Shown: piece after piece, positions 1-64,000 of the stretch
Numbering within the stretch: position 1 is the stretch's first letter
Layout of the letters: every line of letters begins with the position of its first letter
Virus record (IMG/VR): IMGVR_UViG_3300047319_000185
Location: 1-64,000 of that record
Length of the DNA stretch: 64,000 bases
From: a virus
Reading direction: 5' to 3' (one strand)
Notes under the pieces: generated by a model
The model's database searches: none
What the model was told of the DNA's origin: nothing
The model's input: the letters and a program-made list of their open reading frames with translations, nothing else
Position numbers and translations under genes: made by a program

Positions 1-129
1 GTACATGGTCTGAATAGCTGCACCATGTGCGTAATGAAGATCATTTCCTTCGTCATCAGGAGAGATGGTTACCAGAGTTTCAGGAGAGAGCTTTGATAGG
101 ATTTCCATAAGTTCTGCAACAGTCATCAT
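1..129 (-). CDS. Hypothetical protein, partial (runs off left edge)
   Basis: The first 43 codons are visible and the 3' end lies outside the window. The start is one of two adjacent ATG codons (129 or 126), preceded by AGAGGTG about 11 bases upstream. The start lies 2 bases after the stop of the next gene, so the two are translationally coupled. The visible part begins MMTVAELMEILSKL and contains an acidic stretch (SPDDEGND). No family was recognised. Confidence 0.7.
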   Translation of the reverse strand, partial: MMTVAELMEILSKLSPETLVTISPDDEGNDLHYAHGAAIQTMY

Positions 130-131
130 TT

Positions 132-470
132 CTACCAATTCACCTCTACAAGGTACCTTCCAGCAGGAATCTTTCCTATATTGAACAGGTACTGCATTAT
201 TGATTCACAATTTGGCTCATTGAGATTCTGCATAAAAGGGTACTTCTCCAAGTCGTACAAATCCCCACCAGCAAGCCAGTTGTCAAAGTCTGCGTCAATA
301 TCATCGACAATCCACTCAGATTCGTCAATTTCAAACTTCACTGAGTAATCCTGAGCTGGAAAATCCTCACCCTTATGCAAGTCCCATTCCCTATTCAGGA
401 ATTGATTGGCAAATTCCTGAAGATCATGTGACCAGATAACTGCATATCCACAGCTCATCTTGAGTTCCAT
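132..470 (-). CDS. Hypothetical acidic protein, 112 aa
   Basis: An acidic, aromatic-rich protein with many Asp and Glu residues in the middle (ESEWIVDDIDADFDNW). There is no signal peptide or membrane segment. The ATG overlaps the TAA of the small gene upstream (TAATG), which marks this start. No family was recognised; it is typical of the small accessory genes between phage replication genes. Confidence 0.7.
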   Translation of the reverse strand: MELKMSCGYAVIWSHDLQEFANQFLNREWDLHKGEDFPAQDYSVKFEIDESEWIVDDIDADFDNWLAGGDLYDLEKYPFMQNLNEPNCESIMQYLFNIGKIPAGRYLVEVNW

Positions 471-598
471 TAAATATCACGCCAGATGAAGGACTTCTTC
501 AGGTGAGGACCGGAAAGAAGCATAACGCGCTGACGAGTAGGCTTTGCCTTGACTGGTGCTGGCTGTCCAACTCGGCTACTACTGTTCGGCTTGCTCAT
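470..598 (-). CDS. Small basic protein, 42 aa
   Basis: A 42-residue ORF (MSKPNSSSRVGQ...) rich in Ser, Pro, Lys and Arg, with a short hydrophobic patch (VMLLSG). The support is a strong ribosome site (AGAGGAG) 6 bases before the ATG, a 20-base overlap with the gene upstream and a TAATG junction with the gene downstream. Function unknown. Confidence 0.6.
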   Translation of the reverse strand: MSKPNSSSRVGQPAPVKAKPTRQRVMLLSGPHLKKSFIWRDI

Positions 599-815
599 TG
601 TCATTCTCCTCTGGGAAAGTGGTGTACAGGAGTTCTCCGGAAACTACGGCAATCTGGTCCGCACAGTCTGACCAACCCTCTTCGTAATATGATTGGGCAA
701 GAAGGTAGAGGTCTCTGCGAAATTCAGGTGTATCCACTGCTTCAAAAGTATTGGGAAGCTCTGTCTCATTAAATAGTTTAAGAGAAGGCATTCCTCTGAA
801 CGTATACTTACTCAC
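579..815 (-). CDS. Hypothetical protein, 78 aa
   Basis: A small acidic protein (MSKYTFRGMPSLKLF...) with an acidic Glu/Gln-rich C-terminus. The ATG at 815 overlaps the stop of thyX by 4 bases (ATGA), so it is probably translated together with thyX. No family was recognised. Confidence 0.65.
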   Translation of the reverse strand: MSKYTFRGMPSLKLFNETELPNTFEAVDTPEFRRDLYLLAQSYYEEGWSDCADQIAVVSGELLYTTFPEENDNEQAEQ

Positions 816-1537
816 TGAAATGGCTCCTCAGGGAAGCCCTGGAAACTGCCAGGAGCAATCTCACTAAGCTGCTTGAGTAGCTCAGTAGCCAGTTCCCTGA
901 TCTCAGCATCGGCATGGACACTGTAACGCTTGTGCAGCATATCGCGCCAAGCACGCATGTTACCAGTTACAACAATCTTGGTCTCCATTCCCGAAGGCAG
1001 GTAGAACCTTGCTGCTTCCCTTGCCTGCTTCCTAGTCTTACCCTCAGCAAGCAGATTGTCAACTGCAATCTGGTACTCCCAGCCAGCGTTGGTCTCTGAA
1101 ATGGGACCAGCTTCAATATCATCCGCATGGTTCTCACGAATAGCAGGTGGAACAACAAAGTAAGCATCCTGCATGTCCACATACCGCTGAGACAACTCAC
1201 TGAAGCTCAGATGACGGTGCCTAATCAACTCATGTGTACAGTTTCGGCTGATACCTTGAATGTAGAAGGTAGCAGAAGCATGTTCCAGAACAGAGAAGTG
1301 TTCCTGGTTGATAATGTTGTTCAGATAACCATTGTCTGTCTTAGTCTCAGGATTAGGCATTTCCCAAGACTGGTAGCAAGCGCGACCAGCAAAATGGGCT
1401 AGGGTATCAGCATCGAAATTCCGGTCTTCCCAGTGATAGAACTGGTCACGATTATTGAACTGCTTGCCAAACTGGGTATCCAGCAGATCCCGAGGAATAT
1501 CGTGCATTTCCGTGCTTGCAATCAGCGTTACCTTCAC
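812..1537 (-). CDS. thyX: Flavin-dependent thymidylate synthase ThyX
   Basis: Converts dUMP to dTMP using FAD, NADPH and methylenetetrahydrofolate, and so supplies thymidine for phage DNA synthesis. The ThyX signature RHR-x7-S is present at residues 106-116 (RHRHLSFSELS), and a second conserved stretch near residues 78-99 (INQEHFSVLEHASATFYI) fits the family. The length of 241 aa is usual. Translation starts at a GTG (1537) with AAGGTG in the end of the preceding gene. It acts in the same pathway as the NrdJ reductase at 8193-10121. Confidence 0.95.
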   Translation of the reverse strand: MKVTLIASTEMHDIPRDLLDTQFGKQFNNRDQFYHWEDRNFDADTLAHFAGRACYQSWEMPNPETKTDNGYLNNIINQEHFSVLEHASATFYIQGISRNCTHELIRHRHLSFSELSQRYVDMQDAYFVVPPAIRENHADDIEAGPISETNAGWEYQIAVDNLLAEGKTRKQAREAARFYLPSGMETKIVVTGNMRAWRDMLHKRYSVHADAEIRELATELLKQLSEIAPGSFQGFPEEPFQ

Positions 1538-1540
1538 TTG

Positions 1541-1705
1541 TTACTTCACCTTTTCGTAGTTGTCAAGGAAATCGGACTTCTTTACAGATACCAGTTCATT
1601 TCGTTCACCGCGAAGGTGGACAATGTTATTAACCCTGTCAACACTGTCCACCGTATACAGCTGCCTAATCATCTTGTGACGATAACGATCACCGCGAGTG
1701 ATCAC
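1541..1705 (-). CDS. Small basic protein, 54 aa
   Basis: A short ORF starting with GTG at 1705, five bases after a good AGGAG site. The product (ITRGDRYRHKMIRQLY...NYEKVK) is basic and looks beta-rich: an RGD-type N-terminus, then VNNIVHLRGERNELVSV, resembling a small barrel. It lies between thyX and the gene at 1714. Function unknown. Confidence 0.6.
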   Translation of the reverse strand: MITRGDRYRHKMIRQLYTVDSVDRVNNIVHLRGERNELVSVKKSDFLDNYEKVK

Positions 1706-1713
1706 AATAACTC

Positions 1714-2202
1714 CTAAGTGTTGTACTTGTCGTTCCGTCCCTCAAGACTACTACGGGAAGTTCTACGAGTCAACTCTCTGGATACTGCCTTACCACAGGA
1801 TTCTAAGTGGTTATATATAGCCTTAATCTGATCAGCAAAAGACTCAGAAACTATGAGAGCATAGTCCATCTCTTGAACTTCAGGTTCCAGGGCAACCAGA
1901 GCCTTCGTTTCAGAAACAGTCTTCGCTTTCTTTTGAACTGTGTACTTATCTGTAACAGCCTGTAGTTTACGGGTAGACATTCTAACATCAATAACAGCAA
2001 CTGCCACCTGATATCCGGCATACCCGGTCCAGCTAGTAAACTCACTGAGCAATTCCATCAATTCTCGGTCAGGAAGGTCTGCTAATCCTGCCGGAAGTTC
2101 TGGCTGGCCTTCCAATGGTCTCTGAGGTGCTCTCAGTCCCACTTGGTCTAACTTCTGCTGAGGTGTCCCCCAACCGCTCTGCACTGGACTTCTCTGCGCC
2201 AT
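1714..2202 (-). CDS. Hypothetical helical protein next to the Cas4-like nuclease, 162 aa
   Basis: The conserved-looking part begins at ADLPDRELMELLSEFTSW and continues with a helical region rich in Lys, Glu and Ala, ending in a basic tail (RELTRRTSRSSLEGRNDK). An ATG at 2202 gives a 134-base overlap with the nuclease gene. An ATG at 2058 would give 114 aa and leave a 10-base gap, but would cut the ADLPDREL motif. Similar small helical proteins follow Cas4-like exonucleases in other actinophages, and a role as nuclease or recombination partner is a guess from position only. Confidence 0.6.
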   Translation of the reverse strand: MAQRSPVQSGWGTPQQKLDQVGLRAPQRPLEGQPELPAGLADLPDRELMELLSEFTSWTGYAGYQVAVAVIDVRMSTRKLQAVTDKYTVQKKAKTVSETKALVALEPEVQEMDYALIVSESFADQIKAIYNHLESCGKAVSRELTRRTSRSSLEGRNDKYNT

Positions 2203-3052
2203 AACTCTCACAATCTTTACAACTAGAACCAGTAGAACATTCTGGTGGAGACATAGTGTTGTCAAGCGCCCCAATAATGAAATAGGCTTGTGTAAACAAG
2301 CTATCGCAGAAATTAGGATCGAACTTGACTACGAATTCCTTGACTCCCTGGTTGAACTTTGCTTCATAAATGAAGATGATCTGAGTATAGGGAAGTCCCA
2401 TAAGATCACACAGTCGTAGATAAAGCTGTCCCTGACGAAGATGGGAAGGGAAAGGTTCCTTTATATCCTTCCAGAGACCCTGAAGGTCGATCTTCTGACC
2501 ATCTGTATTGGCCTTGTAGATATCAGGTGCCTCTATTCTAACCGTACCAGCACCCACGGACTTAATTTCGATAAGAGCGTCCAGATGTGGAACAGCACCA
2601 TCTGCATGACCTGCAATAAGATACTGTTCTGCCCGCAAAGGAACCTCGGCATATGTATAGCCTACACGGCTCTTGCATGAGGGACAGCGCTCATCATAAT
2701 AGAAATTGTTCTTGACTGTATAGTCGCATTCCATACAGTTCCAGTTACCCCAGAGAACTCCCATGGCTTCCAGTCGGGACTGCCACTTGGTGTGGATCAT
2801 GTGTCCCTCATCAAAGATGTTGAGGAGCTGGACACCTATATTCTCAGGTGCCTTCAGATAGGGGTTGTCTGCCTCTCTGCAAGCCTTGATGCGAAGGTAG
2901 GTACTTCTGGGACACCAGCCTGTCTTGGCCATCTCAGAAGGGTGTATGATGTCCTGTCGTCTATTAGAAGGACGAGAATGTGCCTTTATCATATGCTGCT
3001 GAATACTTCCAAGAAGAATAGTATCCTTTGCTGCATTTGCATAGTTGGCCAT
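2069..3052 (-). CDS. Cas4/RecB-like PD-(D/E)XK exonuclease with iron-sulfur cysteines
   Basis: A nuclease of the PD-(D/E)XK superfamily, probably a DNA-end-processing exonuclease in recombination. The catalytic motif is GHADGAV followed by ALIEIKSV (D then E-x-K). A cysteine near residue 47 (GWCPRS) and a C-terminal cluster (PPECSTGSSCKDC) match the four-cysteine iron-sulfur pattern of Cas4. An extra C-x2-C...C-x2-C ribbon (CMEC...CPSC) is inserted before the catalytic motif. The chosen ATG at 3052 lies 8 bases after the whiB stop. The last 40 residues are low-complexity Ser/Thr/Arg and overlap the next gene. There is no CRISPR context. Confidence 0.85.
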   Translation of the reverse strand: MANYANAAKDTILLGSIQQHMIKAHSRPSNRRQDIIHPSEMAKTGWCPRSTYLRIKACREADNPYLKAPENIGVQLLNIFDEGHMIHTKWQSRLEAMGVLWGNWNCMECDYTVKNNFYYDERCPSCKSRVGYTYAEVPLRAEQYLIAGHADGAVPHLDALIEIKSVGAGTVRIEAPDIYKANTDGQKIDLQGLWKDIKEPFPSHLRQGQLYLRLCDLMGLPYTQIIFIYEAKFNQGVKEFVVKFDPNFCDSLFTQAYFIIGALDNTMSPPECSTGSSCKDCESYGAEKSSAERLGDTSAEVRPSGTESTSETIGRPARTSGRISRPS

Positions 3053-3060
3053 GCGTCCAG

Positions 3061-3399
3061 TTAGTTTCGGTCCCCAGCCACTGCTGATTGCTGCCAAAGC
3101 TTTCGTTCCTTTCTCAGTTTCGCACGTTCTTCCGGACTCATTCCACCCCATACTCCATAGCGCTCATTGTTCGTCATTGCGAACTCCAAGCAGCTTTCCA
3201 GTAAAGGACAGGGCTTTCCGTCATACGTACCTAAGCAAATGTTCTTTGCATCTTCTGTCTCACTATAGTCAGGTTCATCCTCTGAATCCGAATCACTATA
3301 CCAAGGGTCGTTTCCTCTTGTTGCAGGAAAGGACACACACTTGGCCTGTCTATTAGGATCATCGCTGAACCATGCGGGTGCAACACTACGTAGTTTCAT
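3061..3399 (-). CDS. WhiB-family iron-sulfur transcriptional regulator
   Basis: WhiB proteins bind a [4Fe-4S] cluster and act with the principal sigma factor in actinobacteria. Four cysteines (21, 55, 64, 70), the G[VI]WGG turn (GVWGGMS, 82-88) and a basic C-terminal segment (EERAKLRKERKLW) are present. The usual C-x2-C pair is here C-x8-C (ICLGTYDGKPC), a 6-residue insertion, and an acidic loop (SDSDSEDEPDYSETED) precedes it. The start at 3399 (112 aa) is preferred over a longer form and overlaps the nuclease gene upstream by 14 bases. A regulator of host or phage promoters is inferred. Confidence 0.85.
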   Translation of the reverse strand: MKLRSVAPAWFSDDPNRQAKCVSFPATRGNDPWYSDSDSEDEPDYSETEDAKNICLGTYDGKPCPLLESCLEFAMTNNERYGVWGGMSPEERAKLRKERKLWQQSAVAGDRN

Positions 3400-3718
3400 T
3401 ACCACTAAAGCCAACCTTTTCGCGTAGTTCAAGATAGTCATCCTTGGACATGATTACCCAAGAATTACCACTGGTCTTGAACTCTACCATAAAGATCGGA
3501 ATTCGTCCATCCATAAGCGCTTGGTTATAGTTCTTCTCTAGTTCCGCATCCTTTAGTGGGTACGATTTGGCCGAAGTTATCTTTAATTCGAATAGTTCGT
3601 CCTCTGTCCGTACATCACTCTTTCTAATCCATCCATTTCCTGAGCCAGAATTGACAGATCCGCCAAGCTCCTTAGCAAGGCGGATCTCCTGTCTCTGGCT
3701 GTCTTTGGTATCAGCCAT
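3386..3718 (-). CDS. PD-(D/E)XK nuclease, Holliday-junction-resolvase-like
   Basis: A 110-aa protein with the order expected for small archaeal Hjc-like or phage VRR-type nucleases: an N-terminal helix with an acidic residue (RQEIRLAKEL), a Gly/Ser loop (GGSVNSGSGNGWIRKSD), then ELFELKIT (E-x-K) and a later beta strand (IPIFMVEFK). It probably cuts branched recombination intermediates. It sits in a recombination cluster with the Cas4-like nuclease and RecA. AAGGA precedes the ATG. The exact subfamily is uncertain. Confidence 0.7.
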   Translation of the reverse strand: MADTKDSQRQEIRLAKELGGSVNSGSGNGWIRKSDVRTEDELFELKITSAKSYPLKDAELEKNYNQALMDGRIPIFMVEFKTSGNSWVIMSKDDYLELREKVGFSGNETT

Positions 3719-3725
3719 GTGTTCC

Positions 3726-3896
3726 TTAAGAAATAGTAATAAAGTCGTGGGTTTTTACATCCACATTAACAGCCTCATAGTCATACGTACCAGCAGTACA
3801 GTCACAACCACCGGCACCACAAAAACGCTCTAGCTGAATACGAACCTCCTTGTTCATGTCTTCCTTCTCCAGCAGAGCAATCAACTGATGTACCAG
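3726..3896 (-). CDS. Small hypothetical protein, 56 aa
   Basis: The start at 3896 (MLVHQLIALLEKEDM) is chosen for its AGAGAGG site 7 bases upstream. An ATG at 3950 would add 18 residues and abut the gene upstream, but has a weaker site. The product has a helical N-terminus and the motif CGAGGCDC, which could bind metal. No family was recognised. Confidence 0.55.
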   Translation of the reverse strand: MVHQLIALLEKEDMNKEVRIQLERFCGAGGCDCTAGTYDYEAVNVDVKTHDFITIS

Positions 3897-3955
3897 CATT
3901 TCTTTTCCTCTCTGCGTGTCCAATAAGGCTCCGGATTCCTCCGGAACCATACAAG

Positions 3956-4246
3956 CTACTCAGCCTCAGTAAACTCGTCCGCAACAACAGTCTTCTTACG
4001 GAAAACCAGTCGGAACGTGTCCTTGATAACACCCACACCAAATCGCAGACCACTCATGATAGGCCACAGCGAAATAGCCAGTGAACGGTACCAGATACAA
4101 AGCAGAAGTCCTAGGTCATTACCAAACTTCTCTCGGTAGTCATCCATACTCATACCACGCTCCATTACAAAGTCAGCAGTGTGAGCCATTCCAATAGCGT
4201 AGAAAATACATGCGATAACCACGCCAGCAATCTCCCAGCCGTTCAT
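3956..4246 (-). CDS. Small membrane protein, 96 aa
   Basis: An N-terminal membrane segment (residues about 4-22, WEIAGVVIACIFYAIGMAH) is followed by a second hydrophobic stretch (LGLLLCIWYRSLAISLWPIM) and a charged C-terminus. The ATG at 4246 has an excellent AGGAGAAGG site; a longer reading starting at 4327 lacks one. Function unknown. Confidence 0.65.
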   Translation of the reverse strand: MNGWEIAGVVIACIFYAIGMAHTADFVMERGMSMDDYREKFGNDLGLLLCIWYRSLAISLWPIMSGLRFGVGVIKDTFRLVFRKKTVVADEFTEAE

Positions 4247-4336
4247 TTCCTTCTCCTCTTCTAAGTGACCAGCAAGACCAGGGGACTTTCCGATATGCCT
4301 AAACGCTACGGCAGTACCCCTGACCAAGCTAGTTAC

Positions 4337-4615
4337 TCAGCTGTTGAACCACTTGTATGCAACTGTAATGATTGCGTCAGCATACTTTCGATCAAGTTCC
4401 TGAACCTCAGGGGAAAGATCACCAAAAGGAATCAGTGACTTGTGATCCGGACGAATCGGGTTCTTCCATACGGACCAGGCATCATGCACATCCCTCAGCG
4501 TGGTATTCACACCCTGAACCAGAACCAGCAGAGAATACAGATCAAGAAGATCCTCATCAATTCCTGGTAGTTCCTTCCGTAGCATATCCCGTACCTGGTT
4601 TACATAGTTAGTCAC
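4337..4615 (-). CDS. Hypothetical protein, 92 aa
   Basis: Starts with GTG in a GTGA overlap with the RNA ligase stop. The sequence is mostly helical (MLRKELPGIDEDLLDLYSLL; SPEVQELDRKYADAIITV) with a W-x2-W pair in the middle (AWSVWKNP). This type of about 90-residue protein is common in actinophages, but no function is known to me. Confidence 0.65.
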   Translation of the reverse strand: MTNYVNQVRDMLRKELPGIDEDLLDLYSLLVLVQGVNTTLRDVHDAWSVWKNPIRPDHKSLIPFGDLSPEVQELDRKYADAIITVAYKWFNS

Positions 4616-5223
4616 TTAACAGCCTCCCACTTGTGAATGGTGTCGCCCTCTAAAAGGACCTTGTAGCTTGCGTTCAGCTCCCGAAGGTACACTACCATGC
4701 CCTCTGCCTTCCAGCCAAGCATAGCCTTTGAGCCGTGCTTGGTCAAGTCATCCCGAAGTGCAGGTAGATCAAGATCATAGAATGATCCAGCAAACAGAGT
4801 AGGAACGATGTACAGATTGGGAACAGTAGAGAGTGCCTCAGTAGGATGAAGGATCTCGTTCCAACGAGGGGCATTGAAGAGACTGAATCGCTTCTCTTTC
4901 AGACCATACCCGCGCTGAATTCCAGAACCCCACCACTCACCGTAATGGTCACCAGGACCAAGGATGTCAATAAGTTCTGCCGCATTCTCGTCAACCCACT
5001 TAGCAAATCCGAAATTGTCACCTTGCTTGGTCGGCTGAAGGAAACGACTACGAGATTGCGCCCATACCACGTATCCATCTAGGATACCCAGACAATCAGT
5101 GCGGTCGATCTCATCATATGCTGGACGAATACGAATACAGGAATTGGAACCATCAATCTTCTCAGTGACAGTTGCACGCTCCTTGCTCATGCGTGGGATA
5201 CTGGGCCACTTCTGAAATTCCAT
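4612..5223 (-). CDS. RNA ligase (Rnl2-like nucleotidyltransferase core)
   Basis: Joins RNA ends by way of an enzyme-AMP intermediate. Motif I is TEKIDGSN with the nucleotidyl lysine at K22; further motifs are SRSRF near 58, YGEWWGSGIQRGYG near 95 (motif III region), EGMVVYL (motif IV) and YKVLLEG (motif V). At 203 aa it is the catalytic core only: T4 Rnl2 has about 330 residues, so the C-terminal RNA-binding domain is missing or very reduced. Together with the polynucleotide kinase at 23611-24516 it would form an RNA repair pathway. DNA ligase is less likely because no OB domain follows. Confidence 0.85.
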   Translation of the reverse strand: MEFQKWPSIPRMSKERATVTEKIDGSNSCIRIRPAYDEIDRTDCLGILDGYVVWAQSRSRFLQPTKQGDNFGFAKWVDENAAELIDILGPGDHYGEWWGSGIQRGYGLKEKRFSLFNAPRWNEILHPTEALSTVPNLYIVPTLFAGSFYDLDLPALRDDLTKHGSKAMLGWKAEGMVVYLRELNASYKVLLEGDTIHKWEAVK

Positions 5224-5242
5224 TGTGGTATATACCTCCGAT

Positions 5243-5419
5243 TTAGTAGCTGTTCAGTGCAGACAGTGCAATGGCTCCATCAATAGGATTCAGATGTCCT
5301 CTGCGAATACCCTGATGAATGGATACCCTCAGGCTGTCAATGTCCTCTTGACTAAGGTCAAGGTATAAAAGAATATCCAGAGCATTCTCAGCCTCTTGTA
5401 CTGCATACTCATAGTTCAT
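5243..5419 (-). CDS. Small hypothetical protein, 58 aa
   Basis: A short acidic helical protein (MNYEYAVQEAENALDILLYL...ALSALNSY). The ATG at 5419 has TGGAG 6 bases upstream, and the ORF fills the space between the RNA ligase gene and the gene at 5444. No family was recognised. Confidence 0.6.
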   Translation of the reverse strand: MNYEYAVQEAENALDILLYLDLSQEDIDSLRVSIHQGIRRGHLNPIDGAIALSALNSY

Positions 5420-5443
5420 TTAGTACTCCAGATTAGTAGTGTC

Positions 5444-5833
5444 TTACTGTGGTGTCAAGTATGGTGCCAGAATCACTGTAAGATCAGCAGTTGATCCCAG
5501 AGTGTGGGGAATCTGTACACCCTTTGTTGTTCTGGTCAGATTGGTGATGCGTTCTTCAACAATATAAGTGAAGCCTTGTGGAAACAGCTCAGTATTGTCT
5601 GTGCAAGGCAGAGTAATGCTGAATGTTCCTGGACCACTGCTGTTAGGAGATCCTCCCAGAGTTCCAGGAAGTACAGCTTCTATTGGAGGAACTGTCAGGA
5701 ATTGTGCGTCGACTCCATCTGACAGAACAGGGAGAGACGGAATGAATGTAACTGTACCCGTCTCTCCTGCTCCAGAGATAAAGTTTATGTACCGACCAGT
5801 AACCACAATAGTTCTTGCGCCTGTTATGCTCAT
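5444..5833 (-). CDS. Beta-rich structural-like protein, 129 aa
   Basis: Looks like an N-terminal tail-fibre or tail-attachment domain: many beta strands, Pro, Gly and Thr (ISGAGETGTVTFIP; FTYIVEERITNLTRTTKGVQIP). It resembles the start of fibre proteins of actinophages, but it stands alone among replication genes, followed upstream by an HNH endonuclease gene whose stop overlaps its ATG. It may be a displaced virion gene or a passenger that moved with the endonuclease. The structural role is an inference from composition. Confidence 0.6.
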   Translation of the reverse strand: MSITGARTIVVTGRYINFISGAGETGTVTFIPSLPVLSDGVDAQFLTVPPIEAVLPGTLGGSPNSSGPGTFSITLPCTDNTELFPQGFTYIVEERITNLTRTTKGVQIPHTLGSTADLTVILAPYLTPQ

Positions 5834-6333
5834 GCTTTTCTCTTCTCTAAAAACTCTCCGAGCCAGCTCGTTACAGCATTTAACTCAGCGTATGAATATT
5901 TATCTTTAATAATATTAGCTCTTAAACTAATAACTGCAATGTTACCTGGAATATAGCCTAGCTCAGGTATTACCTTATCCAGGGATGGTGAACTGTCTCC
6001 CTGTTTGCCCTCGTTATGCCGCAGTTTTATGCCTAAAATAGGACATGTTTTTGGAACTATAATATCGGACACAGCTATAGTGAAAGGTGTACCTTCCCTT
6101 GTGGCTCTCTGCTTAGCAGATTTGTAAAGTCTAAGCTCTGAAGACATTTCCCTATGCCGCTTTACCGCTTCAGGGCGGGCGCAGTACTTACATCTACTGG
6201 CCCGCCCAAAAGGAGCACCAAGCCGCTTATGAAATTCTTCAAGAGATTTTATATCTTTACAGCCAGTACATTTTCTGTAACCATCTGGCCATGAATCAAA
6301 CTCTTCTTGAGAAAAGACAAAACGATTAGGCAT
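5830..6333 (-). CDS. HNH-type homing endonuclease-like protein, 167 aa
   Basis: The N-terminus carries a zinc-ribbon-like CTGC...CKYC (residues about 22-56). The C-terminal half contains a segment typical of free-standing phage HNH endonucleases: KSAKQRATREGTPF, then CPILGIKL, then PSLDKVIPELGYIPGNIAVISLRAN. It would cut a DNA site in an allele lacking the gene. It lies between recA and the fibre-like gene at 5444, a usual place for selfish endonucleases. Whether it is active cannot be told. Confidence 0.75.
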   Translation of the reverse strand: MPNRFVFSQEEFDSWPDGYRKCTGCKDIKSLEEFHKRLGAPFGRASRCKYCARPEAVKRHREMSSELRLYKSAKQRATREGTPFTIAVSDIIVPKTCPILGIKLRHNEGKQGDSSPSLDKVIPELGYIPGNIAVISLRANIIKDKYSYAELNAVTSWLGEFLEKRKA

Positions 6334-6336
6334 AGA

Positions 6337-7389
6337 CTAGTCCTTTGCGGTAGCTCTTTCAAGAGTCGCATCAGCGATCTCTTTCTGTAGCTCAATGTTA
6401 CCGCGAAGGTCTTCCACCATTGAATCTCTACCCTGCCACTTGAACTCTTCGTTGTCAAGTGAGGTGTAGTTGAACCATGCGCCTGCTCTCCTGATGACCT
6501 TGAATACAACAGCCATGGTGATAGTATCACGAAGCATGTCATAGTCACCAGGCTTGAATCCCTTGGCACTGTTCTCAAAGTACATGTCAGCAACAGCAGT
6601 CTTCTGTGGTGCCCCAGCCTTGTTCTTGGTGATCAAGTACTTGACTGTCTGTCCTACCTTGACCTTGCCCAGACCATCAACAGACTCTTCAATCCAGTCA
6701 TCTCTGCCGATCTTCACACGCTGGTAGAACTGATAGTTCTTTGCCTTTCCACCAGGCTCCGTAGTAGGGGTTCCGTAAGGGGAAAAGCCACCGATCTTAT
6801 CGCGGAACTGATTGATGAAGAATCCTACGTAAGGACGGTCATCACTATAGGTATCAGGAATCTTACGGAAGAACTGTCCTACTCGTCTTGCTCCGCCACC
6901 AACAGTAAATCCGTCCATTTCCTTATCCGATTCATCACTTGCAATCAGCGCAGGATATGAATCAAGAACAATGGCATCAAAGACATTCTCACGTCCTGCA
7001 TCAAGGATCTCCTGAAAACAGAGTTCCATATTGTTGTGCTCGAATACTTCTACTCTGTTGTTGTCAACACCATGAGCTTCTGCCCATTCAGGGTTGTAGG
7101 GTTCAGATGCTACCCAGAATGCAGAATAGTTCTTGTCCTTCGCCTGATTGACTGCAATAGTATGCAGAACAGTCGTAGTCTTGCTGGCACTGGATTCCCC
7201 GACTATCTCAATCCATCTGTTAGTAGGCCAACCTCCACCTAAAGCCACATCTAGAGACAGAATTCCAGAAGTCTGGCGTGGTGGAACATAGATTTCACTG
7301 GCACTGATAAGAGGCTTCAAGCCCTTCTTTACAAGAGCCTTGTTCTGCTTTTCCCTGAATAACTTTAACTTCTGTGCCTGGTCTTCCAT
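6337..7389 (-). CDS. recA: RecA-like recombinase
   Basis: Strand-exchange ATPase for recombination and recombination-dependent replication. Walker A is GESSASKTT at residues 64-72 and the Walker B region is AIVLDSYPALIA. A glutamine in FINQFRDKIG followed by GTPTTEPGGKAKNYQFYQRVKI matches the RecA L2 and core region. At 350 aa it is near bacterial RecA in length but has divergent loops. The start is preceded by GGGAG, and a perfect hairpin (7408-7446) sits just upstream. Confidence 0.9.
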   Translation of the reverse strand: MEDQAQKLKLFREKQNKALVKKGLKPLISASEIYVPPRQTSGILSLDVALGGGWPTNRWIEIVGESSASKTTTVLHTIAVNQAKDKNYSAFWVASEPYNPEWAEAHGVDNNRVEVFEHNNMELCFQEILDAGRENVFDAIVLDSYPALIASDESDKEMDGFTVGGGARRVGQFFRKIPDTYSDDRPYVGFFINQFRDKIGGFSPYGTPTTEPGGKAKNYQFYQRVKIGRDDWIEESVDGLGKVKVGQTVKYLITKNKAGAPQKTAVADMYFENSAKGFKPGDYDMLRDTITMAVVFKVIRRAGAWFNYTSLDNEEFKWQGRDSMVEDLRGNIELQKEIADATLERATAKD

Positions 7390-7407
7390 ACATCTCCCAT
7401 AAATAGA

Positions 7408-7446
7408 GGAAGGGACTGATAGATGTTGAGTCTATCAGTCCCTTCC
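7408..7446 (-). terminator. Hairpin terminator or processing stem before recA
   Basis: A perfect 16-bp stem (7408-7423 with 7431-7446) and a 7-base loop. In the minus direction the stem is followed by CTCTATTTATGG, a weak U-rich tail. Its end lies only 18 bases before the recA start, and no promoter is visible between. Confidence 0.75.
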
Positions 7447-7454
7447 GACACTGT

Positions 7455-7691
7455 CTAGTCCTGCGAATCAAAGTACTCTTGTGCGTTCTTCTTGAAAATT
7501 GCTGTAGATTTTGCTTCCTTCCAGTACTCGACGTGAATCAACACAACAAGTACTACGGAAAGCACAGTAGCCACATAACTTGAGAGCGCATACAGTGAGG
7601 TATACGCACCAGTCTGCACAACCTGGTGATCCCAGTAGGCTGCCGCAGTGGGATAGACAATAGTACGGAACCAAAGCATGAACCTAGTCAT
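7455..7691 (-). CDS. Small membrane protein, 78 aa
   Basis: Two hydrophobic stretches: residues about 4-20, and a stronger one (SLYALSSYVATVLSVVLVVLIHV) in the middle, followed by a charged tail. The start at 7691 overlaps the previous stop by 8 bases. It forms a pair with the adjacent small membrane protein. A holin role was considered, but no lysin gene lies nearby. Confidence 0.65.
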   Translation of the reverse strand: MTRFMLWFRTIVYPTAAAYWDHQVVQTGAYTSLYALSSYVATVLSVVLVVLIHVEYWKEAKSTAIFKKNAQEYFDSQD

Positions 7692-7878
7692 TACTACCAC
7701 CCGTCTCAGCCCAGATACCTGACACAAGCGCCATGGCTACCAGAAAGCCCACTACACTCCAGGAGTATGTGCTCGAACCCTTACTAAGGCTCATTACGAT
7801 ACCGAATCCTGCCCCTGAAGCAGAGACGCGGGAGATAAAACGTAGTGTTGAAACCTTGATGCCCCTTGCTGCCTTCAT
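7684..7878 (-). CDS. Small membrane protein, 64 aa
   Basis: A short protein with a basic N-terminus and two hydrophobic segments (GAGFGIVMSLS; SWSVVGFLVAMALVSGIWA). The ATG at 7878 overlaps the stop of the HNH gene as TAATG and has AGGTGG 10 bases upstream. An ATG at 7887 sits too close to that site. Function unknown. Confidence 0.6.
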   Translation of the reverse strand: MKAARGIKVSTLRFISRVSASGAGFGIVMSLSKGSSTYSWSVVGFLVAMALVSGIWAETGGSND

Positions 7879-8183
7879 TAGCGGCATACCACCTTGTCTC
7901 TGCGGTTACGGTCAATCTTCTTGAGTGTCTTACTACTGGGCTTTTCATACCAGTAGTTGTTGAACTCTACCCGACCAGTCGTATTCGACTTTACCGAGTT
8001 GCACCAGATGTGCGACAGCTGTAGATTTTCCATATCATCACTGCCTCCCCTGGAAACAGGCTTGATATGATCTACATTGCAGTCACGGATATCCGCAAAT
8101 CTGAAACAGATCTGACAGATACCTTCATCCCTCAGATACAGTTCATGCAGAACCCGCATTCCCATACCATGATGGCCGGTCAC
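7878..8183 (-). CDS. HNH endonuclease, 101 aa
   Basis: A compact HNH nuclease: CQIC zinc pair near residue 23, then NVDHIKPVSRGGSDDMENLQLSHIWCN, which holds the DH and N..H residues of the beta-beta-alpha metal site. It starts with GTG and has AGGAGGA upstream. It lies directly downstream of the ribonucleotide reductase gene, a common target of homing endonucleases. It may be a homing nuclease or a host-DNA nuclease. Confidence 0.85.
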   Translation of the reverse strand: MTGHHGMGMRVLHELYLRDEGICQICFRFADIRDCNVDHIKPVSRGGSDDMENLQLSHIWCNSVKSNTTGRVEFNNYWYEKPSSKTLKKIDRNRRDKVVCR

Positions 8184-8192
8184 TTCTTCCTC

Positions 8193-10121
8193 CTACACTA
8201 GGTCTACTGTTTCACAACCTCCATCAGCAGAGCAAGCCAGTGTCTGTGACCCTACAGTCTGGTCGTACAGTTCATACCAACTCAGCTCTTCCCAAGGGAG
8301 ATCGTCTGGCATCTGCGATACTAGTTCCTCATACTGTGCCTTGTCAACACTCTCGTAAGGAGCCTGCTGATAGACATGATCGGAGTACGGAAGGAAGGCT
8401 ACACCAGACAGTTCATCAAAGTGTTCCCAGACCCATGCTGCTGTAGGCAGCCATTCGTTCTCCTGAACAGTTATCGTAACAGAGGGCTTGTGCTCTGTCC
8501 AGTGACGCTGATAGGTAAGCCAGAGATCCAAGTGATCTACTGCTCCCAGATCCTTGCGTGTCAGTGCGCCTTCTGGTGCCTTGACTGGGAAGGAGAATAC
8601 CATAGTCGCATCCGGATTGGTTACGTCATCCTCATGTGGGACTCCGAAGTCAACCATAAGACGAGTAAGAGGGTCCTTCTTATCAGCTCTGACTCTGCGA
8701 ATGTAGTAGTCATCATGCCAAGGATGCATTCCACTTGCCACATTTGCAAGCTGAGAAGTAGTTCCTTCAGGTTTTACACAGGTTACTGCCGCAGAAGGAT
8801 TGATACCCATCTGCTGAGACATACTTCTATTGGTAACGACTGCTTGTTCGCGCAGTTTGTCTAGCCATTCCTCCAATAGCTCCTGTCCTGCACTACCATT
8901 CAGTACAGGATGGCCCAGTTGTCCGGTCATGGATACACCTAGAAGTCTTTCTGCTTCCGTATTCTCCTTCCAGATAGGGCGGAGATAGCTGAAGTCAGTA
9001 AGAGTAGACTGCCAGGTTCCAAAGGCAGTTGCAGCAACTACTTTGTCCATCAAATCGCGGAGAGTATCTTCTGCCTGGACAATTACTGTGGAAAGGTTGC
9101 AGAACTGATAAGGTCTGAGAATAATTTCGGAGCAAGGATTTGTTCCATAATCGATATCGGAACTTCTACGTCCATACTTACTGGCCTGATTTCTTGAAGC
9201 CTCTCGGTTGAAGATACCTCTCTCACCAGACTTGGAATCATAGATATTTCTCCACTCCTCCATGAACTCAGACTGTGAGGGACGACTATTGTACACTGCG
9301 GAAATGTTACAGAGTGCTCTGTATCCATGGTCCTTCCACCATTCTCCTGACTTTGCATTTGCCAGCTCCTTGTCATCGAAATCAGTCAGCCCAATCAAAG
9401 CAGCACGTCTGACTCCGCCAACAACTACAACGCTGGCAATCTTGCATACGATGTCAAAGACCTCAAGAGATGTCAACTGACGTCCTTGTGCAGCATTGAA
9501 CTTGTCAGAGACGAAAACAAACAGATCTTCCAAGGGTTCCGGCCCGCTAGAACGTCCCCCAAACGTCTTTAAACGGCTGCCTGCGGGACGAACAGCGCTG
9601 GTATCCCACTCCGGGTAGAAACCCTTGTACAAGGACGTTACAAGCTCTCTCAGAGCCTTGGCCCAACCCTCTTTGGAATCCTCTACAGTAATAATTCCAT
9701 GGTCTCCGGAATACCATGTCTTTTCTACAATAGGTAGTTTCTCTACATACATATTCTCTACAGAGAAACCTACTCCTGTTCCATTCATAAGAATATAAAG
9801 TAATTCGTCAAATGCTTCTACGCTATCCATAGGAAGATAGCTGCAATTGTAACCAGCAATGTGGCTACGTTCCAGTGCTGGACCAGCAGTCATCAGAGCA
9901 CGCATGGAGCCAAGTGCCTCCAGGTTTACAAACTTCTCCCTTAGAAAAGGGAGAGCGCCCTTAGCGTCTACCTTGTAGTTGTCCTCAATATGCTGTGCCA
10001 TGTAATTCAGGTAACGATCTGTGCTCTCTTCCCAGGATTCTCTACGTTGCTTAGCATCATCCCAGCGGGCGTATCTACTAATTGCGATAAAGGATTGATA
10101 GGGGCTCATCTTTACTGTCAT
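8193..10121 (-). CDS. nrdJ: Adenosylcobalamin-dependent ribonucleoside-triphosphate reductase (class II)
   Basis: Reduces ribonucleoside triphosphates to dNTPs using a cobalamin-generated thiyl radical. The residues aligning with the Lactobacillus leichmannii enzyme are visible: C93 in GYNCSYL, the active-site loop TNPCSEI with the catalytic Cys and Glu, QFCNLSTV, the phosphate loop VKPEGTTSQLANVASGMH, and the C-terminal reducing pair ACSADGGC. At 642 aa it is about 100 residues shorter than that enzyme, in part from a shorter N-terminus. With thyX it feeds phage DNA synthesis, and it depends on host cobalamin. Confidence 0.93.
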   Translation of the reverse strand: MTVKMSPYQSFIAISRYARWDDAKQRRESWEESTDRYLNYMAQHIEDNYKVDAKGALPFLREKFVNLEALGSMRALMTAGPALERSHIAGYNCSYLPMDSVEAFDELLYILMNGTGVGFSVENMYVEKLPIVEKTWYSGDHGIITVEDSKEGWAKALRELVTSLYKGFYPEWDTSAVRPAGSRLKTFGGRSSGPEPLEDLFVFVSDKFNAAQGRQLTSLEVFDIVCKIASVVVVGGVRRAALIGLTDFDDKELANAKSGEWWKDHGYRALCNISAVYNSRPSQSEFMEEWRNIYDSKSGERGIFNREASRNQASKYGRRSSDIDYGTNPCSEIILRPYQFCNLSTVIVQAEDTLRDLMDKVVAATAFGTWQSTLTDFSYLRPIWKENTEAERLLGVSMTGQLGHPVLNGSAGQELLEEWLDKLREQAVVTNRSMSQQMGINPSAAVTCVKPEGTTSQLANVASGMHPWHDDYYIRRVRADKKDPLTRLMVDFGVPHEDDVTNPDATMVFSFPVKAPEGALTRKDLGAVDHLDLWLTYQRHWTEHKPSVTITVQENEWLPTAAWVWEHFDELSGVAFLPYSDHVYQQAPYESVDKAQYEELVSQMPDDLPWEELSWYELYDQTVGSQTLACSADGGCETVDLV

Positions 10122-10147
10122 AGAATAAAACTCCGCTGGGATAGTAA

Positions 10148-10561
10148 TTATAGATTCGTAATGTGCTGTCCGCCACCAGCATTCAACAATGCAATGGAGG
10201 CAGTAAGAGAAGAGGTTTCTCCGGTCTGTCTAGCAGGTGCCGCAGGAGTTCCATTGTCATCAGCAAGACTTGGAAGACCATAGGTTGACTGCTCAAATCT
10301 TGGATGGTATCCGCATTCACCACAAGCTACTGCAAAGTTTCCGTGCTGCATGTATCTGTCACTGTTGCAGCCTGGACATCTGCCACCCTGCTTCAGACGA
10401 ATATTGGAAGCTGGTTTATAGTCATCCTGTTGCGGGATATTTTGCTGCTGTGGTTGCGGAACAGGGGTACTGACTGGATTATATAACCCGTATAAGTCTC
10501 TGGAAGGTGGTGCCGTTTGCTGTGTAGGCTCCCCACTGATCTTATTCGCCCAAAATGACAT
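10148..10561 (-). CDS. Zinc-ribbon protein, 137 aa
   Basis: The N-terminal half is Gln/Pro-rich and disordered. A zinc ribbon follows (CPGC-x13-CGEC, residues about 62-83), then a low-complexity tail. It overlaps the gene upstream by 20 bases. Such small ribbons often bind nucleic acid or a polymerase. No specific family was recognised. Confidence 0.7.
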   Translation of the reverse strand: MSFWANKISGEPTQQTAPPSRDLYGLYNPVSTPVPQPQQQNIPQQDDYKPASNIRLKQGGRCPGCNSDRYMQHGNFAVACGECGYHPRFEQSTYGLPSLADDNGTPAAPARQTGETSSLTASIALLNAGGGQHITNL

Positions 10562-10979
10562 CTTGTTCTCCGTATTTTATTAGACCTTTTTGTAGCATAT
10601 GGGATACGACTGCTGCTGCCACTACATTTCCCATATTCACATTGTTTATTCTGAATTTCATCTGGTCTTCCTCATGCATCTCCGCAAAGGTAGGATCACC
10701 ACTGATAATGGCAGAGGAAGCTGTCTGTGCAGCTATATAGCACAGCAAAGGAAAGTCCCATCCGAATGGAACCAAGGCATGCTTGCGTTCCCACATCTCT
10801 TTGGCCTCTGCTTCCAGTACGTCTGTACTAGCAGGATTCTGGCCGAAGCGAATGGGTTCGTCACGCATCTTGTAGGGACCTATCATATCCCACATCATTG
10901 AGCGGGATAACTCTATGGTGAGCTGCTGTACCGGATCAATCTCTGGTACAGCAGACACCTCTTCAAATGGATCTATCAC
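10542..10979 (-). CDS. Hypothetical protein, 145 aa
   Basis: Starts with GTG in a GTGA overlap with the small gene upstream. It is mainly helical, with a Trp and aromatic-rich middle (VPFGWDFPLLCYIAAQTASSAI) that looks like a buried helix rather than a membrane span. It lies between the DNA polymerase and ribonucleotide reductase genes. No family was recognised. Confidence 0.65.
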   Translation of the reverse strand: MIDPFEEVSAVPEIDPVQQLTIELSRSMMWDMIGPYKMRDEPIRFGQNPASTDVLEAEAKEMWERKHALVPFGWDFPLLCYIAAQTASSAIISGDPTFAEMHEEDQMKFRINNVNMGNVVAAAVVSHMLQKGLIKYGEQDVILGE

Positions 10980-11125
10980 TTATGCTTACTTCTCTTTTCC
11001 CCACACACTGTACACTTCTTCTTTCCGTGCTCACCGGGATCAAATGTATGGCCATCTTCTGTACCATACATTTCCTTGTTGGCGTCTCGTCTTGCCTTTT
11101 CCAAATGGTCATCAATGTCAGACAT
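10976..11125 (-). CDS. Small basic C-terminal zinc-like protein, 49 aa
   Basis: A 49-residue ORF (MSDIDDHLEKARRDA...) ending in KKKCTVCGEKRSKHK, a C-x2-C knuckle in a basic tail. It sits 2 bases after the polymerase stop and overlaps the next gene by GTGA. The tight packing supports it. Function unknown. Confidence 0.6.
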   Translation of the reverse strand: MSDIDDHLEKARRDANKEMYGTEDGHTFDPGEHGKKKCTVCGEKRSKHK

Positions 11126-11127
11126 AT

Positions 11128-13122
11128 CTATTCCTTAGCTTCCGACCAACGGTTTACAAGCATAGCCTCTGCTTCCAGAGGGACCTTCAAAAGCTTCTGC
11201 ATCTCTGGTCCTGCCATCGCGTCTTCCAAGTATAGCTTAGCTTCCTCGGCCCTGTAATTGGGTGCTTGAAGTACCAACTCATCATGCACAGAGAGTACAA
11301 GATGAATCCAATCCTTCTCCTCGTACCCCTTATTCGACTCCTTAATAGTGTTATACACACGTACCATAGCCATCTTGATTAGACCAGCCGCACTACCCTG
11401 GATAAGGCTGTTGAAGATCTGCCGTTCTCCACCACCACGAATACCCCAGCGCTGATCATTCAAGTCCCACACCCTACGAACGAACCCCGTTAGTGTAACA
11501 ATATGGGGAATGTCCCTACGTCTTGCAGTACTAACCACCTGACTCTTGAATTTGTTTACCTCTGGCTGAGTCTTGGCATACTCCTGGAAAAGATTCTGCA
11601 CATATTTAAGAGGCTTGCCCATAAGGGCAGCAGTACTCTCCTCACCTGCTCCGAATAGAATACCAAAACCAAGAGTCTTGGCTGCTGATCTCATTTCCTT
11701 CGTAACTTCTTCAATGGATACCTGGTAAAGAGCGGCAGCAGTTGCCTTATGAGCATCAATTCCATTGTGGAAACCATCAAATAGAACACCATGACCTATG
11801 AAATGCGCAAGGACACGGTACTCAATCTGCCCATAGTCAGCTACTACAAGACTATAGCCTTCAGGTGCACGAAACAGACCCCGTACCTTCTTTCCCAGAG
11901 GCTTGTCAGGACGTGGGACATTCTGAAGATTAGGTGCACGGCAAGAGAACCTAGAAGTAGCTGTTCCGTACTGACACAAGTCAGCATGAATCCTGTTATG
12001 GAAAATAATACTTGGCTTGTCCACCTCCGGGTTACCTAGGTACCCACGAACATATGTGCCCCTTAGCTTATCCATCTCGGAATACTCAAGCAGCAGCTTA
12101 ACCAACGGGTTGGATGGAAAGGCCTCCATAGCTTTCTTGTCCGTGGAATAGTCAAAGATAGTCAGGCTTTCCTCTGCCTTCTTTTTCTTCAGGCCACCAT
12201 CAGTCAGACGAGTAGCCTTCAACCCCTGGTTTCCCTCTTCCTTACTTCCATAAAGAATCTCACAGCGCTGCTTAGGAGAATTAAGATTAAAGAATCTTCC
12301 TGCCTCACGATAGATCTTAGTCTCCAGTGTTGTCATCAATTCAGTAAGCTCAACCTCAAGCTGCTGAAGGGCTGCAACGTCCATAGGAGCGCCTACAAGG
12401 TTCATTGAGAACAAAGCCTCAAACAGCTCCTCTTCAAGCGCTCTATGGTCCACCAGACCCTCTTCACGGCACCTTCTGTCAAGCTGTAGCCAGAGCAACC
12501 AAGTGTACCGAGCGTCCATGAGACCATAGTAGGCTACCTTTGAAAAAGGGTGAGCCTCAATGCACTTTCCGATACCTTCCTTGTCATAGTCAACACCATA
12601 GTACCAACGGGTGAGAATCTTAAGACCAAGACCCATTGGTCGCTTGGGTCCGCCCATTGGCTTTCCGATATTCTCATCAAGAGACCATTGAAGCACAATA
12701 GTATCTCCCCTTGGAGCACAGGGAAACTCTCCGTAGTATTTGTGGATAGATACGAAGTCAGTCGCAACGTTATGCGCGATCTTCTTAATGGTCGTACTGA
12801 AGAACAGTGGCTTTAGAATTCTGAATGCAACAGAAGGACGGAGCTGCACTGGAGGCGCATCAAATACCAATGGGTAAAATATCTTGTTCTTTGTATGTGC
12901 CTTCTGAAGAACCACATCTCCATTTGGATGACCCAAAGGAATAATAATTGTTCTTCCATAAGTGGCTAGAGAAATCCACACCACTCTGTTCTGCGAAGGA
13001 ATACCACGAGTACCTGGGAACTCTCCGTCCATAGACTCAATGTCGAATACAAAAGCATCCTGCTGCATGAAGTAGTCTACTTCTGCAATCAGTTGTTCCT
13101 CAGTAAGGATAAGTCCTTCCAT
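11128..13122 (-). CDS. polA: Family A DNA polymerase with 3'-5' exonuclease domain
   Basis: The replicative polymerase candidate of the phage, 664 aa. The N-terminal part is a DEDD proofreading exonuclease (FDIES near residue 27, and LMDARYTWLLWLQL). The C-terminal polymerase has motif A DYGQIEYRVLAHF, motif B KTLGFGILFGAG and motif C SVHDEL. There is no 5' nuclease domain, as in T7-type enzymes. The ATG at 13122 is chosen for its perfect AGGAGGA site; a reading starting at 13161 has none. It works with the helicase, primase and SSB encoded nearby. Confidence 0.95.
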   Translation of the reverse strand: MEGLILTEEQLIAEVDYFMQQDAFVFDIESMDGEFPGTRGIPSQNRVVWISLATYGRTIIIPLGHPNGDVVLQKAHTKNKIFYPLVFDAPPVQLRPSVAFRILKPLFFSTTIKKIAHNVATDFVSIHKYYGEFPCAPRGDTIVLQWSLDENIGKPMGGPKRPMGLGLKILTRWYYGVDYDKEGIGKCIEAHPFSKVAYYGLMDARYTWLLWLQLDRRCREEGLVDHRALEEELFEALFSMNLVGAPMDVAALQQLEVELTELMTTLETKIYREAGRFFNLNSPKQRCEILYGSKEEGNQGLKATRLTDGGLKKKKAEESLTIFDYSTDKKAMEAFPSNPLVKLLLEYSEMDKLRGTYVRGYLGNPEVDKPSIIFHNRIHADLCQYGTATSRFSCRAPNLQNVPRPDKPLGKKVRGLFRAPEGYSLVVADYGQIEYRVLAHFIGHGVLFDGFHNGIDAHKATAAALYQVSIEEVTKEMRSAAKTLGFGILFGAGEESTAALMGKPLKYVQNLFQEYAKTQPEVNKFKSQVVSTARRRDIPHIVTLTGFVRRVWDLNDQRWGIRGGGERQIFNSLIQGSAAGLIKMAMVRVYNTIKESNKGYEEKDWIHLVLSVHDELVLQAPNYRAEEAKLYLEDAMAGPEMQKLLKVPLEAEAMLVNRWSEAKE

Positions 13123-13243
13123 CTGTCCTCCTAGTATGCTCTGGACGTAAGCAGTTCCCACATTACTGTTAGTCTTTCACGAAACGTAAGCCACGCTACT
13201 CTATTACATATACTTCCTACTTCTTGTTGCCTGGTTAGTACCA

Positions 13244-13492
13244 TCAGAGTTCTACTCCCATTTCCATCTGCTCAAGGTAGTAATAGTCATAGGCGTACCG
13301 TCCTGGACCACGGTTCATCAGGAGCTTGTAGCCATCTTCACCTGTCTCCCAGATGTAGTACTCAAGGTCAGTCTCAGCACGCTTGAGAAGATACTCCATA
13401 GCCTTGAAGGAATCCGGGAAGGGAATGATATCGTCGTAGTCGTGAGTGTAGTCGCCGTCAAACATGTAGTGGCGAACCATATAGAATTCCAT
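13244..13492 (-). CDS. Hypothetical acidic protein, 82 aa
   Basis: Rich in Tyr, Asp and Glu (MEFYMVRHYMFDGDYTHDYDD). It lies one base after the gene upstream and is followed by a 121-base gap before the polymerase start that holds no clear ORF. No family was recognised. Confidence 0.65.
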   Translation of the reverse strand: MEFYMVRHYMFDGDYTHDYDDIIPFPDSFKAMEYLLKRAETDLEYYIWETGEDGYKLLMNRGPGRYAYDYYYLEQMEMGVEL

Positions 13493-13493
13493 T

Positions 13494-13757
13494 TTAATCC
13501 TCAGTCTCCTCAGTATCCAGAATCAATGTACTATCCGTAAATCCAGAAACATATTTACTATCGTAGTCTTCGTGCTTGTCCCAGCAGTCGGTATTACCAG
13601 GAACAGCATCATAATCAAAGAAGGATGTTTCCAGAAGTTCCGCTATAGCCTTACGAGCGTTGACTTCCTGAGTATAGTAGCCAAGAGTAGTGAGACTGTC
13701 CCAGTCCTCTCCCTGATGCTGACCACCCTGGTAGTGATGAATAATGTACAGCTTCAC
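13494..13757 (-). CDS. Hypothetical acidic protein, 87 aa
   Basis: The start is set at GTG 13757 because TTGGAGG lies 5 bases upstream. A longer reading from 13805 would run through the hairpin at 13775-13823 and is rejected. The product (KLYIIHHYQGGQHQGEDW...LDTEETED) is similar in style to its neighbour at 13244: acidic, with an aromatic N-terminal strand. Function unknown. Confidence 0.65.
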   Translation of the reverse strand: MKLYIIHHYQGGQHQGEDWDSLTTLGYYTQEVNARKAIAELLETSFFDYDAVPGNTDCWDKHEDYDSKYVSGFTDSTLILDTEETED

Positions 13758-13774
13758 TGTATCCTCCAATGTAA

Positions 13775-13823
13775 GAAGCCCCTCTGACCTGTCTTGTAGG
13801 AACAACAGTATCAGAGGGGCTTC
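13775..13823 (-). terminator. Hairpin terminator after the SSB gene
   Basis: A perfect 13-bp stem (13775-13787 with 13811-13823), GC-rich at the core (GCCCCTC), with a 23-base loop that can itself pair partly. In the minus direction the stem is followed by TTACATTGG. The hairpin ends 17 bases before the next start. Confidence 0.7.
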
Positions 13824-13830
13824 GGTGTGT

Positions 13831-13856
13831 CTAGCTGCGCGATCTAGCTACGCGAT
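13831..13856. repeat. Two 13-bp tandem repeats after the SSB stop codon
   Basis: CTAGCTGCGCGAT (13831-13843) is followed directly by CTAGCTACGCGAT (13844-13856), differing at one base, and then by CTAGTTGC. They lie between the SSB stop and the hairpin. They could be a duplication or a protein-binding site. Confidence 0.7.
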
Positions 13857-14594
13857 CTAGTTGCTGGCACGCTTTGCTGGCTTGTCAGAATCCTGGAAGG
13901 GAACGTTGGCAAGGAACTGGATAGTAGGAATGAAGATGATCTCTTCACCATACACCTCAAGAGCACGCTCAGCAAGATCAGACTCAGTCAGAGGCTGGAT
14001 TCCATAGTCGTCTTCCAAGTCACGAGCCTTCAGAGGAAGGACACGAGTAGCAGGAGCATCACGGTTCGGAAGCTTCTCATGGTAGACGTGGAAGTAACGG
14101 TCATCAGAATTCAGAGCCCAGTAGTCGCCCTGAGGATTCTCAGTAAGGGACTGGAGAGCAGTGGACACCTCGTTGCCGAATACCCATGCTACAACCTTGT
14201 CAGGGTCCTCAATAAGGTCCACAACGTTCATGACATAGGACTGAGAGCGACGAAGACCCTCAGCACACAGTGGGCAGTCACCCTGAAAGAACTCATCATT
14301 CAGGCAGGTGTAGTACTTACCCTTGGGACCAGCGGACTTGATGTAGTGGCGACCATACTTCACAGCAGGAACCTCATCAAGGATCTTTACAATACGCTTA
14401 CCCTTACCGCCGAGAACAAGGGACTCAAACTTTGCAGTCTCACGTCGCTCAGGAACAGGCGCACCCCAACCAGCACTAACGGCTGTGACATTACGGGACA
14501 TCCTACGGGAAGGAACAGGGTCGACACTGTCAGCATCGTTGTAGTGATTGTCATCAGTAGTGTCAGAAACAGGGACACGGGAAATCTTTGCCAT
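13857..14594 (-). CDS. gp32-like single-stranded DNA-binding protein
   Basis: Would coat single-stranded DNA at the fork. The central part has GRHYIKSAGPKGKYYTCLNDEF followed by CPLCAEG, a layout like the zinc-containing core of T4-type gp32 relatives (Tyr/Lys-rich strand plus a Cys cluster). The N-terminus is low-complexity and the C-terminus has an acidic stretch. ACTAGGAG precedes the ATG. The position next to DNA polymerase supports the call. A diverged family member is likely, since the Cys spacing is not the T4 one. Confidence 0.75.
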   Translation of the reverse strand: MAKISRVPVSDTTDDNHYNDADSVDPVPSRRMSRNVTAVSAGWGAPVPERRETAKFESLVLGGKGKRIVKILDEVPAVKYGRHYIKSAGPKGKYYTCLNDEFFQGDCPLCAEGLRRSQSYVMNVVDLIEDPDKVVAWVFGNEVSTALQSLTENPQGDYWALNSDDRYFHVYHEKLPNRDAPATRVLPLKARDLEDDYGIQPLTESDLAERALEVYGEEIIFIPTIQFLANVPFQDSDKPAKRASN

Positions 14595-14631
14595 TTATAC
14601 TCCTAGTATGGACTAATTGGGGGAGTTGATA

Positions 14632-14982
14632 TTAGGGGAGTTCAATTTGATGCGCCAGTGTCTTGTCATTCTTGCGCGCATCTGCAATAGAACGATACCA
14701 CTTCAGGTCTGGAATCATGACAGCATCAATAGCATCGTTCAGTACATCCAGAACTTCGGCCATAGTAACACCAGGTGTGATGGATACCTTGGCGGAAGAA
14801 AAAGTGTCAAGGTGCTCATAGTTTCCTACGTTGACACGCATACCTCGGGAAGCGGTTACCTCAATCAGTGTAACACCTGAGGGTGACACTACCTTTTCTG
14901 CTGTGAACGTAGGCTCTGGAAGAGGCTGTGTGCTCTCTGTTGAAACTTCGTCTCGGATAGTCGGTTGCCTTTTTGCGGCCAC
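14632..14982 (-). CDS. Hypothetical protein, 116 aa
   Basis: Starts with GTG 14982 after a good AAGGAG site, 94 bases inside the end of the MerR-like gene. The N-terminus is disordered; then comes a folded part (VTLIEVTASRGMRVNVGNYEHLDTFSSAKVSI) and a helix. Proteins with a short strand containing NVGNYEHLD and SAKVSI occur in many actinophages, without known function. Confidence 0.65.
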   Translation of the reverse strand: MAAKRQPTIRDEVSTESTQPLPEPTFTAEKVVSPSGVTLIEVTASRGMRVNVGNYEHLDTFSSAKVSITPGVTMAEVLDVLNDAIDAVMIPDLKWYRSIADARKNDKTLAHQIELP

Positions 14983-15329
14983 AATACTCCTTCGGTTTTT
15001 GCAATCTCGACAAGTCCCTCAACCATATCACGTGTGTACATGCGACGTCTACCATTCGGCGTGGATGAGGGTTTTACGTAAGGCGACTTGGGAAGGATAC
15101 CATCTGTCTCCCACTTGCGCAAGGTTATTGGACTACGATTTCCTAGTGCCTTGCCAAGGTGGCCGATGGAGAAGAACTCTTGTTCAACGCCACCGACCGT
15201 GAAGATAAAAGGCTTGGAGTCCCAATCGTCTATAACCTTTTCCTGGACCTTACGAATACTCTCGAATTCAAGTGGAGTAGTCGATCCAGGAAAGACTTTA
15301 CTCAATTGTTCTTGCCATGAAGTAGCCAT
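14889..15329 (-). CDS. MerR-like helix-turn-helix DNA-binding protein
   Basis: The segment FFSIGHLGKALGNRSPITLRKWETDGILPKSP (residues about 52-82) followed by NGRRRMYTRDMVEGLVEIAK is a winged helix of the MerR type. No effector domain is present, so it resembles phage excisionase or small MerR-like regulators. It could control the replication operon. The C-terminal end overlaps the next gene. Confidence 0.75.
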   Translation of the reverse strand: MATSWQEQLSKVFPGSTTPLEFESIRKVQEKVIDDWDSKPFIFTVGGVEQEFFSIGHLGKALGNRSPITLRKWETDGILPKSPYVKPSSTPNGRRRMYTRDMVEGLVEIAKTEGVLWPQKGNRLSETKFQQRAHSLFQSLRSQQKR

Positions 15330-15335
15330 ATATTC

Positions 15336-15842
15336 CTATTCGTGCTCGTGCTCGAATTGGACAACACGAGTAGGAGTAACAACTACCTGAGTATGGTCAC
15401 CGAAAGCGCTCATCATTGCAAGCTCATAAGCACCATCCTGAATACTCAGATCTGGCCAGTCCTTAATGGCAATACCATCAGGGTGAGGATAGTCAGTCTT
15501 ACTGTAAGAAGAGTACCAGGGCTTCTGGTAGTCGTAGAAACCACCCTCGCGACCCATTTCCTCATCATTAATATCCTCAGTGTCAGGGTAATCATCCTGC
15601 AACCAGGAAGCCGCTACTCGATCACTAGTGGTGACATAGTAGTCTCCCACACTGAACTCACAGACATCACCATCATTGAAGTACGGAGTGTACTGCTGCC
15701 ACGTAATAGCCTTTACACCAGAAGCGAATGCCTTCTGAAACTCCTCATGCAGATCCTGAATAGGACGCTGCGTTACATACTCACGGCGACGGTCATAGAA
15801 GTCTCCCTCAATAGGGATACCCATGAAACTACGGTCAGACAT
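15336..15842 (-). CDS. Hypothetical acidic protein, 168 aa
   Basis: The ATG at 15842 has GGGAG upstream and overlaps the previous stop by 8 bases. The protein is Asp/Tyr-rich in the middle and ends with alternating His and Glu. It looks globular, with a W-x4-Y core. No family was recognised. Confidence 0.65.
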   Translation of the reverse strand: MSDRSFMGIPIEGDFYDRRREYVTQRPIQDLHEEFQKAFASGVKAITWQQYTPYFNDGDVCEFSVGDYYVTTSDRVAASWLQDDYPDTEDINDEEMGREGGFYDYQKPWYSSYSKTDYPHPDGIAIKDWPDLSIQDGAYELAMMSAFGDHTQVVVTPTRVVQFEHEHE

Positions 15843-16212
15843 TCTTACTCCCGAATATAGAATCGAAACTTCCAACTTCCTTGCGTACTGCTCCTGACAT
15901 CCACTTCTCCAGAGGCATACCCTTGATGTAATCTGCTGGGCTTGGAAGCCATCCCAGATCCTCAATGATATGACGCTCTGCAATCTCCCTCACAGGAACC
16001 TGAATAGTCTTGTGAGACTTCTCAATGGTCAGTGTCTTGCCGAAGATTGTCTGGCAAAGAAATACACCAAGAGTGTGGTGGTAGACAGAACGATGACGTG
16101 AATCACCTATTACCTGCTTACTAGAATCTATGAACTCTTCTATTGGAAGGTAATCTTCTGGTGTGCCTCCGTACTTATGGGAGGCAGAGACAGCATGGTA
16201 CCAACTGTTCAC
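15835..16212 (-). CDS. Conserved phage protein of unknown function (DUF6915-like), 125 aa
   Basis: The sequence pattern WYHAVSASHKYGGTPEDYLPIEEFIDSSK, then RHRSVYHHTLGVFLCQTIFG, then VPVREIAERHIIEDLGWLPSPADYI, is a recurrent phage and bacterial family that I recall as DUF6915. Three His/Arg clusters could form a metal or nucleotide site. Biochemical role unknown. Confidence 0.7.
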   Translation of the reverse strand: MNSWYHAVSASHKYGGTPEDYLPIEEFIDSSKQVIGDSRHRSVYHHTLGVFLCQTIFGKTLTIEKSHKTIQVPVREIAERHIIEDLGWLPSPADYIKGMPLEKWMSGAVRKEVGSFDSIFGSKNV

Positions 16213-16400
16213 AGAATCTCAGCCTTGTAAAACTTGTGCTCCTTCTTGAAGTACTTGTACAGAGCCTCACTGAACTCATAATCACCACGAGACTCGTCAA
16301 TATCCTGCACAAACTGTACAAGAGTCTCTTCATCAAGCTCCATAGCCAGAGCATCAGCCAGTACAGTAAGGTCAATCACAGAAGTAACCCGGAGATCCAT
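16209..16400 (-). CDS. Small acidic protein, 63 aa
   Basis: A short helical protein (MDLRVTSVIDLTVLADALAMELDEETLVQFV...) with the ATG overlapping the previous stop. It looks like a small acidic partner or inhibitor, but nothing specific can be said. Confidence 0.6.
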   Translation of the reverse strand: MDLRVTSVIDLTVLADALAMELDEETLVQFVQDIDESRGDYEFSEALYKYFKKEHKFYKAEIL

Positions 16401-16675
16401 TAAACGTCTACCTCAATCCAATCGTATCTAACAACAGGGAGTTTAACAACTTCAGTGGCTACAATAACATCATCATAGTTCCAGGGGTCCTCTTCCTGCA
16501 TCTCAGTAGCAGGTTCTGTAAATGACACCAGGTAGTTCTTCCCCTCAAACTCAAACACACCAGTCCGAATGCTGTACCAGCGTCTGTCTTCAATATGTTC
16601 GATATCAGTCAGCTCGTATGGATAGTCATTCTCTTCCATAAATTCTCTGGTGAATTCACGAGTTACCTTAGCCAT
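16400..16675 (-). CDS. Hypothetical acidic protein, 91 aa
   Basis: A folded acidic protein with alternating strands (RWYSIRTGVFEFEGKNYLVSF). It overlaps neighbouring genes by a few bases on both sides. No family was recognised. Confidence 0.6.
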   Translation of the reverse strand: MAKVTREFTREFMEENDYPYELTDIEHIEDRRWYSIRTGVFEFEGKNYLVSFTEPATEMQEEDPWNYDDVIVATEVVKLPVVRYDWIEVDV

Positions 16676-16955
16676 CTACATCAACCCAATTCATTCGGCC
16701 AACGAATTCGTAACCCCACTCATCAGTACCCTCAATGTTAAAGGGCACACTGACAGAGTATGCGGTCAACTTCTGAACAGTGAAAGTCTTTGCCCTATCA
16801 CTACTCCACCAGCCGTCTCCAGTAAGACGAGTGCCCTGAGACTTAGCCTTTCCGTAAGTATCATAGGGACCAAGCTTCTCTACTACCTTGCGCTCAGAAT
16901 CGAAAGTAGTCACTCTGAAGAATTCATCGTCATCTTCTACAAAACATCTAGCCAT
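16668..16955 (-). CDS. Hypothetical protein, 95 aa
   Basis: N-terminal FFRVTTFDSERKVVEKLGPYDTYGKAKSQGT resembles a short strand-helix module; the rest is beta-rich. It resembles small unknown proteins of actinophages with a GPY-T-x2-KAK pattern. AGAGGAG lies upstream. Confidence 0.6.
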   Translation of the reverse strand: MARCFVEDDDEFFRVTTFDSERKVVEKLGPYDTYGKAKSQGTRLTGDGWWSSDRAKTFTVQKLTAYSVSVPFNIEGTDEWGYEFVGRMNWVDVDG

Positions 16956-16983
16956 ATTGCTCCTCTAATAGACCATACCCGCA

Positions 16984-17000
16984 ACCCTGTAAACAGGGGT
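16984..17000 (-). terminator. Possible weak hairpin after the lipoprotein gene
   Basis: A 6-bp stem (ACCCTG with CAGGGGT, one bulge) and a 4-base loop, 28 bases before the start of the next gene. It is not followed by a U run, so the call is tentative. Confidence 0.35.
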
Positions 17001-17014
17001 ACGAGTAAAACTTA

Positions 17015-17359
17015 TTAGCGATGAGTCGTGGTAGTACGGGTGCGAGTAGTTGTGGTGTGTGTAGTACTCTTCGGAGTCTTGGTCAGAGAAGTACCACCAG
17101 TAGTCTTCTTAGTGGTAGTCGTGGTATGCGTAGTGGTCACAGTGTGGTGAGAAGGGTTGGCAAACATGCTGCTATGAGCATGGTAGTAGCTACTAGTGAC
17201 ATGAACCGTGCGAGGAGTCGGGTAGTAGATGAACACATGCTGAGGAGTGTAGTAACCATACTCTACCTCCGTCATATCTCCGCCACTTCCACAAGCAGCA
17301 ACACCAGTAAACATAGCGCCAGCAACGACAAGGCCAGCAAGCTTACGGTTGATCTTCAA
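17015..17359 (-). CDS. Phage lipoprotein with Thr/His-rich low-complexity tail
   Basis: The N-terminus is a lipoprotein signal: MKINRK, a hydrophobic stretch, then VAAC with the lipidated Cys at 23. After cleavage the protein has a Tyr-rich segment (YGYYTPQHVFIYYPTPRTVHV) followed by a long Thr, His and Lys-rich tail to residue 114. It would be anchored outside the membrane. Lipoproteins of this size in phages can block DNA entry of other phages, but that role is an inference here. It is expressed with replication genes rather than lysis genes. Confidence 0.8.
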   Translation of the reverse strand: MKINRKLAGLVVAGAMFTGVAACGSGGDMTEVEYGYYTPQHVFIYYPTPRTVHVTSSYYHAHSSMFANPSHHTVTTTHTTTTTKKTTGGTSLTKTPKSTTHTTTTRTRTTTTHR

Positions 17360-17377
17360 AACTACTCCTTCAGAGTA

Positions 17378-17848
17378 TTAGACTTTGGTCGGGCTGAATG
17401 CCCAGGTTTCCGTTACATCGAACACACTATCGTACTCTTCATCACTCAGCAAGTCCTGAGCAAACAAGTCCCACAGAGCATCATGATCAATGTGTTCTAT
17501 CGTGATGACAGCTCTACGGTAAGGTGCATGGAAAACAGATATTCCAGCATCAGGCTGTGCACAAGACCACTCTACAGCCTTGTCATCAAGCAGTTCAAGT
17601 GCTCGTTCCTCATTGAGGAGCTTACTCTGCTTTCGGACCTTCTGCAACTCCTTGTACCGCACTCCGTGGATCTCAAGCGGTGTCTCGAACCCTATCACAT
17701 GAGAACCTCTGGCGTTAGTAGCAGCCTCTTGGAGGTACGGTTCCAGTTCATCCTTGACACGTTCCTGCATAGCCTTGAGATCAGCGATCTCCTTCTTTAA
17801 TAGAAGGTACTGGGAAACCTTGGCTCTTACTGATGCATTATCAGACAT
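17378..17848 (-). CDS. Coiled-coil hypothetical protein, 156 aa
   Basis: Residues about 8-45 (VRAKVSQYLLLKKEIADLKAM...) form a long helix typical of a coiled coil. A beta-rich part follows (GFETPLEIHGVRYKEL). The start at 17848 has GGGAGAG upstream and overlaps the previous stop by 8 bases. No known family. Confidence 0.65.
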   Translation of the reverse strand: MSDNASVRAKVSQYLLLKKEIADLKAMQERVKDELEPYLQEAATNARGSHVIGFETPLEIHGVRYKELQKVRKQSKLLNEERALELLDDKAVEWSCAQPDAGISVFHAPYRRAVITIEHIDHDALWDLFAQDLLSDEEYDSVFDVTETWAFSPTKV

Positions 17849-18407
17849 ATCTCTCCCTGGTAATAGCGATGTTGGAGTCTGTTGTACGTGACTTGCTGTT
17901 GACATACGCCAGCATGGCTTCTACATCATCAAAGGTCATCTCTCCACAAGTCACACCAGAAGACAGACGTACCTTGAAGAAAGTATCAGGACGAAGACGG
18001 AACTTTACTGTACCTGCATGACCTGCATCAGAAAGGTAGACAACAGAGCGCCATTCGTTGTTGCCGATACGGAACTGTACATTATTTCCCTCAAGAAGCT
18101 TGCTGACAGAATTGGTGGAAACAATAGTACGGCTTATGTTTATTTCCTTCCCCTCATCAATAGCACCAGCAACGAAAGCCATTACCTTGTCCTTGTTTCC
18201 CTTAACAGTCTCATTGACTGGACTGTAGCCAGTTACTGTAGCGGAGTAGGAATAGACAGGACGTACTCTGAACTGTGTACCCTGTGCAAAGGTAACACTT
18301 GCAGGAGATTCAGGACACTCCTGCCATGGGCCATAAGGGTCCTGGTTCCAGGAAGGAACTACCTGCTTAAGATCCCTGTACTCGACACCCTTGAGAAAGT
18401 TATTCAT
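17841..18407 (-). CDS. Hypothetical beta-rich protein, 188 aa
   Basis: Two similar looking halves carry the patterns QFRVRPVYSYSATVTGY and KFRLRPDTFFKVRLS, with EWR and PW-QE motifs that resemble short repeats found in phage proteins of unknown role. It lies between the helicase gene and the coiled-coil gene. No family was recognised. Confidence 0.65.
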   Translation of the reverse strand: MNNFLKGVEYRDLKQVVPSWNQDPYGPWQECPESPASVTFAQGTQFRVRPVYSYSATVTGYSPVNETVKGNKDKVMAFVAGAIDEGKEINISRTIVSTNSVSKLLEGNNVQFRIGNNEWRSVVYLSDAGHAGTVKFRLRPDTFFKVRLSSGVTCGEMTFDDVEAMLAYVNSKSRTTDSNIAITRERYV

Positions 18408-19975
18408 TTAGACTCCAAATAGTTTTTAAGGAACTTGGTCAGACTTGTTCCTTCATCAGTAACTCTACCATCTGCTTCTGACAATCCAGTCAGCACAGCA
18501 TTACTCACTCTAGACTTATAATTCAGCCTTGTCAACTGGTACTCTTCGACGGACCCAGCGACAATGAGATTATCGATGAAGACTTTCCGGAACGTAGACG
18601 AAGCTCGTACGTGTCGTCCGTTTCGCTGCTTGAGTGCTCCAGAAGAGTTTGGTAAGTCATAGTTAACAAGGTGGCTAGCGCTCCACAAATCCACTCCATA
18701 TCCTCCGGCGTCTGAGGAGATGAAAAGTCTAGTGTCAGGTTCGTTGTTAAACCGTTCAATGGCAATTCCTCGTTCACTACCATTTAATCCTCCATGAAAT
18801 TCTACGCTGTTGTATTTGGATAAGCCATTAACCAATAAAGGAATCATTCCCCTGAATCTGGCAAAGATAATTACTTTGTGTCGGGGATCTTCCTCAAGAT
18901 ACTGTTGAGCCAGATCCGTACAGGCTTCGTACTTGGCCCCGTAGAAGCCTTCAGGGAGGTCTCTGAGGCGCTCAATGAGGTCTGAGGCATAACTGCTGCC
19001 TCCGTCGATTCCTGGGTCGTTGTAGGCGTCTCCAGAGGCTCTGAGAAGGACGGGTGAATCCAGGAGTAGGCTTGCCGCAACAAGTCTTGCTCCGATTTGG
19101 CCGAGACCACTTCCACCATCACTGCGTTGTGTTCCAGCGTAATATCCAGAAAGCTCTTGAGCTGCTGCGGGTCCAGCTGTAATGAGAGCTCGAAAGAGGT
19201 CTCTGACAATTTCGTTATAGTAAACACGTGTCTCTTCATCCATTTCTATGTAGCAATTGAATTCTTCTACGGTTGGCATGAACTCTGCCACGTCCTTGTC
19301 AGTTCTTCTCTTGGATATACATGCTTCCATAAGTCTGGTATTCAATTCAGGCATATTCTTATAGCCTACTGTGAATCCTGCTGAACTCCTGATAATATAG
19401 TTGTCCTCAAATTCCTGCCAGTTACCCAGTACAGTAGGATCAATCCACTGCATGATAGAGAACAGTTCTTCTGCCTTGCCGTTCTCAATCGGCTCTGCGG
19501 TCAAGCCAATACGATAGGTTGACTTCATTTTCTTTACTGCTTTGGTCTGCTGTGTCCCGAAGTTCTTGATGCTGGTCACTTCGTCCACCAGAATCAGTTC
19601 CGGATTCAAGGAATTGATGAAACCTAAACTGCTCACTGCCTGACGGATACCTATAATCAAATACTCTGGCCGGGTTTCCATAGCGTCTTTTAATATACTG
19701 GAGCGCTTCTTCAATGGGATAGACCCATCCACTAGGGTCACTACTGCTGCTGTGGTGAACTGTTGGATTCGTTGTTCCCATTGCTTCGTCAGCGACGCGC
19801 TCATGATAAGGACAGCACATTTTACTTTCCCTTCGTCTCTAAGTTTCTCTATTGCATGAATGGATACGATTGTCTTTCCTGTACCCAGATCCAATGCCAA
19901 GAGAGCCCGCTTCCTCTCACAAATGAGATTCGACGCGCTCTCTTGGTATGGTCTCAGCTTTCCTGTGAACGTCAT
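18404..19975 (-). CDS. SNF2/DEAD-type superfamily 2 helicase
   Basis: A DNA translocase or helicase, 523 aa. Motif I is LDLGTGKT (residues 28-35), motif II DEVT (normally DE-x-H), motif III GLTAEP, and the C-terminal RecA-like lobe contains KVIIFARFRG, ISSDAGGYGVDLW and motif VI QRNGRHVR. The overall order fits SNF2-like phage helicases, such as those that remodel recombination intermediates. It overlaps the primase gene by 4 bases. Confidence 0.88.
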   Translation of the reverse strand: MTFTGKLRPYQESASNLICERKRALLALDLGTGKTIVSIHAIEKLRDEGKVKCAVLIMSASLTKQWEQRIQQFTTAAVVTLVDGSIPLKKRSSILKDAMETRPEYLIIGIRQAVSSLGFINSLNPELILVDEVTSIKNFGTQQTKAVKKMKSTYRIGLTAEPIENGKAEELFSIMQWIDPTVLGNWQEFEDNYIIRSSAGFTVGYKNMPELNTRLMEACISKRRTDKDVAEFMPTVEEFNCYIEMDEETRVYYNEIVRDLFRALITAGPAAAQELSGYYAGTQRSDGGSGLGQIGARLVAASLLLDSPVLLRASGDAYNDPGIDGGSSYASDLIERLRDLPEGFYGAKYEACTDLAQQYLEEDPRHKVIIFARFRGMIPLLVNGLSKYNSVEFHGGLNGSERGIAIERFNNEPDTRLFISSDAGGYGVDLWSASHLVNYDLPNSSGALKQRNGRHVRASSTFRKVFIDNLIVAGSVEEYQLTRLNYKSRVSNAVLTGLSEADGRVTDEGTSLTKFLKNYLESK

Positions 19976-20958
19976 AACCGATATCTTACCATCGATTTCG
20001 CGTTTAGGACAGCCTTCTGTATATCGTTGTCAGTAACTCCTTCGGTACCCAGATCCTTTGCATGTGGAATATGAGAGTAGTCTACGAATTTGATTCTCTT
20101 TCCACTGGTCAAGTACCTGTTCCGAAGTTCCCACATTTTATTTCTGCCTGGTTCATCATTGTCCAGTGCGAGGATGACAACCTCAGCCCTGTCAAACAAG
20201 ATATCCAGTTGTCTGTTGGAGACCTGTACACCGAAGGAGGAAACTGCTCCGTCAAGTCCCGCAGTATAGAGCCGCAGACAGTCAAGCGGACTCTCAAGAA
20301 GAATAGCTGTTGTTCCGCGCATGCAGTCTATACCGAACAGCGTATCAGATTTGGGAACTCTGGCTGGCTTATTGGAAAACCAACCAGGTCCCTTCTCCTG
20401 ATATCCCCAGAAGGTTCCGGTATCAGGATCTCTGATAGGTAGAATCCAGTTTTCGTTATCCGAATCCCACAGGACTCCGTAATGGTTTACGGCTCCCGCA
20501 GAAACTCGTCGTCCGTCCAGTGCTGAGTACGGAGGAGACGAGAAGAACGCCAGTCTAGCTTCGTTCCATGGCTGTACCCACGATTCTGACGAGACACTGT
20601 CAGAGGCAGTCGCCAGACTTCGTCGCAGTCGAGAGATTCCACCACGACTACGGACCCATTGTTCTGCGTCATGTCGATCATATCCTTTGACCTCCTGAAC
20701 TAGGTAAACGAATGAACCACTGAAACCACAACTGAAACAGGAATGATCTCCCGTTTCTACATTTACAGACCATTTATTAGGCCTGTTGTTCTCCTTGTCA
20801 AGCCTGCTCAGATGACCTGGACAGATTGCCCATGCTTCTCCATGAGTCAATCGGGTAACCTGTATACCCAGTTCTTCCAAGCAAGCTATCACATCTCCGG
20901 GAACTGGAGTTGTCTTACTGGCTGCCCAACCCTTAGTAAGGGGTTTCGTAACCTTCAT
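19972..20958 (-). CDS. DnaG-like primase
   Basis: Makes primers for replication. The N-terminus has a CHC2-type zinc finger (CPGH at residues about 46-49, then CFSC), and the centre has a TOPRIM fold: ESPLDCLRLYTAGL with the conserved Glu, followed by VVILALDNDEPGR (D-x-D). At 328 aa it is shorter than bacterial DnaG and lacks the helicase-binding domain. GGGAG precedes the ATG. It overlaps the DnaB-like helicase gene by 26 bases. Confidence 0.9.
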   Translation of the reverse strand: MKVTKPLTKGWAASKTTPVPGDVIACLEELGIQVTRLTHGEAWAICPGHLSRLDKENNRPNKWSVNVETGDHSCFSCGFSGSFVYLVQEVKGYDRHDAEQWVRSRGGISRLRRSLATASDSVSSESWVQPWNEARLAFFSSPPYSALDGRRVSAGAVNHYGVLWDSDNENWILPIRDPDTGTFWGYQEKGPGWFSNKPARVPKSDTLFGIDCMRGTTAILLESPLDCLRLYTAGLDGAVSSFGVQVSNRQLDILFDRAEVVILALDNDEPGRNKMWELRNRYLTSGKRIKFVDYSHIPHAKDLGTEGVTDNDIQKAVLNAKSMVRYRL

Positions 20959-22216
20959 CTGTCAGCTCCCGATCGTTGCTATCGGGATTGAAGTCCTCCA
21001 ACTCTTCAAACTTCCCTGTGTCGTAGTCAAATAGTAGCGTAACACAGACGTTGGCGCAACTGCGGGCCATAAGGATCTTCAGCTTACGAAGCTTCTGCTC
21101 CTCAAAGCTTCCCTCAACCTCTGGAAGTCGCTCCACTCCAATGACAGTGTTGCTGTACTCGGAAAACGCACGACTGCCCTTCATGGAGTCACCGTTCAAC
21201 ATCTCACCCTTGGTACGGGCAGCGGTTGACTGAGTGACTACGACGATGCTTATGCTGCGACGCATGGCAAGGAACTTAAATCCATTGACAATATTAGCAA
21301 GAGCAGCAGCAGTCTCCCGCTCCTGTCCTCTCTCGTCATCCATCATATAGACACCATCAACGATCACTACATCCGGCTTGAATGTATCGATCTTTGCACC
21401 GACAGCAGATACTGTCATACAGTCTTCCACAATCATCAGAGGTGCCAGGTTCTCAGTAAGATGGACTGATCGATTAAGCTTTATCCATTCATCCTCGGTA
21501 AGGTCGCCTGAATTGATCTTGTTCTCATTAAAACCGGCTCGATAAGCGTCAAGCCTGCGCTCCTGTTCCTCAACAGTCTGTTCGAATGTCAGATACAGTA
21601 CACGTTTGTTCTGTTCCTGCACATGCATAGCAATCAGCATAGCAATAGTGGACTTAGAAGACTTAGGAAGACCTGTAATGGTTGTTAGCTGACCCGGTTG
21701 AAGCCCCTGAGTGGCCCTGTCAATCGTTGGAAAACCTGTAGGTATCCCTACCAGGGTTCCAGGGTTGTTACGGCGTTCAAGGTACCTCTCAAGGCGCTCA
21801 GGACCGTTCTGTGTGACATCTACATCCCTACTGCTGACGACTGAGGTGTACACCTTGGTCAGTGTCATTCCCAGGAAGTTGATAGCCCCGTCGATGTCAC
21901 CTTCCAGGACAGCATTGTCCACTTCAGCAAGGTTCTCATTCAGAACACTGACAAGATACTGCTCCTGTACACGCTTTACCAGGCTTCCCCATGATTCATC
22001 CACCTCATGCAGAGTCAGCTTGGGATGGTCTGCCTTGAACTCTCTGACAGTAGGAACAATTCCGTGCTCAGTATACTGCTCCCTAATATCTTCAAAGGCT
22101 GCCCGAATATCGGGATCGCGAATAAAGAATGCCTGAATGTCTGCTGCTTCTTTTAGAGAACGTTCCTGGATAATCTTTGAAATCAGAAGCTTCTCAACAT
22201 TGAATGTCGTTGACAA
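20933..22216 (-). CDS. DnaB-like replicative helicase
   Basis: Fork helicase of the RecA-fold hexameric type. Residues about 1-110 form an N-terminal helical domain. The C-terminal domain has Walker A GLPKSSKST (residues about 182-190), VLYLTFEQT, Walker B VVIVDGVYMM and SIVVVTQS. The start is a TTG codon 5 bases after AGGAGG; the preceding TTG is too near that site. It is paired with the primase and with a loader gene at 25604. Confidence 0.9.
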   Translation of the reverse strand: MSTTFNVEKLLISKIIQERSLKEAADIQAFFIRDPDIRAAFEDIREQYTEHGIVPTVREFKADHPKLTLHEVDESWGSLVKRVQEQYLVSVLNENLAEVDNAVLEGDIDGAINFLGMTLTKVYTSVVSSRDVDVTQNGPERLERYLERRNNPGTLVGIPTGFPTIDRATQGLQPGQLTTITGLPKSSKSTIAMLIAMHVQEQNKRVLYLTFEQTVEEQERRLDAYRAGFNENKINSGDLTEDEWIKLNRSVHLTENLAPLMIVEDCMTVSAVGAKIDTFKPDVVIVDGVYMMDDERGQERETAAALANIVNGFKFLAMRRSISIVVVTQSTAARTKGEMLNGDSMKGSRAFSEYSNTVIGVERLPEVEGSFEEQKLRKLKILMARSCANVCVTLLFDYDTGKFEELEDFNPDSNDRELTDEGYETPY

Positions 22217-22225
22217 CAATACCTC

Positions 22226-22672
22226 CTAAAGAATGTTGTACAGGTTAAGGTCACTACTCGTAACTGTGCGACCCTTGCTACCCCAAGTCAAGACGTGCTT
22301 AGGATCAGGATCGAATACCCTGAGAATAGAAGGATCATATGTCAGGTCATCTAGGAGAGACTCCACAGTGAAGTAGTGGATACCTCCGAAGAACATATTC
22401 CTGCTGTCCAGTTTATTTCTAATCGGGTCCACGAATTCGGGATCTACAAAGGTGATGACATCAATTCTGAAGTCTCTCCTGTGCAGATCCCGAATGCCTT
22501 GCGTAGTCTTGGTGCTCAAATCATAGTAGTCTACTGCCTGCTGCCACTTCTTTCTCTTTCGAGCCAGTGCTTCAAGGGCACGAGTCTTGGCGTCAGGCAA
22601 TGTACCAATCAGATTCTCGAAAACCACGTATACGCGAGGAAGGACGCTATTCGACAGCTCGCCCTTTCTCAA
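22226..22672 (-). CDS. Hypothetical HAD-like protein, 148 aa
   Basis: Starts with TTG. The pattern VYVVFENLIGTL, then RRDFRIDVITFVDPEF, then RVFDPDPKHVLTWGSKGRTV, resembles the layout of HAD phosphatases, but the first catalytic Asp is replaced by Glu, so it is degenerate or a different fold. The match is weak and is an impression from the sequence only. Confidence 0.55.
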   Translation of the reverse strand: MRKGELSNSVLPRVYVVFENLIGTLPDAKTRALEALARKRKKWQQAVDYYDLSTKTTQGIRDLHRRDFRIDVITFVDPEFVDPIRNKLDSRNMFFGGIHYFTVESLLDDLTYDPSILRVFDPDPKHVLTWGSKGRTVTSSDLNLYNIL

Positions 22673-22871
22673 GTTCCCTCTCCATCTGTGCGTTGAAACG
22701 ATCTACGTAGAACTGTGTCCAACGATCGTCCAGTGTTGCTACGTCCAGAGGATCGTGTTCGTACCCGTCTTCCGGATACCAGTCCTCTGCTTCAGATGCT
22801 ACTCCCATTTCCCAGCCTCTCATAAAGTCCTTCTGTACAGTGGCCACAGCAGCCATGTACACCTGTTCCAT
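22647..22871 (-). CDS. Hypothetical acidic helical protein, 74 aa
   Basis: The start at 22871 (MEQVYMAAVATVQKDF) is tentative because no good ribosome site is visible and it overlaps the gene upstream by 80 bases. The product is helical and acidic, ending MERELEKGRAVE. No family was recognised. Confidence 0.5.
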   Translation of the reverse strand: MEQVYMAAVATVQKDFMRGWEMGVASEAEDWYPEDGYEHDPLDVATLDDRWTQFYVDRFNAQMERELEKGRAVE

Positions 22872-23145
22872 AGTAGCCAATGCTGTCGTAGAACGCAACT
22901 GAGTCAGGATCAGAATGTCCGATACCACATGTACAGAACCTTTCGGCAAAACCATTTGGCTTAGAACTGAAAGGGCTACCCATTCTCAGACCTATAGGAG
23001 CATTCTTCAGCGGGTGATCGGAAGGATTATGTATAGCACATCGACCACCTTTACATACGCTCGCTTTATGAACATTCCACTTAACTTCAGCATCGTCCGT
23101 GAAGATATCATGCTTCCATCTCTTATTCTTCTGTAGTTTAGCCAT
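22792..23145 (-). CDS. Cysteine-rich hypothetical protein, 117 aa
   Basis: Contains KGGRCAIHNPSDHPLKNAP, then CTCGIGHSDPDSVAFY, and a cluster GVHGCCGHC, which resembles small zinc-binding proteins of actinophages. It starts at 23145 in a TGATG overlap with the previous gene. The metal ligands can be seen, but the function cannot be named. Confidence 0.65.
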   Translation of the reverse strand: MAKLQKNKRWKHDIFTDDAEVKWNVHKASVCKGGRCAIHNPSDHPLKNAPIGLRMGSPFSSKPNGFAERFCTCGIGHSDPDSVAFYDSIGYYGTGVHGCCGHCTEGLYERLGNGSSI

Positions 23146-23393
23146 CAAGTAAAGTCCAATCCACAACCGGGGCACACGAGATTCTGACCGAAATTAATCC
23201 ATACTCCGATAATCTCATCTGCTCGAACGCATGTGTCAGGAGTGTACAGGCCAATACCAGGATGACATTCACGTTCCTTGGAATCGTAGGTACTGTGGCC
23301 GTAGCCCAGCATGTTCCTGGTGAACCTGTCAGGAACATCTCGGATCATCATACGGTGTCCACTGATCTCTACAATTTCATCGGGATTCATCAT
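23145..23393 (-). CDS. Hypothetical zinc-binding protein, 82 aa
   Basis: Starts at ATG 23393 with GGAGAG upstream. It contains ISGHRMMIRDVPDRFTRN and ends with CPGCG, plus Cys and His residues in ECHPGIG. It belongs to a row of small Cys-containing genes between helicase and kinase. No family was recognised. Confidence 0.6.
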   Translation of the reverse strand: MMNPDEIVEISGHRMMIRDVPDRFTRNMLGYGHSTYDSKERECHPGIGLYTPDTCVRADEIIGVWINFGQNLVCPGCGLDFT

Positions 23394-23610
23394 TAGCTCT
23401 CTCCAGATCCTTTCGTATGACCTCTTCACACTCTGGACTATTACAGTAGTGGCCTTGATAGTCCACGTCAAGCCTCTTGGTAGGAACCTTGCAGATAAAA
23501 CAAGGCTCTGCTGTATCTACAAGCCATGCTGAATGATCCATCCATACAAAACCATACTCGTCCTTGTAAGGAAAGACCATATCAGGGGAGTACCAGGTCT
23601 CCTTATCCAT
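23377..23610 (-). CDS. Hypothetical zinc-binding protein, 77 aa
   Basis: An aromatic-rich N-terminus, then CFIC and YCNSPEC, a four-cysteine pattern typical of a small zinc ribbon. It lies directly after the polynucleotide kinase stop. Function unknown. Confidence 0.6.
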   Translation of the reverse strand: MDKETWYSPDMVFPYKDEYGFVWMDHSAWLVDTAEPCFICKVPTKRLDVDYQGHYCNSPECEEVIRKDLERANDESR

Positions 23611-24516
23611 CTAGAAGTCTCCGTCTGCAACTTGCAGTACACGAATTCGCAGCTTACGAAGACGACGTACAACACGGTCCCTGTCATCGAACCAGGCCAG
23701 GATATTGTACTTACCACGAATGTACTTGTCCACCATGTACTGCTTCACATCAGCATCGTTCCAGTCCTTCTGGTCGATACCGTCACGCATGTAGAATTCC
23801 TGGAACCGGATGTGATGAATAGCATTCCATTCCTCAGTATCCGCGCGGCAAGTATCAGGGCGACCAGACATTCCAAAATGGGGAGCCCGTGGCAGACCGT
23901 CCTCAATAATATCCTTAAGACGAACGATATCTGCATGAGGTGCGTCAGTCAGGACACGACTGTAGTCATAGGGAGACCGAGCAACATGCTTGGCAGTGGT
24001 TCCATCAGTGTCCCAGACAACACAGAACGGAAGATCAGGATCAAACTCAAGAGGAGCTGACAGGACAACATCGTTCATCCACTCAGGAGTCAGCTTCCAC
24101 TTACCAATCCGCGTAGCCATCTTACGGATAACTGCCTCACCAACAGAACGCTCTCCATCAATTGCACGCCTCCAGTCATTGGTGATGCAGTCCTCAGTAG
24201 TAACATGGCTGAAATCCTGGACCTTGAACAGTACATCACCATCAAAGAGACGCTTGATACGCTTAGGCATGTTCTTCTCAATGTGAGTGTTGTCCACGAT
24301 CACATCCTTGCCCGCCTTTACAGCAGCAAGAATAGCCTTGTCCTGGATATCAAGAGCAATAGCCTCAGCATCCTTACTGAATGGAAGCCCAACCATTGCA
24401 CGGATGTCATCCATATTCACACGCACAATCTGACCATCGGAATCAGCTACCTGCTGCTTGGCCCAGGTACTCTTGCCACTAGCGGGCAATCCGCGACAAA
24501 GTGTAATCGTAGTCAC
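23611..24516 (-). CDS. Polynucleotide kinase-phosphatase (T4 Pnkp-like)
   Basis: Prepares RNA or DNA ends: it adds 5' phosphate and removes 3' phosphate. The kinase domain has P-loop GLPASGKST (9-17). The phosphatase domain carries DTDGTT (169-174) in the place of the HAD D-x-D-G-T motif, and a later MSGRPDTCRADTEEW segment. At 301 aa it matches the T4 enzyme in length and domain order. With the RNA ligase (4612-5223) it would repair RNAs cut by host anticodon nucleases. Confidence 0.9.
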   Translation of the reverse strand: MTTITLCRGLPASGKSTWAKQQVADSDGQIVRVNMDDIRAMVGLPFSKDAEAIALDIQDKAILAAVKAGKDVIVDNTHIEKNMPKRIKRLFDGDVLFKVQDFSHVTTEDCITNDWRRAIDGERSVGEAVIRKMATRIGKWKLTPEWMNDVVLSAPLEFDPDLPFCVVWDTDGTTAKHVARSPYDYSRVLTDAPHADIVRLKDIIEDGLPRAPHFGMSGRPDTCRADTEEWNAIHHIRFQEFYMRDGIDQKDWNDADVKQYMVDKYIRGKYNILAWFDDRDRVVRRLRKLRIRVLQVADGDF

Positions 24517-24729
24517 TTACTTCTCCTTCCACTTGTAGTAGCCTAGTACGTTTACGCCAACGAAAAACGCACAGATAACAATGAACGGCCACTGGTGCGT
24601 AAATATGGCGTATATAATCCATAAGACATTGTAGATAATACCTACTGTCAAACCTTGCCTACTCTTCCTGACAGCTAGCATATAGTATCCAATGATACCT
24701 ATAGCTGAAAGGATGGAACTGAATATCAC
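24517..24729 (-). CDS. Small membrane protein with several hydrophobic helices, 70 aa
   Basis: Three hydrophobic segments (residues about 4-19, 30-45 and 47-63), ending WKEK. It starts with GTG in a GTGA overlap. The pattern resembles PnuC or SemiSWEET-like small transporters, but only loosely. Role unknown. Confidence 0.6.
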   Translation of the reverse strand: MIFSSILSAIGIIGYYMLAVRKSRQGLTVGIIYNVLWIIYAIFTHQWPFIVICAFFVGVNVLGYYKWKEK

Positions 24730-25025
24730 TTATCCACCTTAACCCATCGGTACTCAGTACGATCATACACACCACGTGCATAATTAGCATCAAACTCTCG
24801 CATCGCAGATGAAGACACCGACTTGTCGTGCCTAATCCATCCGCTTTCCTTGCTAAAGAACTCCCTGTAATACCTAGCAGAGTCACAAATCTTACTGTGA
24901 TCCATTGCCCACTGAAGCATGTCAGCAAGAGTTCCCGCTTCAGTTTCAGTGCCACAATCTCCACACTCAAGCATGTTGGGATACCATTCCTCAGCATTGG
25001 TCGTGAAGAACTTACTGGCGTCCAT
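24726..25025 (-). CDS. Hypothetical protein, 99 aa
   Basis: A C-x2-C pair (CGDC) near residue 21 and a conserved-looking W-x3-H. AGGAGG lies 5 bases before the ATG, which follows a terminator hairpin by 27 bases. No family was recognised. Confidence 0.65.
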   Translation of the reverse strand: MDASKFFTTNAEEWYPNMLECGDCGTETEAGTLADMLQWAMDHSKICDSARYYREFFSKESGWIRHDKSVSSSAMREFDANYARGVYDRTEYRWVKVDK

Positions 25026-25052
25026 AACTTCCTCCTAAGATGAGATCAAGAA

Positions 25053-25078
25053 GGCAGAGAGTTTAGTTTCTCTCCGCC
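25053..25078 (-). terminator. Hairpin terminator
   Basis: A 9-bp stem (25053-25061 with 25070-25078, one G-U pair in the transcript), an 8-base loop, and in the minus direction the tail TTCTTGATC. It lies between the genes at 25102 and 24726. Confidence 0.65.
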
Positions 25079-25101
25079 CTGTTGAACCAACCTTACACCT
25101 G

Positions 25102-25359
25102 CTAGTACAGGCTGTCCAGCGCTTCCATCATCTTCTCTCGCGCAGCATCGTAACCGGAATCATAGCCTTCCTCGCGACCATCCTCTAGGCCGATACTGTA
25201 GGAATCATCGCTCATACTAGAGGCAAAGTCATCCATAACCTCAGTAAGCTCCTCAATCATAGCCTTCAGGTCATACGGAAGGAAGACATCCCTGTCGAAC
25301 ATGGAACGATCCTCCAGAACCCGCAGAACCTTGAGGGCAGTAGAGAGACTGTCAGTCAT
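25102..25359 (-). CDS. Hypothetical acidic protein, 85 aa
   Basis: Two helices with an Asp/Glu-rich C-terminus (GLEDGREEGYDSGYDAAREKM). AAGGAG precedes the ATG, which overlaps the previous stop (TAATG). No family was recognised. Confidence 0.6.
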   Translation of the reverse strand: MTDSLSTALKVLRVLEDRSMFDRDVFLPYDLKAMIEELTEVMDDFASSMSDDSYSIGLEDGREEGYDSGYDAAREKMMEALDSLY

Positions 25360-25595
25360 TAAAACTCCTTAGTATTACTGTAGTGGATCTCAGCATTGGA
25401 CAATTCATCCTGGACGTCGTCCATAAGTTCTAGCAACTCAAAGAAGGCGTCATCCATCTCTTCCCACTTCTCCTTGAGAGAATCGGGTACGTCATAATCA
25501 TCAATCGCATGAAGGCCGTAAACCAGCACCTCATAGAGCCCACCTTCCCACTCGATCTTGCCAAGCAGGTCATAAATGTTATGTGATTCGTCCAT
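25359..25595 (-). CDS. Hypothetical acidic protein, 78 aa
   Basis: The start at 25595 is preferred because AGGGAT lies 5 bases upstream, while the ATG at 25601 is too close to it. The product is a very acidic helical protein (KEKWEEMDDAFFELLELMDDVQDEL). Function unknown. Confidence 0.6.
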   Translation of the reverse strand: MDESHNIYDLLGKIEWEGGLYEVLVYGLHAIDDYDVPDSLKEKWEEMDDAFFELLELMDDVQDELSNAEIHYSNTKEF

Positions 25596-25603
25596 AATCA
25601 TCC

Positions 25604-26266
25604 CTAAAGTCGTGTGTCCTTACCCAGAAGAGGATAGGAATCAAAGGCATCATGCTGGAAACTCTCGAAAGAGTCTCCGTAGACCCCTCGCATTGACTCA
25701 GGGTCGATATTGGTAGTGATGATAGTAGGCAGAGCACTGTCGTACCTTACACGGATAAGCTCATGGAAGAAACTCTCGGTGAAACCTGACTGTGTACGGT
25801 ATTCCTGACCTATATCATCGATAACCACAAGTGATCGTGTATTGACAGCTTCAAGAATCTTCTTGGCCTTGATCTTACGCTCTGTAGCTTCACTGTCAAA
25901 GGTATTGGTCATAGCCGACTTGAGGTCAGAGAACCTGATGTAATATATCGTTAGAGTATGGTGAAGGTACTGAGTCTCCATGAGAGTAATGACTGCAAGA
26001 GTAGTCTTACGGGTACCATTGCGCCCGAAGAACAACAGACCCTTACCGATATTCTCCCGGTTGGCTGGATAGTTACCTGCTGCTGCTCGTTCTGTGGACA
26101 CATAGTGCTCAGCAAAATGCTCAGTAAAATCCTTGGCTGCTGCCAGAGCTACATGCCCAGTTCCGTGAGGATGCTGATAGTCTGCGAACCTCATACCTCT
26201 TAGTTTCACAGGAATATTAGCCTCATGCCAACGGCCCGTATAGAATTCAGCCGGAAGTACTGCCAT
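25604..26266 (-). CDS. DnaC-like helicase loader ATPase
   Basis: AAA+ protein of the DnaC/IstB type. Walker A is GRNGTRKTT (residues about 81-89) and Walker B LVVIDDIGQE, followed by the conserved FFHELIRVRYDSALPTIITTN. It probably loads the DnaB-like helicase (20933-22216) on single-stranded DNA. The ATG at 26266 has GGAGGAG upstream, so a reading from 26335 is rejected. The length of 220 aa is usual. Confidence 0.85.
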   Translation of the reverse strand: MAVLPAEFYTGRWHEANIPVKLRGMRFADYQHPHGTGHVALAAAKDFTEHFAEHYVSTERAAAGNYPANRENIGKGLLFFGRNGTRKTTLAVITLMETQYLHHTLTIYYIRFSDLKSAMTNTFDSEATERKIKAKKILEAVNTRSLVVIDDIGQEYRTQSGFTESFFHELIRVRYDSALPTIITTNIDPESMRGVYGDSFESFQHDAFDSYPLLGKDTRL

Positions 26267-26633
26267 TTGTCTCCTCCCATTCGCGCTCATACTTGGCCCA
26301 CTTGTCTTCAACCTGAACAGGCGCAAGCTTAGCACTGATCTGTTCTGCCCGATAGAGGAAGTCCTGCCAACCTGGATTCTTTCCTCTTAATGATGCATCC
26401 TGCAAGTACAGGTCCATCATCGACATCATGGTAGCAGAGTCTGTCTTGTCTTTCCAGTTGGTAAGAGACCCTGCCATAGCACGGCTATTGACTACGCCGA
26501 ATCCTGACCATGCTGCTGCCTGGAATCTCTTACGGAAGTACTCTGCCAACTTCATTGAATTGAAAGATGACTGAGGGACGATCTCTTCTTTATCTGAGTC
26601 GTCCCACAAATCACCCCAAGCTCCTGGGGACAC
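26247..26633 (-). CDS. Hypothetical replication-linked helical protein, 128 aa
   Basis: Starts with GTG. All-helical (MKLAEYFRKRFQAAAW, YLQDASLRGKNPGWQDFLYRAEQIS). Placed directly before the helicase loader with a 20-base overlap, it could be a replisome or initiation partner, but no domain was recognised. Confidence 0.6.
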   Translation of the reverse strand: MSPGAWGDLWDDSDKEEIVPQSSFNSMKLAEYFRKRFQAAAWSGFGVVNSRAMAGSLTNWKDKTDSATMMSMMDLYLQDASLRGKNPGWQDFLYRAEQISAKLAPVQVEDKWAKYEREWEETNGSTSG

Positions 26634-26636
26634 TAT

Positions 26637-26888
26637 TCAGTTCCCCTTGTCGTGTGCTCTGCGGATCTTCAACAGGACACCACTGGGTTCAGTATCTATG
26701 TACATATGGTAGAGACCTCGGGTAACAAGCTGCCATGTCAGTGACTTCTCTACCGCAGATAGAATTGTCTCCTTGTAATCCGATTCCGCACACCATTTGG
26801 CATACTCAAGGTCATAGTACAGTTGTCCACCGAACCAGTCAGGAAAGTCATCAAGGAGAGCCTCCCAAACCCACTTAGGCTTAGACAT
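26637..26888 (-). CDS. Hypothetical protein, 83 aa
   Basis: Aromatic-rich N-terminal half (MSKPKWVWEALLDDFPDWFGGQLYYDL) with a basic C-terminus. It ends 4 bases before the next gene. No family was recognised. Confidence 0.6.
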   Translation of the reverse strand: MSKPKWVWEALLDDFPDWFGGQLYYDLEYAKWCAESDYKETILSAVEKSLTWQLVTRGLYHMYIDTEPSGVLLKIRRAHDKGN

Positions 26889-27276
26889 TAGACTCCCTGT
26901 TGATCAGATACTCAATGTACCAAATGGCCTTCTTCAGATCCTCTACACCATTCTTGTCCCTGTAATGAAGGAGATACTTAAGAGCAGACCCCTCAAAGAA
27001 GTCCAGACCATTGGCTGTAATAACATCAATGGGAGAGATACCCATCTTCTCATAGTGGTTTCCACCAACCTGCTTAAGCGTATCCTTTGGTGCCAGTTCC
27101 AGAATCCACCAAGCATCCTGATAGTTGGACATACGCAAGCCATCCTGCCTCTGAGGATTGTTCTTCTGATGAATACGCATTCCATCTTCATCACAGGAAT
27201 CAACTACCCAAGGACTGGTCTCACCATAAAACTTGCTGGTAATAATATCTCCTGCAATAGGAATAGCCTTAGACAT
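26881..27276 (-). CDS. DUF3310 protein, 131 aa
   Basis: The C-terminal half holds the DUF3310 signature VGGNHYEKMGISPIDVITANGL, then KYLLHYRDKNGVEDLKKAIWYIEYLI. The N-terminal 60 residues are separate (a beta part with DEDGMRIHQ). DUF3310 proteins occur in many phages, often near replication genes; their function is unknown. Confidence 0.8.
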   Translation of the reverse strand: MSKAIPIAGDIITSKFYGETSPWVVDSCDEDGMRIHQKNNPQRQDGLRMSNYQDAWWILELAPKDTLKQVGGNHYEKMGISPIDVITANGLDFFEGSALKYLLHYRDKNGVEDLKKAIWYIEYLINRESNV

Positions 27277-28210
27277 TTCGCTCCTTGATAAGTTCTGTCA
27301 TAGTCCGGATAGTACGAGAGAATGCTTCTCCCATTTGTGCAATGTTCTCGCCGAGTTCCACAAGCAGGACATCCGTCTTGGAACTGTCCCAAGGAGATAC
27401 ATTCTTGGCAACATCATCCCAGATTTCCTGAGTAGTCACAGGAACAAGATCAGCCTTCTTTGCTGCTTGTTCCTCTACCTTCTTGGCCACGAATGCATCA
27501 ATACCTGAAACGCTCTGTACGGCTGTCTGAGGCTCTGAAACAGGCTCAGTGGGCTTGGGTGCCACTGCCTTCTTCGCAACCCTCTTACGGGCCACTGGAG
27601 CCTTCTTAGGAGCTACTCCAGACTCTACTGCCAGAGCTTCCTGTTCGGCCTTGAACTCTTCCTGCTTGCGCTCACGATCAGCCTTGTCCTCAGCAGACTC
27701 GTATCCTTCAAAGACATCCACCATACCGTTGAGGTTCAGCGTCAGGATTTCAGGATGAGACTTGGCCTCATACAGGATCTCCAGATCGGACAGAGACGAC
27801 TCACCCTGAGTATAGGTACTCTCAGCATCAAAGAACATCAGGAAGACAGTCTCATCTCCTTCTGCCGCACGATCCTTGAGGAGCTTGAAACCAGTACTGA
27901 GTGCAAGATGCTCATCCTCAACCTTGATGATATCGGGAAGGGCAGCAAGATCCCTGTTCATGGGAGCATCCTTGACCTGGATGACCTGAACGTCTGCATC
28001 GGTGTTAATGGCATACTTGGTCATAAGATTCAGAGCAGGACCAGATCGGCCAAGGATAGGAAAGATAACCTTCACCTCTCGGATGCCAACAGCGTCAGGA
28101 TCACCCTTCTTTCCGAAAACCCAGTCATCAAGGTTCTCCTTGAGATTGGCCGCAGAAGTCTTACCAGTACCAGCAACCATGATCGTCAGGTCACGAGTGA
28201 AGTCACGCAA
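27269..28210 (-). CDS. Hypothetical protein with Rossmann-like N-domain and basic linker, 313 aa
   Basis: The start is a TTG at 28210 because GAAGGAGG lies 5 bases upstream. The N-terminal part (IMVAGTGKTSAAN, then VKVIFPILGRSGPAL, then VFLMFFDAES) looks like an alpha/beta domain, with a P-loop-like GTGKTS that lacks the first Walker glycine. A Lys/Ala/Pro-rich linker (KKAPVARKRVAKKAVAPKPTEP) and a C-terminal helical region follow. A nucleic-acid or regulatory role is possible. I do not recognise the family. Confidence 0.65.
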   Translation of the reverse strand: MRDFTRDLTIMVAGTGKTSAANLKENLDDWVFGKKGDPDAVGIREVKVIFPILGRSGPALNLMTKYAINTDADVQVIQVKDAPMNRDLAALPDIIKVEDEHLALSTGFKLLKDRAAEGDETVFLMFFDAESTYTQGESSLSDLEILYEAKSHPEILTLNLNGMVDVFEGYESAEDKADRERKQEEFKAEQEALAVESGVAPKKAPVARKRVAKKAVAPKPTEPVSEPQTAVQSVSGIDAFVAKKVEEQAAKKADLVPVTTQEIWDDVAKNVSPWDSSKTDVLLVELGENIAQMGEAFSRTIRTMTELIKERNV

Positions 28211-28229
28211 AATTTCCTCCTTCAATAGG

Positions 28230-28273
28230 AAAGCTCCTGTGAGCTTGGATTAACCATAGTTCACAGGAGCTTT
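28230..28273 (-). terminator. Hairpin before the gene at 27269-28210
   Basis: A perfect 13-bp stem (28230-28242 with 28261-28273) and 18-base loop. In the minus direction it ends with GAGCTTTCCTATT. It separates the membrane-protein gene from the gene at 27269, and its end is about 19 bases before that start. Confidence 0.7.
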
Positions 28274-28277
28274 AGAG

Positions 28278-28538
28278 TCAAGGAAGAGGCGGGATGTTAG
28301 ACTGTCGTCTCACTCGCTTCTCCGCAGCTCTAGGCACTGCCTTGTGTACTGTGGTGTCGATGAGAAGGACTATTCCACAGACAGCAGATACTGTCAAGTA
28401 CTGATGAGGAACGAAAGTGAGGCCGTAGGCTAAGCCAGGTAGTAGGATAAAGTGAATCAACCAGTCGGGGAGGTTGATGTGTGTCTTCAGGTATGCCCAG
28501 AGATAGACTAGGCTCAGTGCCATTAGTAGTAGGTTCAT
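28278..28538 (-). CDS. Small membrane protein, 86 aa
   Basis: Two or three hydrophobic helices (NLLLMALSLVYLWAYL, WLIHFILLPGLAYGLTF, VSAVCGIVLLIDTTV) and a basic tail. It is the first gene after the late operon terminator. It could be a holin, but no endolysin lies next to it. Confidence 0.6.
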   Translation of the reverse strand: MNLLLMALSLVYLWAYLKTHINLPDWLIHFILLPGLAYGLTFVPHQYLTVSAVCGIVLLIDTTVHKAVPRAAEKRVRRQSNIPPLP

Positions 28539-28637
28539 GTCAGTAGCCTACCAGAGGTTGCTGTACTTGACACTGACAAGAAAAGTTTGGTAGTCTCTGG
28601 TATGTCGAAGCACTACCCCATAAAAGCATATAAAGAT

Positions 28638-28681
28638 AAAAGAGTTATAATCCTTATCTATTAAAGGACTATAACTCTTTT
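28638..28681 (-). terminator. Terminator of the tail operon
   Basis: A stem of about 17-18 bp with one mismatch (left arm 28638-28655, right arm 28664-28681) and an 8-base loop, followed in the minus direction by a U-rich tail (ATCTTTATATGC). It lies 17 bases after the last fibre gene. The remaining 100 bases to 28538 show no clear promoter. Confidence 0.75.
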
Positions 28682-28697
28682 TCTATTAGACAATAAC

Positions 28698-31130
28698 TTA
28701 ACTAACTGGTTGAGCAAACTTAAGAGTATAAGTTTCTCCAACAGGAAGAACAGAAGGTAAAGCTACATTCAATCTGTTAAGTTTATTAGTGTAGTTACTG
28801 TAATAGTAAGATCTACTGTTGTTAACTACTCCACCAGATTCCCACTGGTAATCAGAAGTAGAGAATCCACCATCAAAGAATGAATTTACATTCTGACTTT
28901 CTTCTACAAGAAGTGAATCAACCCAGAAAGTAAAGACAGGTTGAAGAACATAGTTTCTGTACATTACATAGAAGTAGAAACTGTAGTCCTGTACTCCACC
29001 TGGTGGAACAGTATAGGTGGTTGAAATTCTGGTCCAACCATTGACTGTGTTGGTAGCTTTAACAGCATTGGTACTCAGTGCATTTACACCAGTGAAATTA
29101 GAGTCGTAGAAGTTCATCATTACATCTGGACAACCAAGACTCTGCTTTACATAGGCAGAGATAGTATATGTATGTCCTATCTTCAATCCTTGTACTACTG
29201 GGACACTTGCTCCACCAGTAAAGCTTCCGGGAGTAGAAGTTCCTAATTGTCCTGTGGTGGTATTACCTGAGAATGAACCTGAAGGAGCTACAAAGTTTAC
29301 CTTCATGGAACCCAGAGAATTAAATCCTGTGGTTCCATCCCATGACATCGTCACTGGGTTAGGAGTACCAGAAGTATTTACATTTGTTTGAAACCAACCA
29401 GTTGTGTTGGTATTGAATCCCGCATTTGCTACATAGTTTACCCTGTCAGCCTTTACTACAATATCTGCATTACGGGGACTTGCATAATTAGGTGTAACCT
29501 GTCCGGCTATAAAGGTATTGGTGCCTACAATATAGTGATTGTCCATGTGGACAGTTTCAATAAGGCTACCTGAGTTTATAACTACAGGAACTACAGACAT
29601 CCATACGGAATTAGTAGGCGCTGGAACACCAGCGGTATTGATAATACCTGTCTGCCAAGTACCACCACCGGGATGCACATTCATATTTGAGATAGTCGCA
29701 CTGGCAATAGTGTTGCTGGCTCCTGTTGTAAGGATATTGAAGTTGGCATCATAGTAGAGAATTGTTGCGAACCAGTTGGTGTTGGCTCTCAGGACATACA
29801 AGGATACAGAAGCATACAGACTTTCATATGTAGCGTTCTCCAGAAGAACTGGTGTCATCCCTGCCTTTTGTGGCAGGGGATAGTATGCCAGTTGTCCAGT
29901 TCCTATCGTTGTAGGAGAAGACGTACTGATAACCTTTCCCGAATAGGCCCCTGTCAGCGTCACATCCGAACTTCTGAAAGCCGTTAGAACTCCTGGTCCG
30001 GCACCATAACAGCACTGAGTTATGTAAAGAGAAGCATCTAGGGACAGACGATTACTTATTCCTACCAATGAATTGGGAGAAAGCTGCACACTGCTCAGGA
30101 AATTTGTACCTGTCTGCGGAATTGCATGGCTGTTGGCATCAATAGAAGCGTACTCAGCAGGCTGCCAGTAAGAACCATCACGGTACTGTGTAGGAGCACT
30201 GAGGGTTGCCAGTGAACGAACCCACTTGTTCTGCGTGAAGGTCGCTCCATTGCTGCTTGTAGCAGAATTGAATATAGGGGCGAAGTAACCGTTGAATCGT
30301 GCGGAGTCCAGGTTACCTGCCCCAGTGGTGCTTCCCTGGCTGAAGGCAAAGTCTGTTACTCCGCCCTCAGGTAGTCCCAGAGATACCTTGAAGCTTGCGT
30401 GAAGCCCTGAGATGCCGTTTACAGAGGCTTTCAGCGCGTTGGGGGAAGATAGTACTGCCAGACCGTGTGCGGCTGCTGAAGCCCCTGTTGTGGCCGATAG
30501 AGCCAGTGTTGTGCCCGGCAGGTTGATGTGGGAAACCAGTGCTAGGTTTCCTGGACTCTCAATACCTGTGAATCCGGCAAAGATAGAGACAACCACAGAG
30601 GATGTATCCCATAGATAGGAGACACTTCCTAGCTCTGTCCAAGTGCTTCCGTCAGGAGAGACATCGAAATGAAACAGGACAGAGTCATTGCGAATTCTCC
30701 AGTAGGCATGGGCAGTAGGATTATAGGCAGGCATATTGGAAGAAATATTTACTACAGAGCTATCGTTTACACCATAAGCACTGAAGTTACCTTGTGGACC
30801 CACGGACATGGTTACATAGTTATTGTTGTTGTCCTTGACAATAAGAGCTGTCTGGGTCCCGCCGTTTCCAGAAGGAGCTGGAACTATCTTGGCGAAGAAG
30901 GAGTCATTGGTTATGTCGTAAAGGGCAGCACCAAGGTAACTGGGAGTAGACGTAGCCTCAATGTACGGAAGGTTAGTAAGTACATCTATCCCAAAATTTC
31001 CACTAGTGGTATTCCACTGGGGATTAAGTAGCTCAGTACCACCACCATAGCTGCCACTTCCATATCCGAAAGCTCCGTAGCCATCGGGTAGAAAGAAGTC
31101 AATGAGAGTACTGGTTTTTGGGTTTGCCAT
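28698..31130 (-). CDS. Large tail-fibre or minor tail protein, 810 aa
   Basis: Built of repeated beta-sandwich segments rich in Asn, Thr, Ser and Gly. A segment near residue 55-215 (ALYDITNDSFFAKIVP...WRIRNDSVLFHFDVSPDGSTWTELG) looks like a laminin-G or concanavalin-like lectin fold. The C-terminal part repeats the pattern SYYYSNYTN. It probably binds host surface sugars. It is the last gene of the late operon. Confidence 0.75.
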   Translation of the reverse strand: MANPKTSTLIDFFLPDGYGAFGYGSGSYGGGTELLNPQWNTTSGNFGIDVLTNLPYIEATSTPSYLGAALYDITNDSFFAKIVPAPSGNGGTQTALIVKDNNNNYVTMSVGPQGNFSAYGVNDSSVVNISSNMPAYNPTAHAYWRIRNDSVLFHFDVSPDGSTWTELGSVSYLWDTSSVVVSIFAGFTGIESPGNLALVSHINLPGTTLALSATTGASAAAHGLAVLSSPNALKASVNGISGLHASFKVSLGLPEGGVTDFAFSQGSTTGAGNLDSARFNGYFAPIFNSATSSNGATFTQNKWVRSLATLSAPTQYRDGSYWQPAEYASIDANSHAIPQTGTNFLSSVQLSPNSLVGISNRLSLDASLYITQCCYGAGPGVLTAFRSSDVTLTGAYSGKVISTSSPTTIGTGQLAYYPLPQKAGMTPVLLENATYESLYASVSLYVLRANTNWFATILYYDANFNILTTGASNTIASATISNMNVHPGGGTWQTGIINTAGVPAPTNSVWMSVVPVVINSGSLIETVHMDNHYIVGTNTFIAGQVTPNYASPRNADIVVKADRVNYVANAGFNTNTTGWFQTNVNTSGTPNPVTMSWDGTTGFNSLGSMKVNFVAPSGSFSGNTTTGQLGTSTPGSFTGGASVPVVQGLKIGHTYTISAYVKQSLGCPDVMMNFYDSNFTGVNALSTNAVKATNTVNGWTRISTTYTVPPGGVQDYSFYFYVMYRNYVLQPVFTFWVDSLLVEESQNVNSFFDGGFSTSDYQWESGGVVNNSRSYYYSNYTNKLNRLNVALPSVLPVGETYTLKFAQPVS

Positions 31131-33467
31131 TTACACTGCTCCAGACGCTGAGTACTTGTGAATAATTCCGAATTGCGGAGTACCACTCAAAGGATTGCTT
31201 ATATCTACCAGTTGTACCAGGGTTCCCTTACTGTCCCGTGCATACTTGGATACGATTATATCCGTAGTTGTAATATCTACGACTATGCGATCTCCATCAA
31301 CGAGTCTGGTCCAGTTGGTCACAAGACTTTCCACACCAGCAGCTACCTGGTAAAGACTCTTTCTCGTTACGTAGAAGAAATTGCTGGCATTTACATATCC
31401 GAAGATAATACCGTGAGCCTTGTGAGTAGTGTCGTTGTAATCCGTAGCAAAGGTAAGAGCTAGTCTTGCTTGTGCCAGACCAGTAGGCTGAAGGATATAT
31501 TCATACGTAGTGGTACCTGCGATAGTAGGATCTACGAATGCCATTCCATGATTTGACTTCCACAATCCTGCTGTTGAAGGTGTAGCTGTCCAAGCTGATG
31601 ATGGAAGCGTTATGTCAGTGGTTCCATTCAGATCCGTATAGTCAGTAATAAATCTGGCCAGACTACCTGTGTACACAGTAGTTGTCGGATATTGAATAGC
31701 TATATTTGTCAGATTGGTTCCATCACTGGCGTAGAAGTTTGCGTTTACCGCATACTGTAGGGCACCTGTTCCTGTTGCAATACTACCGAAGTATGCGCTG
31801 GCAGTATAAACAAACTCAGAAGGCTGTACATACACCCAGTTGAGATTGGAGTAGTAGTTACCCGTTGGCTGGTAGTTAGTATTCGGATTAGTAGCAAGGT
31901 AGATAATTCCGAAGAACTGAACCTTGTCTCCTACTGCATACTGAGTGACTTTGTCCCAAGGCTGTACCTGAGGAATAGGCACACCGTCCTTTACAGTATT
32001 AGGACGATCAGTAGTAACGAAATAGAAAGCCTTCCACACCTGGTTGTTAGTCCCTGGTGTCACTACTGTAGTAGAAGGACCATTAGGAGCAAGTGCTACG
32101 TAGTAATATCCGTCTGCTCCAAGTACATAATTATTTATTACATAGTTAGCGGCATTGGAATAATTAGGTGTATTGATAGGAGAAATACTATAGATATCCA
32201 CAAATCCAGCATTGAGATTAGTGGTCTGATTAAATGCTAACGCATTCCAGTTGTGGATAGTAGTATCCGTAGGGTGTGGTAAACCTGCTACTACACCAGT
32301 AAGGGTAGCTGCGGCTCCGTTAGGAACAGCCTGCCATGTGGAGTAGAAAGAAGTCTCAGGATTTAGCAGGGTAGTTGTGTCAAGAACCTGTAGCTGAACC
32401 TGCCACCATGTATTGCTTGTTCCCAGTCCTGTAGGAGCCTGAGCAGTACCTACAGATTGTACAAGGTTCTTGTAGTTGTATCCGCTGTACTGGATAAGCT
32501 GGTTAGGGAAGTAAGTAGTATTCGCACTCCAGGTATCGTAATTTGGATGGACGAATGCGGACTGGTCCCCAGTATTCAGCAGATTTGTATTATAGGTAGA
32601 CGTAGAATCCCAACCGGCTAGGTCGGCAATAAGATTGTGCAGGCTCTGAGCCTCACCCTTAAGCTGGTAGTTCACAGTAGCATTCTTGATACGTTGTCTG
32701 CGCTGCTGAGGTGTGGACATGTAATCAGTATTGATACCTAGTTGCTGGCCCAGAATATCCAAGGATGTAGCAGAAACCCTGTCCGCATTATTAGAGTTCA
32801 GATAAAGGTCATAACTGTTCTTTAGTGTACTGAGTCCGAATCCGAATACATTCAGATAGTTCTGTAGAGAAGGATTATCTACAGTAGTGTTTCCGAAAGT
32901 GTCAGAGGAAGTAATCTTGTACGGCTGAGGAGTTCTGTTGTACAGCAGGGAACCGTATCCAGAATTCCCAAGAGAAAGAGTCGCTGCGTATCCTGCTGGA
33001 TACCATGTTGGTATGTATGTTGAAGGACTCCAGAAGGAACTACCAGCAGCAGGAGTATTACCAGTATTGACAGTTGTAAGGCTGCTCCAGTACAAACCGT
33101 TGTACAGTACCTGCTGATTGGTTACATAACCTGTACCCACATTCCAGGTAGGTGCCTCAATAGTAATGAACATGGCGTAGTAATAGATGGTACCCGTAGT
33201 AAGACCTGTATCATCATAGGATCTCACCATAGTCCCAGGAACAATTTCCTGTAGTAGCACACCATCATTTGCAGTAGAGGGATATCCATAAGTACTACGA
33301 ACTAGGTGAAGAAACTTCCAGGTGGTTGTATTAGGAGACTGCCACTGCAACTTGATCTCGTTGTAGTTGGACTGAGAAGCTGTAAAAGGAGTTACACTGT
33401 AATCCGCAGGCTGTGAATATCCGTAGAAGTCCTGCCCATAGATATCGACTCCATAGCCTTTGCTCAT
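31131..33467 (-). CDS. Baseplate/tail-fibre protein with gpI-like segment, 778 aa
   Basis: The N-terminus has an Fn3-like part (EIKLQWQSPNTTTWKFLHLVRS...YDDTGLTTGTIYYYAMF). Near residue 255 the segment QRRQRIKNATVNYQLKGEAQSLHNLIADLAG resembles the tail protein I family that attaches fibres to the baseplate. The C-terminal half is beta-rich. The position after the J-type gene matches the order J, I, fibre of P2-like baseplates. Confidence 0.75.
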   Translation of the reverse strand: MSKGYGVDIYGQDFYGYSQPADYSVTPFTASQSNYNEIKLQWQSPNTTTWKFLHLVRSTYGYPSTANDGVLLQEIVPGTMVRSYDDTGLTTGTIYYYAMFITIEAPTWNVGTGYVTNQQVLYNGLYWSSLTTVNTGNTPAAGSSFWSPSTYIPTWYPAGYAATLSLGNSGYGSLLYNRTPQPYKITSSDTFGNTTVDNPSLQNYLNVFGFGLSTLKNSYDLYLNSNNADRVSATSLDILGQQLGINTDYMSTPQQRRQRIKNATVNYQLKGEAQSLHNLIADLAGWDSTSTYNTNLLNTGDQSAFVHPNYDTWSANTTYFPNQLIQYSGYNYKNLVQSVGTAQAPTGLGTSNTWWQVQLQVLDTTTLLNPETSFYSTWQAVPNGAAATLTGVVAGLPHPTDTTIHNWNALAFNQTTNLNAGFVDIYSISPINTPNYSNAANYVINNYVLGADGYYYVALAPNGPSTTVVTPGTNNQVWKAFYFVTTDRPNTVKDGVPIPQVQPWDKVTQYAVGDKVQFFGIIYLATNPNTNYQPTGNYYSNLNWVYVQPSEFVYTASAYFGSIATGTGALQYAVNANFYASDGTNLTNIAIQYPTTTVYTGSLARFITDYTDLNGTTDITLPSSAWTATPSTAGLWKSNHGMAFVDPTIAGTTTYEYILQPTGLAQARLALTFATDYNDTTHKAHGIIFGYVNASNFFYVTRKSLYQVAAGVESLVTNWTRLVDGDRIVVDITTTDIIVSKYARDSKGTLVQLVDISNPLSGTPQFGIIHKYSASGAV

Positions 33468-33476
33468 GTGTGCTCC

Positions 33477-34181
33477 TTATATATTGTTCAGTGGAGATGT
33501 ACCAGCGTGGAAAGCTGTAGTAGGTGGATCTCTGTGGTAGGTAACAGCCATCATAGCTGTGGCAGTAATACCTGTTGTTAGTACATTCTGTACAGCTATC
33601 ATTTCAATAGTAGTACCTTGAGTCCAAGGCAGTGTAATAGAAGCTGACTGGTGATTAGATCTCTGCCATCCCTGAGGGAAGTATCTAAGATCGTCTACGT
33701 ATTCATATGTTCCACCAGCGGGTAGCGCTCTTATACCTAACCCACCTGCTCTGTTAAACGGTGTCTGCTGACTGTCGGCTGGTTGATTGTCTGCGTGCCA
33801 TCTTATGTAGATATCAAAAGTATATACACCTGATCGTGTACAGGTAAGAGTTGGTCCTCCACCCCACATATTATGGGTGTCCCAAGTCTTACTGGTCCAT
33901 TGGATAGGGACAGAGGTATTGTATCCCACGACGATATTATTGGCCCAGACATTGGCGTAAGGCTTTGACTTCCCTTGTCTTACAGACGTTATTCTTGAAG
34001 ATACAGTAGGCCAGGAAGCAAGCTGCCCATCGATAGTGTCCGTATTAGGAAGAACACCTAGTATATTCTGAGTAGCTGATATCTCATCATACGCCACATT
34101 TACGTCAGCAGCTTCTACTAGTTCTGTATAGTCCACACGGTTAGAGAACTTCTTTACTGCGTTAGGATAGATTGCTACCAT
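33477..34181 (-). CDS. C1q/TNF-like minor tail protein, 234 aa
   Basis: The C-terminal half has the look of a C1q-like jelly roll (SGVYTFDIYIRWHADN, STSLPW-type strands, MIAVQNVL). The N-terminal 90 residues are linker. It sits between the baseplate J gene and the gpI/fibre gene, so it is probably a receptor-binding or baseplate accessory protein. Confidence 0.65.
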   Translation of the reverse strand: MVAIYPNAVKKFSNRVDYTELVEAADVNVAYDEISATQNILGVLPNTDTIDGQLASWPTVSSRITSVRQGKSKPYANVWANNIVVGYNTSVPIQWTSKTWDTHNMWGGGPTLTCTRSGVYTFDIYIRWHADNQPADSQQTPFNRAGGLGIRALPAGGTYEYVDDLRYFPQGWQRSNHQSASITLPWTQGTTIEMIAVQNVLTTGITATAMMAVTYHRDPPTTAFHAGTSPLNNI

Positions 34182-34190
34182 GGTTACTCC

Positions 34191-35717
34191 TTATGGTGTA
34201 GCAGTTACGGATACAACAATATTACCAACAGTTGGTAGCTCGAAACTTCTCATAAGGATATCCGCAGCACCTGACTGAACAGCATCTGATCGTACAAAGA
34301 GAGGAATATTTACGTACTGTACACCTGGAATATTGTACAGTGCTGAATAAGCAGAGCTAAGGGAGACTCTCCCTCCAAGAACTACATTACTAGGTGCGAA
34401 TAGATTCTGTATAGCCTGAGTAGCTGCTATCTGAATAGACGCAGGATTATATCTAGAACTACATCCTATCGTTATTGGAGTGCTGTTGGCTCCCACATTA
34501 ATAGGTACGAGAGTAGCGGAGTTTACAGTAACAGTAGTACCAGCAAGTGCATTGGCCTGTAGGAATGTTGTTGTCTGGTTTATAACAGACTGCGTGGGTA
34601 GCACGTTACCGACACCAGTTATATATACCGTGATATTAGTATAAGTATTAGCTACCGCATTAGCCTGAGAAACAGTCGCAAGACTCATAGCAAGATTGCC
34701 GTAGTCCGCAAGGGTTACGGCTCTTTGCTGTGTAGTGAAAGACTTAGGAGCATTGACTCTGATCTGGTCTATGCTCTCTGCGGCTGTTCCACCTGTTGTA
34801 CTTGTGGAGCTTATGATATTGACGCCAAGAATAGGAGAAGCAATATCAATAATGGAATTAGAAGTAAGATTGCCTATAGTTCCACCACCTACACGATAGT
34901 TTGCATATACCTGTAGACCTGCGGCAGGAATAGAACCATTGATATTATCGCCGAAGTTGACTGTAACAATTCCCTTGGCATCTACTGTCTCTGCCCATGC
35001 CAGATCATTGGACTTGGAGGACTGTAGTGAATTGACCTGGTTCCAGGCAAGAATAGGATCTACGTTGGTTACTCCAGGAAAGTTAGGATTCTGAATGTAT
35101 ACAGTTACCGATCCGCTGACTACAGGATTATTTGCCAGAGCAAAAGTCTGCAACTGGGAGCCATCAGAGGTTCCAAGTAGTTCTGTAGTGATAGCGAAAG
35201 GAGAAGCAGTACTATTTCCTATGGTGAATACAGCTTTTCCCTGTGTTACTCCCTGCACAACTGGAACAGCCACAGTTCCACCATTTGCAGGAACCGTAGC
35301 TGCTTGAGTAGTCTCAAAAACGATAGGACCATTGAGACTGCTGATGTAGTCGGTTGTTACCTGAGTAGCCAGTGGAATGGGAACTGCTGCTGAAGTAGTA
35401 GCAGTCTGAAAGGTAACTGTTCCTGTAGCTGCTTGTGGTTGGCCTGGTGTATATCCGAGAAGCTGTGCCAGTAGAAGAACAGAGGACAACTGAGTGGCTG
35501 TGCCTATATATGCTTCCCCTAGAATACGGTCACCATAGTAGGACAGTACGTCTAGTTCTCTGGACAGGGATTCCAGGAGCATGACTTCTAGACTTCCCGG
35601 ATTCTGGTTGGTCCATTCCGGAAAAGCTGTTGTAGCGAATGTCAGCATGGACTGTAGGAAACCTGTGTAGTCCTTACTGGTGTAGTCGATAGCGGGAACA
35701 CCATTAACCGTTGCCAT
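34191..35717 (-). CDS. Baseplate J-like protein, 508 aa
   Basis: Baseplate wedge component of contractile tails (P2 gpJ, Mu gp47, T4 gp6 family). The start (AIDYTSKDYTGFLQSMLTFATTAFPEWTNQNPGSLEVMLLESLSRELDVLSYYGDR) and the core repeats (GTVTFQT, INVGANSTPITI, YNIPGVQYVNI) match the family. The GGRVSLSSAYSALY segment is near the end. It follows the gp25-like gene, as in many myoviruses. Confidence 0.9.
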   Translation of the reverse strand: MATVNGVPAIDYTSKDYTGFLQSMLTFATTAFPEWTNQNPGSLEVMLLESLSRELDVLSYYGDRILGEAYIGTATQLSSVLLLAQLLGYTPGQPQAATGTVTFQTATTSAAVPIPLATQVTTDYISSLNGPIVFETTQAATVPANGGTVAVPVVQGVTQGKAVFTIGNSTASPFAITTELLGTSDGSQLQTFALANNPVVSGSVTVYIQNPNFPGVTNVDPILAWNQVNSLQSSKSNDLAWAETVDAKGIVTVNFGDNINGSIPAAGLQVYANYRVGGGTIGNLTSNSIIDIASPILGVNIISSTSTTGGTAAESIDQIRVNAPKSFTTQQRAVTLADYGNLAMSLATVSQANAVANTYTNITVYITGVGNVLPTQSVINQTTTFLQANALAGTTVTVNSATLVPINVGANSTPITIGCSSRYNPASIQIAATQAIQNLFAPSNVVLGGRVSLSSAYSALYNIPGVQYVNIPLFVRSDAVQSGAADILMRSFELPTVGNIVVSVTATP

Positions 35718-35732
35718 TAATATCTCTTCTCC

Positions 35733-36152
35733 TTAACCGTTACCTGCTAGAGTAACGTCCTTGACGGTTCCACCAACTTCAACAGTAACCATGTTGGCAG
35801 CCGTAGAAGCTGCTGAACCCTGAAGCAATGGAGAATAGTTTACATTGACTGCTGCCACACCATCATTCGCATTACCTGTAACAGGCTGAACAGACAGAAC
35901 CTTTAGACCAGGTTCATACAGGTTCAACTGCTGCGTTACAAGAGCGGATAGTTCTGTGGCAATAAAAGCATTATTGGGATCGAATAGAAGCTTTGACAAA
36001 GGCAATCCCATTTGGGCACGCATAGCTCGCTGGCCAACTTCAGTAGAAATAATAGCATCTACTCTCTGCTGAACTTGTGCACTGTTATCAGTCTGTATAG
36101 ACACGGCACCATTCTGAAGAACAGTGAACGGAATTGAAATTTGTGAACCCAT
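35733..36152 (-). CDS. Baseplate wedge gp25/GpW-like protein, 139 aa
   Basis: The family signature is present: STEVGQRAMRAQMGLPLSKLLFDPN near residue 36 and a later YEPGLKVLSV. It forms the inner baseplate wedge and starts the sheath. The length is usual and the position before the J-type gene is conserved. Confidence 0.9.
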   Translation of the reverse strand: MGSQISIPFTVLQNGAVSIQTDNSAQVQQRVDAIISTEVGQRAMRAQMGLPLSKLLFDPNNAFIATELSALVTQQLNLYEPGLKVLSVQPVTGNANDGVAAVNVNYSPLLQGSAASTAANMVTVEVGGTVKDVTLAGNG

Positions 36153-36166
36153 ATTATTATCCCATA

Positions 36167-36820
36167 CTAAGAAAGGTTACCCAAAGGAACTATGCACTCG
36201 TCTACCCAGTACTCATTATTTATAGCTATGCCGCCACCCATCAGCGTAGTGACACTAACGACACCAGCAGAAGTTATCTGTAGACCGAAGGACGTTACTG
36301 TGGCAGCATTATTTCTCTTGGTGTCGGCCCAATAAGTAGCTGAAGGACGGTATCCAACAGGTAGTGTGAATACAGCAGCAGAAGGTAATGTTCCTCCGGC
36401 CATAAAGCATCCACCAATTACCAGGTTGTCTTCAATATCTAATCTGAATCTCAAGCTCTGATTACCAGTGGTTGTATTGAAGGTAGTAGAAGTCAGCCAG
36501 TTTGGATTGTAGGAAGGAGTCTGCCAAGAAGCGTTGGCTTTTATGAGAGGACTGTTTACCTGTAGAACTCCAGTAGCTCCTAAGTACACATAGGAAGAAT
36601 TGGTTACATAGAAAGGCTTGGTAACATCTCCTCCGTTGAAGCCAATCCATACTACTGTATTAACATTAGGTACAGGCATCCGTGGGTTTATAGGTTCCGC
36701 TGATCTGATCTCCGCTGAACCCGCGACCTGAGGACACTGGACACGTATCTTGCCTGTATTCGTGCTGTCTGTATTGGAAGTAACGACAGCTCTGTACAGC
36801 GCATCTAGACTAGGTTGCAT
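36167..36820 (-). CDS. Baseplate assembly protein V-like spike, 217 aa
   Basis: N-terminal OB-fold signature (YRAVVTSNTDSTNTGKIRVQCPQVAGS) with the central PRMPVPNVNTVVWIGFNGGDVTKPFYV, typical of gpV/gp5-like spike proteins. The C-terminal half (PAVFTLPVGYRPS...) is beta-rich. It punctures the cell wall at the tip of the tube. No lysozyme domain is present. Confidence 0.8.
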   Translation of the reverse strand: MQPSLDALYRAVVTSNTDSTNTGKIRVQCPQVAGSAEIRSAEPINPRMPVPNVNTVVWIGFNGGDVTKPFYVTNSSYVYLGATGVLQVNSPLIKANASWQTPSYNPNWLTSTTFNTTTGNQSLRFRLDIEDNLVIGGCFMAGGTLPSAAVFTLPVGYRPSATYWADTKRNNAATVTSFGLQITSAGVVSVTTLMGGGIAINNEYWVDECIVPLGNLS

Positions 36821-38039
36821 AGATAGACGCTCCTAAGTTAGATGACTTCCAAGTTCCGCCTACCAAGACTGATGGGACAGACTGTGATGTTGCAGCCGTC
36901 TGCGCAATGTTGGTAGTCACTGCTGTGTGTATCTGGTCTCTCTCTAATTGTGTACTCATCATATATGTAGAAGTGACATGACTTCCATTAGGAGAAGGTA
37001 GTTCCAGTGTATGCGTAACACCATGTACCAACCATAGACCCTCTTCATCACTTGGAAGAGAATTACCTATAAGATTTACCAGAGTATTCGGCTTGACATG
37101 AGAGTCTCCCCACAGATCACTGTCCGCAGTATTCCAGTAAAGATTGTTATTGGCATCTGCTGCTGCCTTCTGTGCAGCCTCATAGTAGGACTCAGCAGGA
37201 GCTGTGGTGTAGTACTTAGTTATTGTAGGTACGTTCAGAACGCCACCAGAAGCATTAGTAACGTTGGCTGTAGAAGTAGCCTGTACCAGATTTGCGGTAT
37301 TAGGATTAAGTCCTATAACATTTCTATTGGCTACGATACCTCCATCAGGAGTTATAGTTCCTACAATAGGTTCGAAGGATCTAATAGTATCCCAGATTCC
37401 TGGTGTATTGTATGACCAGAATTGTGGAATGTTTCTTATATTACTTCTATCCAATATCAATTGAGGATTAACAAAGTACAGATCAGTATTGTCTATATAG
37501 AATCTATAACCTATCTCGTCTGCCAACTGGCTTAGGAACTTGAAGTCACTAGTATTCTGTAGACGGTACTGAATAGCTGATGGATAGCTGTGGACAACAG
37601 AGCGGAAACCATTCTGTGTGGCTATAGTTGCTGCGATTGTAGAAGGACTAGTATGCTTCCACGCCACATTCTTGGTAGTCTGCATGACCTGAGAGGTACC
37701 TGTAATGGTGTACTGTACTGTTGTAGTTGTAAGACCATTGTAACCAGGATCGGCACCAGAACGTAGAAGCTTATACGATGCCACATATCCTAGGAATGGA
37801 TATACGAAGTAAGGCTTCATTCCATAGTTGATAGTTACAGGTGTCTGCTCAGGTATATACTGCCAGCTATTTTTCTTATTCTGCGCGACATTCTTTCCTA
37901 CATAAACAACATTGAGTAAAGCAATAGTGTGTGAATTAGTATTCTGAAGGATCTGTACACAAGGAGTGTACTGAGGAACTCTCTGGTTCCCGTTGATAAG
38001 AACTTCAAAGTATGGAACTGATGGAGAAGGATTAAGCAT
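36810..38039 (-). CDS. Baseplate hub protein, gpD/gp27-like, 409 aa
   Basis: The sequence shows a late control gene D-like fold: YFEVLINGNQRVP, GYVASYKLLRSGA, then SPSTIAATIATQNGFRSVVHSYPSAIQYRLQNTSDFKFLSQLADEIGYRFYIDNTDLYF, the typical hub motif, and a C-terminal LVHGVTHTLELPSP. The ATG at 38039 overlaps the previous stop by 8 bases. It joins the tube to the spike. Confidence 0.85.
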   Translation of the reverse strand: MLNPSPSVPYFEVLINGNQRVPQYTPCVQILQNTNSHTIALLNVVYVGKNVAQNKKNSWQYIPEQTPVTINYGMKPYFVYPFLGYVASYKLLRSGADPGYNGLTTTTVQYTITGTSQVMQTTKNVAWKHTSPSTIAATIATQNGFRSVVHSYPSAIQYRLQNTSDFKFLSQLADEIGYRFYIDNTDLYFVNPQLILDRSNIRNIPQFWSYNTPGIWDTIRSFEPIVGTITPDGGIVANRNVIGLNPNTANLVQATSTANVTNASGGVLNVPTITKYYTTAPAESYYEAAQKAAADANNNLYWNTADSDLWGDSHVKPNTLVNLIGNSLPSDEEGLWLVHGVTHTLELPSPNGSHVTSTYMMSTQLERDQIHTAVTTNIAQTAATSQSVPSVLVGGTWKSSNLGASIYAT

Positions 38040-38313
38040 TAGGCACTCTGATCTGTGTACCAGCAGGCACACTGTCCCAGAACAGGATCTCAGGATTCAC
38101 GTTAGCTATTCTCCACCACTGGGTCTCATCACCATATGCAGAGAAAGAAAGGTAGTCTATCTGGTCACCATCACTCCACACATGCACTGCGATGTTGTAT
38201 GTCAGTGGCTGCGTGGGAGGAGTAATAATTATAGTAGGTCTGGAAACATTATTCCTATCAGCAATAGGAATAACAGTATTGTCTGCGTAACGACTGAAGA
38301 CACTGATTGTCAT
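38032..38313 (-). CDS. LysM/tail protein X-like baseplate protein, 93 aa
   Basis: The C-terminal half (WSDGDQIDYLSFSAYGDETQWWRIANVNPEI...VPAGTQIRVP) is a LysM-like module as in tail protein X or T4 gp53. It would bridge hub and tube. The position between the tape-side protein and the hub is as expected. Confidence 0.85.
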   Translation of the reverse strand: MTISVFSRYADNTVIPIADRNNVSRPTIIITPPTQPLTYNIAVHVWSDGDQIDYLSFSAYGDETQWWRIANVNPEILFWDSVPAGTQIRVPNA

Positions 38314-38321
38314 AGTTACTC

Positions 38322-39104
38322 CTATCCCGCGATGTTGTAGTTATTGGATGATGTAGGCAGAACTGTAAAGGTTACATCCACTTCAGCTCTTACAGGAACC
38401 ATGGCAGCACTGAAATGGCTCCATGTGATATCCATACCGGATATAAATCCGTAGAAGGATAGAGCGCCTGGACTATTAGCCCCGAAGTAAAGGTTACAAG
38501 GAGATACGATCATTGGTCCTTGAATGGTTACGTTGGTTTTCTGGGTACCATTGCTACCCTGCTGAGGATTTACTACACTCTGTGTAGCTGCCACAGAGGT
38601 ATTAATACCTACCAGATTGTACAGAGATTCTATATCTGCTCTTGCTCCATAAGTACCCGCAATAGTTCCTGTATAACTACTATCCCACAACTCAAAGGTT
38701 CTATCAAAGAGTAGGGCAAAAGAAATAGTAGTAGAAAGACCAGTAGCATACTGACCTGTGTCACTCTGATTTCTAGCACTGGCCGGAAGAATACCAGAGT
38801 TCATATCAATAGCTCTGGACTCATAGATAGTAGCAGGATTATAAAGGAAGTTCACTATATAACTTACGTTAGTAGGAACTCCATAATAGGCTCCTGCTCC
38901 ACCTACAAGCTTTCCTCTTTGCAGATTTCCACCAGAGTTATATCCGAAACCATTGTTCAGTCTTGGATTGGTGGCAGAATTTCCACCACCCACATTAAGA
39001 ATGCTGGGATGGAAGGGTGGATTGGAAACCACATTGGAACCTGGCTTACCACTTAGTGTCGGATACAGATTACCGGAGATCGGCTCATCAACTGTGCTTG
39101 GCAT
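38322..39104 (-). CDS. Baseplate/tail hub-linked protein, 260 aa
   Basis: The pattern NVSYIVNFLYNPATIYESR, then STTISFALLFDRTFELWD, then DIESLYNLVG, then PMIVSPCNLYFG, and FISGMDITWSHFSAAMVPVRAEVDVTF recurs in contractile actinophages between tape measure and hub genes. It probably connects tube and baseplate. The ATG overlaps the tape measure stop. Confidence 0.75.
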   Translation of the reverse strand: MPSTVDEPISGNLYPTLSGKPGSNVVSNPPFHPSILNVGGGNSATNPRLNNGFGYNSGGNLQRGKLVGGAGAYYGVPTNVSYIVNFLYNPATIYESRAIDMNSGILPASARNQSDTGQYATGLSTTISFALLFDRTFELWDSSYTGTIAGTYGARADIESLYNLVGINTSVAATQSVVNPQQGSNGTQKTNVTIQGPMIVSPCNLYFGANSPGALSFYGFISGMDITWSHFSAAMVPVRAEVDVTFTVLPTSSNNYNIAG

Positions 39105-42067
39105 TACTGTCCAATCTGTAGGGTAGAGATACGAAGCTGCTCAGCAACAGCCTTGGTAACAGCCTTGCCGATATCCTGGGCGTCCTGGTAGGAACCAGTG
39201 AATGTACTTGGTAGGTTAACAGTAACACCACCAAGATGTATGGTTGCTCCTGAACCTGCCGCATTCTTCTTTACATTAGGATTGTTGGTGCTGTTTATAA
39301 GAGTTTGACGAATGGTCTCAGCCTGCTGTGCAGGAATAATCATCTCGCCCTTGTGAACAGTTGCTCCCTGATCCTTGTCAATATTCCACGCACCAGCCGC
39401 ATACCAGTTGTTCTTCTGGTGGAATGCCCATGCTGAATCAGGAGAACCGTAACGTCCCTTGATATAGTCCATCATCCAAGAGAGCTGAGTATCTCCGTTG
39501 GTCTTCCAGTCTGATCCTGCACTAGCCATCTTGGATGCTGGTAGAGACTGCGGAAGACCATAAGCACCTGATGAAGGATTGGTTGCGTGTATGTCCCAAC
39601 CTGCTTCAGACATTTCAAGAGCATTGAATGATCCCCACTGACCTCCCCAACCATACTTGGCAAGCAGAGCCTTGGCATAGGACTGTAGCGCGGACTTGCT
39701 GTTGTTCCCATTAGCCACTGGAGTAGAGCCTGTAGGAGATCCGGCAGAGCTGACACCTGATGCTGTAGTAGAAGATGCTTGAGAAGTTACTGGTGATCCG
39801 CCAATTCCAGACAAGGCTGCTGCAACAATATCTGCTTCACTGGTTCCGCCAATTCCCAGGTCTCCACCGCTTCTACTCTGTGAAGTGCTCAGCGTACTGG
39901 AACTAGCAGAGGTACCTGTAGTAGATCCACTGTTGCCTACAGATCCTACAATTCTTCCCGCATTATCGAATTCACCAGGATTAAGGGAACGAATACGAAC
40001 CTTGGCACCAGGATGAGGAGCTTCAATGATCTGTCCGCCACCAATGGACATAACAACATGGTGAGCTGGGTTACCGACGAATAGAAGGTCACCAGCTTGA
40101 GTCTTGTTCTTGTCCACTGCCTTTGCAGACTTCTGCTGATCAGCAGCAACACGTGGAATCTTTACACCAGCTTGTGAGTATGCCCACTGAGTTAGACCAG
40201 AACAGTCCATGGCCTTTCCTGGTGTTTCTCCTCCCCAGACATACGGAACACCTAACTGAGTCTCGGCGGCTCGGATAACAGATGAAGCATTGGCTCCAGA
40301 ACCTGAGGAAGAACCATTACCTACAGAAGTTCCACTAAGAGTATTACTAGACGCCTGACCATATCCACCAGGAGCAGTTGGAGGTGTATATCCTCCACCC
40401 AGCATTTGAAGATACTTGGGATCAACATTTGCACCAGGATGCGCAGCAAACCATTCCTTGGCCTTCGCAGCTCTCACGCTCTGGCTCTTGCCCATGTAAT
40501 TGAACATGGCACTTTCAAAAGATGAAGTGTCTGCACCACCCCTATTGGTTCTACTGTTTATAGTATTCTGCGTAGTCTGTCCCGCAAGAGCAGCAGCACC
40601 TAGGGCACCTGCACCAGGAAGCATTCTTGCTAGCAGTCCTGTACTTGCTGCACCACCTGCGACAGTAGTTACGTTGTAAACGCCATTGGCACCCATAGCC
40701 CCTAAACCACTTGTTGCGCCTCTACCAAACAAACTCCCTAGGAGCCCGCCTGAGCCTCCCAAAAGTCTAGAGACACCTAATAGACCTGCGCCTGCTCCAA
40801 AGGCCCCAGAGAAGCCTCCTAGGGCGTTAGAGACAGGACTGGCAGCTCCCGCTCCGATACCTAGAAGCTTGTCCATCCCAGTTGCCTTAATCATGGCTGT
40901 CATAGCCTGACTGAACTGGTTGATTACATTAGTAGTCTTGGTGAAAGCAGATGCCATTGTCTCGTTGACATCTTCCTGACGAGTCATCTGTGTTGAGCTG
41001 AGATTACGCTGTGCCTCAAATGCTGAGGTTCCGATACCTACACTCTTCAGTCTGGAGATAGCATTCTTATTTCCACCAGCGGCCTGCTGTGTAAGAGTGG
41101 AGTATTGGGCAGAAGAGATTCCCTTGTTCTGTGCTGTTACCTGTCCCTGTAGATAGTTCTGGTATTCCTGAATAGTATTCTGGTTCCAGCCCATCTGAGC
41201 ACCCCAGGACTGCATGTTCACATTAAGTGATCCACCCTGTTGGATAGCAGCATTGAACTGTGCAGCAGTAAGCTTCTGATTACCGAAGGTTCTCTGCATC
41301 ATTCCCTGTGCAATAGAACTCATGGAAGCATTGCGTCCTAGACTTCCCAGTCCGTAAGCCTGTCCCATGATTCTGGAACGAGCTGAGAATGTTTGCTGAG
41401 CTGCTGTAGCAGAAGTTGCGGCACCCATAGTAGGACTCAGGTATCCGAAAGCATTAGCCTGTCGGCTACCGTTTACAAAGGCAGGATTAGACTGACCATT
41501 AAATACAGCATTACCGAAGGTGTACTGATTTATGTATGCAGCCTGAGCAGCATCAGTAGTATTAAGAGCGGCATAGTTATTAGCGAATGCACTACGCATG
41601 GCCACGTTGTTGCCTGTAGTTCCGCCACCAGCAAGAGCAGACTGTGAACCATAGAAGTTCATCTGCATCATGTTGGACATGTTCTTGTTGCCGTACTGGG
41701 TCAAGGCAGAAGCCACACCCATTGCAGCACCGACACCAGCAGACAGACGAGACCCAGCACCTAGTGCGCCAAATCCTCCGCCACCTCCATTGGATCTAGT
41801 TCCACCCTGGCGACCGGCACCACCAAAGGAGCCACCACCTCCATTAGAGCTGTAGCGATTACTATTGGAACCTGCATTCCACCCTGATGCGGATGAGGAA
41901 GTGCCTGTAGAGCGCTTGGTAGAACCAGTCAACCCATCAATACTGCTGACTAGCTTCCCTACATCCGCGCTCATTTTATTAACTTGTGTCGTTAACGAAT
42001 CAACCGCCTGCTGAAGACCATTGGTCCCCAACAAGCGGCTGGCTCCGATATTGTTTTCCTCAGCCAC
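39104..42067 (-). CDS. Tape measure protein with NlpC/P60 and lytic transglycosylase-like domains, 987 aa
   Basis: Sets tail length and carries wall-degrading domains. The N-terminal 580 residues are helical and Gly/Ala/Asn-rich. At about 590-690 lies an NlpC/P60 peptidase: YVWGG, DCSGLTQWAYSQ with the catalytic Cys at about 620, and HHVVMSIGGGQIIEAPHPG with the His at about 671. At about 810-910 a transglycosylase-like segment (EMSEAGWDIHATNPSSGAYGLPQSLPASKM) follows. It starts with GTG after TAGGAG. It would open peptidoglycan during DNA injection. Confidence 0.9.
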   Translation of the reverse strand: MAEENNIGASRLLGTNGLQQAVDSLTTQVNKMSADVGKLVSSIDGLTGSTKRSTGTSSSASGWNAGSNSNRYSSNGGGGSFGGAGRQGGTRSNGGGGGFGALGAGSRLSAGVGAAMGVASALTQYGNKNMSNMMQMNFYGSQSALAGGGTTGNNVAMRSAFANNYAALNTTDAAQAAYINQYTFGNAVFNGQSNPAFVNGSRQANAFGYLSPTMGAATSATAAQQTFSARSRIMGQAYGLGSLGRNASMSSIAQGMMQRTFGNQKLTAAQFNAAIQQGGSLNVNMQSWGAQMGWNQNTIQEYQNYLQGQVTAQNKGISSAQYSTLTQQAAGGNKNAISRLKSVGIGTSAFEAQRNLSSTQMTRQEDVNETMASAFTKTTNVINQFSQAMTAMIKATGMDKLLGIGAGAASPVSNALGGFSGAFGAGAGLLGVSRLLGGSGGLLGSLFGRGATSGLGAMGANGVYNVTTVAGGAASTGLLARMLPGAGALGAAALAGQTTQNTINSRTNRGGADTSSFESAMFNYMGKSQSVRAAKAKEWFAAHPGANVDPKYLQMLGGGYTPPTAPGGYGQASSNTLSGTSVGNGSSSGSGANASSVIRAAETQLGVPYVWGGETPGKAMDCSGLTQWAYSQAGVKIPRVAADQQKSAKAVDKNKTQAGDLLFVGNPAHHVVMSIGGGQIIEAPHPGAKVRIRSLNPGEFDNAGRIVGSVGNSGSTTGTSASSSTLSTSQSRSGGDLGIGGTSEADIVAAALSGIGGSPVTSQASSTTASGVSSAGSPTGSTPVANGNNSKSALQSYAKALLAKYGWGGQWGSFNALEMSEAGWDIHATNPSSGAYGLPQSLPASKMASAGSDWKTNGDTQLSWMMDYIKGRYGSPDSAWAFHQKNNWYAAGAWNIDKDQGATVHKGEMIIPAQQAETIRQTLINSTNNPNVKKNAAGSGATIHLGGVTVNLPSTFTGSYQDAQDIGKAVTKAVAEQLRISTLQIGQ

Positions 42068-42101
42068 TTAGGTCTCCTAGGGTAAGTCGTTACTCTCAAT
42101 T

Positions 42102-42344
42102 TTACCTCATGGGTACTCCACCGAAAGTAGCCCCAGCTCCTACAGGTCTAGTAATGACTTGAGTAGAGTTATTAGCTTGATGCATCTGTTCGTACTGCTG
42201 CTCTAGCTTGTAAAGGTAGCGCTTTACCCAGTGCTTGCGTTCCCTGTATGTTAGCTTGCGTGAATCGAAAATAGACCAGTTGAATCCCTCTTGGAGTTGT
42301 TCGTATTCCTTGTAGAGGGATTCGTAATTAGAGTTCCCGAAACA
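42102..42344 (-). CDS. Tail assembly chaperone, frameshift extension
   Basis: This frame continues after the first chaperone ORF in the +1 frame (GNSNYESLYKEYEQLQEGFNW...FGGVPMR). It has no well-placed start codon of its own: the ATG at 42356 has a ribosome-like GGAGAGG 15 bases upstream, too far. It lies just before the tape measure gene, the usual place of the frameshifted G-T type chaperone. A +1 slip at TTT C near 42342-42345 would fuse the two. Confidence 0.65.
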   Translation of the reverse strand, partial: CFGNSNYESLYKEYEQLQEGFNWSIFDSRKLTYRERKHWVKRYLYKLEQQYEQMHQANNSTQVITRPVGAGATFGGVPMR

Positions 42345-43191
42345 GAATACCCACATTGAGTGGGACAGGAACCTCTCCTTCGCACGCATGGCACTTTGCA
42401 AATACCTTGTCGTAGCGTGGTCCAGGCTGGTTGTTGTATATGTACTCTTGCAGAGTATTTCTGTCAGCGATACTCATTCTCTTTACATCTGCCAGACCGT
42501 TGCTCATCTTCTCGGAGCCATCAGCTTCAGTGAAAGAGATAACACAGTTGGCAAGGGTTATGCTGTTCATTTCAGGAAGGGTCAGTACGTTCTTGAATAT
42601 TTCATTCTGTACAGCACCAGTAGGGAAATTGATCTTTGCCTTACGTCCCTTACGAAGTTCTACAAGGAACTCTCGTTCCTCAGGATCATCAAGCTTGCCA
42701 ACAGGGATGTCCTTGAGATCCATGGAAAGGTCATTGCTCTCGTCACAATGAGGACAAGTAACATTGAATACCTCAAACTCGTCACCGAAAGTCGCACGAC
42801 GAATACCCAGCATCAGCATGTCCAGGTCTCCCTGCATCATGGAATCAAGAAGATCCTGCGTAGCCTTCTTGTCTCCTACAGATACCGTTCCACACAGTAG
42901 GAGAGTATTGATGTACTTGGCGGGGTTGGTAGCAGATCTAGCCTTTGCTATCTTTTCCTCATGCTCACCATTGAGTTCCTGTACCTCTGCATCCTGACGA
43001 ATCTTTCCATCAATCTCGATACCCGCAGGAAGTTTTACATAGGTATCGGGCAGTTCCTCAATGGAAGGGGCAGGCTGTAGGGAATGAAGAACTCTCTTTG
43101 TAAGCTCATGAAGTTCTTGATCTGTACCCTTACCTACCTGCCCCTTGTCATCATCAAAGGACATTGAGTATTCTGGCTTTTGGTATTCCAT
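42328..43191 (-). CDS. Tail assembly chaperone, first ORF (gp26-like), 287 aa
   Basis: The start at 43191 has TTTGGAG upstream. The protein has a C-x2-C pair (CPHC) and a second one near the end (CHAC), with ESNDLSMDLKDIP after the first, in the manner of T4 gp26-type baseplate hub or chaperone proteins. The position between tail tube and tape measure is that of tail assembly chaperones, which hold the tape measure before assembly. The end overlaps the second frame. Confidence 0.75.
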   Translation of the reverse strand: MEYQKPEYSMSFDDDKGQVGKGTDQELHELTKRVLHSLQPAPSIEELPDTYVKLPAGIEIDGKIRQDAEVQELNGEHEEKIAKARSATNPAKYINTLLLCGTVSVGDKKATQDLLDSMMQGDLDMLMLGIRRATFGDEFEVFNVTCPHCDESNDLSMDLKDIPVGKLDDPEEREFLVELRKGRKAKINFPTGAVQNEIFKNVLTLPEMNSITLANCVISFTEADGSEKMSNGLADVKRMSIADRNTLQEYIYNNQPGPRYDKVFAKCHACEGEVPVPLNVGILFREL

Positions 43192-43235
43192 TAATTCTCC
43201 AAATATTGTCACGAAAGGTTATACATCAGTCTAGC

Positions 43236-43811
43236 TTAAAAGTTAACTCCGCTCAAGCCAATCTGTGAAGCCAGCTTATAATCGAATCCTTCGTGAGCCA
43301 ATGAGATCTGCTGCATAAGAACAGCGTTGGCTCCAGCATCTAGATCAGAGAATGCCATGGAAGTAATCCATGCATTGTAGATTCTATAGATAGCCTTGAC
43401 AGGAACAGTTGGTGTGGTTACTGGGTGGTCCAGAACCATGACATCAACTGTTGCGCGGAAATCCTGACCTGGAGAACCTGTTCCTGTTCCCTGCATTACT
43501 GTGAATAGTTCGCGCATCCACTGCCACATAGGTCCAGAACCAACTGCTACACCTTGGGATAAAGTAATTGGTGCGAAGTCACTCTGCCCGGGCATTTTCT
43601 GTGTTGTCGTGTTCATTCCACCTTCACGATATGGAATAACTTCAGTGGTTACATTCAAACCACTTACAGTCATGAATCCCATAGTAGTGAAACCAGAAAT
43701 ATGTGGGTGCATGATATTTACATTGAACTTGAAATTTCTTAGTGGATCTGTGGCCAAGTGAGCAATAGACGGAGTTGCCTTAGCTGTAGGCGCGGTTACA
43801 GTAGTAGCCAT
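43236..43811 (-). CDS. Tail tube protein (T4 gp19-like), 191 aa
   Basis: Main inner tube subunit. DPLRNFKFNVNIMHPHISGFTTMGFMTVSGLNVTTEVIPYREGGMN is the typical start of gp19-like tube proteins, and KAIYRIYNAWITSMAFSDLDAGANAVLMQQISLAHEGF is the typical end. It lies directly after the sheath gene. Confidence 0.92.
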   Translation of the reverse strand: MATTVTAPTAKATPSIAHLATDPLRNFKFNVNIMHPHISGFTTMGFMTVSGLNVTTEVIPYREGGMNTTTQKMPGQSDFAPITLSQGVAVGSGPMWQWMRELFTVMQGTGTGSPGQDFRATVDVMVLDHPVTTPTVPVKAIYRIYNAWITSMAFSDLDAGANAVLMQQISLAHEGFDYKLASQIGLSGVNF

Positions 43812-43823
43812 TTAACTATCCCC

Positions 43824-45722
43824 TTATCCGGTAGTTGTTGTAGAAGCGGCCATCTGGTTAATGTCGATCACAACGAACTCAGCAGGACTGTTAAGAGCCA
43901 AACCAACTTGTACGTGGACTTCGCCAGCAGCGATGGTTGTTGGAGTATTGTTTCCAGAGTCGCACTCTACAAAGAATGCCTGACTTGCTGTGTCTCCGTT
44001 AAGAACACCCTGCTGCCAAATTCCCTGTAGATATTGACTTACTACAGCAGAAAGTCTTGCCCATAGGTTTGCATTGTTGTTCTCGAAGATTGCAAACTGA
44101 GTAGCCTGTGTCAGCGTGTACTGGATATTCATAAGAGTACGCTCAATGGATACATAGCGACTAGGTAGTGTAGGTAGAAGAGTTCTTGCACCCATAACAC
44201 AGAATCCATAAGATGAAATATTACGGATGATGTTAATACCATTGGAGTTCAGGGTATCCAGGTTGGTATTCTGGAATGCCAGTTCAACTCCTGCAACTCT
44301 CTGAAGAGGAATGGTTACACCAGCAGGAGACTTCTGTACACCAACCTGAGCATCTGTCTGAGAGTACAGACCTAGAACAGCCCCACCAGGTGGAAGAGTT
44401 CTTGTAGCACCAGGTGTAGAAGAAACAGGATCTGGAACCTGTACCCATGGAGCGTAGATAGAAGCGGCAGATGTAGGAGTGATCTGACTATTTCCCACAA
44501 CCATATTCAGGTAGCTGTTCACAGTAGCGGACTCATTAGGCGTAAATCCGTCAGTTCCGATTGTTGCAGGTGGCGCATCAATTACTGTGAAGATATTAGG
44601 AACAGACTCTGTCCAAGCAAGAATAGGATTCAGAGTAGTTGTGGATGTAACACCAGGAAGATTCAGATCAAGATTGCCCTGAATAGTATTCAGAGTCTGT
44701 GTGGCAGTCAGAAGACTTGGAGTAGCTGACCCGTCAGCACCAGATGCAAGAGCTATAGGAGACTGGTCTTGTGGGGTGATGGCAGTAGTCCAGGTTGTAT
44801 ACGCGCCTAGGTCAACAGCATGAATGTACTTGGACCCTAGCAACGTAGAGTTAATCATGGATACTGCATAGCGCTGATCAGTTCTGTTCATTGTCACATC
44901 AATGAAACGCTCAACGATCATTGCGTCAGCGGTTCCACCATAGCGTACAGTCAGATTAAATCTTCCTACACCATTGACAGAGTCAGTGATATCGATGAAG
45001 ATCTGATTCCCCCAAGCTCCCACAGAGATACAGGAAAGCTTCAGAATTGGTACGGCAGTTCCAGTTGTATTGTAAAGAGGAATAGCTGTTGTAGGTGTGA
45101 AGCTACCATCATCAGTGAATGTAACTGTTGGGGAGGTAACAGAGCTTAGTAGTAGTGGAGTAGATAGTGGTCCACCAAGTGTAAGGTTACGACGGTAAAT
45201 CTTGTAACTGGTTGCTGTAGCTACAGCGGTCCAGGTAAGTACAACATTATTAGTCACAGTAAGAGTCTGGTTGGCGATAGCCTGTACAGGTACAGAACCA
45301 TTGGTTTCACCAGGAGACTTCACAGCAGTAACAGTGTACTCGTATGTGTAAGAAGGTGTAGTAGTTCCACCTGGTGTTGCACCAAGACCTGTTGGAGGAA
45401 GGATTGCTCCTACTCCTGCTTCACGGTCATTAAGAGTCTCGTTAGCTGCTACAGCATCAGAAGCTGCTGCGCGAACTACATAGCACTGATTTCCATTATT
45501 GGCGAAGTACTGCCATACGGCAAAGGGAAGATAGTTAGTGCCATTTCCGAATCCGCCGAACTGATCCACGAACTGGTTCCAACTATTTACAAGGGTTGGC
45601 TGAGTTGGTCCCTGAGTGTGAACACCCACGAACGCAGCCGTAGCTGCACCAGGACTATTGGTCCCAATGGTCAGCGGAGTCAATGATGTATTAACATATA
45701 CACCAGGACGCTGATATGTCAT
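43824..45722 (-). CDS. Tail sheath protein, 632 aa
   Basis: Contractile sheath subunit. The N-terminus RPGVYVNTSLTPLTIGTNSPGAATAAFVGVHTQGPTQPTLVNSWNQFVDQFG and the C-terminal part (GINIIRNISSYGFCVMGARTLLPTLPSRYVSIERTLMNIQYTLTQ) match the family. An Fn3-like insert (residues about 115-210, YEYTVTAVKSPGETNG...ATSYKIYRR) is present, probably exposed on the tail surface. This gene establishes the myovirus type. Confidence 0.95.
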   Translation of the reverse strand: MTYQRPGVYVNTSLTPLTIGTNSPGAATAAFVGVHTQGPTQPTLVNSWNQFVDQFGGFGNGTNYLPFAVWQYFANNGNQCYVVRAAASDAVAANETLNDREAGVGAILPPTGLGATPGGTTTPSYTYEYTVTAVKSPGETNGSVPVQAIANQTLTVTNNVVLTWTAVATATSYKIYRRNLTLGGPLSTPLLLSSVTSPTVTFTDDGSFTPTTAIPLYNTTGTAVPILKLSCISVGAWGNQIFIDITDSVNGVGRFNLTVRYGGTADAMIVERFIDVTMNRTDQRYAVSMINSTLLGSKYIHAVDLGAYTTWTTAITPQDQSPIALASGADGSATPSLLTATQTLNTIQGNLDLNLPGVTSTTTLNPILAWTESVPNIFTVIDAPPATIGTDGFTPNESATVNSYLNMVVGNSQITPTSAASIYAPWVQVPDPVSSTPGATRTLPPGGAVLGLYSQTDAQVGVQKSPAGVTIPLQRVAGVELAFQNTNLDTLNSNGINIIRNISSYGFCVMGARTLLPTLPSRYVSIERTLMNIQYTLTQATQFAIFENNNANLWARLSAVVSQYLQGIWQQGVLNGDTASQAFFVECDSGNNTPTTIAAGEVHVQVGLALNSPAEFVVIDINQMAASTTTTG

Positions 45723-45755
45723 TAATATCTCCTAGCTAGGTAATTAATTGGTGGC

Positions 45756-47669
45756 TTACGTGTGATCAACGATCAGCCACGCAACGGTTGATGTATCCGC
45801 CGCATTACTGGAGTGGATAACGAAAGATGTACCTGCTGTAATAGTACCAATATTTAGGAATCCGGCGGTTCCACCGGTTATTTGTGGTGTCAGATAGATA
45901 CGACTATTAGCAGTTACAGCAGTAGTAGCTACAGTAACAGTTCCTGCAACAAGAACAGAAGTTCCCATCTTGGCATTCGTACCTTCTGCAATCTTTACAC
46001 CGCGACCAGCAGTAACAATAGCTAGGTCAGTTGTTGTTAGACCAAGTTGATTAGCCGCAGTTCTTCCAACAGTTACATCTCTAGCGGCAGCACCAGAGCC
46101 TACCGTGAATGAGCCATCTCCAAGTAAGCGAAATCTATCAAAAGCATCTGCACTATTTACATTGGAGGACAAGATAGTATTACCACTTGCGGAAGGCTGT
46201 GCAGCAATATTTCCCTTAGCAGAAGCTGCTGTACCTGTATTACCCAAAGTTACACTGGTAACAAAGTTGAAATTACCAGCACTAGTTTCCAATACAGCAG
46301 AAGGTGTTGCAGTAAACCAGTTAGCAGATGTTGATCCGGTACCTTGGAAAGAGGCATTGATAAAACGAACAGCTTGTGCAGCAGATATATTTACAGTCTG
46401 CTGCACTCCAGGAGTACCTATGGTAACTATTGGGGAGGCGAATCTGCAATCATCAACGTAGCCTGTTGAGGTTCCTGACCAGTTAATATCATAATTACTG
46501 CCAGTGGCTCCTTGACCACTAGTAGAAAAGAACAAGTCATTAAGATGAACAGGTGCCCCAGTACCCTCAACGGAAATACCATGAGTCTGATTATTAATGA
46601 AGCGTAGAGTACTAAGATGAATATTTACCGCAGCACCCGTAATACGCACACCTATAAGACCTTGCTGAATAACTCCACCGTCTATCTGAACATTCTGTGG
46701 AGACCCATTAGCGCTGTCTTCAATAAGAACATTATTACCTGTGTTTGGGCCTAGTGCATCCAAATTCTTTATAAAGGATGCTGCACAGTTCCCCTTTATA
46801 TGAAGACCCACACCTGTACCCAGAGATGTCCATAGGAATAGATTAGTAGCAAGAATATCCCAAGCATCTTCAATTCTAAGACCATCTAGATTAGCTGAGG
46901 CTCCTGTGGTAACTCCTCCGGAGATGTACTGAATATTGGATACGAAGGAATTTACAGCAAAACCAGAAGCAGTGTTTCCTAGGAATCTGATGCCACCAGC
47001 AGAAGATCGGATAATAACATCCGTTATCATAGTCGCATCAGGATTATTACTTGAACTACCTCCGGCTGTTACTTCAATCGCCCATCCGTTGATGAACCAG
47101 AATACGCAACGAGTAATTTTGGAACGACGTACAGCCGTTACTTCTACAGCATTAGCAATAGGATTACTAGTAGTAGTTGCATTATTTCCCTGAATAGTCA
47201 GGTCCACAACTTCACAAGTACTAGCAGTTATCTGAATAGCATAAGCTCCAGTAAAGCTGGAACCAATAGTAAGCTTAGCATTCTCTGCCCCAGAACCTCT
47301 AAGAACTGTTCCCACATTTGGGACAGTTAACTGAGAACTGTTAAGTAGGTAATTACCTGGTGGAAAGAATACTGTTCCACCATTAACAGCAGCGTTTATT
47401 GCTGCCTGAATAGCGGCAGTATCATCAACTACGCCGTTTCCTACTGCGAGATAATCCTTAACATTATATTGGTTTACTCCTGCTGCCGCCCCAGCACTTA
47501 TACCTAAATGGGATACCGCTAAAGGAACATTGGTTAGGTCACTTAAGTTATTCGCGCGCTGTAGCGCCCCAGCTATTGTGGAAGTATTGTTATTATCCAA
47601 CTGAGTTAACGCAGCATTGAGAGAGATATCCCAATTCAAAGAACCCTTAACGGGTAGTACTACTGCCAT
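45756..47669 (-). CDS. Tailspike-like protein with pectate-lyase beta-helix, 637 aa
   Basis: VKDYLAVGNGVVDDTAAIQAAINAAVNGGTVFFPPGNYLL is the start of a pectate-lyase-3-type right-handed beta-helix that continues to about residue 430. The C-terminal 180 residues look like a trimerisation or head-binding domain. The N-terminal 80 residues are an attachment part. It may degrade or bind host polysaccharide. It lies between neck and sheath genes, not among the other fibre genes. Confidence 0.85.
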   Translation of the reverse strand: MAVVLPVKGSLNWDISLNAALTQLDNNNTSTIAGALQRANNLSDLTNVPLAVSHLGISAGAAAGVNQYNVKDYLAVGNGVVDDTAAIQAAINAAVNGGTVFFPPGNYLLNSSQLTVPNVGTVLRGSGAENAKLTIGSSFTGAYAIQITASTCEVVDLTIQGNNATTTSNPIANAVEVTAVRRSKITRCVFWFINGWAIEVTAGGSSSNNPDATMITDVIIRSSAGGIRFLGNTASGFAVNSFVSNIQYISGGVTTGASANLDGLRIEDAWDILATNLFLWTSLGTGVGLHIKGNCAASFIKNLDALGPNTGNNVLIEDSANGSPQNVQIDGGVIQQGLIGVRITGAAVNIHLSTLRFINNQTHGISVEGTGAPVHLNDLFFSTSGQGATGSNYDINWSGTSTGYVDDCRFASPIVTIGTPGVQQTVNISAAQAVRFINASFQGTGSTSANWFTATPSAVLETSAGNFNFVTSVTLGNTGTAASAKGNIAAQPSASGNTILSSNVNSADAFDRFRLLGDGSFTVGSGAAARDVTVGRTAANQLGLTTTDLAIVTAGRGVKIAEGTNAKMGTSVLVAGTVTVATTAVTANSRIYLTPQITGGTAGFLNIGTITAGTSFVIHSSNAADTSTVAWLIVDHT

Positions 47670-47680
47670 GGAAACTCCTA

Positions 47681-48301
47681 CTACTCGACTGGGGGAAGAA
47701 CTGAAATAGTATTTATAACGGTGTGTACCTGTAGATACTTATTTACCTCTATAGGTAGTAGCTCTGTGGAAACTCTAACAGAATAGATGGAGTGGAATAC
47801 TCTCTTATCATCAGTATCATGAGTGCTCTGTCTCTCTGGGCCGGACATAAGATCCATTCGGCGTACTGTGCCATCCTCAGGTATTGCTAGATAGCCATGT
47901 CTTACGCTAAGGAAATCAGGTCCAGATAGTACAGCAGAAAGAAAAGTAGAGTGCTTGTTAGTTCTGGAAAGTACTTCTATTTGGTAATCAATATTATACG
48001 GTATAGGAGTAAAAGCCCAGTATGGACTATTAGTGACGTCTAGGTTAGAGTCATTTATCCACTGCTCAAAACCTTCTGGAGTGTACGGCAACTGTGACCA
48101 ACCAGAGGAAGCACGCTCTGCATCATATGACAAGCCAACATTGCAGATGATGATAGAAGGGTAGGTAAGGTCTACTAGTTCCGTATCATTGTCCAGCCAG
48201 GTAACCTGTACTGGTCTTCCTGTATCAGGAGCATTGACGTCCTGTACAACCATTCCGGAGAATTTTTCCATCATGGCTCTATCTTCATTGAAGATAAACA
48301 T
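47681..48301 (-). CDS. Tail terminator or neck protein, 206 aa
   Basis: Positioned just before the spike and sheath genes, and after the neck genes. The pattern VTWLDNDTELVDLTYPSIIICNVGLSYDAERA...NIDYQIEVLSRTNKHSTFLSAVL fits tail-completion proteins. The family is inferred from position and general fold. Confidence 0.6.
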   Translation of the reverse strand: MFIFNEDRAMMEKFSGMVVQDVNAPDTGRPVQVTWLDNDTELVDLTYPSIIICNVGLSYDAERASSGWSQLPYTPEGFEQWINDSNLDVTNSPYWAFTPIPYNIDYQIEVLSRTNKHSTFLSAVLSGPDFLSVRHGYLAIPEDGTVRRMDLMSGPERQSTHDTDDKRVFHSIYSVRVSTELLPIEVNKYLQVHTVINTISVLPPVE

Positions 48302-48313
48302 ATAACTCCTTAC

Positions 48314-49021
48314 TTACTGGTTGGCTGGATTAGGATTTAATGATGGAATAATCTGTCTTAGCTGCTTGCTCATTCCATTTGACGGCTCAGGAACCTTGTA
48401 GTTAAGTGGATAAGCACTACCATGACCACTGTTGTATGGATCATAGGAAGCATTGTTTAGATTCCACTGCTGTTCAAACGCTGCACCAGATCTGACATCT
48501 GTTGGAACAGCATACTGTGCGAACTGTATATCATTTACTAGCTCATCCGGCTTAACCTGTGTGGCATCAATAGCCACGATAATGTCTCGCTGTTGAATCT
48601 GGCCGAGAACCTGCACAGTGGTTACACGGAATACCTTTGTGTCATAGACGAATCTGTCCTTAAGGTAGTTAGCAGTATTGATATCCATCTTATTCAGACC
48701 CAGCTTCTTCAACTGGTCAAAGGATAATGTGACATGCGCTCTGTCGTTGTAGTAGAAACCGTCTTCAGAATTATCGTTGTCTCCCTCAATATGGATAACA
48801 TGGAGAGCTGGAACATTCATAGGACCAAAATAGATTCTACCCAAAGGAGAATCTGCTTCACCATAGACAGGATCAACACTGGACTGGTCGTAAGCAAATC
48901 TGAAATAGGCTACAGTATCTCCTGTCCATCTCTGCCAATCACGAAGACCTCCATAGATAGAGGCAGTTTCAAAGTCGACAGAAAAGCGGCCACCCTTCCA
49001 GCCTGCTCGGTCAATCGCCAT
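48314..49021 (-). CDS. Neck or head-tail connector protein, 235 aa
   Basis: Beta-rich (YFRFAYDQSSVDPVYGEADSPLGRIYFGPMNVPALHVIHIEGDNDN...DRFVYDTKVFRVTTVQVLGQIQQRDIIVAIDATQV), with a shape typical of head-closure proteins. The position between adaptor and terminator supports it. Confidence 0.6.
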   Translation of the reverse strand: MAIDRAGWKGGRFSVDFETASIYGGLRDWQRWTGDTVAYFRFAYDQSSVDPVYGEADSPLGRIYFGPMNVPALHVIHIEGDNDNSEDGFYYNDRAHVTLSFDQLKKLGLNKMDINTANYLKDRFVYDTKVFRVTTVQVLGQIQQRDIIVAIDATQVKPDELVNDIQFAQYAVPTDVRSGAAFEQQWNLNNASYDPYNSGHGSAYPLNYKVPEPSNGMSKQLRQIIPSLNPNPANQ

Positions 49022-49054
49022 ACTAGCTCTCTTTCCATGGAGGTCTTCATTGGA

Positions 49055-49879
49055 CTACAATCCCCATAGGCCACCGAAGATAGGTGAACTTAGGTTGCTC
49101 TCGTCTTCTTCTCTTGCATCGATAGGAGGCAACTGACGACGTGGCAATTCGTAATCGTCGTACTCTCTGTCCTCAAAGATAGGTACCAAACGATTGGTAG
49201 TTCTGGAAACTCTACGAATCTTGGACATCTCTATTGCGTTTAGTCCTACGTTAAGCATAGCGCAAAGCTGGTTGTACCTTGCAGTCATACCATCGATCTG
49301 TTCACGGATCTGCTGGTATCTCTGACTACGCGGAACAGTAGTTCCATCAGCGGAAGAGATATCGATATCGGTAGAAGCATCAGTAGCAAGTGCCCAAAGA
49401 GCATCAATGGATGCGCGGATAGCTACTAGAGTTCCTTCAATCTCTGGGAGATTGGATAGATCCATTGGTACTCTGACGTACTTAAGGAATCCATTTGAAT
49501 CCTTGTAGCGTGTCTTGGTTGTTCTACCATTGACGTGCTGAAGAGTCGCATCATTTATAAAATCTGTAAGCTCAGTATCGGAAAACATTCCACCAGCAAA
49601 TCCTGATACTACAAGAGTATCTCCTTGAGGAAGTGGTGCTGAAGCTCCCTGTAGGAAGATGCGGCCTTCCTGACTATTGAAACTGTAGTCAGTATTGGCT
49701 ACTAGAAGGATAGGTGCTTGATTATGAATCCATGTTACTGTCACGTTCCATACATTGAAATCTGTAAGATCATAGGTGGACACCATTCCCGTACCTAAGA
49801 AGGTATCTGAGAATGGTGCCCCTGTGTCCCCCAGCTCAGTGCGGACTCTACTGATAATGTCCTGAGTAGTGAAGCCCAT
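49055..49879 (-). CDS. Head-tail adaptor-like protein, 274 aa
   Basis: Starts TTQDIISRVRTELGDTGAPFSD, a common beginning of adaptor proteins that attach to the portal ring. The later part has helices (RYQQIREQIDGMTARYNQLCAML). The C-terminal tail is acidic and proline-rich. The exact role is inferred from position. Confidence 0.65.
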   Translation of the reverse strand: MGFTTQDIISRVRTELGDTGAPFSDTFLGTGMVSTYDLTDFNVWNVTVTWIHNQAPILLVANTDYSFNSQEGRIFLQGASAPLPQGDTLVVSGFAGGMFSDTELTDFINDATLQHVNGRTTKTRYKDSNGFLKYVRVPMDLSNLPEIEGTLVAIRASIDALWALATDASTDIDISSADGTTVPRSQRYQQIREQIDGMTARYNQLCAMLNVGLNAIEMSKIRRVSRTTNRLVPIFEDREYDDYELPRRQLPPIDAREEDESNLSSPIFGGLWGL

Positions 49880-49892
49880 AGCTGGAACCTAC

Positions 49893-50345
49893 TTACTGTT
49901 GTGTGAGTGTGATATTAGCTATTGGAATAGTAATAGATTGATTCTGTGGAGCCAGCACTGGTATATCCCACTGCCAAGTAGCAATAACTTCCCCAGAAGT
50001 TCCGGATACAACATTGACCAGTGCCCCAAATGTTGTAGTAGTTCCAGAGCCAGCAGCTCCTGTAAAGGGTCCGAATGTCAGAAGATTAGAATTCTGAATC
50101 TGACTGGTTCCATTATTAGGTGTAGATGCTGCTGTAAATGTAGCGACCTGTCGTGCATAACCTGTAGCCGCAAGTTCAGTAAGTTCTGATAGCTGCGGAT
50201 TAGTTGGAACTGCTGAAGTAGTCGTAGGATCTGCGGTCAGTAGCATAACGTATGCAGTTGTCGGAGGAGTCCAACCACCTAGTGAAGTACCTGTAATCCA
50301 GTCCAGCATGGCACGGTCTGTTGTGTCGGTGAAATTACCTGACAT
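49893..50345 (-). CDS. Virion protein of tail-accessory type, 150 aa
   Basis: The pattern WTPPTTAYVMLLTADP...TELAATGYARQVATFTAAS...NSNLLTFGPFTGAAGSGTTTTFGALVNV matches a family of beta-sandwich structural proteins found near phage heads and tails. It probably decorates the particle. The match is by pattern only. Confidence 0.7.
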   Translation of the reverse strand: MSGNFTDTTDRAMLDWITGTSLGGWTPPTTAYVMLLTADPTTTSAVPTNPQLSELTELAATGYARQVATFTAASTPNNGTSQIQNSNLLTFGPFTGAAGSGTTTTFGALVNVVSGTSGEVIATWQWDIPVLAPQNQSITIPIANITLTQQ

Positions 50346-50380
50346 ATTGACTTCCTATTTTGTCGAGACAAAAGCTTGTC

Positions 50381-50761
50381 TTAGCGGTAGCCACCGGTCC
50401 ATAGGAGGCCCTTACTGTCTAGGTGTCTCGCCAAATCCAGCGGCACCGTATACTTGCGGCCCTCTTCAAAGTTATAGTGCTGTCCGGCACCAAAGGTTAC
50501 AGACTCAAGAGTAGTATTCGGGATGATCGTACGAGTCGGGGTTTCCAGCTCAATCTCTTCATCTCTTTGGTAAAGCTCATCCTCTACTACACGGGTAAGG
50601 GGACCATCTGAATAATCAATAGGAACTGCGTTCTCCTCGGCTTCAACCTCAGCCATCATAGAAATTTCCTGTGATCTCTTCTTGAGTTCAGCCTGGTTTT
50701 CCTTCTGAAGACGCTCAGTCTCAATACCTGTCAAGTCTCCTGCACGCTTACGTGGTGGCAT
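50381..50761 (-). CDS. Hypothetical virion-operon protein, 126 aa
   Basis: First gene of the tail operon. ATG 50761 follows TTGGAGAATAGA. The N-terminus is basic and helical (MPPRKRAGDLTGIETERLQKENQAELKKRS), with a C-terminal folded part (VTFGAGQHYNFEEGRKYTVPLDLARHLDSKGLL) that resembles a short gp-type adaptor tail. Role unknown. Confidence 0.6.
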   Translation of the reverse strand: MPPRKRAGDLTGIETERLQKENQAELKKRSQEISMMAEVEAEENAVPIDYSDGPLTRVVEDELYQRDEEIELETPTRTIIPNTTLESVTFGAGQHYNFEEGRKYTVPLDLARHLDSKGLLWTGGYR

Positions 50762-50773
50762 TCTATTCTCCAA

Positions 50774-50784
50774 TTTAGTTTCTC
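50774..50784 (-). promoter_or_regulatory. Leader box GAGAAACTAA before the tail operon
   Basis: The 10-mer (read on the minus strand, 50784 to 50775) followed by three bases and GGAGAA is identical to the block before the terminase gene (61980-61989). Both lie just before the first gene of a late operon. A shared leader or late-promoter element is inferred. No clear -35/-10 pair was seen here. Confidence 0.4.
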
Positions 50785-50866
50785 AGTTAGTAGGATCTCT
50801 GATCCGTTATCTATATTGTAACGCTTTTGATATGGGGTTTAGGGTTGGTACAGCTTTTGAGGACAC

Positions 50867-50895
50867 TAGACACACTATGGGGACTGTGCTATGAT
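50867..50895 (+). promoter_or_regulatory. Sigma-70-like promoter of the plus-strand island
   Basis: TAGACA (50867-50872), a 17-base spacer, then TATGAT (50890-50895), preceded by TGC, an extended -10. Transcription would start near 50902, which excludes the ATG at 50891 as the translation start. Confidence 0.65.
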
Positions 50896-50929
50896 GATCT
50901 TATCATCCACTTCAACGAAAGGCTTTACT

Positions 50930-51229
50930 GTGAAGAACATTCTGCACTTCGACCTTAACGAGACTAAGTCTGCCAAGATTCTAGCAAACCAGGAAAACAT
51001 CTGCCTAGTCTGCCAGCTACCTTTTGGCAAGGAGCACCCTAAGTATGACGTGTTTGCTCCTGCTGATGAGAACCACGGTTTTGAACCCTGCATGACTCAG
51101 GTCACTCTAAACTCTCCCTTGGGTATGCACTTTATCCATATAGATTGTGATCTGGGAATGTACCTATTCGACTATAGTGCTGAGCTTATGCAGAGGGCCT
51201 ATGCTTATGTCACTAAGGAGAATAATTAG
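50930..51229 (+). CDS. Small metal-binding-like protein, 99 aa
   Basis: The start is GTG at 50930 because the promoter -10 overlaps the earlier ATG codons and AAAGG lies upstream. The product has CLVC (near residue 25), then PCMTQ and HIDCD, Cys/His spacing that could bind one zinc. It lies 4 bases before the endonuclease gene in the same transcript. Unknown family. It is on the opposite strand from almost all neighbours. Confidence 0.65.
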   Translation: MKNILHFDLNETKSAKILANQENICLVCQLPFGKEHPKYDVFAPADENHGFEPCMTQVTLNSPLGMHFIHIDCDLGMYLFDYSAELMQRAYAYVTKENN

Positions 51230-51233
51230 GCTA

Positions 51234-52007
51234 ATGGCTACCATTGAATGTTCAGTCGATGAGTGTATGACTAAGGTGCACTCAAAGGGTCTGTGTCAGA
51301 AGCACTATCGCAGGTTTAACCGGAATGGTAATACTGATCTCCAGGGTACTCCTGAGATTAGCTGGGAGCTGATTCGTGCTAAGAGTGTTCAGTATAACGA
51401 TTGTATTATCTGGCAGGGTTCTACTGATAAGGACGGATATCCTCGGGCTTACTCCCCTGCCCTTTATAAGGCAGGAAGCACCAATCCACTAATATATATT
51501 CGACGCTGGATTATGGAACAGCTAGGGGAGGATATAAAGTCTAATATTATAGAGAGTTCCTGCGGAGATAAGCTCTGTCTATCAAAGAAGCACCTTCAGA
51601 AGTCTACAGTTTCTGAAGGTCTATGGACTGCCGCAGGAATAAACTCTCGTAAAGAGTTCTGTCCTAGCGGCCACCCTATAGATTCAGAAACTAAGGACGG
51701 TAAGCGATACTGCCGAATTTGCACTAAGGGATATCAGCTTAAGTATCTTTACGGAATTAATCTTGATGAGTATAACCAAATGCTTGTTGATCAGGATAAT
51801 AAGTGTGTTGGTTGCGAGAAAACCTTTGGTCGTATTCCTGGGCCCTGGGGAGATCGTACAGAAGCATTTGTGGACCATTGTCATTACTCAGGGCTAGTTA
51901 GAGCGCTTCTCTGTATGAAGTGTAATAGTATCCTAGGATTCGCTAAGGATAGTATAGCTACCCTTAAAAATCTTATTAAGCTATTAGAAGCTAATACTGT
52001 AGATTAA
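51234..52007 (+). CDS. HNH-zinc-finger and endonuclease VII fusion, 257 aa
   Basis: A homing-endonuclease-like N-terminus: zinc knuckle CSVDECMTKVHSKGLCQKHYRR, then CIIWQGSTDKDGYPRAY...CGDKLCLSKKHL, a degenerate HNH_3-type pattern. The C-terminal third is an endonuclease VII domain: YGINLDEYNQMLVDQDNKCVGCEKTF, FVDHCHYSGLVRALLCMKCNSILGFAKDS, with the zinc cysteines and the D-H-C-H motif. It would cut branched or target DNA. It is in its own transcription unit between head and tail operons, typical of a mobile passenger. Confidence 0.8.
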   Translation: MATIECSVDECMTKVHSKGLCQKHYRRFNRNGNTDLQGTPEISWELIRAKSVQYNDCIIWQGSTDKDGYPRAYSPALYKAGSTNPLIYIRRWIMEQLGEDIKSNIIESSCGDKLCLSKKHLQKSTVSEGLWTAAGINSRKEFCPSGHPIDSETKDGKRYCRICTKGYQLKYLYGINLDEYNQMLVDQDNKCVGCEKTFGRIPGPWGDRTEAFVDHCHYSGLVRALLCMKCNSILGFAKDSIATLKNLIKLLEANTVD

Positions 52008-52009
52008 AT

Positions 52010-52050
52010 AATACCCTTCCTTTCTATAAACTCTAGAAAGGAAGGGTATT
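52010..52050. terminator. Bidirectional terminator between the head operon and the plus-strand island
   Basis: A perfect 16-bp stem (52010-52025 with 52035-52050) and 9-base loop, with TCTTTATG on the plus side and TATTTAATC on the minus side. It can end both converging transcripts. Confidence 0.85.
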
Positions 52051-52071
52051 TCTTTATGCTAAACTATGGTA

Positions 52072-53103
52072 TTAGTTAGTTGATGCAATTACTACGGAAA
52101 TGTCTGTGATTAATCCCAATCCCCATATAGCATACCAAGCAAGTGCGTGCTCTCTTCCAAAATCTAGGATACCGCCATCGCGCAATTCAACAGGTAGAGA
52201 AATAGCGTGTCCGAATGCATTGTCTCCAATGAAGATGGAATCATAACGGTTAGTTGCACCATTACCAGTTGTTACACCATTAGTTGTGGTATCAGTTGTC
52301 CAACCTGCTCCAGCTCCACCTACAACATTACGAACCTGAGTAGTCTCGATAAACACTACGTCGTTGAGTCTACCTATCTCACCTAACATGAAATTACCTG
52401 GGGCAGCATACTTAGTCATTTCAATAAACTGTGGGTCATTTCTTAGCCAACGTGACTGGTGTGGGTGTACGAAACATACATATGTCTCACCAAGTCTTGG
52501 AACATTCTTTGTAGCCAAAGTTTCTACAGCGTCGAATACAACCTGGGAAGTAAGGTTGAAGTCACCAGTCATAGATACATTGGATGTTCCAGGAGTTCCT
52601 ACATTGTAGAATACCTGGTTGTTGATTGCGCCAGAATCCTTCTGGTATCCGAATAGCTGAGAGGATGCCTGTAGAAGAGTGTTTCTTGCGGAGATGTCTA
52701 GGTAGGTAGCCATGTTACGACCTAGTAGACGAGAAGCAGAAGCCATAACATCATCGAAGGATGCGTTAAGTAGAAGCTCGGAAACAGCAACAGCGAATCC
52801 CTGTTCTGCAACAGTAATAGAGAACTGAGAAGCTGTTAGTGGAGCAGTCTGCATACGAATACCTTCAACAAGCTGGGAAGCCTGTCCAAGGTTGTTGTAT
52901 CTCATGAAATTAATTGTAAGACCAGGTGTAACACCTAGCTCTGTCTTCTTTACTGCGAATTGCTCGAAACGCAGAATAGGCATTGCCTGGAATAGAATTT
53001 CTTTTGACCAGATGGTCTGAATTGCTGGGGAAAGAGCAGAGCTACTTCCATAGGAGGTTGGGGCTCCGGAAATATTCGGTGTGCCCGTAATTGCTGAGGC
53101 CAT
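52072..53103 (-). CDS. Major capsid protein, N4-gp56 family, 343 aa
   Basis: Main head subunit with the HK97 fold of the N4 gp56 type: SSALSPAIQTIWSKEILFQAMPILRFEQFAVKKTELGVTPGLTINFMRYNNLG near the start, SITVAEQGFAVAVSELLLNASFDDVMASASRLLGRNMATYLD in the middle, and a C-terminal IFIGDNAFGHAISLPVELRD. The position after the scaffold and portal genes is usual. Confidence 0.92.
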   Translation of the reverse strand: MASAITGTPNISGAPTSYGSSSALSPAIQTIWSKEILFQAMPILRFEQFAVKKTELGVTPGLTINFMRYNNLGQASQLVEGIRMQTAPLTASQFSITVAEQGFAVAVSELLLNASFDDVMASASRLLGRNMATYLDISARNTLLQASSQLFGYQKDSGAINNQVFYNVGTPGTSNVSMTGDFNLTSQVVFDAVETLATKNVPRLGETYVCFVHPHQSRWLRNDPQFIEMTKYAAPGNFMLGEIGRLNDVVFIETTQVRNVVGGAGAGWTTDTTTNGVTTGNGATNRYDSIFIGDNAFGHAISLPVELRDGGILDFGREHALAWYAIWGLGLITDISVVIASTN

Positions 53104-53127
53104 ATTTAGTCCTTATCGATTATATGG

Positions 53128-53151
53128 GTTCGGGCACTAGCCGTACCCAGT
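53128..53151 (-). other. Imperfect stem between scaffold and capsid genes
   Basis: GGGTACGGC and GCCCGAACCC can pair around a short loop with one mismatch and one bulge. It lies in the 57-base gap before the capsid start and could influence capsid translation or transcript stability. Confidence 0.35.
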
Positions 53152-53160
53152 GTATTTAAC

Positions 53161-53973
53161 TTATCCAAAGAGGCCACGGTTAAGAGATGCATCCTTACCG
53201 GCCAGTCCAGATTCTTGACGGAACTTTGCATACTCAGCCATAGACATGTTGTTTATATCCTGTGGTGTGTACGTCTTTGATCCCATAGATCCTTCAATTG
53301 GACCTAGTGGAGGATAACCTGTAGTAGATACACCTCTTGGTTGTGCTACCTGCTGTTGTCTTGCCGCAGCCACTTCATCAACAATGGACTGAGTAGCAGC
53401 CTTTGCTTGTGCTATAGCGTTGTCAATCTGTTCCTTAGTCTCACCGGTAATGAAGTTATGGAACTGCGGAGCAATGTCTTCAGCATTTGCAGTAATAGCA
53501 GATGTTCTATAGTCTACAAGTTCATTATATGCTCTTTCCTTGGCAAGAAGTGCACGCTCATTGTCACGCTCTTGTTGGAGTGTGCTAAAGCGATTCTCCC
53601 AAGTATCATTAGTCTCCTTCAGCTTGGCTTCAAGAAGCTGCTTTGCAGACATCTCTTCTTCCTTCTTAGCCTGAAGTGCTGAGTCCTTTTCCTGCTGCTT
53701 ACGCGCGACTTCTGCAAGTTCCTGCGCTCTCTGCTCCTCAATGGTCTTAAGGGACTTCTGAGCTTCTGCCCACTGGTCCTTCAAAGACTTGATATCAGAG
53801 TAGAGCTTGTCCTTCTCTTCCTGTCTTACTCTTGCTAGGTCTGCTTCAGTGAATGTACGTTCACCTGTAGCTCCGTGTGCAAAAGAAGATGGGGAAGGGT
53901 TTGGACTCTGCGCACCATTATCGCTTGGAGACTCAATTGTTGCCGCCAAACCTGGCTGTACTGGAACTGTCAT
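53161..53973 (-). CDS. Capsid scaffold protein, 270 aa
   Basis: A long helical coiled-coil centre (DLARVRQEEKDKLYSDIKSLKDQWAEAQKSLKTIEEQ...) rich in Glu, Lys and Gln, with disordered ends (Pro/Ser-rich at the start, Gly/Tyr-rich at the end). This composition and the position between portal and capsid identify it as the internal scaffold. CAGGAG precedes the ATG. Confidence 0.85.
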   Translation of the reverse strand: MTVPVQPGLAATIESPSDNGAQSPNPSPSSFAHGATGERTFTEADLARVRQEEKDKLYSDIKSLKDQWAEAQKSLKTIEEQRAQELAEVARKQQEKDSALQAKKEEEMSAKQLLEAKLKETNDTWENRFSTLQQERDNERALLAKERAYNELVDYRTSAITANAEDIAPQFHNFITGETKEQIDNAIAQAKAATQSIVDEVAAARQQQVAQPRGVSTTGYPPLGPIEGSMGSKTYTPQDINNMSMAEYAKFRQESGLAGKDASLNRGLFG

Positions 53974-54042
53974 TTTTCTATCTCCTGAGTTTTAACTAGC
54001 CGTTTTCCGAATATGTCCCGAATTAATGTACTTAACGTTATT

Positions 54043-55761
54043 CTAATTGTCGTCTGTAGGTAGCTGGCGTGAACCTAGCTTAGTACCGTATGCGTTGTTA
54101 ACCATCTCTCTTAGAGCATTCATGGAACCTGCTCCATCCAAAGCCTGTAGATTAGGAGTCTGATCAATCTTATCCGGACCATTATCTGTTGGCTTAGGGT
54201 TTCCTTCTGCATCTGTAGCAGGAACTGCATTAGGATCTGCAACAGACCCGTCTTCAGTTGGTAGAAGACCAGTAGACCCGAGAGCGATAGCATCTATCTG
54301 TGTTCTCAGCATACGTAGTGCACCATCACGAATTGCATCTTCATGTAGCTCATCATAGATTTCCTGAAGCTTGTCATCTGGGAACTGTTCTCCCAATTCC
54401 TTCAGTGCTCCTCTACGACTTTCAAGATCCATGTTCATCATGGCTGCGATCTCATTCAGCTTTACAAGCTTGTCGATTGGAAGTGGTGAAGGCCAATCGA
54501 TATCACTGAAGTAGACCAGTGGATCATTAGGATCAATCATCAATGGCTGACCCTCTTGTATAATCCCCTCTGTATCAGGATTATAAAGTAATGCTTCAGG
54601 CTCAAAAATGAATAGAGTTCTAAGAGCTAACTCATTTATCTTTTGTAGTCCCTTACCATATTGTATCTTCTTTAGGTCAAACTTTTGCATTAGTGGCAAA
54701 AACTGCATTGCAAGAGCTACACCAGAAGTATTTGAAATAGCCTGTGACTGTCCAAGAGCAGACTCTGGAACACCTGTCATCTCATGCATACCAATCTTGA
54801 GGGTATGCAAAACTTCAAGTGGCCACTGTAGATCCACACCATTTTCAAGGTTATGGATATCTACGTCCTTGCTACCAATAGACCAAACACGGTTGGTACC
54901 CTTCTCAAGTTGACTTGGCTTTGCGCCAATAACAACTGTGATAGGAGCTGCATGATAGTTTACGATATCAGCAATGTCAGTAGCAGTTTCATTGTACTGA
55001 CGGTTGAGAGTAATAATGTCCTGTACATCGCTCATTCCCCAAGGGGAACCTGATGCAGGATGATTGGCGATATGCACGATAGGAATAACACCTAGTGCAT
55101 TTGGACGCTCATCAATAAGCTCATCATTTACATACTCACGAATGACATCAGAACGAATCAATTCAGTATAAGTATATACGCTTCTTGTACCTTCTGTGTT
55201 TGTTCCCCAGAAACGGTACTTAAGTTTGAACTCCAGAAGTCTGTCACGGTCGTGTGGATGCCAGGTTGGAAAGCAGTAGGCAGAGTTAAGGGGAAGGATA
55301 CGGACTCTTCCAGGATGGAAGTTACCAGCATCATCAGTCCACTCTGATTCGTAGGCTACCTTCAAAAAACAGTCTCCAGAGACACCGCCCTGTTGACCCA
55401 TCTCCCAGGTAACGGCCTTCATATTATTATCCTGCTGCCAAATTCTCTTCAGCAGAGCGGGAATAATGTGGTCATATTCCTTGATGGTATCAAAGGCGAT
55501 GCCTCTGGAGAAACAGAAGTTATTTATATAGTCAGCGAATGACTTGATGTAATTGAAAGTAAGTTGAGGATCACCGAATTCACGTCTGGTTCCCCAGTGG
55601 TGTCCTAGATACCAAGCCCAGTACTCTGCATATCTATTGAGTCTTGGCCCATGCATTTCAAATTCTTCATCGGAAAGCTCTACTAAACCTAGTGGTGATA
55701 TTGCTATCGCTAGGTCTGATGCTGCTGCTCTCATTGACGGAGAAGCGAAACTCATTGACAT
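54043..55761 (-). CDS. Portal protein, 572 aa
   Basis: Twelve-subunit ring for DNA passage. Characteristic segments: RYAEYWAWYLGHHWGTRREFGDPQLTFNYIKSFADYINNFCFSRGIAF near the start, VIPIVHIANHPASGSPWGMSDVQDIITLNRQYNETATDIADIVNYHAAP in the middle, and VPESALGQSQAISNTSGVALAMQFLPLMQKFDLKK. The C-terminal part is acidic and disordered. A start at ATG 55755 would remove two residues. Confidence 0.92.
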   Translation of the reverse strand: MSMSFASPSMRAAASDLAIAISPLGLVELSDEEFEMHGPRLNRYAEYWAWYLGHHWGTRREFGDPQLTFNYIKSFADYINNFCFSRGIAFDTIKEYDHIIPALLKRIWQQDNNMKAVTWEMGQQGGVSGDCFLKVAYESEWTDDAGNFHPGRVRILPLNSAYCFPTWHPHDRDRLLEFKLKYRFWGTNTEGTRSVYTYTELIRSDVIREYVNDELIDERPNALGVIPIVHIANHPASGSPWGMSDVQDIITLNRQYNETATDIADIVNYHAAPITVVIGAKPSQLEKGTNRVWSIGSKDVDIHNLENGVDLQWPLEVLHTLKIGMHEMTGVPESALGQSQAISNTSGVALAMQFLPLMQKFDLKKIQYGKGLQKINELALRTLFIFEPEALLYNPDTEGIIQEGQPLMIDPNDPLVYFSDIDWPSPLPIDKLVKLNEIAAMMNMDLESRRGALKELGEQFPDDKLQEIYDELHEDAIRDGALRMLRTQIDAIALGSTGLLPTEDGSVADPNAVPATDAEGNPKPTDNGPDKIDQTPNLQALDGAGSMNALREMVNNAYGTKLGSRQLPTDDN

Positions 55762-55812
55762 GGGCTATTCTCAATTCTTCGAATTAGTATCTCTTGATCT
55801 ACAGATTACCAC

Positions 55813-55841
55813 ATATTACTTAAGAGATTATGCGGTATCAA
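55813..55841 (-). promoter_or_regulatory. Possible promoter before the portal gene
   Basis: Read on the minus strand: TTGATA (55841-55836), 17 bases, TAATAT (55818-55813). It overlaps the end of the fibre gene. Only the first box is close to consensus, so the call is weak. Confidence 0.35.
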
Positions 55842-58068
55842 ATCTACCTGCTATTAAAATTGCTCCTTGTGAAGTGTTATTTAGAGAAGTAGCTGCCTTA
55901 GTAGCAGCAATATATCCAAGAAGACAAGCCTGACTTCCAATTAGATCCGGATTGGGTGTAAAAATTTCCTGACCAAATGCAGCAGTAGCCAGCGCTAGGG
56001 AACCGTAATCCACCTGCCCGTACTGAATAACAATCTGAGACCCTGAGACTCCTGTAGGAACTTGCCATATTCTATGTATAGCAGCATGACCATTAGCGCT
56101 TAGTGCAGTAATAGTTCCGGCATTATCATAGTTAGCAACATCAATAGTTGTTCTAGTTGCTGATTGAGATGAAGAGTTCTGAGTCACGTATCTAAAAGTG
56201 GCTACAGTTTCAGCAGGATTGGTTACTAGATTGGGAACAACGGTTCCACCTGTAGCAAAGTTTCGTCCTACAGCTACCTGAGTACCGGCTGCCTTATTAA
56301 TATTTAGGTTAGCCCCATTGAAAGTAATCTGATTACCAGATACTGAGAAAGATCCTAAGTTAATAAATAAGCCAAATAGAGTGTCAGTAGAGTAGTCCAG
56401 AACTATTGGTGCACACATAATATTGTATAAGTTTCCAGTACCTGTAGCAGACCAAGTCACTCCTAGTTGCACATTAGATCTACGCTGGGAACCACTCAAA
56501 GCTGTAGTCTGAGAATGTATAACGCCACTGCTATCTGCATACCAATAGTTAACAACTTGTGGAGTCTGCAAACCACTAAGTGTAATGGTCTGAGCACTTA
56601 TATTAACAAGTGTCACAGCTGGATTAGCCGGATCTGTTGTGTAGTCAGCGATATAACCAACGGCGGCAGTAATATCAAACGCATTAAGAATACCGCCATT
56701 CTGCGTCATTACTCCACCACTTATAGTTCCACTACTAACAGTGACTGGGCGAATACCCCATGCCGCTGCTGATCCGGAAGAGGCTACTATACTCTTGCCA
56801 AAATTAGCTGTGCTAGAAACTGCTACACCAGTTATCTTGGATACGGTTGGATTAGGATATGTACCTGTTAAATCTCCCCCAGCACTTCCTGTTGGAGGAA
56901 GAACAGTAGGCAACTGACCAAATGCCATAGCGTCTGTAGCTAGTGTTGCATTAGCCAGAGATGTAATCTTATGGCTGTTCATAGATACGTTTGCTGCTGG
57001 TGCACTTACCAGATCAAGAGTAGGCATAGCATGGACGTGACCAGCATCAGCTACTTGTCCAACTGCTCCTGCTGCTTGGGTTCCTAAAGGCGCTATATTG
57101 CCCGCTGTGACGTTTACATTGTCTTGGGCAGCAGAACCTAGCCCTAGGGCTGTACGGGCCGCAGATGACGTTGTAGAGGCTGTTCCACCCTGGTTAAGAG
57201 GAAGGGGTGAAGCAAGGTGAGTGCCTACTACAGTAGGAAGCACATTAGTACCTGCTAAGTCTCCAGCAAGTTCAATAGTTCCTGTAGTAGAAGTAGTAGC
57301 CCCAGGAAGATTACTTGGATCAACAGGTATTTCCAAACTTATAGTATTACCTACTTGGCGTAGGCCTAGACCTATATTTACCAGACCAGGAGAAGAAAAC
57401 TGAGTCCAGCTAATAGCAGTGGTTCCTACTGTATACGGTGGAGTTCCTACTACTACCCAGCCTGATCCTTTATTAGCTGTTCCATTGTTGATAAACGCTG
57501 CTGCTGCATTAACTTCAGCAGACTGATCCATATCAGTTGCACGAGTAAGAATATAAGGAATACCAACGGTTCCCAAAGTTGTCAGGGTGTAGATACCATT
57601 ATTGGCTGAGGCCACTTCATTCTTTACCATAACTCGATCGTTAAGAAGAACGGTATAGCCATCAATAACAAGAACGCCAACAGCAGTAGCTGTAAGAGTA
57701 GCTCCTACACCTAGTGTTCCGTTGACATACACATTAGTAGGCAGAGCTGAAAGCGTGCCTACTGCCACAGAATTCTTTACGGAGATACCTGCGGAGATAC
57801 CATCAGCATATCCCTTGGAGGCAGCATCTACTCCACTGATAGGAGAAGGTACGATGATTCGATCAGTAAAAGTCTTGGCTCCCGCAATATTCTGGTTAGT
57901 AGTAAGGTCCACATAGTTCTGGGTAATACTTCCAGTGCCTCCCTGGACAACAGGAAGAGGTGCACTTAGACTTGTGCTTTGTACTAATGGGTTGGGATAA
58001 GCTCCCATAAGGTCCCCACTGGCAGAGCCTGTAGGAGCACCTCCCCCGAAGCTTCCTCTAGATGCCAT
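55828..58068 (-). CDS. Head or tail fibre with GGDLTGTYPNP-type repeats, 746 aa
   Basis: Contains the repeats GSASGDLMGAYPNP (residues about 15-28) and GSAGGDLTGTYPNPTVSKI, and similar NLPGATTSTTGTIELAGDLAGT segments. The repeats and the DAASKGYAD-x-S segment are typical of phage fibre shafts and collar proteins. The C-terminal 300 residues are beta-rich. It lies directly upstream of portal, between head genes, so it may be a head fibre rather than a tail fibre. Confidence 0.75.
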   Translation of the reverse strand: MASRGSFGGGAPTGSASGDLMGAYPNPLVQSTSLSAPLPVVQGGTGSITQNYVDLTTNQNIAGAKTFTDRIIVPSPISGVDAASKGYADGISAGISVKNSVAVGTLSALPTNVYVNGTLGVGATLTATAVGVLVIDGYTVLLNDRVMVKNEVASANNGIYTLTTLGTVGIPYILTRATDMDQSAEVNAAAAFINNGTANKGSGWVVVGTPPYTVGTTAISWTQFSSPGLVNIGLGLRQVGNTISLEIPVDPSNLPGATTSTTGTIELAGDLAGTNVLPTVVGTHLASPLPLNQGGTASTTSSAARTALGLGSAAQDNVNVTAGNIAPLGTQAAGAVGQVADAGHVHAMPTLDLVSAPAANVSMNSHKITSLANATLATDAMAFGQLPTVLPPTGSAGGDLTGTYPNPTVSKITGVAVSSTANFGKSIVASSGSAAAWGIRPVTVSSGTISGGVMTQNGGILNAFDITAAVGYIADYTTDPANPAVTLVNISAQTITLSGLQTPQVVNYWYADSSGVIHSQTTALSGSQRRSNVQLGVTWSATGTGNLYNIMCAPIVLDYSTDTLFGLFINLGSFSVSGNQITFNGANLNINKAAGTQVAVGRNFATGGTVVPNLVTNPAETVATFRYVTQNSSSQSATRTTIDVANYDNAGTITALSANGHAAIHRIWQVPTGVSGSQIVIQYGQVDYGSLALATAAFGQEIFTPNPDLIGSQACLLGYIAATKAATSLNNTSQGAILIAGRFDTA

Positions 58069-58367
58069 TAGACACCAGCTTGTACAGTGAACGCAGCATT
58101 TGCAGCAGTAATGATCTTTACTACTGTATTGGATGTTGTAGCTATTGCTGGCTCTGGTGGAAGCTTAGGATTTACAGCATCAAGAAAACTCTGTGTAGGT
58201 ACGAAGAAACATTCGTCTCCAGCAATAGTAGGGTCTACTCCGTCAAAACGGACCCACATATCTCCAGAACTTCTGTTAATAACTTCTATGTTGTGATACC
58301 AGTTGGCAAATGTAACTGTTGTTACTGCTGCACCTACTGTAGTACCGCTTGTAATATGAATAGCCAT
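58068..58367 (-). CDS. Small beta-rich virion protein, 99 aa
   Basis: The segment FANWYHNIEVINRSSGDMWVRFDGVDPTIAGDECFFV is shared in outline with the genes at 58434 and 58998 (a hydrophobic strand, then a W-x-R-x-DG pattern, and a final TVVKIITAANAAFTV strand). It probably decorates the head. The gap of 66 bases before it holds only a partial inverted repeat. Confidence 0.65.
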   Translation of the reverse strand: MAIHITSGTTVGAAVTTVTFANWYHNIEVINRSSGDMWVRFDGVDPTIAGDECFFVPTQSFLDAVNPKLPPEPAIATTSNTVVKIITAANAAFTVQAGV

Positions 58368-58433
58368 TTGGCTCTCCCAGTATTTGAGGGATGGGTGAGG
58401 AGAGTCCGGGTAGTAGTATGGAGATATTACTTA

Positions 58434-58757
58434 TTATGATGCGTATACAGTGAAAGGAATCGCTGTATCTGAGATTAGAAGAACGGATGTTCCGTTGACA
58501 CTTCTGGTAATAGGTTCCTGGGACAGTATTCCATTAGGGAAGGTAACAGCCTGCCCAGGAAGAACAGGATAGTTGTCGTCAGAGTTACTTGGTGTCAGTG
58601 AAGCAAAGACAACTGGAGCTATACCGTCAGTTCTCAACCAGATAGTTCCAGTAGTTCCTCTGTGAATAACAGTGATATTGGCAAAGTACTGAGGAAAATT
58701 GACAGGATAAACCGTGTTAATTGTCAGAGTATCTGAATGTGCTCTACTTGCAGCCAT
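58434..58757 (-). CDS. Small beta-rich virion protein, 107 aa
   Basis: Shows FANITVIHRGTTGTIWLRTDGIAPVVFASL, matching the pattern of the neighbour at 58068, and ends with SVLLISDTAIPFTVYAS. The two are probably diverged copies from tandem duplication. A role as decoration or fibre base is inferred. Confidence 0.65.
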   Translation of the reverse strand: MAASRAHSDTLTINTVYPVNFPQYFANITVIHRGTTGTIWLRTDGIAPVVFASLTPSNSDDNYPVLPGQAVTFPNGILSQEPITRSVNGTSVLLISDTAIPFTVYAS

Positions 58758-58764
58758 TGGTTTC

Positions 58765-58989
58765 CTATCTCATATTTACCACAGAAGTGGTTTGGTCTAC
58801 TGGATACTTTACTTGCACATCACTTCTAGAAGGTAACTCTCCTCCGCTGTACCCAAGTCTGTTTAGTAACTGGTTCCGCTCTTGAATATCGGCAGAGTTC
58901 TGACCGGGAATAGGAGTGAGCATATAGTCACCACGATTCCCGGTCAGTTCTGAGTAAGCGTCGGTACGTCTGTCACGAAATACCGTCAT
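58765..58989 (-). CDS. Hypothetical protein, 74 aa
   Basis: A small charged protein (MTVFRDRRTDAYSELTGNRGDYML...). It lies between two of the three related small virion genes. No family was recognised. Confidence 0.6.
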   Translation of the reverse strand: MTVFRDRRTDAYSELTGNRGDYMLTPIPGQNSADIQERNQLLNRLGYSGGELPSRSDVQVKYPVDQTTSVVNMR

Positions 58990-58997
58990 GTTAATCC

Positions 58998-59366
58998 TTA
59001 ACCTAGAACTGGGGAAGTTCCAGCACTTAGCGCTAGAGTAAGAACAACATTTGCAGTTGAAGAAGTAGCAATGACACTGATAGGTGTGCTGGCGGCGCTG
59101 AACACTGGAACAGCAGACGGATCAGTAGCAAGAGGAGTTGTAGTTGTCAACTCCGGACGGGCAACACGGTTACGGATGTATGTTGTTGCGCCGATTGGGC
59201 AGGATACAGAATCAACACCTGTGGTTACAGCAGTTCCAGATGTTGATACGAATACAGGCACAGTAGCTGCTGCTGGAACAGTTACAGCAATAAAGGGTGC
59301 CCAGGAAGTAAGCGTTGTAGTAGCTGCGGAAGTTCCAGCAGTTACAATTGTTGAGTAAACAGCCAT
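58998..59366 (-). CDS. Small beta-rich virion protein, 122 aa
   Basis: Thr/Ala/Val-rich, with AVTVPAAATVPVFVSTSGTAV and a final ISVIATSSTANVVLTLALSAG strand. It has the same layout as the genes at 58068 and 58434, but is more diverged. Probably a virion surface protein. Confidence 0.6.
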   Translation of the reverse strand: MAVYSTIVTAGTSAATTTLTSWAPFIAVTVPAAATVPVFVSTSGTAVTTGVDSVSCPIGATTYIRNRVARPELTTTTPLATDPSAVPVFSAASTPISVIATSSTANVVLTLALSAGTSPVLG

Positions 59367-59385
59367 TAGTTAATCCAATCGATAA

Positions 59386-59661
59386 TTACTTGGTGGCTGT
59401 CTTGTCCACTGCATCAGCAGCAGCATTAACAACCTTGTCAGCTACGTTCACGTCAGAACGTAGAGTGTCAGCAACTGCCTCTACCTTTACAGCAGCGGCA
59501 TGAATATCAGAAGCAACAGCAGTCTTTACAATCTCCTCAACAGGAGCCTGATGAACATGCTCAAGGACAGACTGTAGATGAGTAAGAAGAACGTGTAGAT
59601 CACCCTCCACCTTATTCTTCACATCGACTAGCTTTGCCTCTACGTCAGTAAATACACTCAT
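59386..59661 (-). CDS. Amphipathic helical protein, 91 aa
   Basis: Regular helical repeats of Val, Ala, Asp and Lys (VEAKLVDVKNKVEGDLHVLLTHLQSVLEHV...ADKVVNAAADAVDKTATK). It looks like an apolipoprotein-like or phasin-like helix bundle. The ATG at 59661 has AAAGGA upstream. A virion or membrane-associated role is possible; not identified. Confidence 0.6.
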   Translation of the reverse strand: MSVFTDVEAKLVDVKNKVEGDLHVLLTHLQSVLEHVHQAPVEEIVKTAVASDIHAAAVKVEAVADTLRSDVNVADKVVNAAADAVDKTATK

Positions 59662-59672
59662 TTTATTTTCCT

Positions 59673-59879
59673 TTAGTTTCTTGCTACTGCCGCATTTGCG
59701 GAGTAGACAGCGCTTTCTAGGTGTGTGATGGCAAGAGACTTGTCTCTGCCTTCTGGTAACACGCTGTTCAACCATAGTGCATACTCTCTGGCCTTACCAC
59801 GAATCTCTTCGTACAAGGCAGCAGTCTCAGGTGTGGAAGCGTGAAAAGTGAATCGGTTAGTTAGATCGTTGATATCCAT
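59673..59879 (-). CDS. Acb2/Tad1-like hairpin protein (putative cyclic-nucleotide sponge), 68 aa
   Basis: The pattern DLTNRFTFHASTPETAALYEEIRGKAREYALWL...LPEGRDKSLAITHLESAVYSANAAVARN matches the small phage hairpin family named for Acb2 and Tad1, proteins that bind immune signalling nucleotides (CBASS cyclic dinucleotides or Thoeris gcADPR). Two helices with the conserved R-x-KSLAIT-x-LE-x-AV-x-x-ANAAVARN motif are seen. AAGGA precedes ATG 59879. A longer reading starting at 59990 is rejected. It sits among late head genes. Binding specificity cannot be told from sequence. Confidence 0.8.
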   Translation of the reverse strand: MDINDLTNRFTFHASTPETAALYEEIRGKAREYALWLNSVLPEGRDKSLAITHLESAVYSANAAVARN

Positions 59880-59901
59880 ATAGTATTCCTTATAAAGTTT
59901 C

Positions 59902-60339
59902 TTAATTTGAGACGATTGCTGAGTGCAATCTTTCGTATCTTCCGCCAGAACGGGTAACCTCTTCAAAGCGGCGAGTAGCATTGGTGTCAACGTTTACTCC
60001 ATGCATGAACTCTCCGGTCATACCAACAGAGTCAATCCAAGCAGCAGAACCTACGTGAGCACGTGCGCGCATTGTCTCAGCGGCAGGCTTCTCGAATACA
60101 TTCATATTGTGGTTAGGGCGACCAGGAGCGGTACGGTAACCCTGCATAGCACCTAGCTGGAAATCACTAGGAACATCGGTATCAGTAGCAATACCTTCCT
60201 CAAAACGCAGCGGTCCACGACGCTCAGGATTAGAAGCACCCTTTGCCTCATAGTTGACTGCCCCACGGTCTCTTTCTGGGAATCTAGGAGCAGGGGCTAG
60301 CTGAACAGCACGTCCTGCTTCCTGGTACATTTCTGCCAT
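59902..60339 (-). CDS. Hypothetical head-operon protein, 145 aa
   Basis: Arg, Pro and Gly-rich, probably largely disordered (PAPRFPERDRGAVNYEAKGASNPERRGPLRFEEG), with a C-terminal structured part (AAWIDSVGMTGEFMHGVNVDTNATRRFEEVTRSG). It may be a capsid-associated or internal protein. Unknown. Confidence 0.6.
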   Translation of the reverse strand: MAEMYQEAGRAVQLAPAPRFPERDRGAVNYEAKGASNPERRGPLRFEEGIATDTDVPSDFQLGAMQGYRTAPGRPNHNMNVFEKPAAETMRARAHVGSAAWIDSVGMTGEFMHGVNVDTNATRRFEEVTRSGGRYERLHSAIVSN

Positions 60340-60391
60340 ATTATTTCCTTAAGTTTATAGACGTCTATTACATATAATACCCTATAATCGG

Positions 60392-61966
60392 CTAACTACG
60401 TCTTCTATCATAGAATACATTGTTGCTGATCTCTATCTCCTCAGAAACAGACTCTGGAATAACGCTCAGGGCAATAGCCAAAGAGTCACAGTAATCATCA
60501 TGAGCGTTGGCTTCCTTAGGTGCTTCAGCCAGCATATAGGGTCCTTCAAACTTCACCTGAAGGTCAGACATCTGCTGAACAAAGTTTCTATATGTACGAA
60601 GACTTCTGGTCTTAGCATGGGCTGGCCAACCGATCTTTCCACGATCTATCATCTCTCGCAGATACTTCCAGCGATCTGACTGTGCAGGACGCATAGAGGA
60701 TACATCGATAATATCTATATGAGGCAATAATACTCTTAATCTGGAAATGAATAGATCACCCATACCACCAGAGTCCACACCGATAGCCCACACATTGTAT
60801 TTGGATACGAATTCCACAATACGATGATACTGTGCTTCCCAGTCCTGTCCCTGTAAGTCAAGCCAGTTCAGTACTCTTGCATTGAAGTATCCGAATTCAT
60901 CACGTCTTTCCCAGTCCACGAAGACAGCAGTAACAATAGTGCTGTCAATCTTTCGTGCAGGATCAATTCCAATAATGACTGGAGTAGTGTAATAAGCCTT
61001 AACAGTCTCCATAGACTTGTCCCCCAGTTCCTCCAATCTCTCGGAGGTGGTGAACATTCCCTGGGAAAGAAGCCACATGAGACGATAGGACAACTTGAAC
61101 TCGTCTGAGTCGTAACCCATACGAAGCATGTCACCGGCTACGTGCTTCTCATACTTACTGTTCCACTTTCCTACTTCTCTGAAGTCTGCTTCAAAATGAT
61201 TCATTCTGGCAGCACGCTTCACACCGTTGCGCTTGTTCATAGAGATTTCTCTATAGAAGACACCCTTCTCATAAGTAGGTGTGCCTGTCATAACAAAGGT
61301 TCCACGAGTAGACGCCAGCATAGGACGAATAGACTTGTCCACAACCTTCTGATCAGCTACCTGCGCCTCATCAAGCAGAGCAATGTGATAAGTCTTTCCT
61401 TCAATAGAAGCTCTTGGGTGAGCAGTCTGGCGACGTACAAGAGAGCCGCACTTCTCTAACTTAATCTCAGCACCACGACCCTTTATCTGTTCTCCCAGAT
61501 CATTGAGAATACCTTGTGCTCTTTCAGAGGTAAGCATGGAGACTATTCGAGAGAACAAGGTCTTGGCCATGTCATCAACTGGTGCGAATGCTCCTACCCA
61601 GACTCCTTCCTTGAAGGAATCCAGCAGGGTGTTGAAAGGGTCTACCTTGGCCAGTCTGGGAAGCATGATCATAAGAGTAGCAATTGTTGCTGATACTGTT
61701 TCCGTCTTACCGCTCTGTCTACTGAATAGAGCAGTGATAGTAGCTCCATCATTGATAATTACTGATTCCATGAGGCGCGCAGCAAAAGGTCTTTGATAGC
61801 CATATAGCGGGTGCCCGGATAGTTGATCAGCAAACACCATAAGACGTTCTACTACTGCATCCACAAATGCTTGGGATTGAGGGTCCAGCTCTATCTTGGT
61901 AGCTTCTAGCGCTTCTCGTTCTTCTTTACTCAGTTCATCCAAGTACTCTTCTTGCAGAATAGTCAT
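60392..61966 (-). CDS. terL: Terminase large subunit, 524 aa
   Basis: Packaging motor and nuclease. The ATPase domain has a P-loop SRQSGKTET (82-90), Walker B ALLDEAQ and motif III GTPT. The nuclease domain has GIDPARKIDST, AIGVDSGGMG and HDDYCDSLAIAL, the acidic residues of the RNase H fold. It is the first gene of the head operon, following a shared promoter region. No small terminase subunit was recognised nearby. Confidence 0.93.
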   Translation of the reverse strand: MTILQEEYLDELSKEEREALEATKIELDPQSQAFVDAVVERLMVFADQLSGHPLYGYQRPFAARLMESVIINDGATITALFSRQSGKTETVSATIATLMIMLPRLAKVDPFNTLLDSFKEGVWVGAFAPVDDMAKTLFSRIVSMLTSERAQGILNDLGEQIKGRGAEIKLEKCGSLVRRQTAHPRASIEGKTYHIALLDEAQVADQKVVDKSIRPMLASTRGTFVMTGTPTYEKGVFYREISMNKRNGVKRAARMNHFEADFREVGKWNSKYEKHVAGDMLRMGYDSDEFKLSYRLMWLLSQGMFTTSERLEELGDKSMETVKAYYTTPVIIGIDPARKIDSTIVTAVFVDWERRDEFGYFNARVLNWLDLQGQDWEAQYHRIVEFVSKYNVWAIGVDSGGMGDLFISRLRVLLPHIDIIDVSSMRPAQSDRWKYLREMIDRGKIGWPAHAKTRSLRTYRNFVQQMSDLQVKFEGPYMLAEAPKEANAHDDYCDSLAIALSVIPESVSEEIEISNNVFYDRRRS

Positions 61967-61992
61967 ATAGTTCTCCTGATTAGTTTCTCGTA

Positions 61993-62021
61993 ATTACATT
62001 TTACCTGAGTTGACAAACCAA
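61993..62021 (-). promoter_or_regulatory. Possible promoter of the head operon
   Basis: On the minus strand: TTGGTT (62021-62016), 17 bases, TGTAAT (61998-61993). It overlaps the plus-strand promoter. The leader GAGAAACTAA-NNN-GGAGAA (61980-61989 and following) matches that of the tail operon. Confidence 0.4.
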
Positions 62022-62039
62022 GAGGTACGGATGTAGAGT
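62010..62039 (+). promoter_or_regulatory. Sigma-70-like promoter of the membrane-protein gene
   Basis: TTGACA (62010-62015), an 18-base spacer, then TAGAGT (62034-62039). It drives the plus-strand gene at 62070. Confidence 0.65.
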
Positions 62040-62069
62040 TTGAGTACCACACCAACTAAGGAGATACTG

Positions 62070-62327
62070 ATGGAAGATCCGAACGTGTTTGACCAGATGA
62101 GTCATCACGGAAGCCACTTTGAAGAGTTTGTCCGTCCAGCCGTCGCGGCAGGTGTAGGATACTGGATTGGACACAAGCTCTCTCAGACACGTCTTGGCCA
62201 GAGGTTTGAGAACAGTACCTTTGTAGGATATGTTCTTTCTCTGGCACTGATCGGAATCGGTGGATATGTTCTGTACTGTGCTGGTGTGTTTGTATGGATG
62301 CTTCTTAAGATTCTTGTTGCGGGTTAA
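62070..62327 (+). CDS. Plus-strand membrane protein, 85 aa
   Basis: ATG 62070 has AAGGAG 7 bases upstream. The N-terminus is acidic and His-rich; one long hydrophobic segment follows at about 45-78 (STFVGYVLSLALIGIGGYVLYCAGVFVWMLLKIL), probably two helices. Its 3' end overlaps the convergent gene at 62305 by 23 bases. It has its own promoter and is separate from the late operons. It may act early, for example in exclusion, but that is a guess. Confidence 0.7.
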   Translation: MEDPNVFDQMSHHGSHFEEFVRPAVAAGVGYWIGHKLSQTRLGQRFENSTFVGYVLSLALIGIGGYVLYCAGVFVWMLLKILVAG

Positions 62328-62580
62328 TTCTCTCTTCCAGTGCTTGCATAGCAGCAAGAAGAGATACTGCTCCAAGACGGATATCTTCAATGTAGATATG
62401 AGCCTGATCCTTGCTTGTTGAGGACAGGCTCTTTCTCATTTCCGAAACATCCCTGCCAATACCTGTATGGATATTGTCTATCCAGCGAATGAGTTCCTGG
62501 TCTCCAGTATTTCTCAGCCTGTTGAGTACTCTCCCACGTACCTTTGGGTCAGGCTGCTTTACCCTTCTGAATAATGTCAT
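62305..62580 (-). CDS. Hypothetical helical protein, 91 aa
   Basis: A basic N-terminus and a helix GDQELIRWIDNIHTGIGRDVSEMRKSLSS, then DQAHIYIEDIRLGAVSLLAAMQALEERI. It lies just before the terminase promoter region. A small terminase was considered, but no DNA-binding motif is visible. Confidence 0.6.
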   Translation of the reverse strand: MTLFRRVKQPDPKVRGRVLNRLRNTGDQELIRWIDNIHTGIGRDVSEMRKSLSSTSKDQAHIYIEDIRLGAVSLLAAMQALEERINPQQES

Positions 62581-62930
62581 AGGTCCAATACTTCCACGAG
62601 TAGTTGTTGTTGCTCTGCCGAGAACTGCTTCTTTATAAGGTTCCTGCGAATGTGTGTCTTCTCCGCCTCAGAGAACTCTTCATGGTCCATCTTACGGCCC
62701 TCCATGGCATCTATAAGAGCCTGTTCCTCTGTGCGCCCAGTATTCCTCCACCAGCCTACTGTAAGGCCCTTAGAAGACCCCGGGAGCCGAAGGATGACAG
62801 AGTTGGACCATCTGTAGGGTTCGTCTACTTCATGCGTCGGATATCTGTGTATCAGCGAAGACTTCTTCTTCAAAGAAATGCTATGAAAGAACAGTCTCCA
62901 TATTTCGTGTGTTTCTACATTAATTGACAC
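62577..62930 (-). CDS. Hypothetical protein, 117 aa
   Basis: A middle hydrophobic strand (WSNSVILRLPGSSKGLTVGWW) and an acidic helix at the end. It overlaps the gene at 62305 by 4 bases. No family was recognised. Confidence 0.6.
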   Translation of the reverse strand: MSINVETHEIWRLFFHSISLKKKSSLIHRYPTHEVDEPYRWSNSVILRLPGSSKGLTVGWWRNTGRTEEQALIDAMEGRKMDHEEFSEAEKTHIRRNLIKKQFSAEQQQLLVEVLDL

Positions 62931-62932
62931 TT

Positions 62933-63415
62933 CTACGTAATACCTCTTGAGTAGGGGAATGAGTTAAGTCTTGAGTTTATAAATCTACCAGGTGACTGGG
63001 CACGCTGGAACTGCCACCATACAGAAGGTGGAACATTGTAATAAGTGTAGTATTCTCCATTACGGAATTTGATACGCAGAGCCTGACTTCTCTCATCATA
63101 TCCAGCAGCCAGAGTTCTTGGTCTACCCGGATCAATAGTAGGCGTAGGCTGATACGGCAGCAGAGCTTCATCGTCACCATTGATAGCCATGATAATCTCA
63201 CTGGCTAATGTCTGGTCCACCAGTTTACCTGCTTGTGAGCGAACCTGGTTTATATCCAGAACAGAGCGCGGAGAATTAACTCCTGGTACAGGGCCGATAC
63301 TACCACGTGGATTATATCTGTTCTGTCCCAGGAACTCTTCATCCCATGCGTTTCTACGGGTACTGGTTGTTCTTATTATTGGCTGTATTCTAGCAGCCGC
63401 TTTACGTCTCACCAT
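62933..63415 (-). CDS. KTSC-domain protein, 160 aa
   Basis: The C-terminal part (AAGYDERSQALRIKFRNGEYYTYYNVPPSVWWQFQRAQSPGRFINSRL) is a KTSC domain, a short fold found in phage and bacterial proteins near RNA or lysyl-tRNA functions. The N-terminal 80 residues are basic. Role unknown. Confidence 0.75.
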   Translation of the reverse strand: MVRRKAAARIQPIIRTTSTRRNAWDEEFLGQNRYNPRGSIGPVPGVNSPRSVLDINQVRSQAGKLVDQTLASEIIMAINGDDEALLPYQPTPTIDPGRPRTLAAGYDERSQALRIKFRNGEYYTYYNVPPSVWWQFQRAQSPGRFINSRLNSFPYSRGIT

Positions 63416-63433
63416 TATTTCTCCTAAACACAG

Positions 63434-63471
63434 AAAGACCCTTCAAGTATAAGGATACCTGAAGGGTCTTT
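63434..63471 (-). terminator. Hairpin terminator
   Basis: A 17-bp stem (63434-63450 with 63455-63471), one G-U or A-C position, and a 4-base loop AAGG. In the minus direction GGGTCTTTCTGTGTTT follows. It ends 18 bases before the gene at 62933. Confidence 0.75.
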
Positions 63472-63480
63472 ATTATGGAA

Positions 63481-63777
63481 TTATTCGCTATCCGGATCCG
63501 CATAGTAACTACGGAATGACTCATGTGTCATATTGGAAGCAAGTACCTGTGCAGGAGTAAGACCTGATCTGGTGCCTCTGAACTGTGGAGGTTCATTATC
63601 GGATTCCTCTACCCACAGACCGTGCTGACTACGATACTGCTCAGGATCAATTCCAGCAAGACGCTGGATATTGGGATCAGGAAGCTGGTCCTCAGTAAAG
63701 GTATTACCTGGAACACCTTCTGATTCAGTCCATCCGTGCTGTGACTGTGCTGTCCAGCCATGGTTATGATCTGTCAT
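63481..63777 (-). CDS. Hypothetical protein with GWT repeats, 98 aa
   Basis: The N-terminus contains GWTAQSQHGWTESEG and the rest is acidic and Gln/Ser-rich. The short GWT motif also occurs at the end of the adjacent gene at 63780. A structural or interaction motif is possible. Confidence 0.6.
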   Translation of the reverse strand: MTDHNHGWTAQSQHGWTESEGVPGNTFTEDQLPDPNIQRLAGIDPEQYRSQHGLWVEESDNEPPQFRGTRSGLTPAQVLASNMTHESFRSYYADPDSE

Positions 63778-63779
63778 TG

Positions 63780-63998
63780 TTATCCTCTTTGTTGAACTGT
63801 CCAGCCAGGATCGAAATCCTCTGGTCGGTCATGGGGACAGTCAGGACCCGCATAGACATGCTTCCCATCGACATAGACACAACGGTCTACCTCCATAGGA
63901 AGATGCCAGGGAGCAGTCTGTCCTCCGTGGGCTGTCCAGCTTTCTTCCTGCCAGACCGCACCTTCATCATACACTGGGTGATTAAACTCTATGCTCAT
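63780..63998 (-). CDS. Hypothetical protein, 72 aa
   Basis: Contains AVWQEESWTAHGGQTAPW and ends with GWTVQQRG, so it shares a Trp motif with the gene at 63481. The start at 63998 is near the window edge. It reads through to the border with an ATG at 63996-63998. Confidence 0.55.
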   Translation of the reverse strand: MSIEFNHPVYDEGAVWQEESWTAHGGQTAPWHLPMEVDRCVYVDGKHVYAGPDCPHDRPEDFDPGWTVQQRG

Positions 63999-64000
63999 GG

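Follow-up and report, generated by a model that had tools for sequence, protein, structure and literature searches.

We believe that the short RNA ligase encoded at positions 4612..5223 (minus strand) is probably a stand-alone Rnl2-type enzyme, one that operates apart from the other RNA-repair genes of the phage and would seal RNA breaks bearing 5'-P and 3'-OH ends without a polynucleotide 5'-kinase / 3'-phosphatase (Pnkp). Two other genes most likely supply the T4-like heal-and-seal pair, Pnkp at 23611..24516 (minus strand) and a T4 Rnl1-type RNA ligase at positions 66198-67250 of the record (minus strand), just outside the window, by which we mean the whole stretch of DNA analyzed, namely the first 64,000 bases of a Streptomyces-phage-like virus record 112,630 b long. 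We draw this pairing from the co-occurrence of the genes across 51 records, from the adjacency of Pnkp and Rnl1 where it is found, and from the majority of short-ligase carriers that lack Pnkp altogether. The source phage is actinobacterial, and the short ligase is probably not a dedicated Pnkp partner; it belongs to a widespread phage family inherited separately from Pnkp. These results correct the pairing proposed in a preliminary description of the sequence, and they set a common phage family of core-only ligases apart from the T4 anti-PrrC model.

The short ligase is, on the evidence of its sequence, a core-only relative of Rnl2 and not a full Rnl2, an assignment that draws on profile, model and structure matches. 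Its 203-residue open reading frame, with a GGAGG ribosome-binding site 5' of the ATG, matches phrog_548 RNA ligase (E=4.8e-27) and scores 37.1 bits against the PF09414 RNA_ligase profile (cut-off 27), covering positions 4-156 of 171. Motifs I (K22-I-D-G-S-N), Ia (S57-R58), III (G95-E96-W97), IIIa (F113/F116), IV (E174-G175) and V (K188) are all present, and K22, D24, G25, S57, R58, G95, E96, W97, F113, F116, E174, G175 and K188 are identical in 81 of 81 aligned homologues, a diverse set most of which are ~40-50% identical to the short ligase. The predicted AMP-accepting residue is K22, which aligns with the motif I KxxG of T4 Rnl2 and whose codon lies at 5158..5160 (minus strand). The chain ends 15 residues beyond K188, with no domain following motif V, and because the 183 homologous loci are similarly compact (mostly 175-235 aa), this core-only form is a family trait rather than a local truncation. 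The preliminary description had recognized a 203-residue ligase lacking the usual C-terminal domain, and the two family profiles, the motifs and the homologue lengths all agree with it. It had also listed motifs I, III, IV and V as present, which needs only the small correction that motif V carries a single lysine where T4 Rnl2 has two. No second lysine is conserved two residues to either side of K188 in the 81-sequence alignment, and K188 could correspond to either K225 or K227 of T4 Rnl2.

The nearest structural relatives of the short ligase are nick-sealing RNA ligases. An AlphaFold2 model reached a pLDDT of 96.4 (a fold computed without an alignment, at pLDDT 35, was unusable), and a Foldseek search with this model placed NgrRnl, T4 Rnl2 and TbREL1, from Naegleria, T4 and Trypanosoma, nearest at E~1e-5, with archaeal RNA ligases at ~1e-3, T4 Rnl1 at 1e-2 and T4 DNA ligase at 4e-2 further off. 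The family profile likewise finds T4 Rnl2 (E=7.4e-6), while a PDB search with the single sequence returned a chance match only. With T4 Rnl2, and with its 1-249 truncation Rnl2tr (1s68), the short ligase has the nucleotidyltransferase fold and the order of motifs in common; it differs in its low identity, in its length of ~200 aa, and in naturally lacking a counterpart to the C-terminal domain, which in T4 Rnl2 follows the nucleotidyltransferase domain (residues 1-234), spans residues 244-329 and sets substrate specificity (PMC4599027). The best single match, NgrRnl (Rnl5; 5cot, 6vte) of Naegleria gruberi (E=1.1e-5), is ~340 aa long and has an additional domain that the short ligase lacks. In length it falls in the same class as DpRNL of Diplonema papillatum, a compact 203-residue Rnl2 that also has one conserved motif V lysine with changed flanking positions (PMC4599027); DpRNL is eukaryotic and retains a small C-terminal region, however, and the likeness is one of length and motif V, with no claim of orthology. 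Closer relatives are found among the actinophages, where PHROG 548 'RNA ligase' is the same family: BRock gp77, LuckySocke gp149 and Jeffabunny gp48 are 44-49% identical to the short ligase over its whole length, which is no more than ordinary divergence. The family as a whole spans phages of actinobacteria, Caulobacter, Rhizobium and Vibrio. Our literature searches turned up no biochemistry on these core-only phage ligases, a family that, as far as those searches show, is annotated yet apparently uncharacterized, and PADLOC matched the short ligase to no defense system.

A split ligase, in which the missing C-terminal domain would be encoded by the 92-aa open reading frame of no assigned function that overlaps the ligase stop codon (4337..4615, minus strand), was considered and rejected, because no conserved reading frame lies downstream of the other short ligases and because relatives of this one, present in 44 Streptomyces phages, occur in phages (Faust, NootNoot and their kin, among those listed) that are not among the listed ligase matches.

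The genes around the short ligase, most of which serve DNA replication or recombination, keep a DNA-side role in play as a candidate. On one side lie an HNH / endonuclease VII-like nuclease (5830..6333, minus strand; phrog_3322, E=4.6e-29) and, further upstream, a UvsX/RecA-like recombinase (6337..7389, minus strand; phrog_97, E=2.2e-49); on the other lie a Holliday junction resolvase (3386..3718, minus strand; phrog_2002, E=5.3e-26), a WhiB gene and a Cas4/RecB-like exonuclease (2069..3151, minus strand; phrog_2506, E=1.6e-44). The same gene order is found in LuckySocke, recombinase neighbor included, and broadly in BRock. Across 139 non-redundant loci, the recurrent neighbors of the family are DNA polymerase A (the commonest, at 37 loci), dNMP kinase, ribonucleotide reductase, ThyX, recombination directionality factor and PD-(D/E)XK exonucleases, the last of which lie within three genes of the ligase in 11 of the 16 loci where they occur (p=4e-4). 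One could therefore suppose that the short ligase seals nicks or RNA-DNA junctions during phage replication or recombination and that its RNA-ligase name reflects ancestry, and the absence of an ATP-dependent DNA ligase from 47 of the 51 short-ligase carriers (it is present in 4) would agree. Nonetheless, the fold is closer to RNA ligases than to DNA ligases, CcrBL9 and RHph_X66 carry the short ligase alongside ATP-dependent DNA ligases, and many phages rely on the NAD-dependent ligase of the host. In Rhodococcus phage Peregrin (L029:8001-10047), moreover, the short ligase is surrounded by tRNA genes and RtcB is two genes away, so that its company there is that of RNA repair instead of the DNA genes usual for the family. 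On balance we consider a DNA-side role unlikely, while acknowledging that the neighborhood fits it too, and that this and the single motif V lysine count against a stand-alone RNA ligase. Two genes upstream of the short ligase, a 129-aa protein (5444-5833, minus strand) that is ~70% identical across related 110-kb phages has a weak tail-fiber-like profile match, though it is located among early genes.

The components of a T4-like tRNA repair system are all found elsewhere in the genome. Pnkp, at 301 aa, joins a P-loop kinase and a HAD phosphatase in one chain (AAA_33, E=4.4e-12; HAD_PNKP, E=2.5e-29), aligns with T4 Pnkp (1ltq) over almost its full length, and retains GLPASGKS, DDIR and DTDGT, so that both GxxxxGK[ST] and DxDGT are present; the full T4-like kinase-phosphatase reported previously at this position is fully borne out. 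The Rnl1-type ligase scores 58.1 bits against PF09511 (cut-off 28.3), matches T4 Rnl1 (2c5u, E=5.2e-9) and has the KxDGS and KxK motifs, although it falls below the T4 RnlA equivalog cut-off of TIGR02308 (58.5 vs 242). Directly beside it are 30 tRNA genes, whereas the window itself has none; ligase and cluster together occupy record positions 66198-78321 (L014:6198-18321), and the tRNAs, all on the minus strand, cover most amino acids. Both enzyme types of the T4 system are thus present, together with 30 tRNA genes; unlike in T4, the two genes here are 42 kb apart, and the short ligase is an extra to the system. BRock and LuckySocke have the same three-gene layout, with short ligase, Pnkp and Rnl1 all separate, and in BRock the Rnl1 gene likewise borders the tRNA cluster. 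An RlaP-type nucleotidyltransferase adjoins Pnkp in both BRock (L018:3209-4939) and LuckySocke (L020:578-2308); no RlaP match was found in the present phage, though Pnkp is there.

The distribution of these genes indicates which ligase Pnkp accompanies. Among 51 records with a short ligase, some of them perhaps fragments, Pnkp (PF25109) is present in 15 and Rnl1 (PF09511) in 14; the two occur together in 13, Pnkp alone in 2, Rnl1 alone in 1 and neither in 35. A Fisher test gives p=2.9e-9 for this association, with the caveat that relatedness is ignored and that 6 of the 13 shared records come from one phage group. Pnkp is missing from 36 of the 51, including the complete isolates phiMiGM15, RemusLoopin, P318, RHph_X66, Peregrin and Tucker, and a search with phrog_505, the full-length kinase family, revealed no full Pnkp beyond the PF25109 set and one further record with a kinase-domain match only. 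Where ligase and kinase are close together, the ligase is Rnl1: the two genes lie within ~3 kb in four genomes (G013, G017, G029, G030), and in Arthrobacter phage Seahorse Rnl1 overlaps a Pnkp-like gene while the short ligase stands apart, between ExoVIII and SSB. The number of tRNA genes per carrier also tracks Pnkp/Rnl1 and not the short ligase (median 27.5 with Pnkp/Rnl1 vs 1 in the rest, p=6e-5, with genome size as a confounder).

We therefore find it quite improbable that the T4-like tRNA repair pair consists of Pnkp and the short ligase, as had been proposed. Both are encoded in this genome, both are of RNA-repair type, and surveys of jumbo phages report a general congruence between kinases and ATP-grasp RNA ligases (PMC7824862); but the same genome has a T4 Rnl1-type ligase, Pnkp follows Rnl1 rather than the short ligase, and most short-ligase carriers manage without Pnkp. 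The related suggestion, that the phage faces a host anticodon nuclease or another RNA-cutting defense, remains plausible by way of Pnkp, Rnl1 and the 30 tRNAs; the short ligase gives no ground for it. Nor does another healing partner for the short ligase emerge. RtcB occurs in 5 of the 51 carriers and RlaP in 7, all but two of which also have Pnkp and Rnl1, and since both are so rarely found and are absent from this phage, we rejected each as a partner; a metallophosphoesterase, found within three genes of the ligase in 6 of 10 loci, was too weak a candidate to support a claim. In all, 30 of the 51 carriers lack Pnkp, Rnl1, RtcB and RlaP alike. The idea that the short ligase has lost ligation and survives as a degenerate or regulatory Rnl2 remnant, as its missing C-terminal domain and single motif V lysine might imply, seems to us highly improbable given that the catalytic residues are fully conserved across 81 sequences, most of them only ~40-50% identical to it, and that the family extends over phages of such varied hosts.

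We return, then, to the stand-alone RNA ligase as the preferred reading. By homology, the short ligase would undergo ATP-dependent self-adenylylation on K22 and would ligate 5'-phosphate and 3'-OH RNA ends. Because most carriers lack a healing enzyme, the distribution suggests substrates that need no healing, that is, RNA breaks that already have 5'-P and 3'-OH ends and would require no Pnkp, for example those that AriB and other metal-dependent tRNases, or PIN-domain toxins, might make. AriB of the PARIS system cuts tRNA to leave 5'-P and 3'-OH ends (PMC12409363); the PrrC cut leaves a 2',3'-cyclic phosphate and a 5'-OH, which in T4 are healed by Pnkp before Rnl1 seals the break (PMC3400036). 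A core of this kind is able to attach adenylated donors to the 3' end of RNA, an activity that Rnl2tr, the truncated T4 Rnl2, retains (PMC3149579). At the same time, the core by itself may not seal nicks efficiently, because T4 Rnl2 binds its substrate through the C-terminal domain. A division of labor among ligases would have precedent in the jumbo phages, where the multiple RNA ligases of a single phage have been argued to have specialized roles (PMC7824862).

A more specific model, which we put forward tentatively and as a possibility only, is that the mainly actinophage core-only ligases, unaccompanied by end-healing enzymes, directly reverse the tRNA cuts made by metal-dependent defense nucleases (PARIS AriB-like enzymes or PIN-domain toxins), and so constitute a second RNA-repair arm parallel to Pnkp and Rnl1. 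Our analysis tied no known defense nuclease or target to the short ligase. If it is true that short ligases act alone on 5'-P/3'-OH RNA, they would be candidate counter-defense genes against metal-dependent tRNases, and they would also be of interest as compact ligation tools.

The core-only ligase is found in cells as well as in phages. Four Herpetosiphon genomes encode it (L165, L168, L175, L180), and on the Herpetosiphon aurantiacus chromosome (L165:7992-8528) it adjoins an HSP90 (htpG)-like gene, an arrangement by which the family may have a cellular role.
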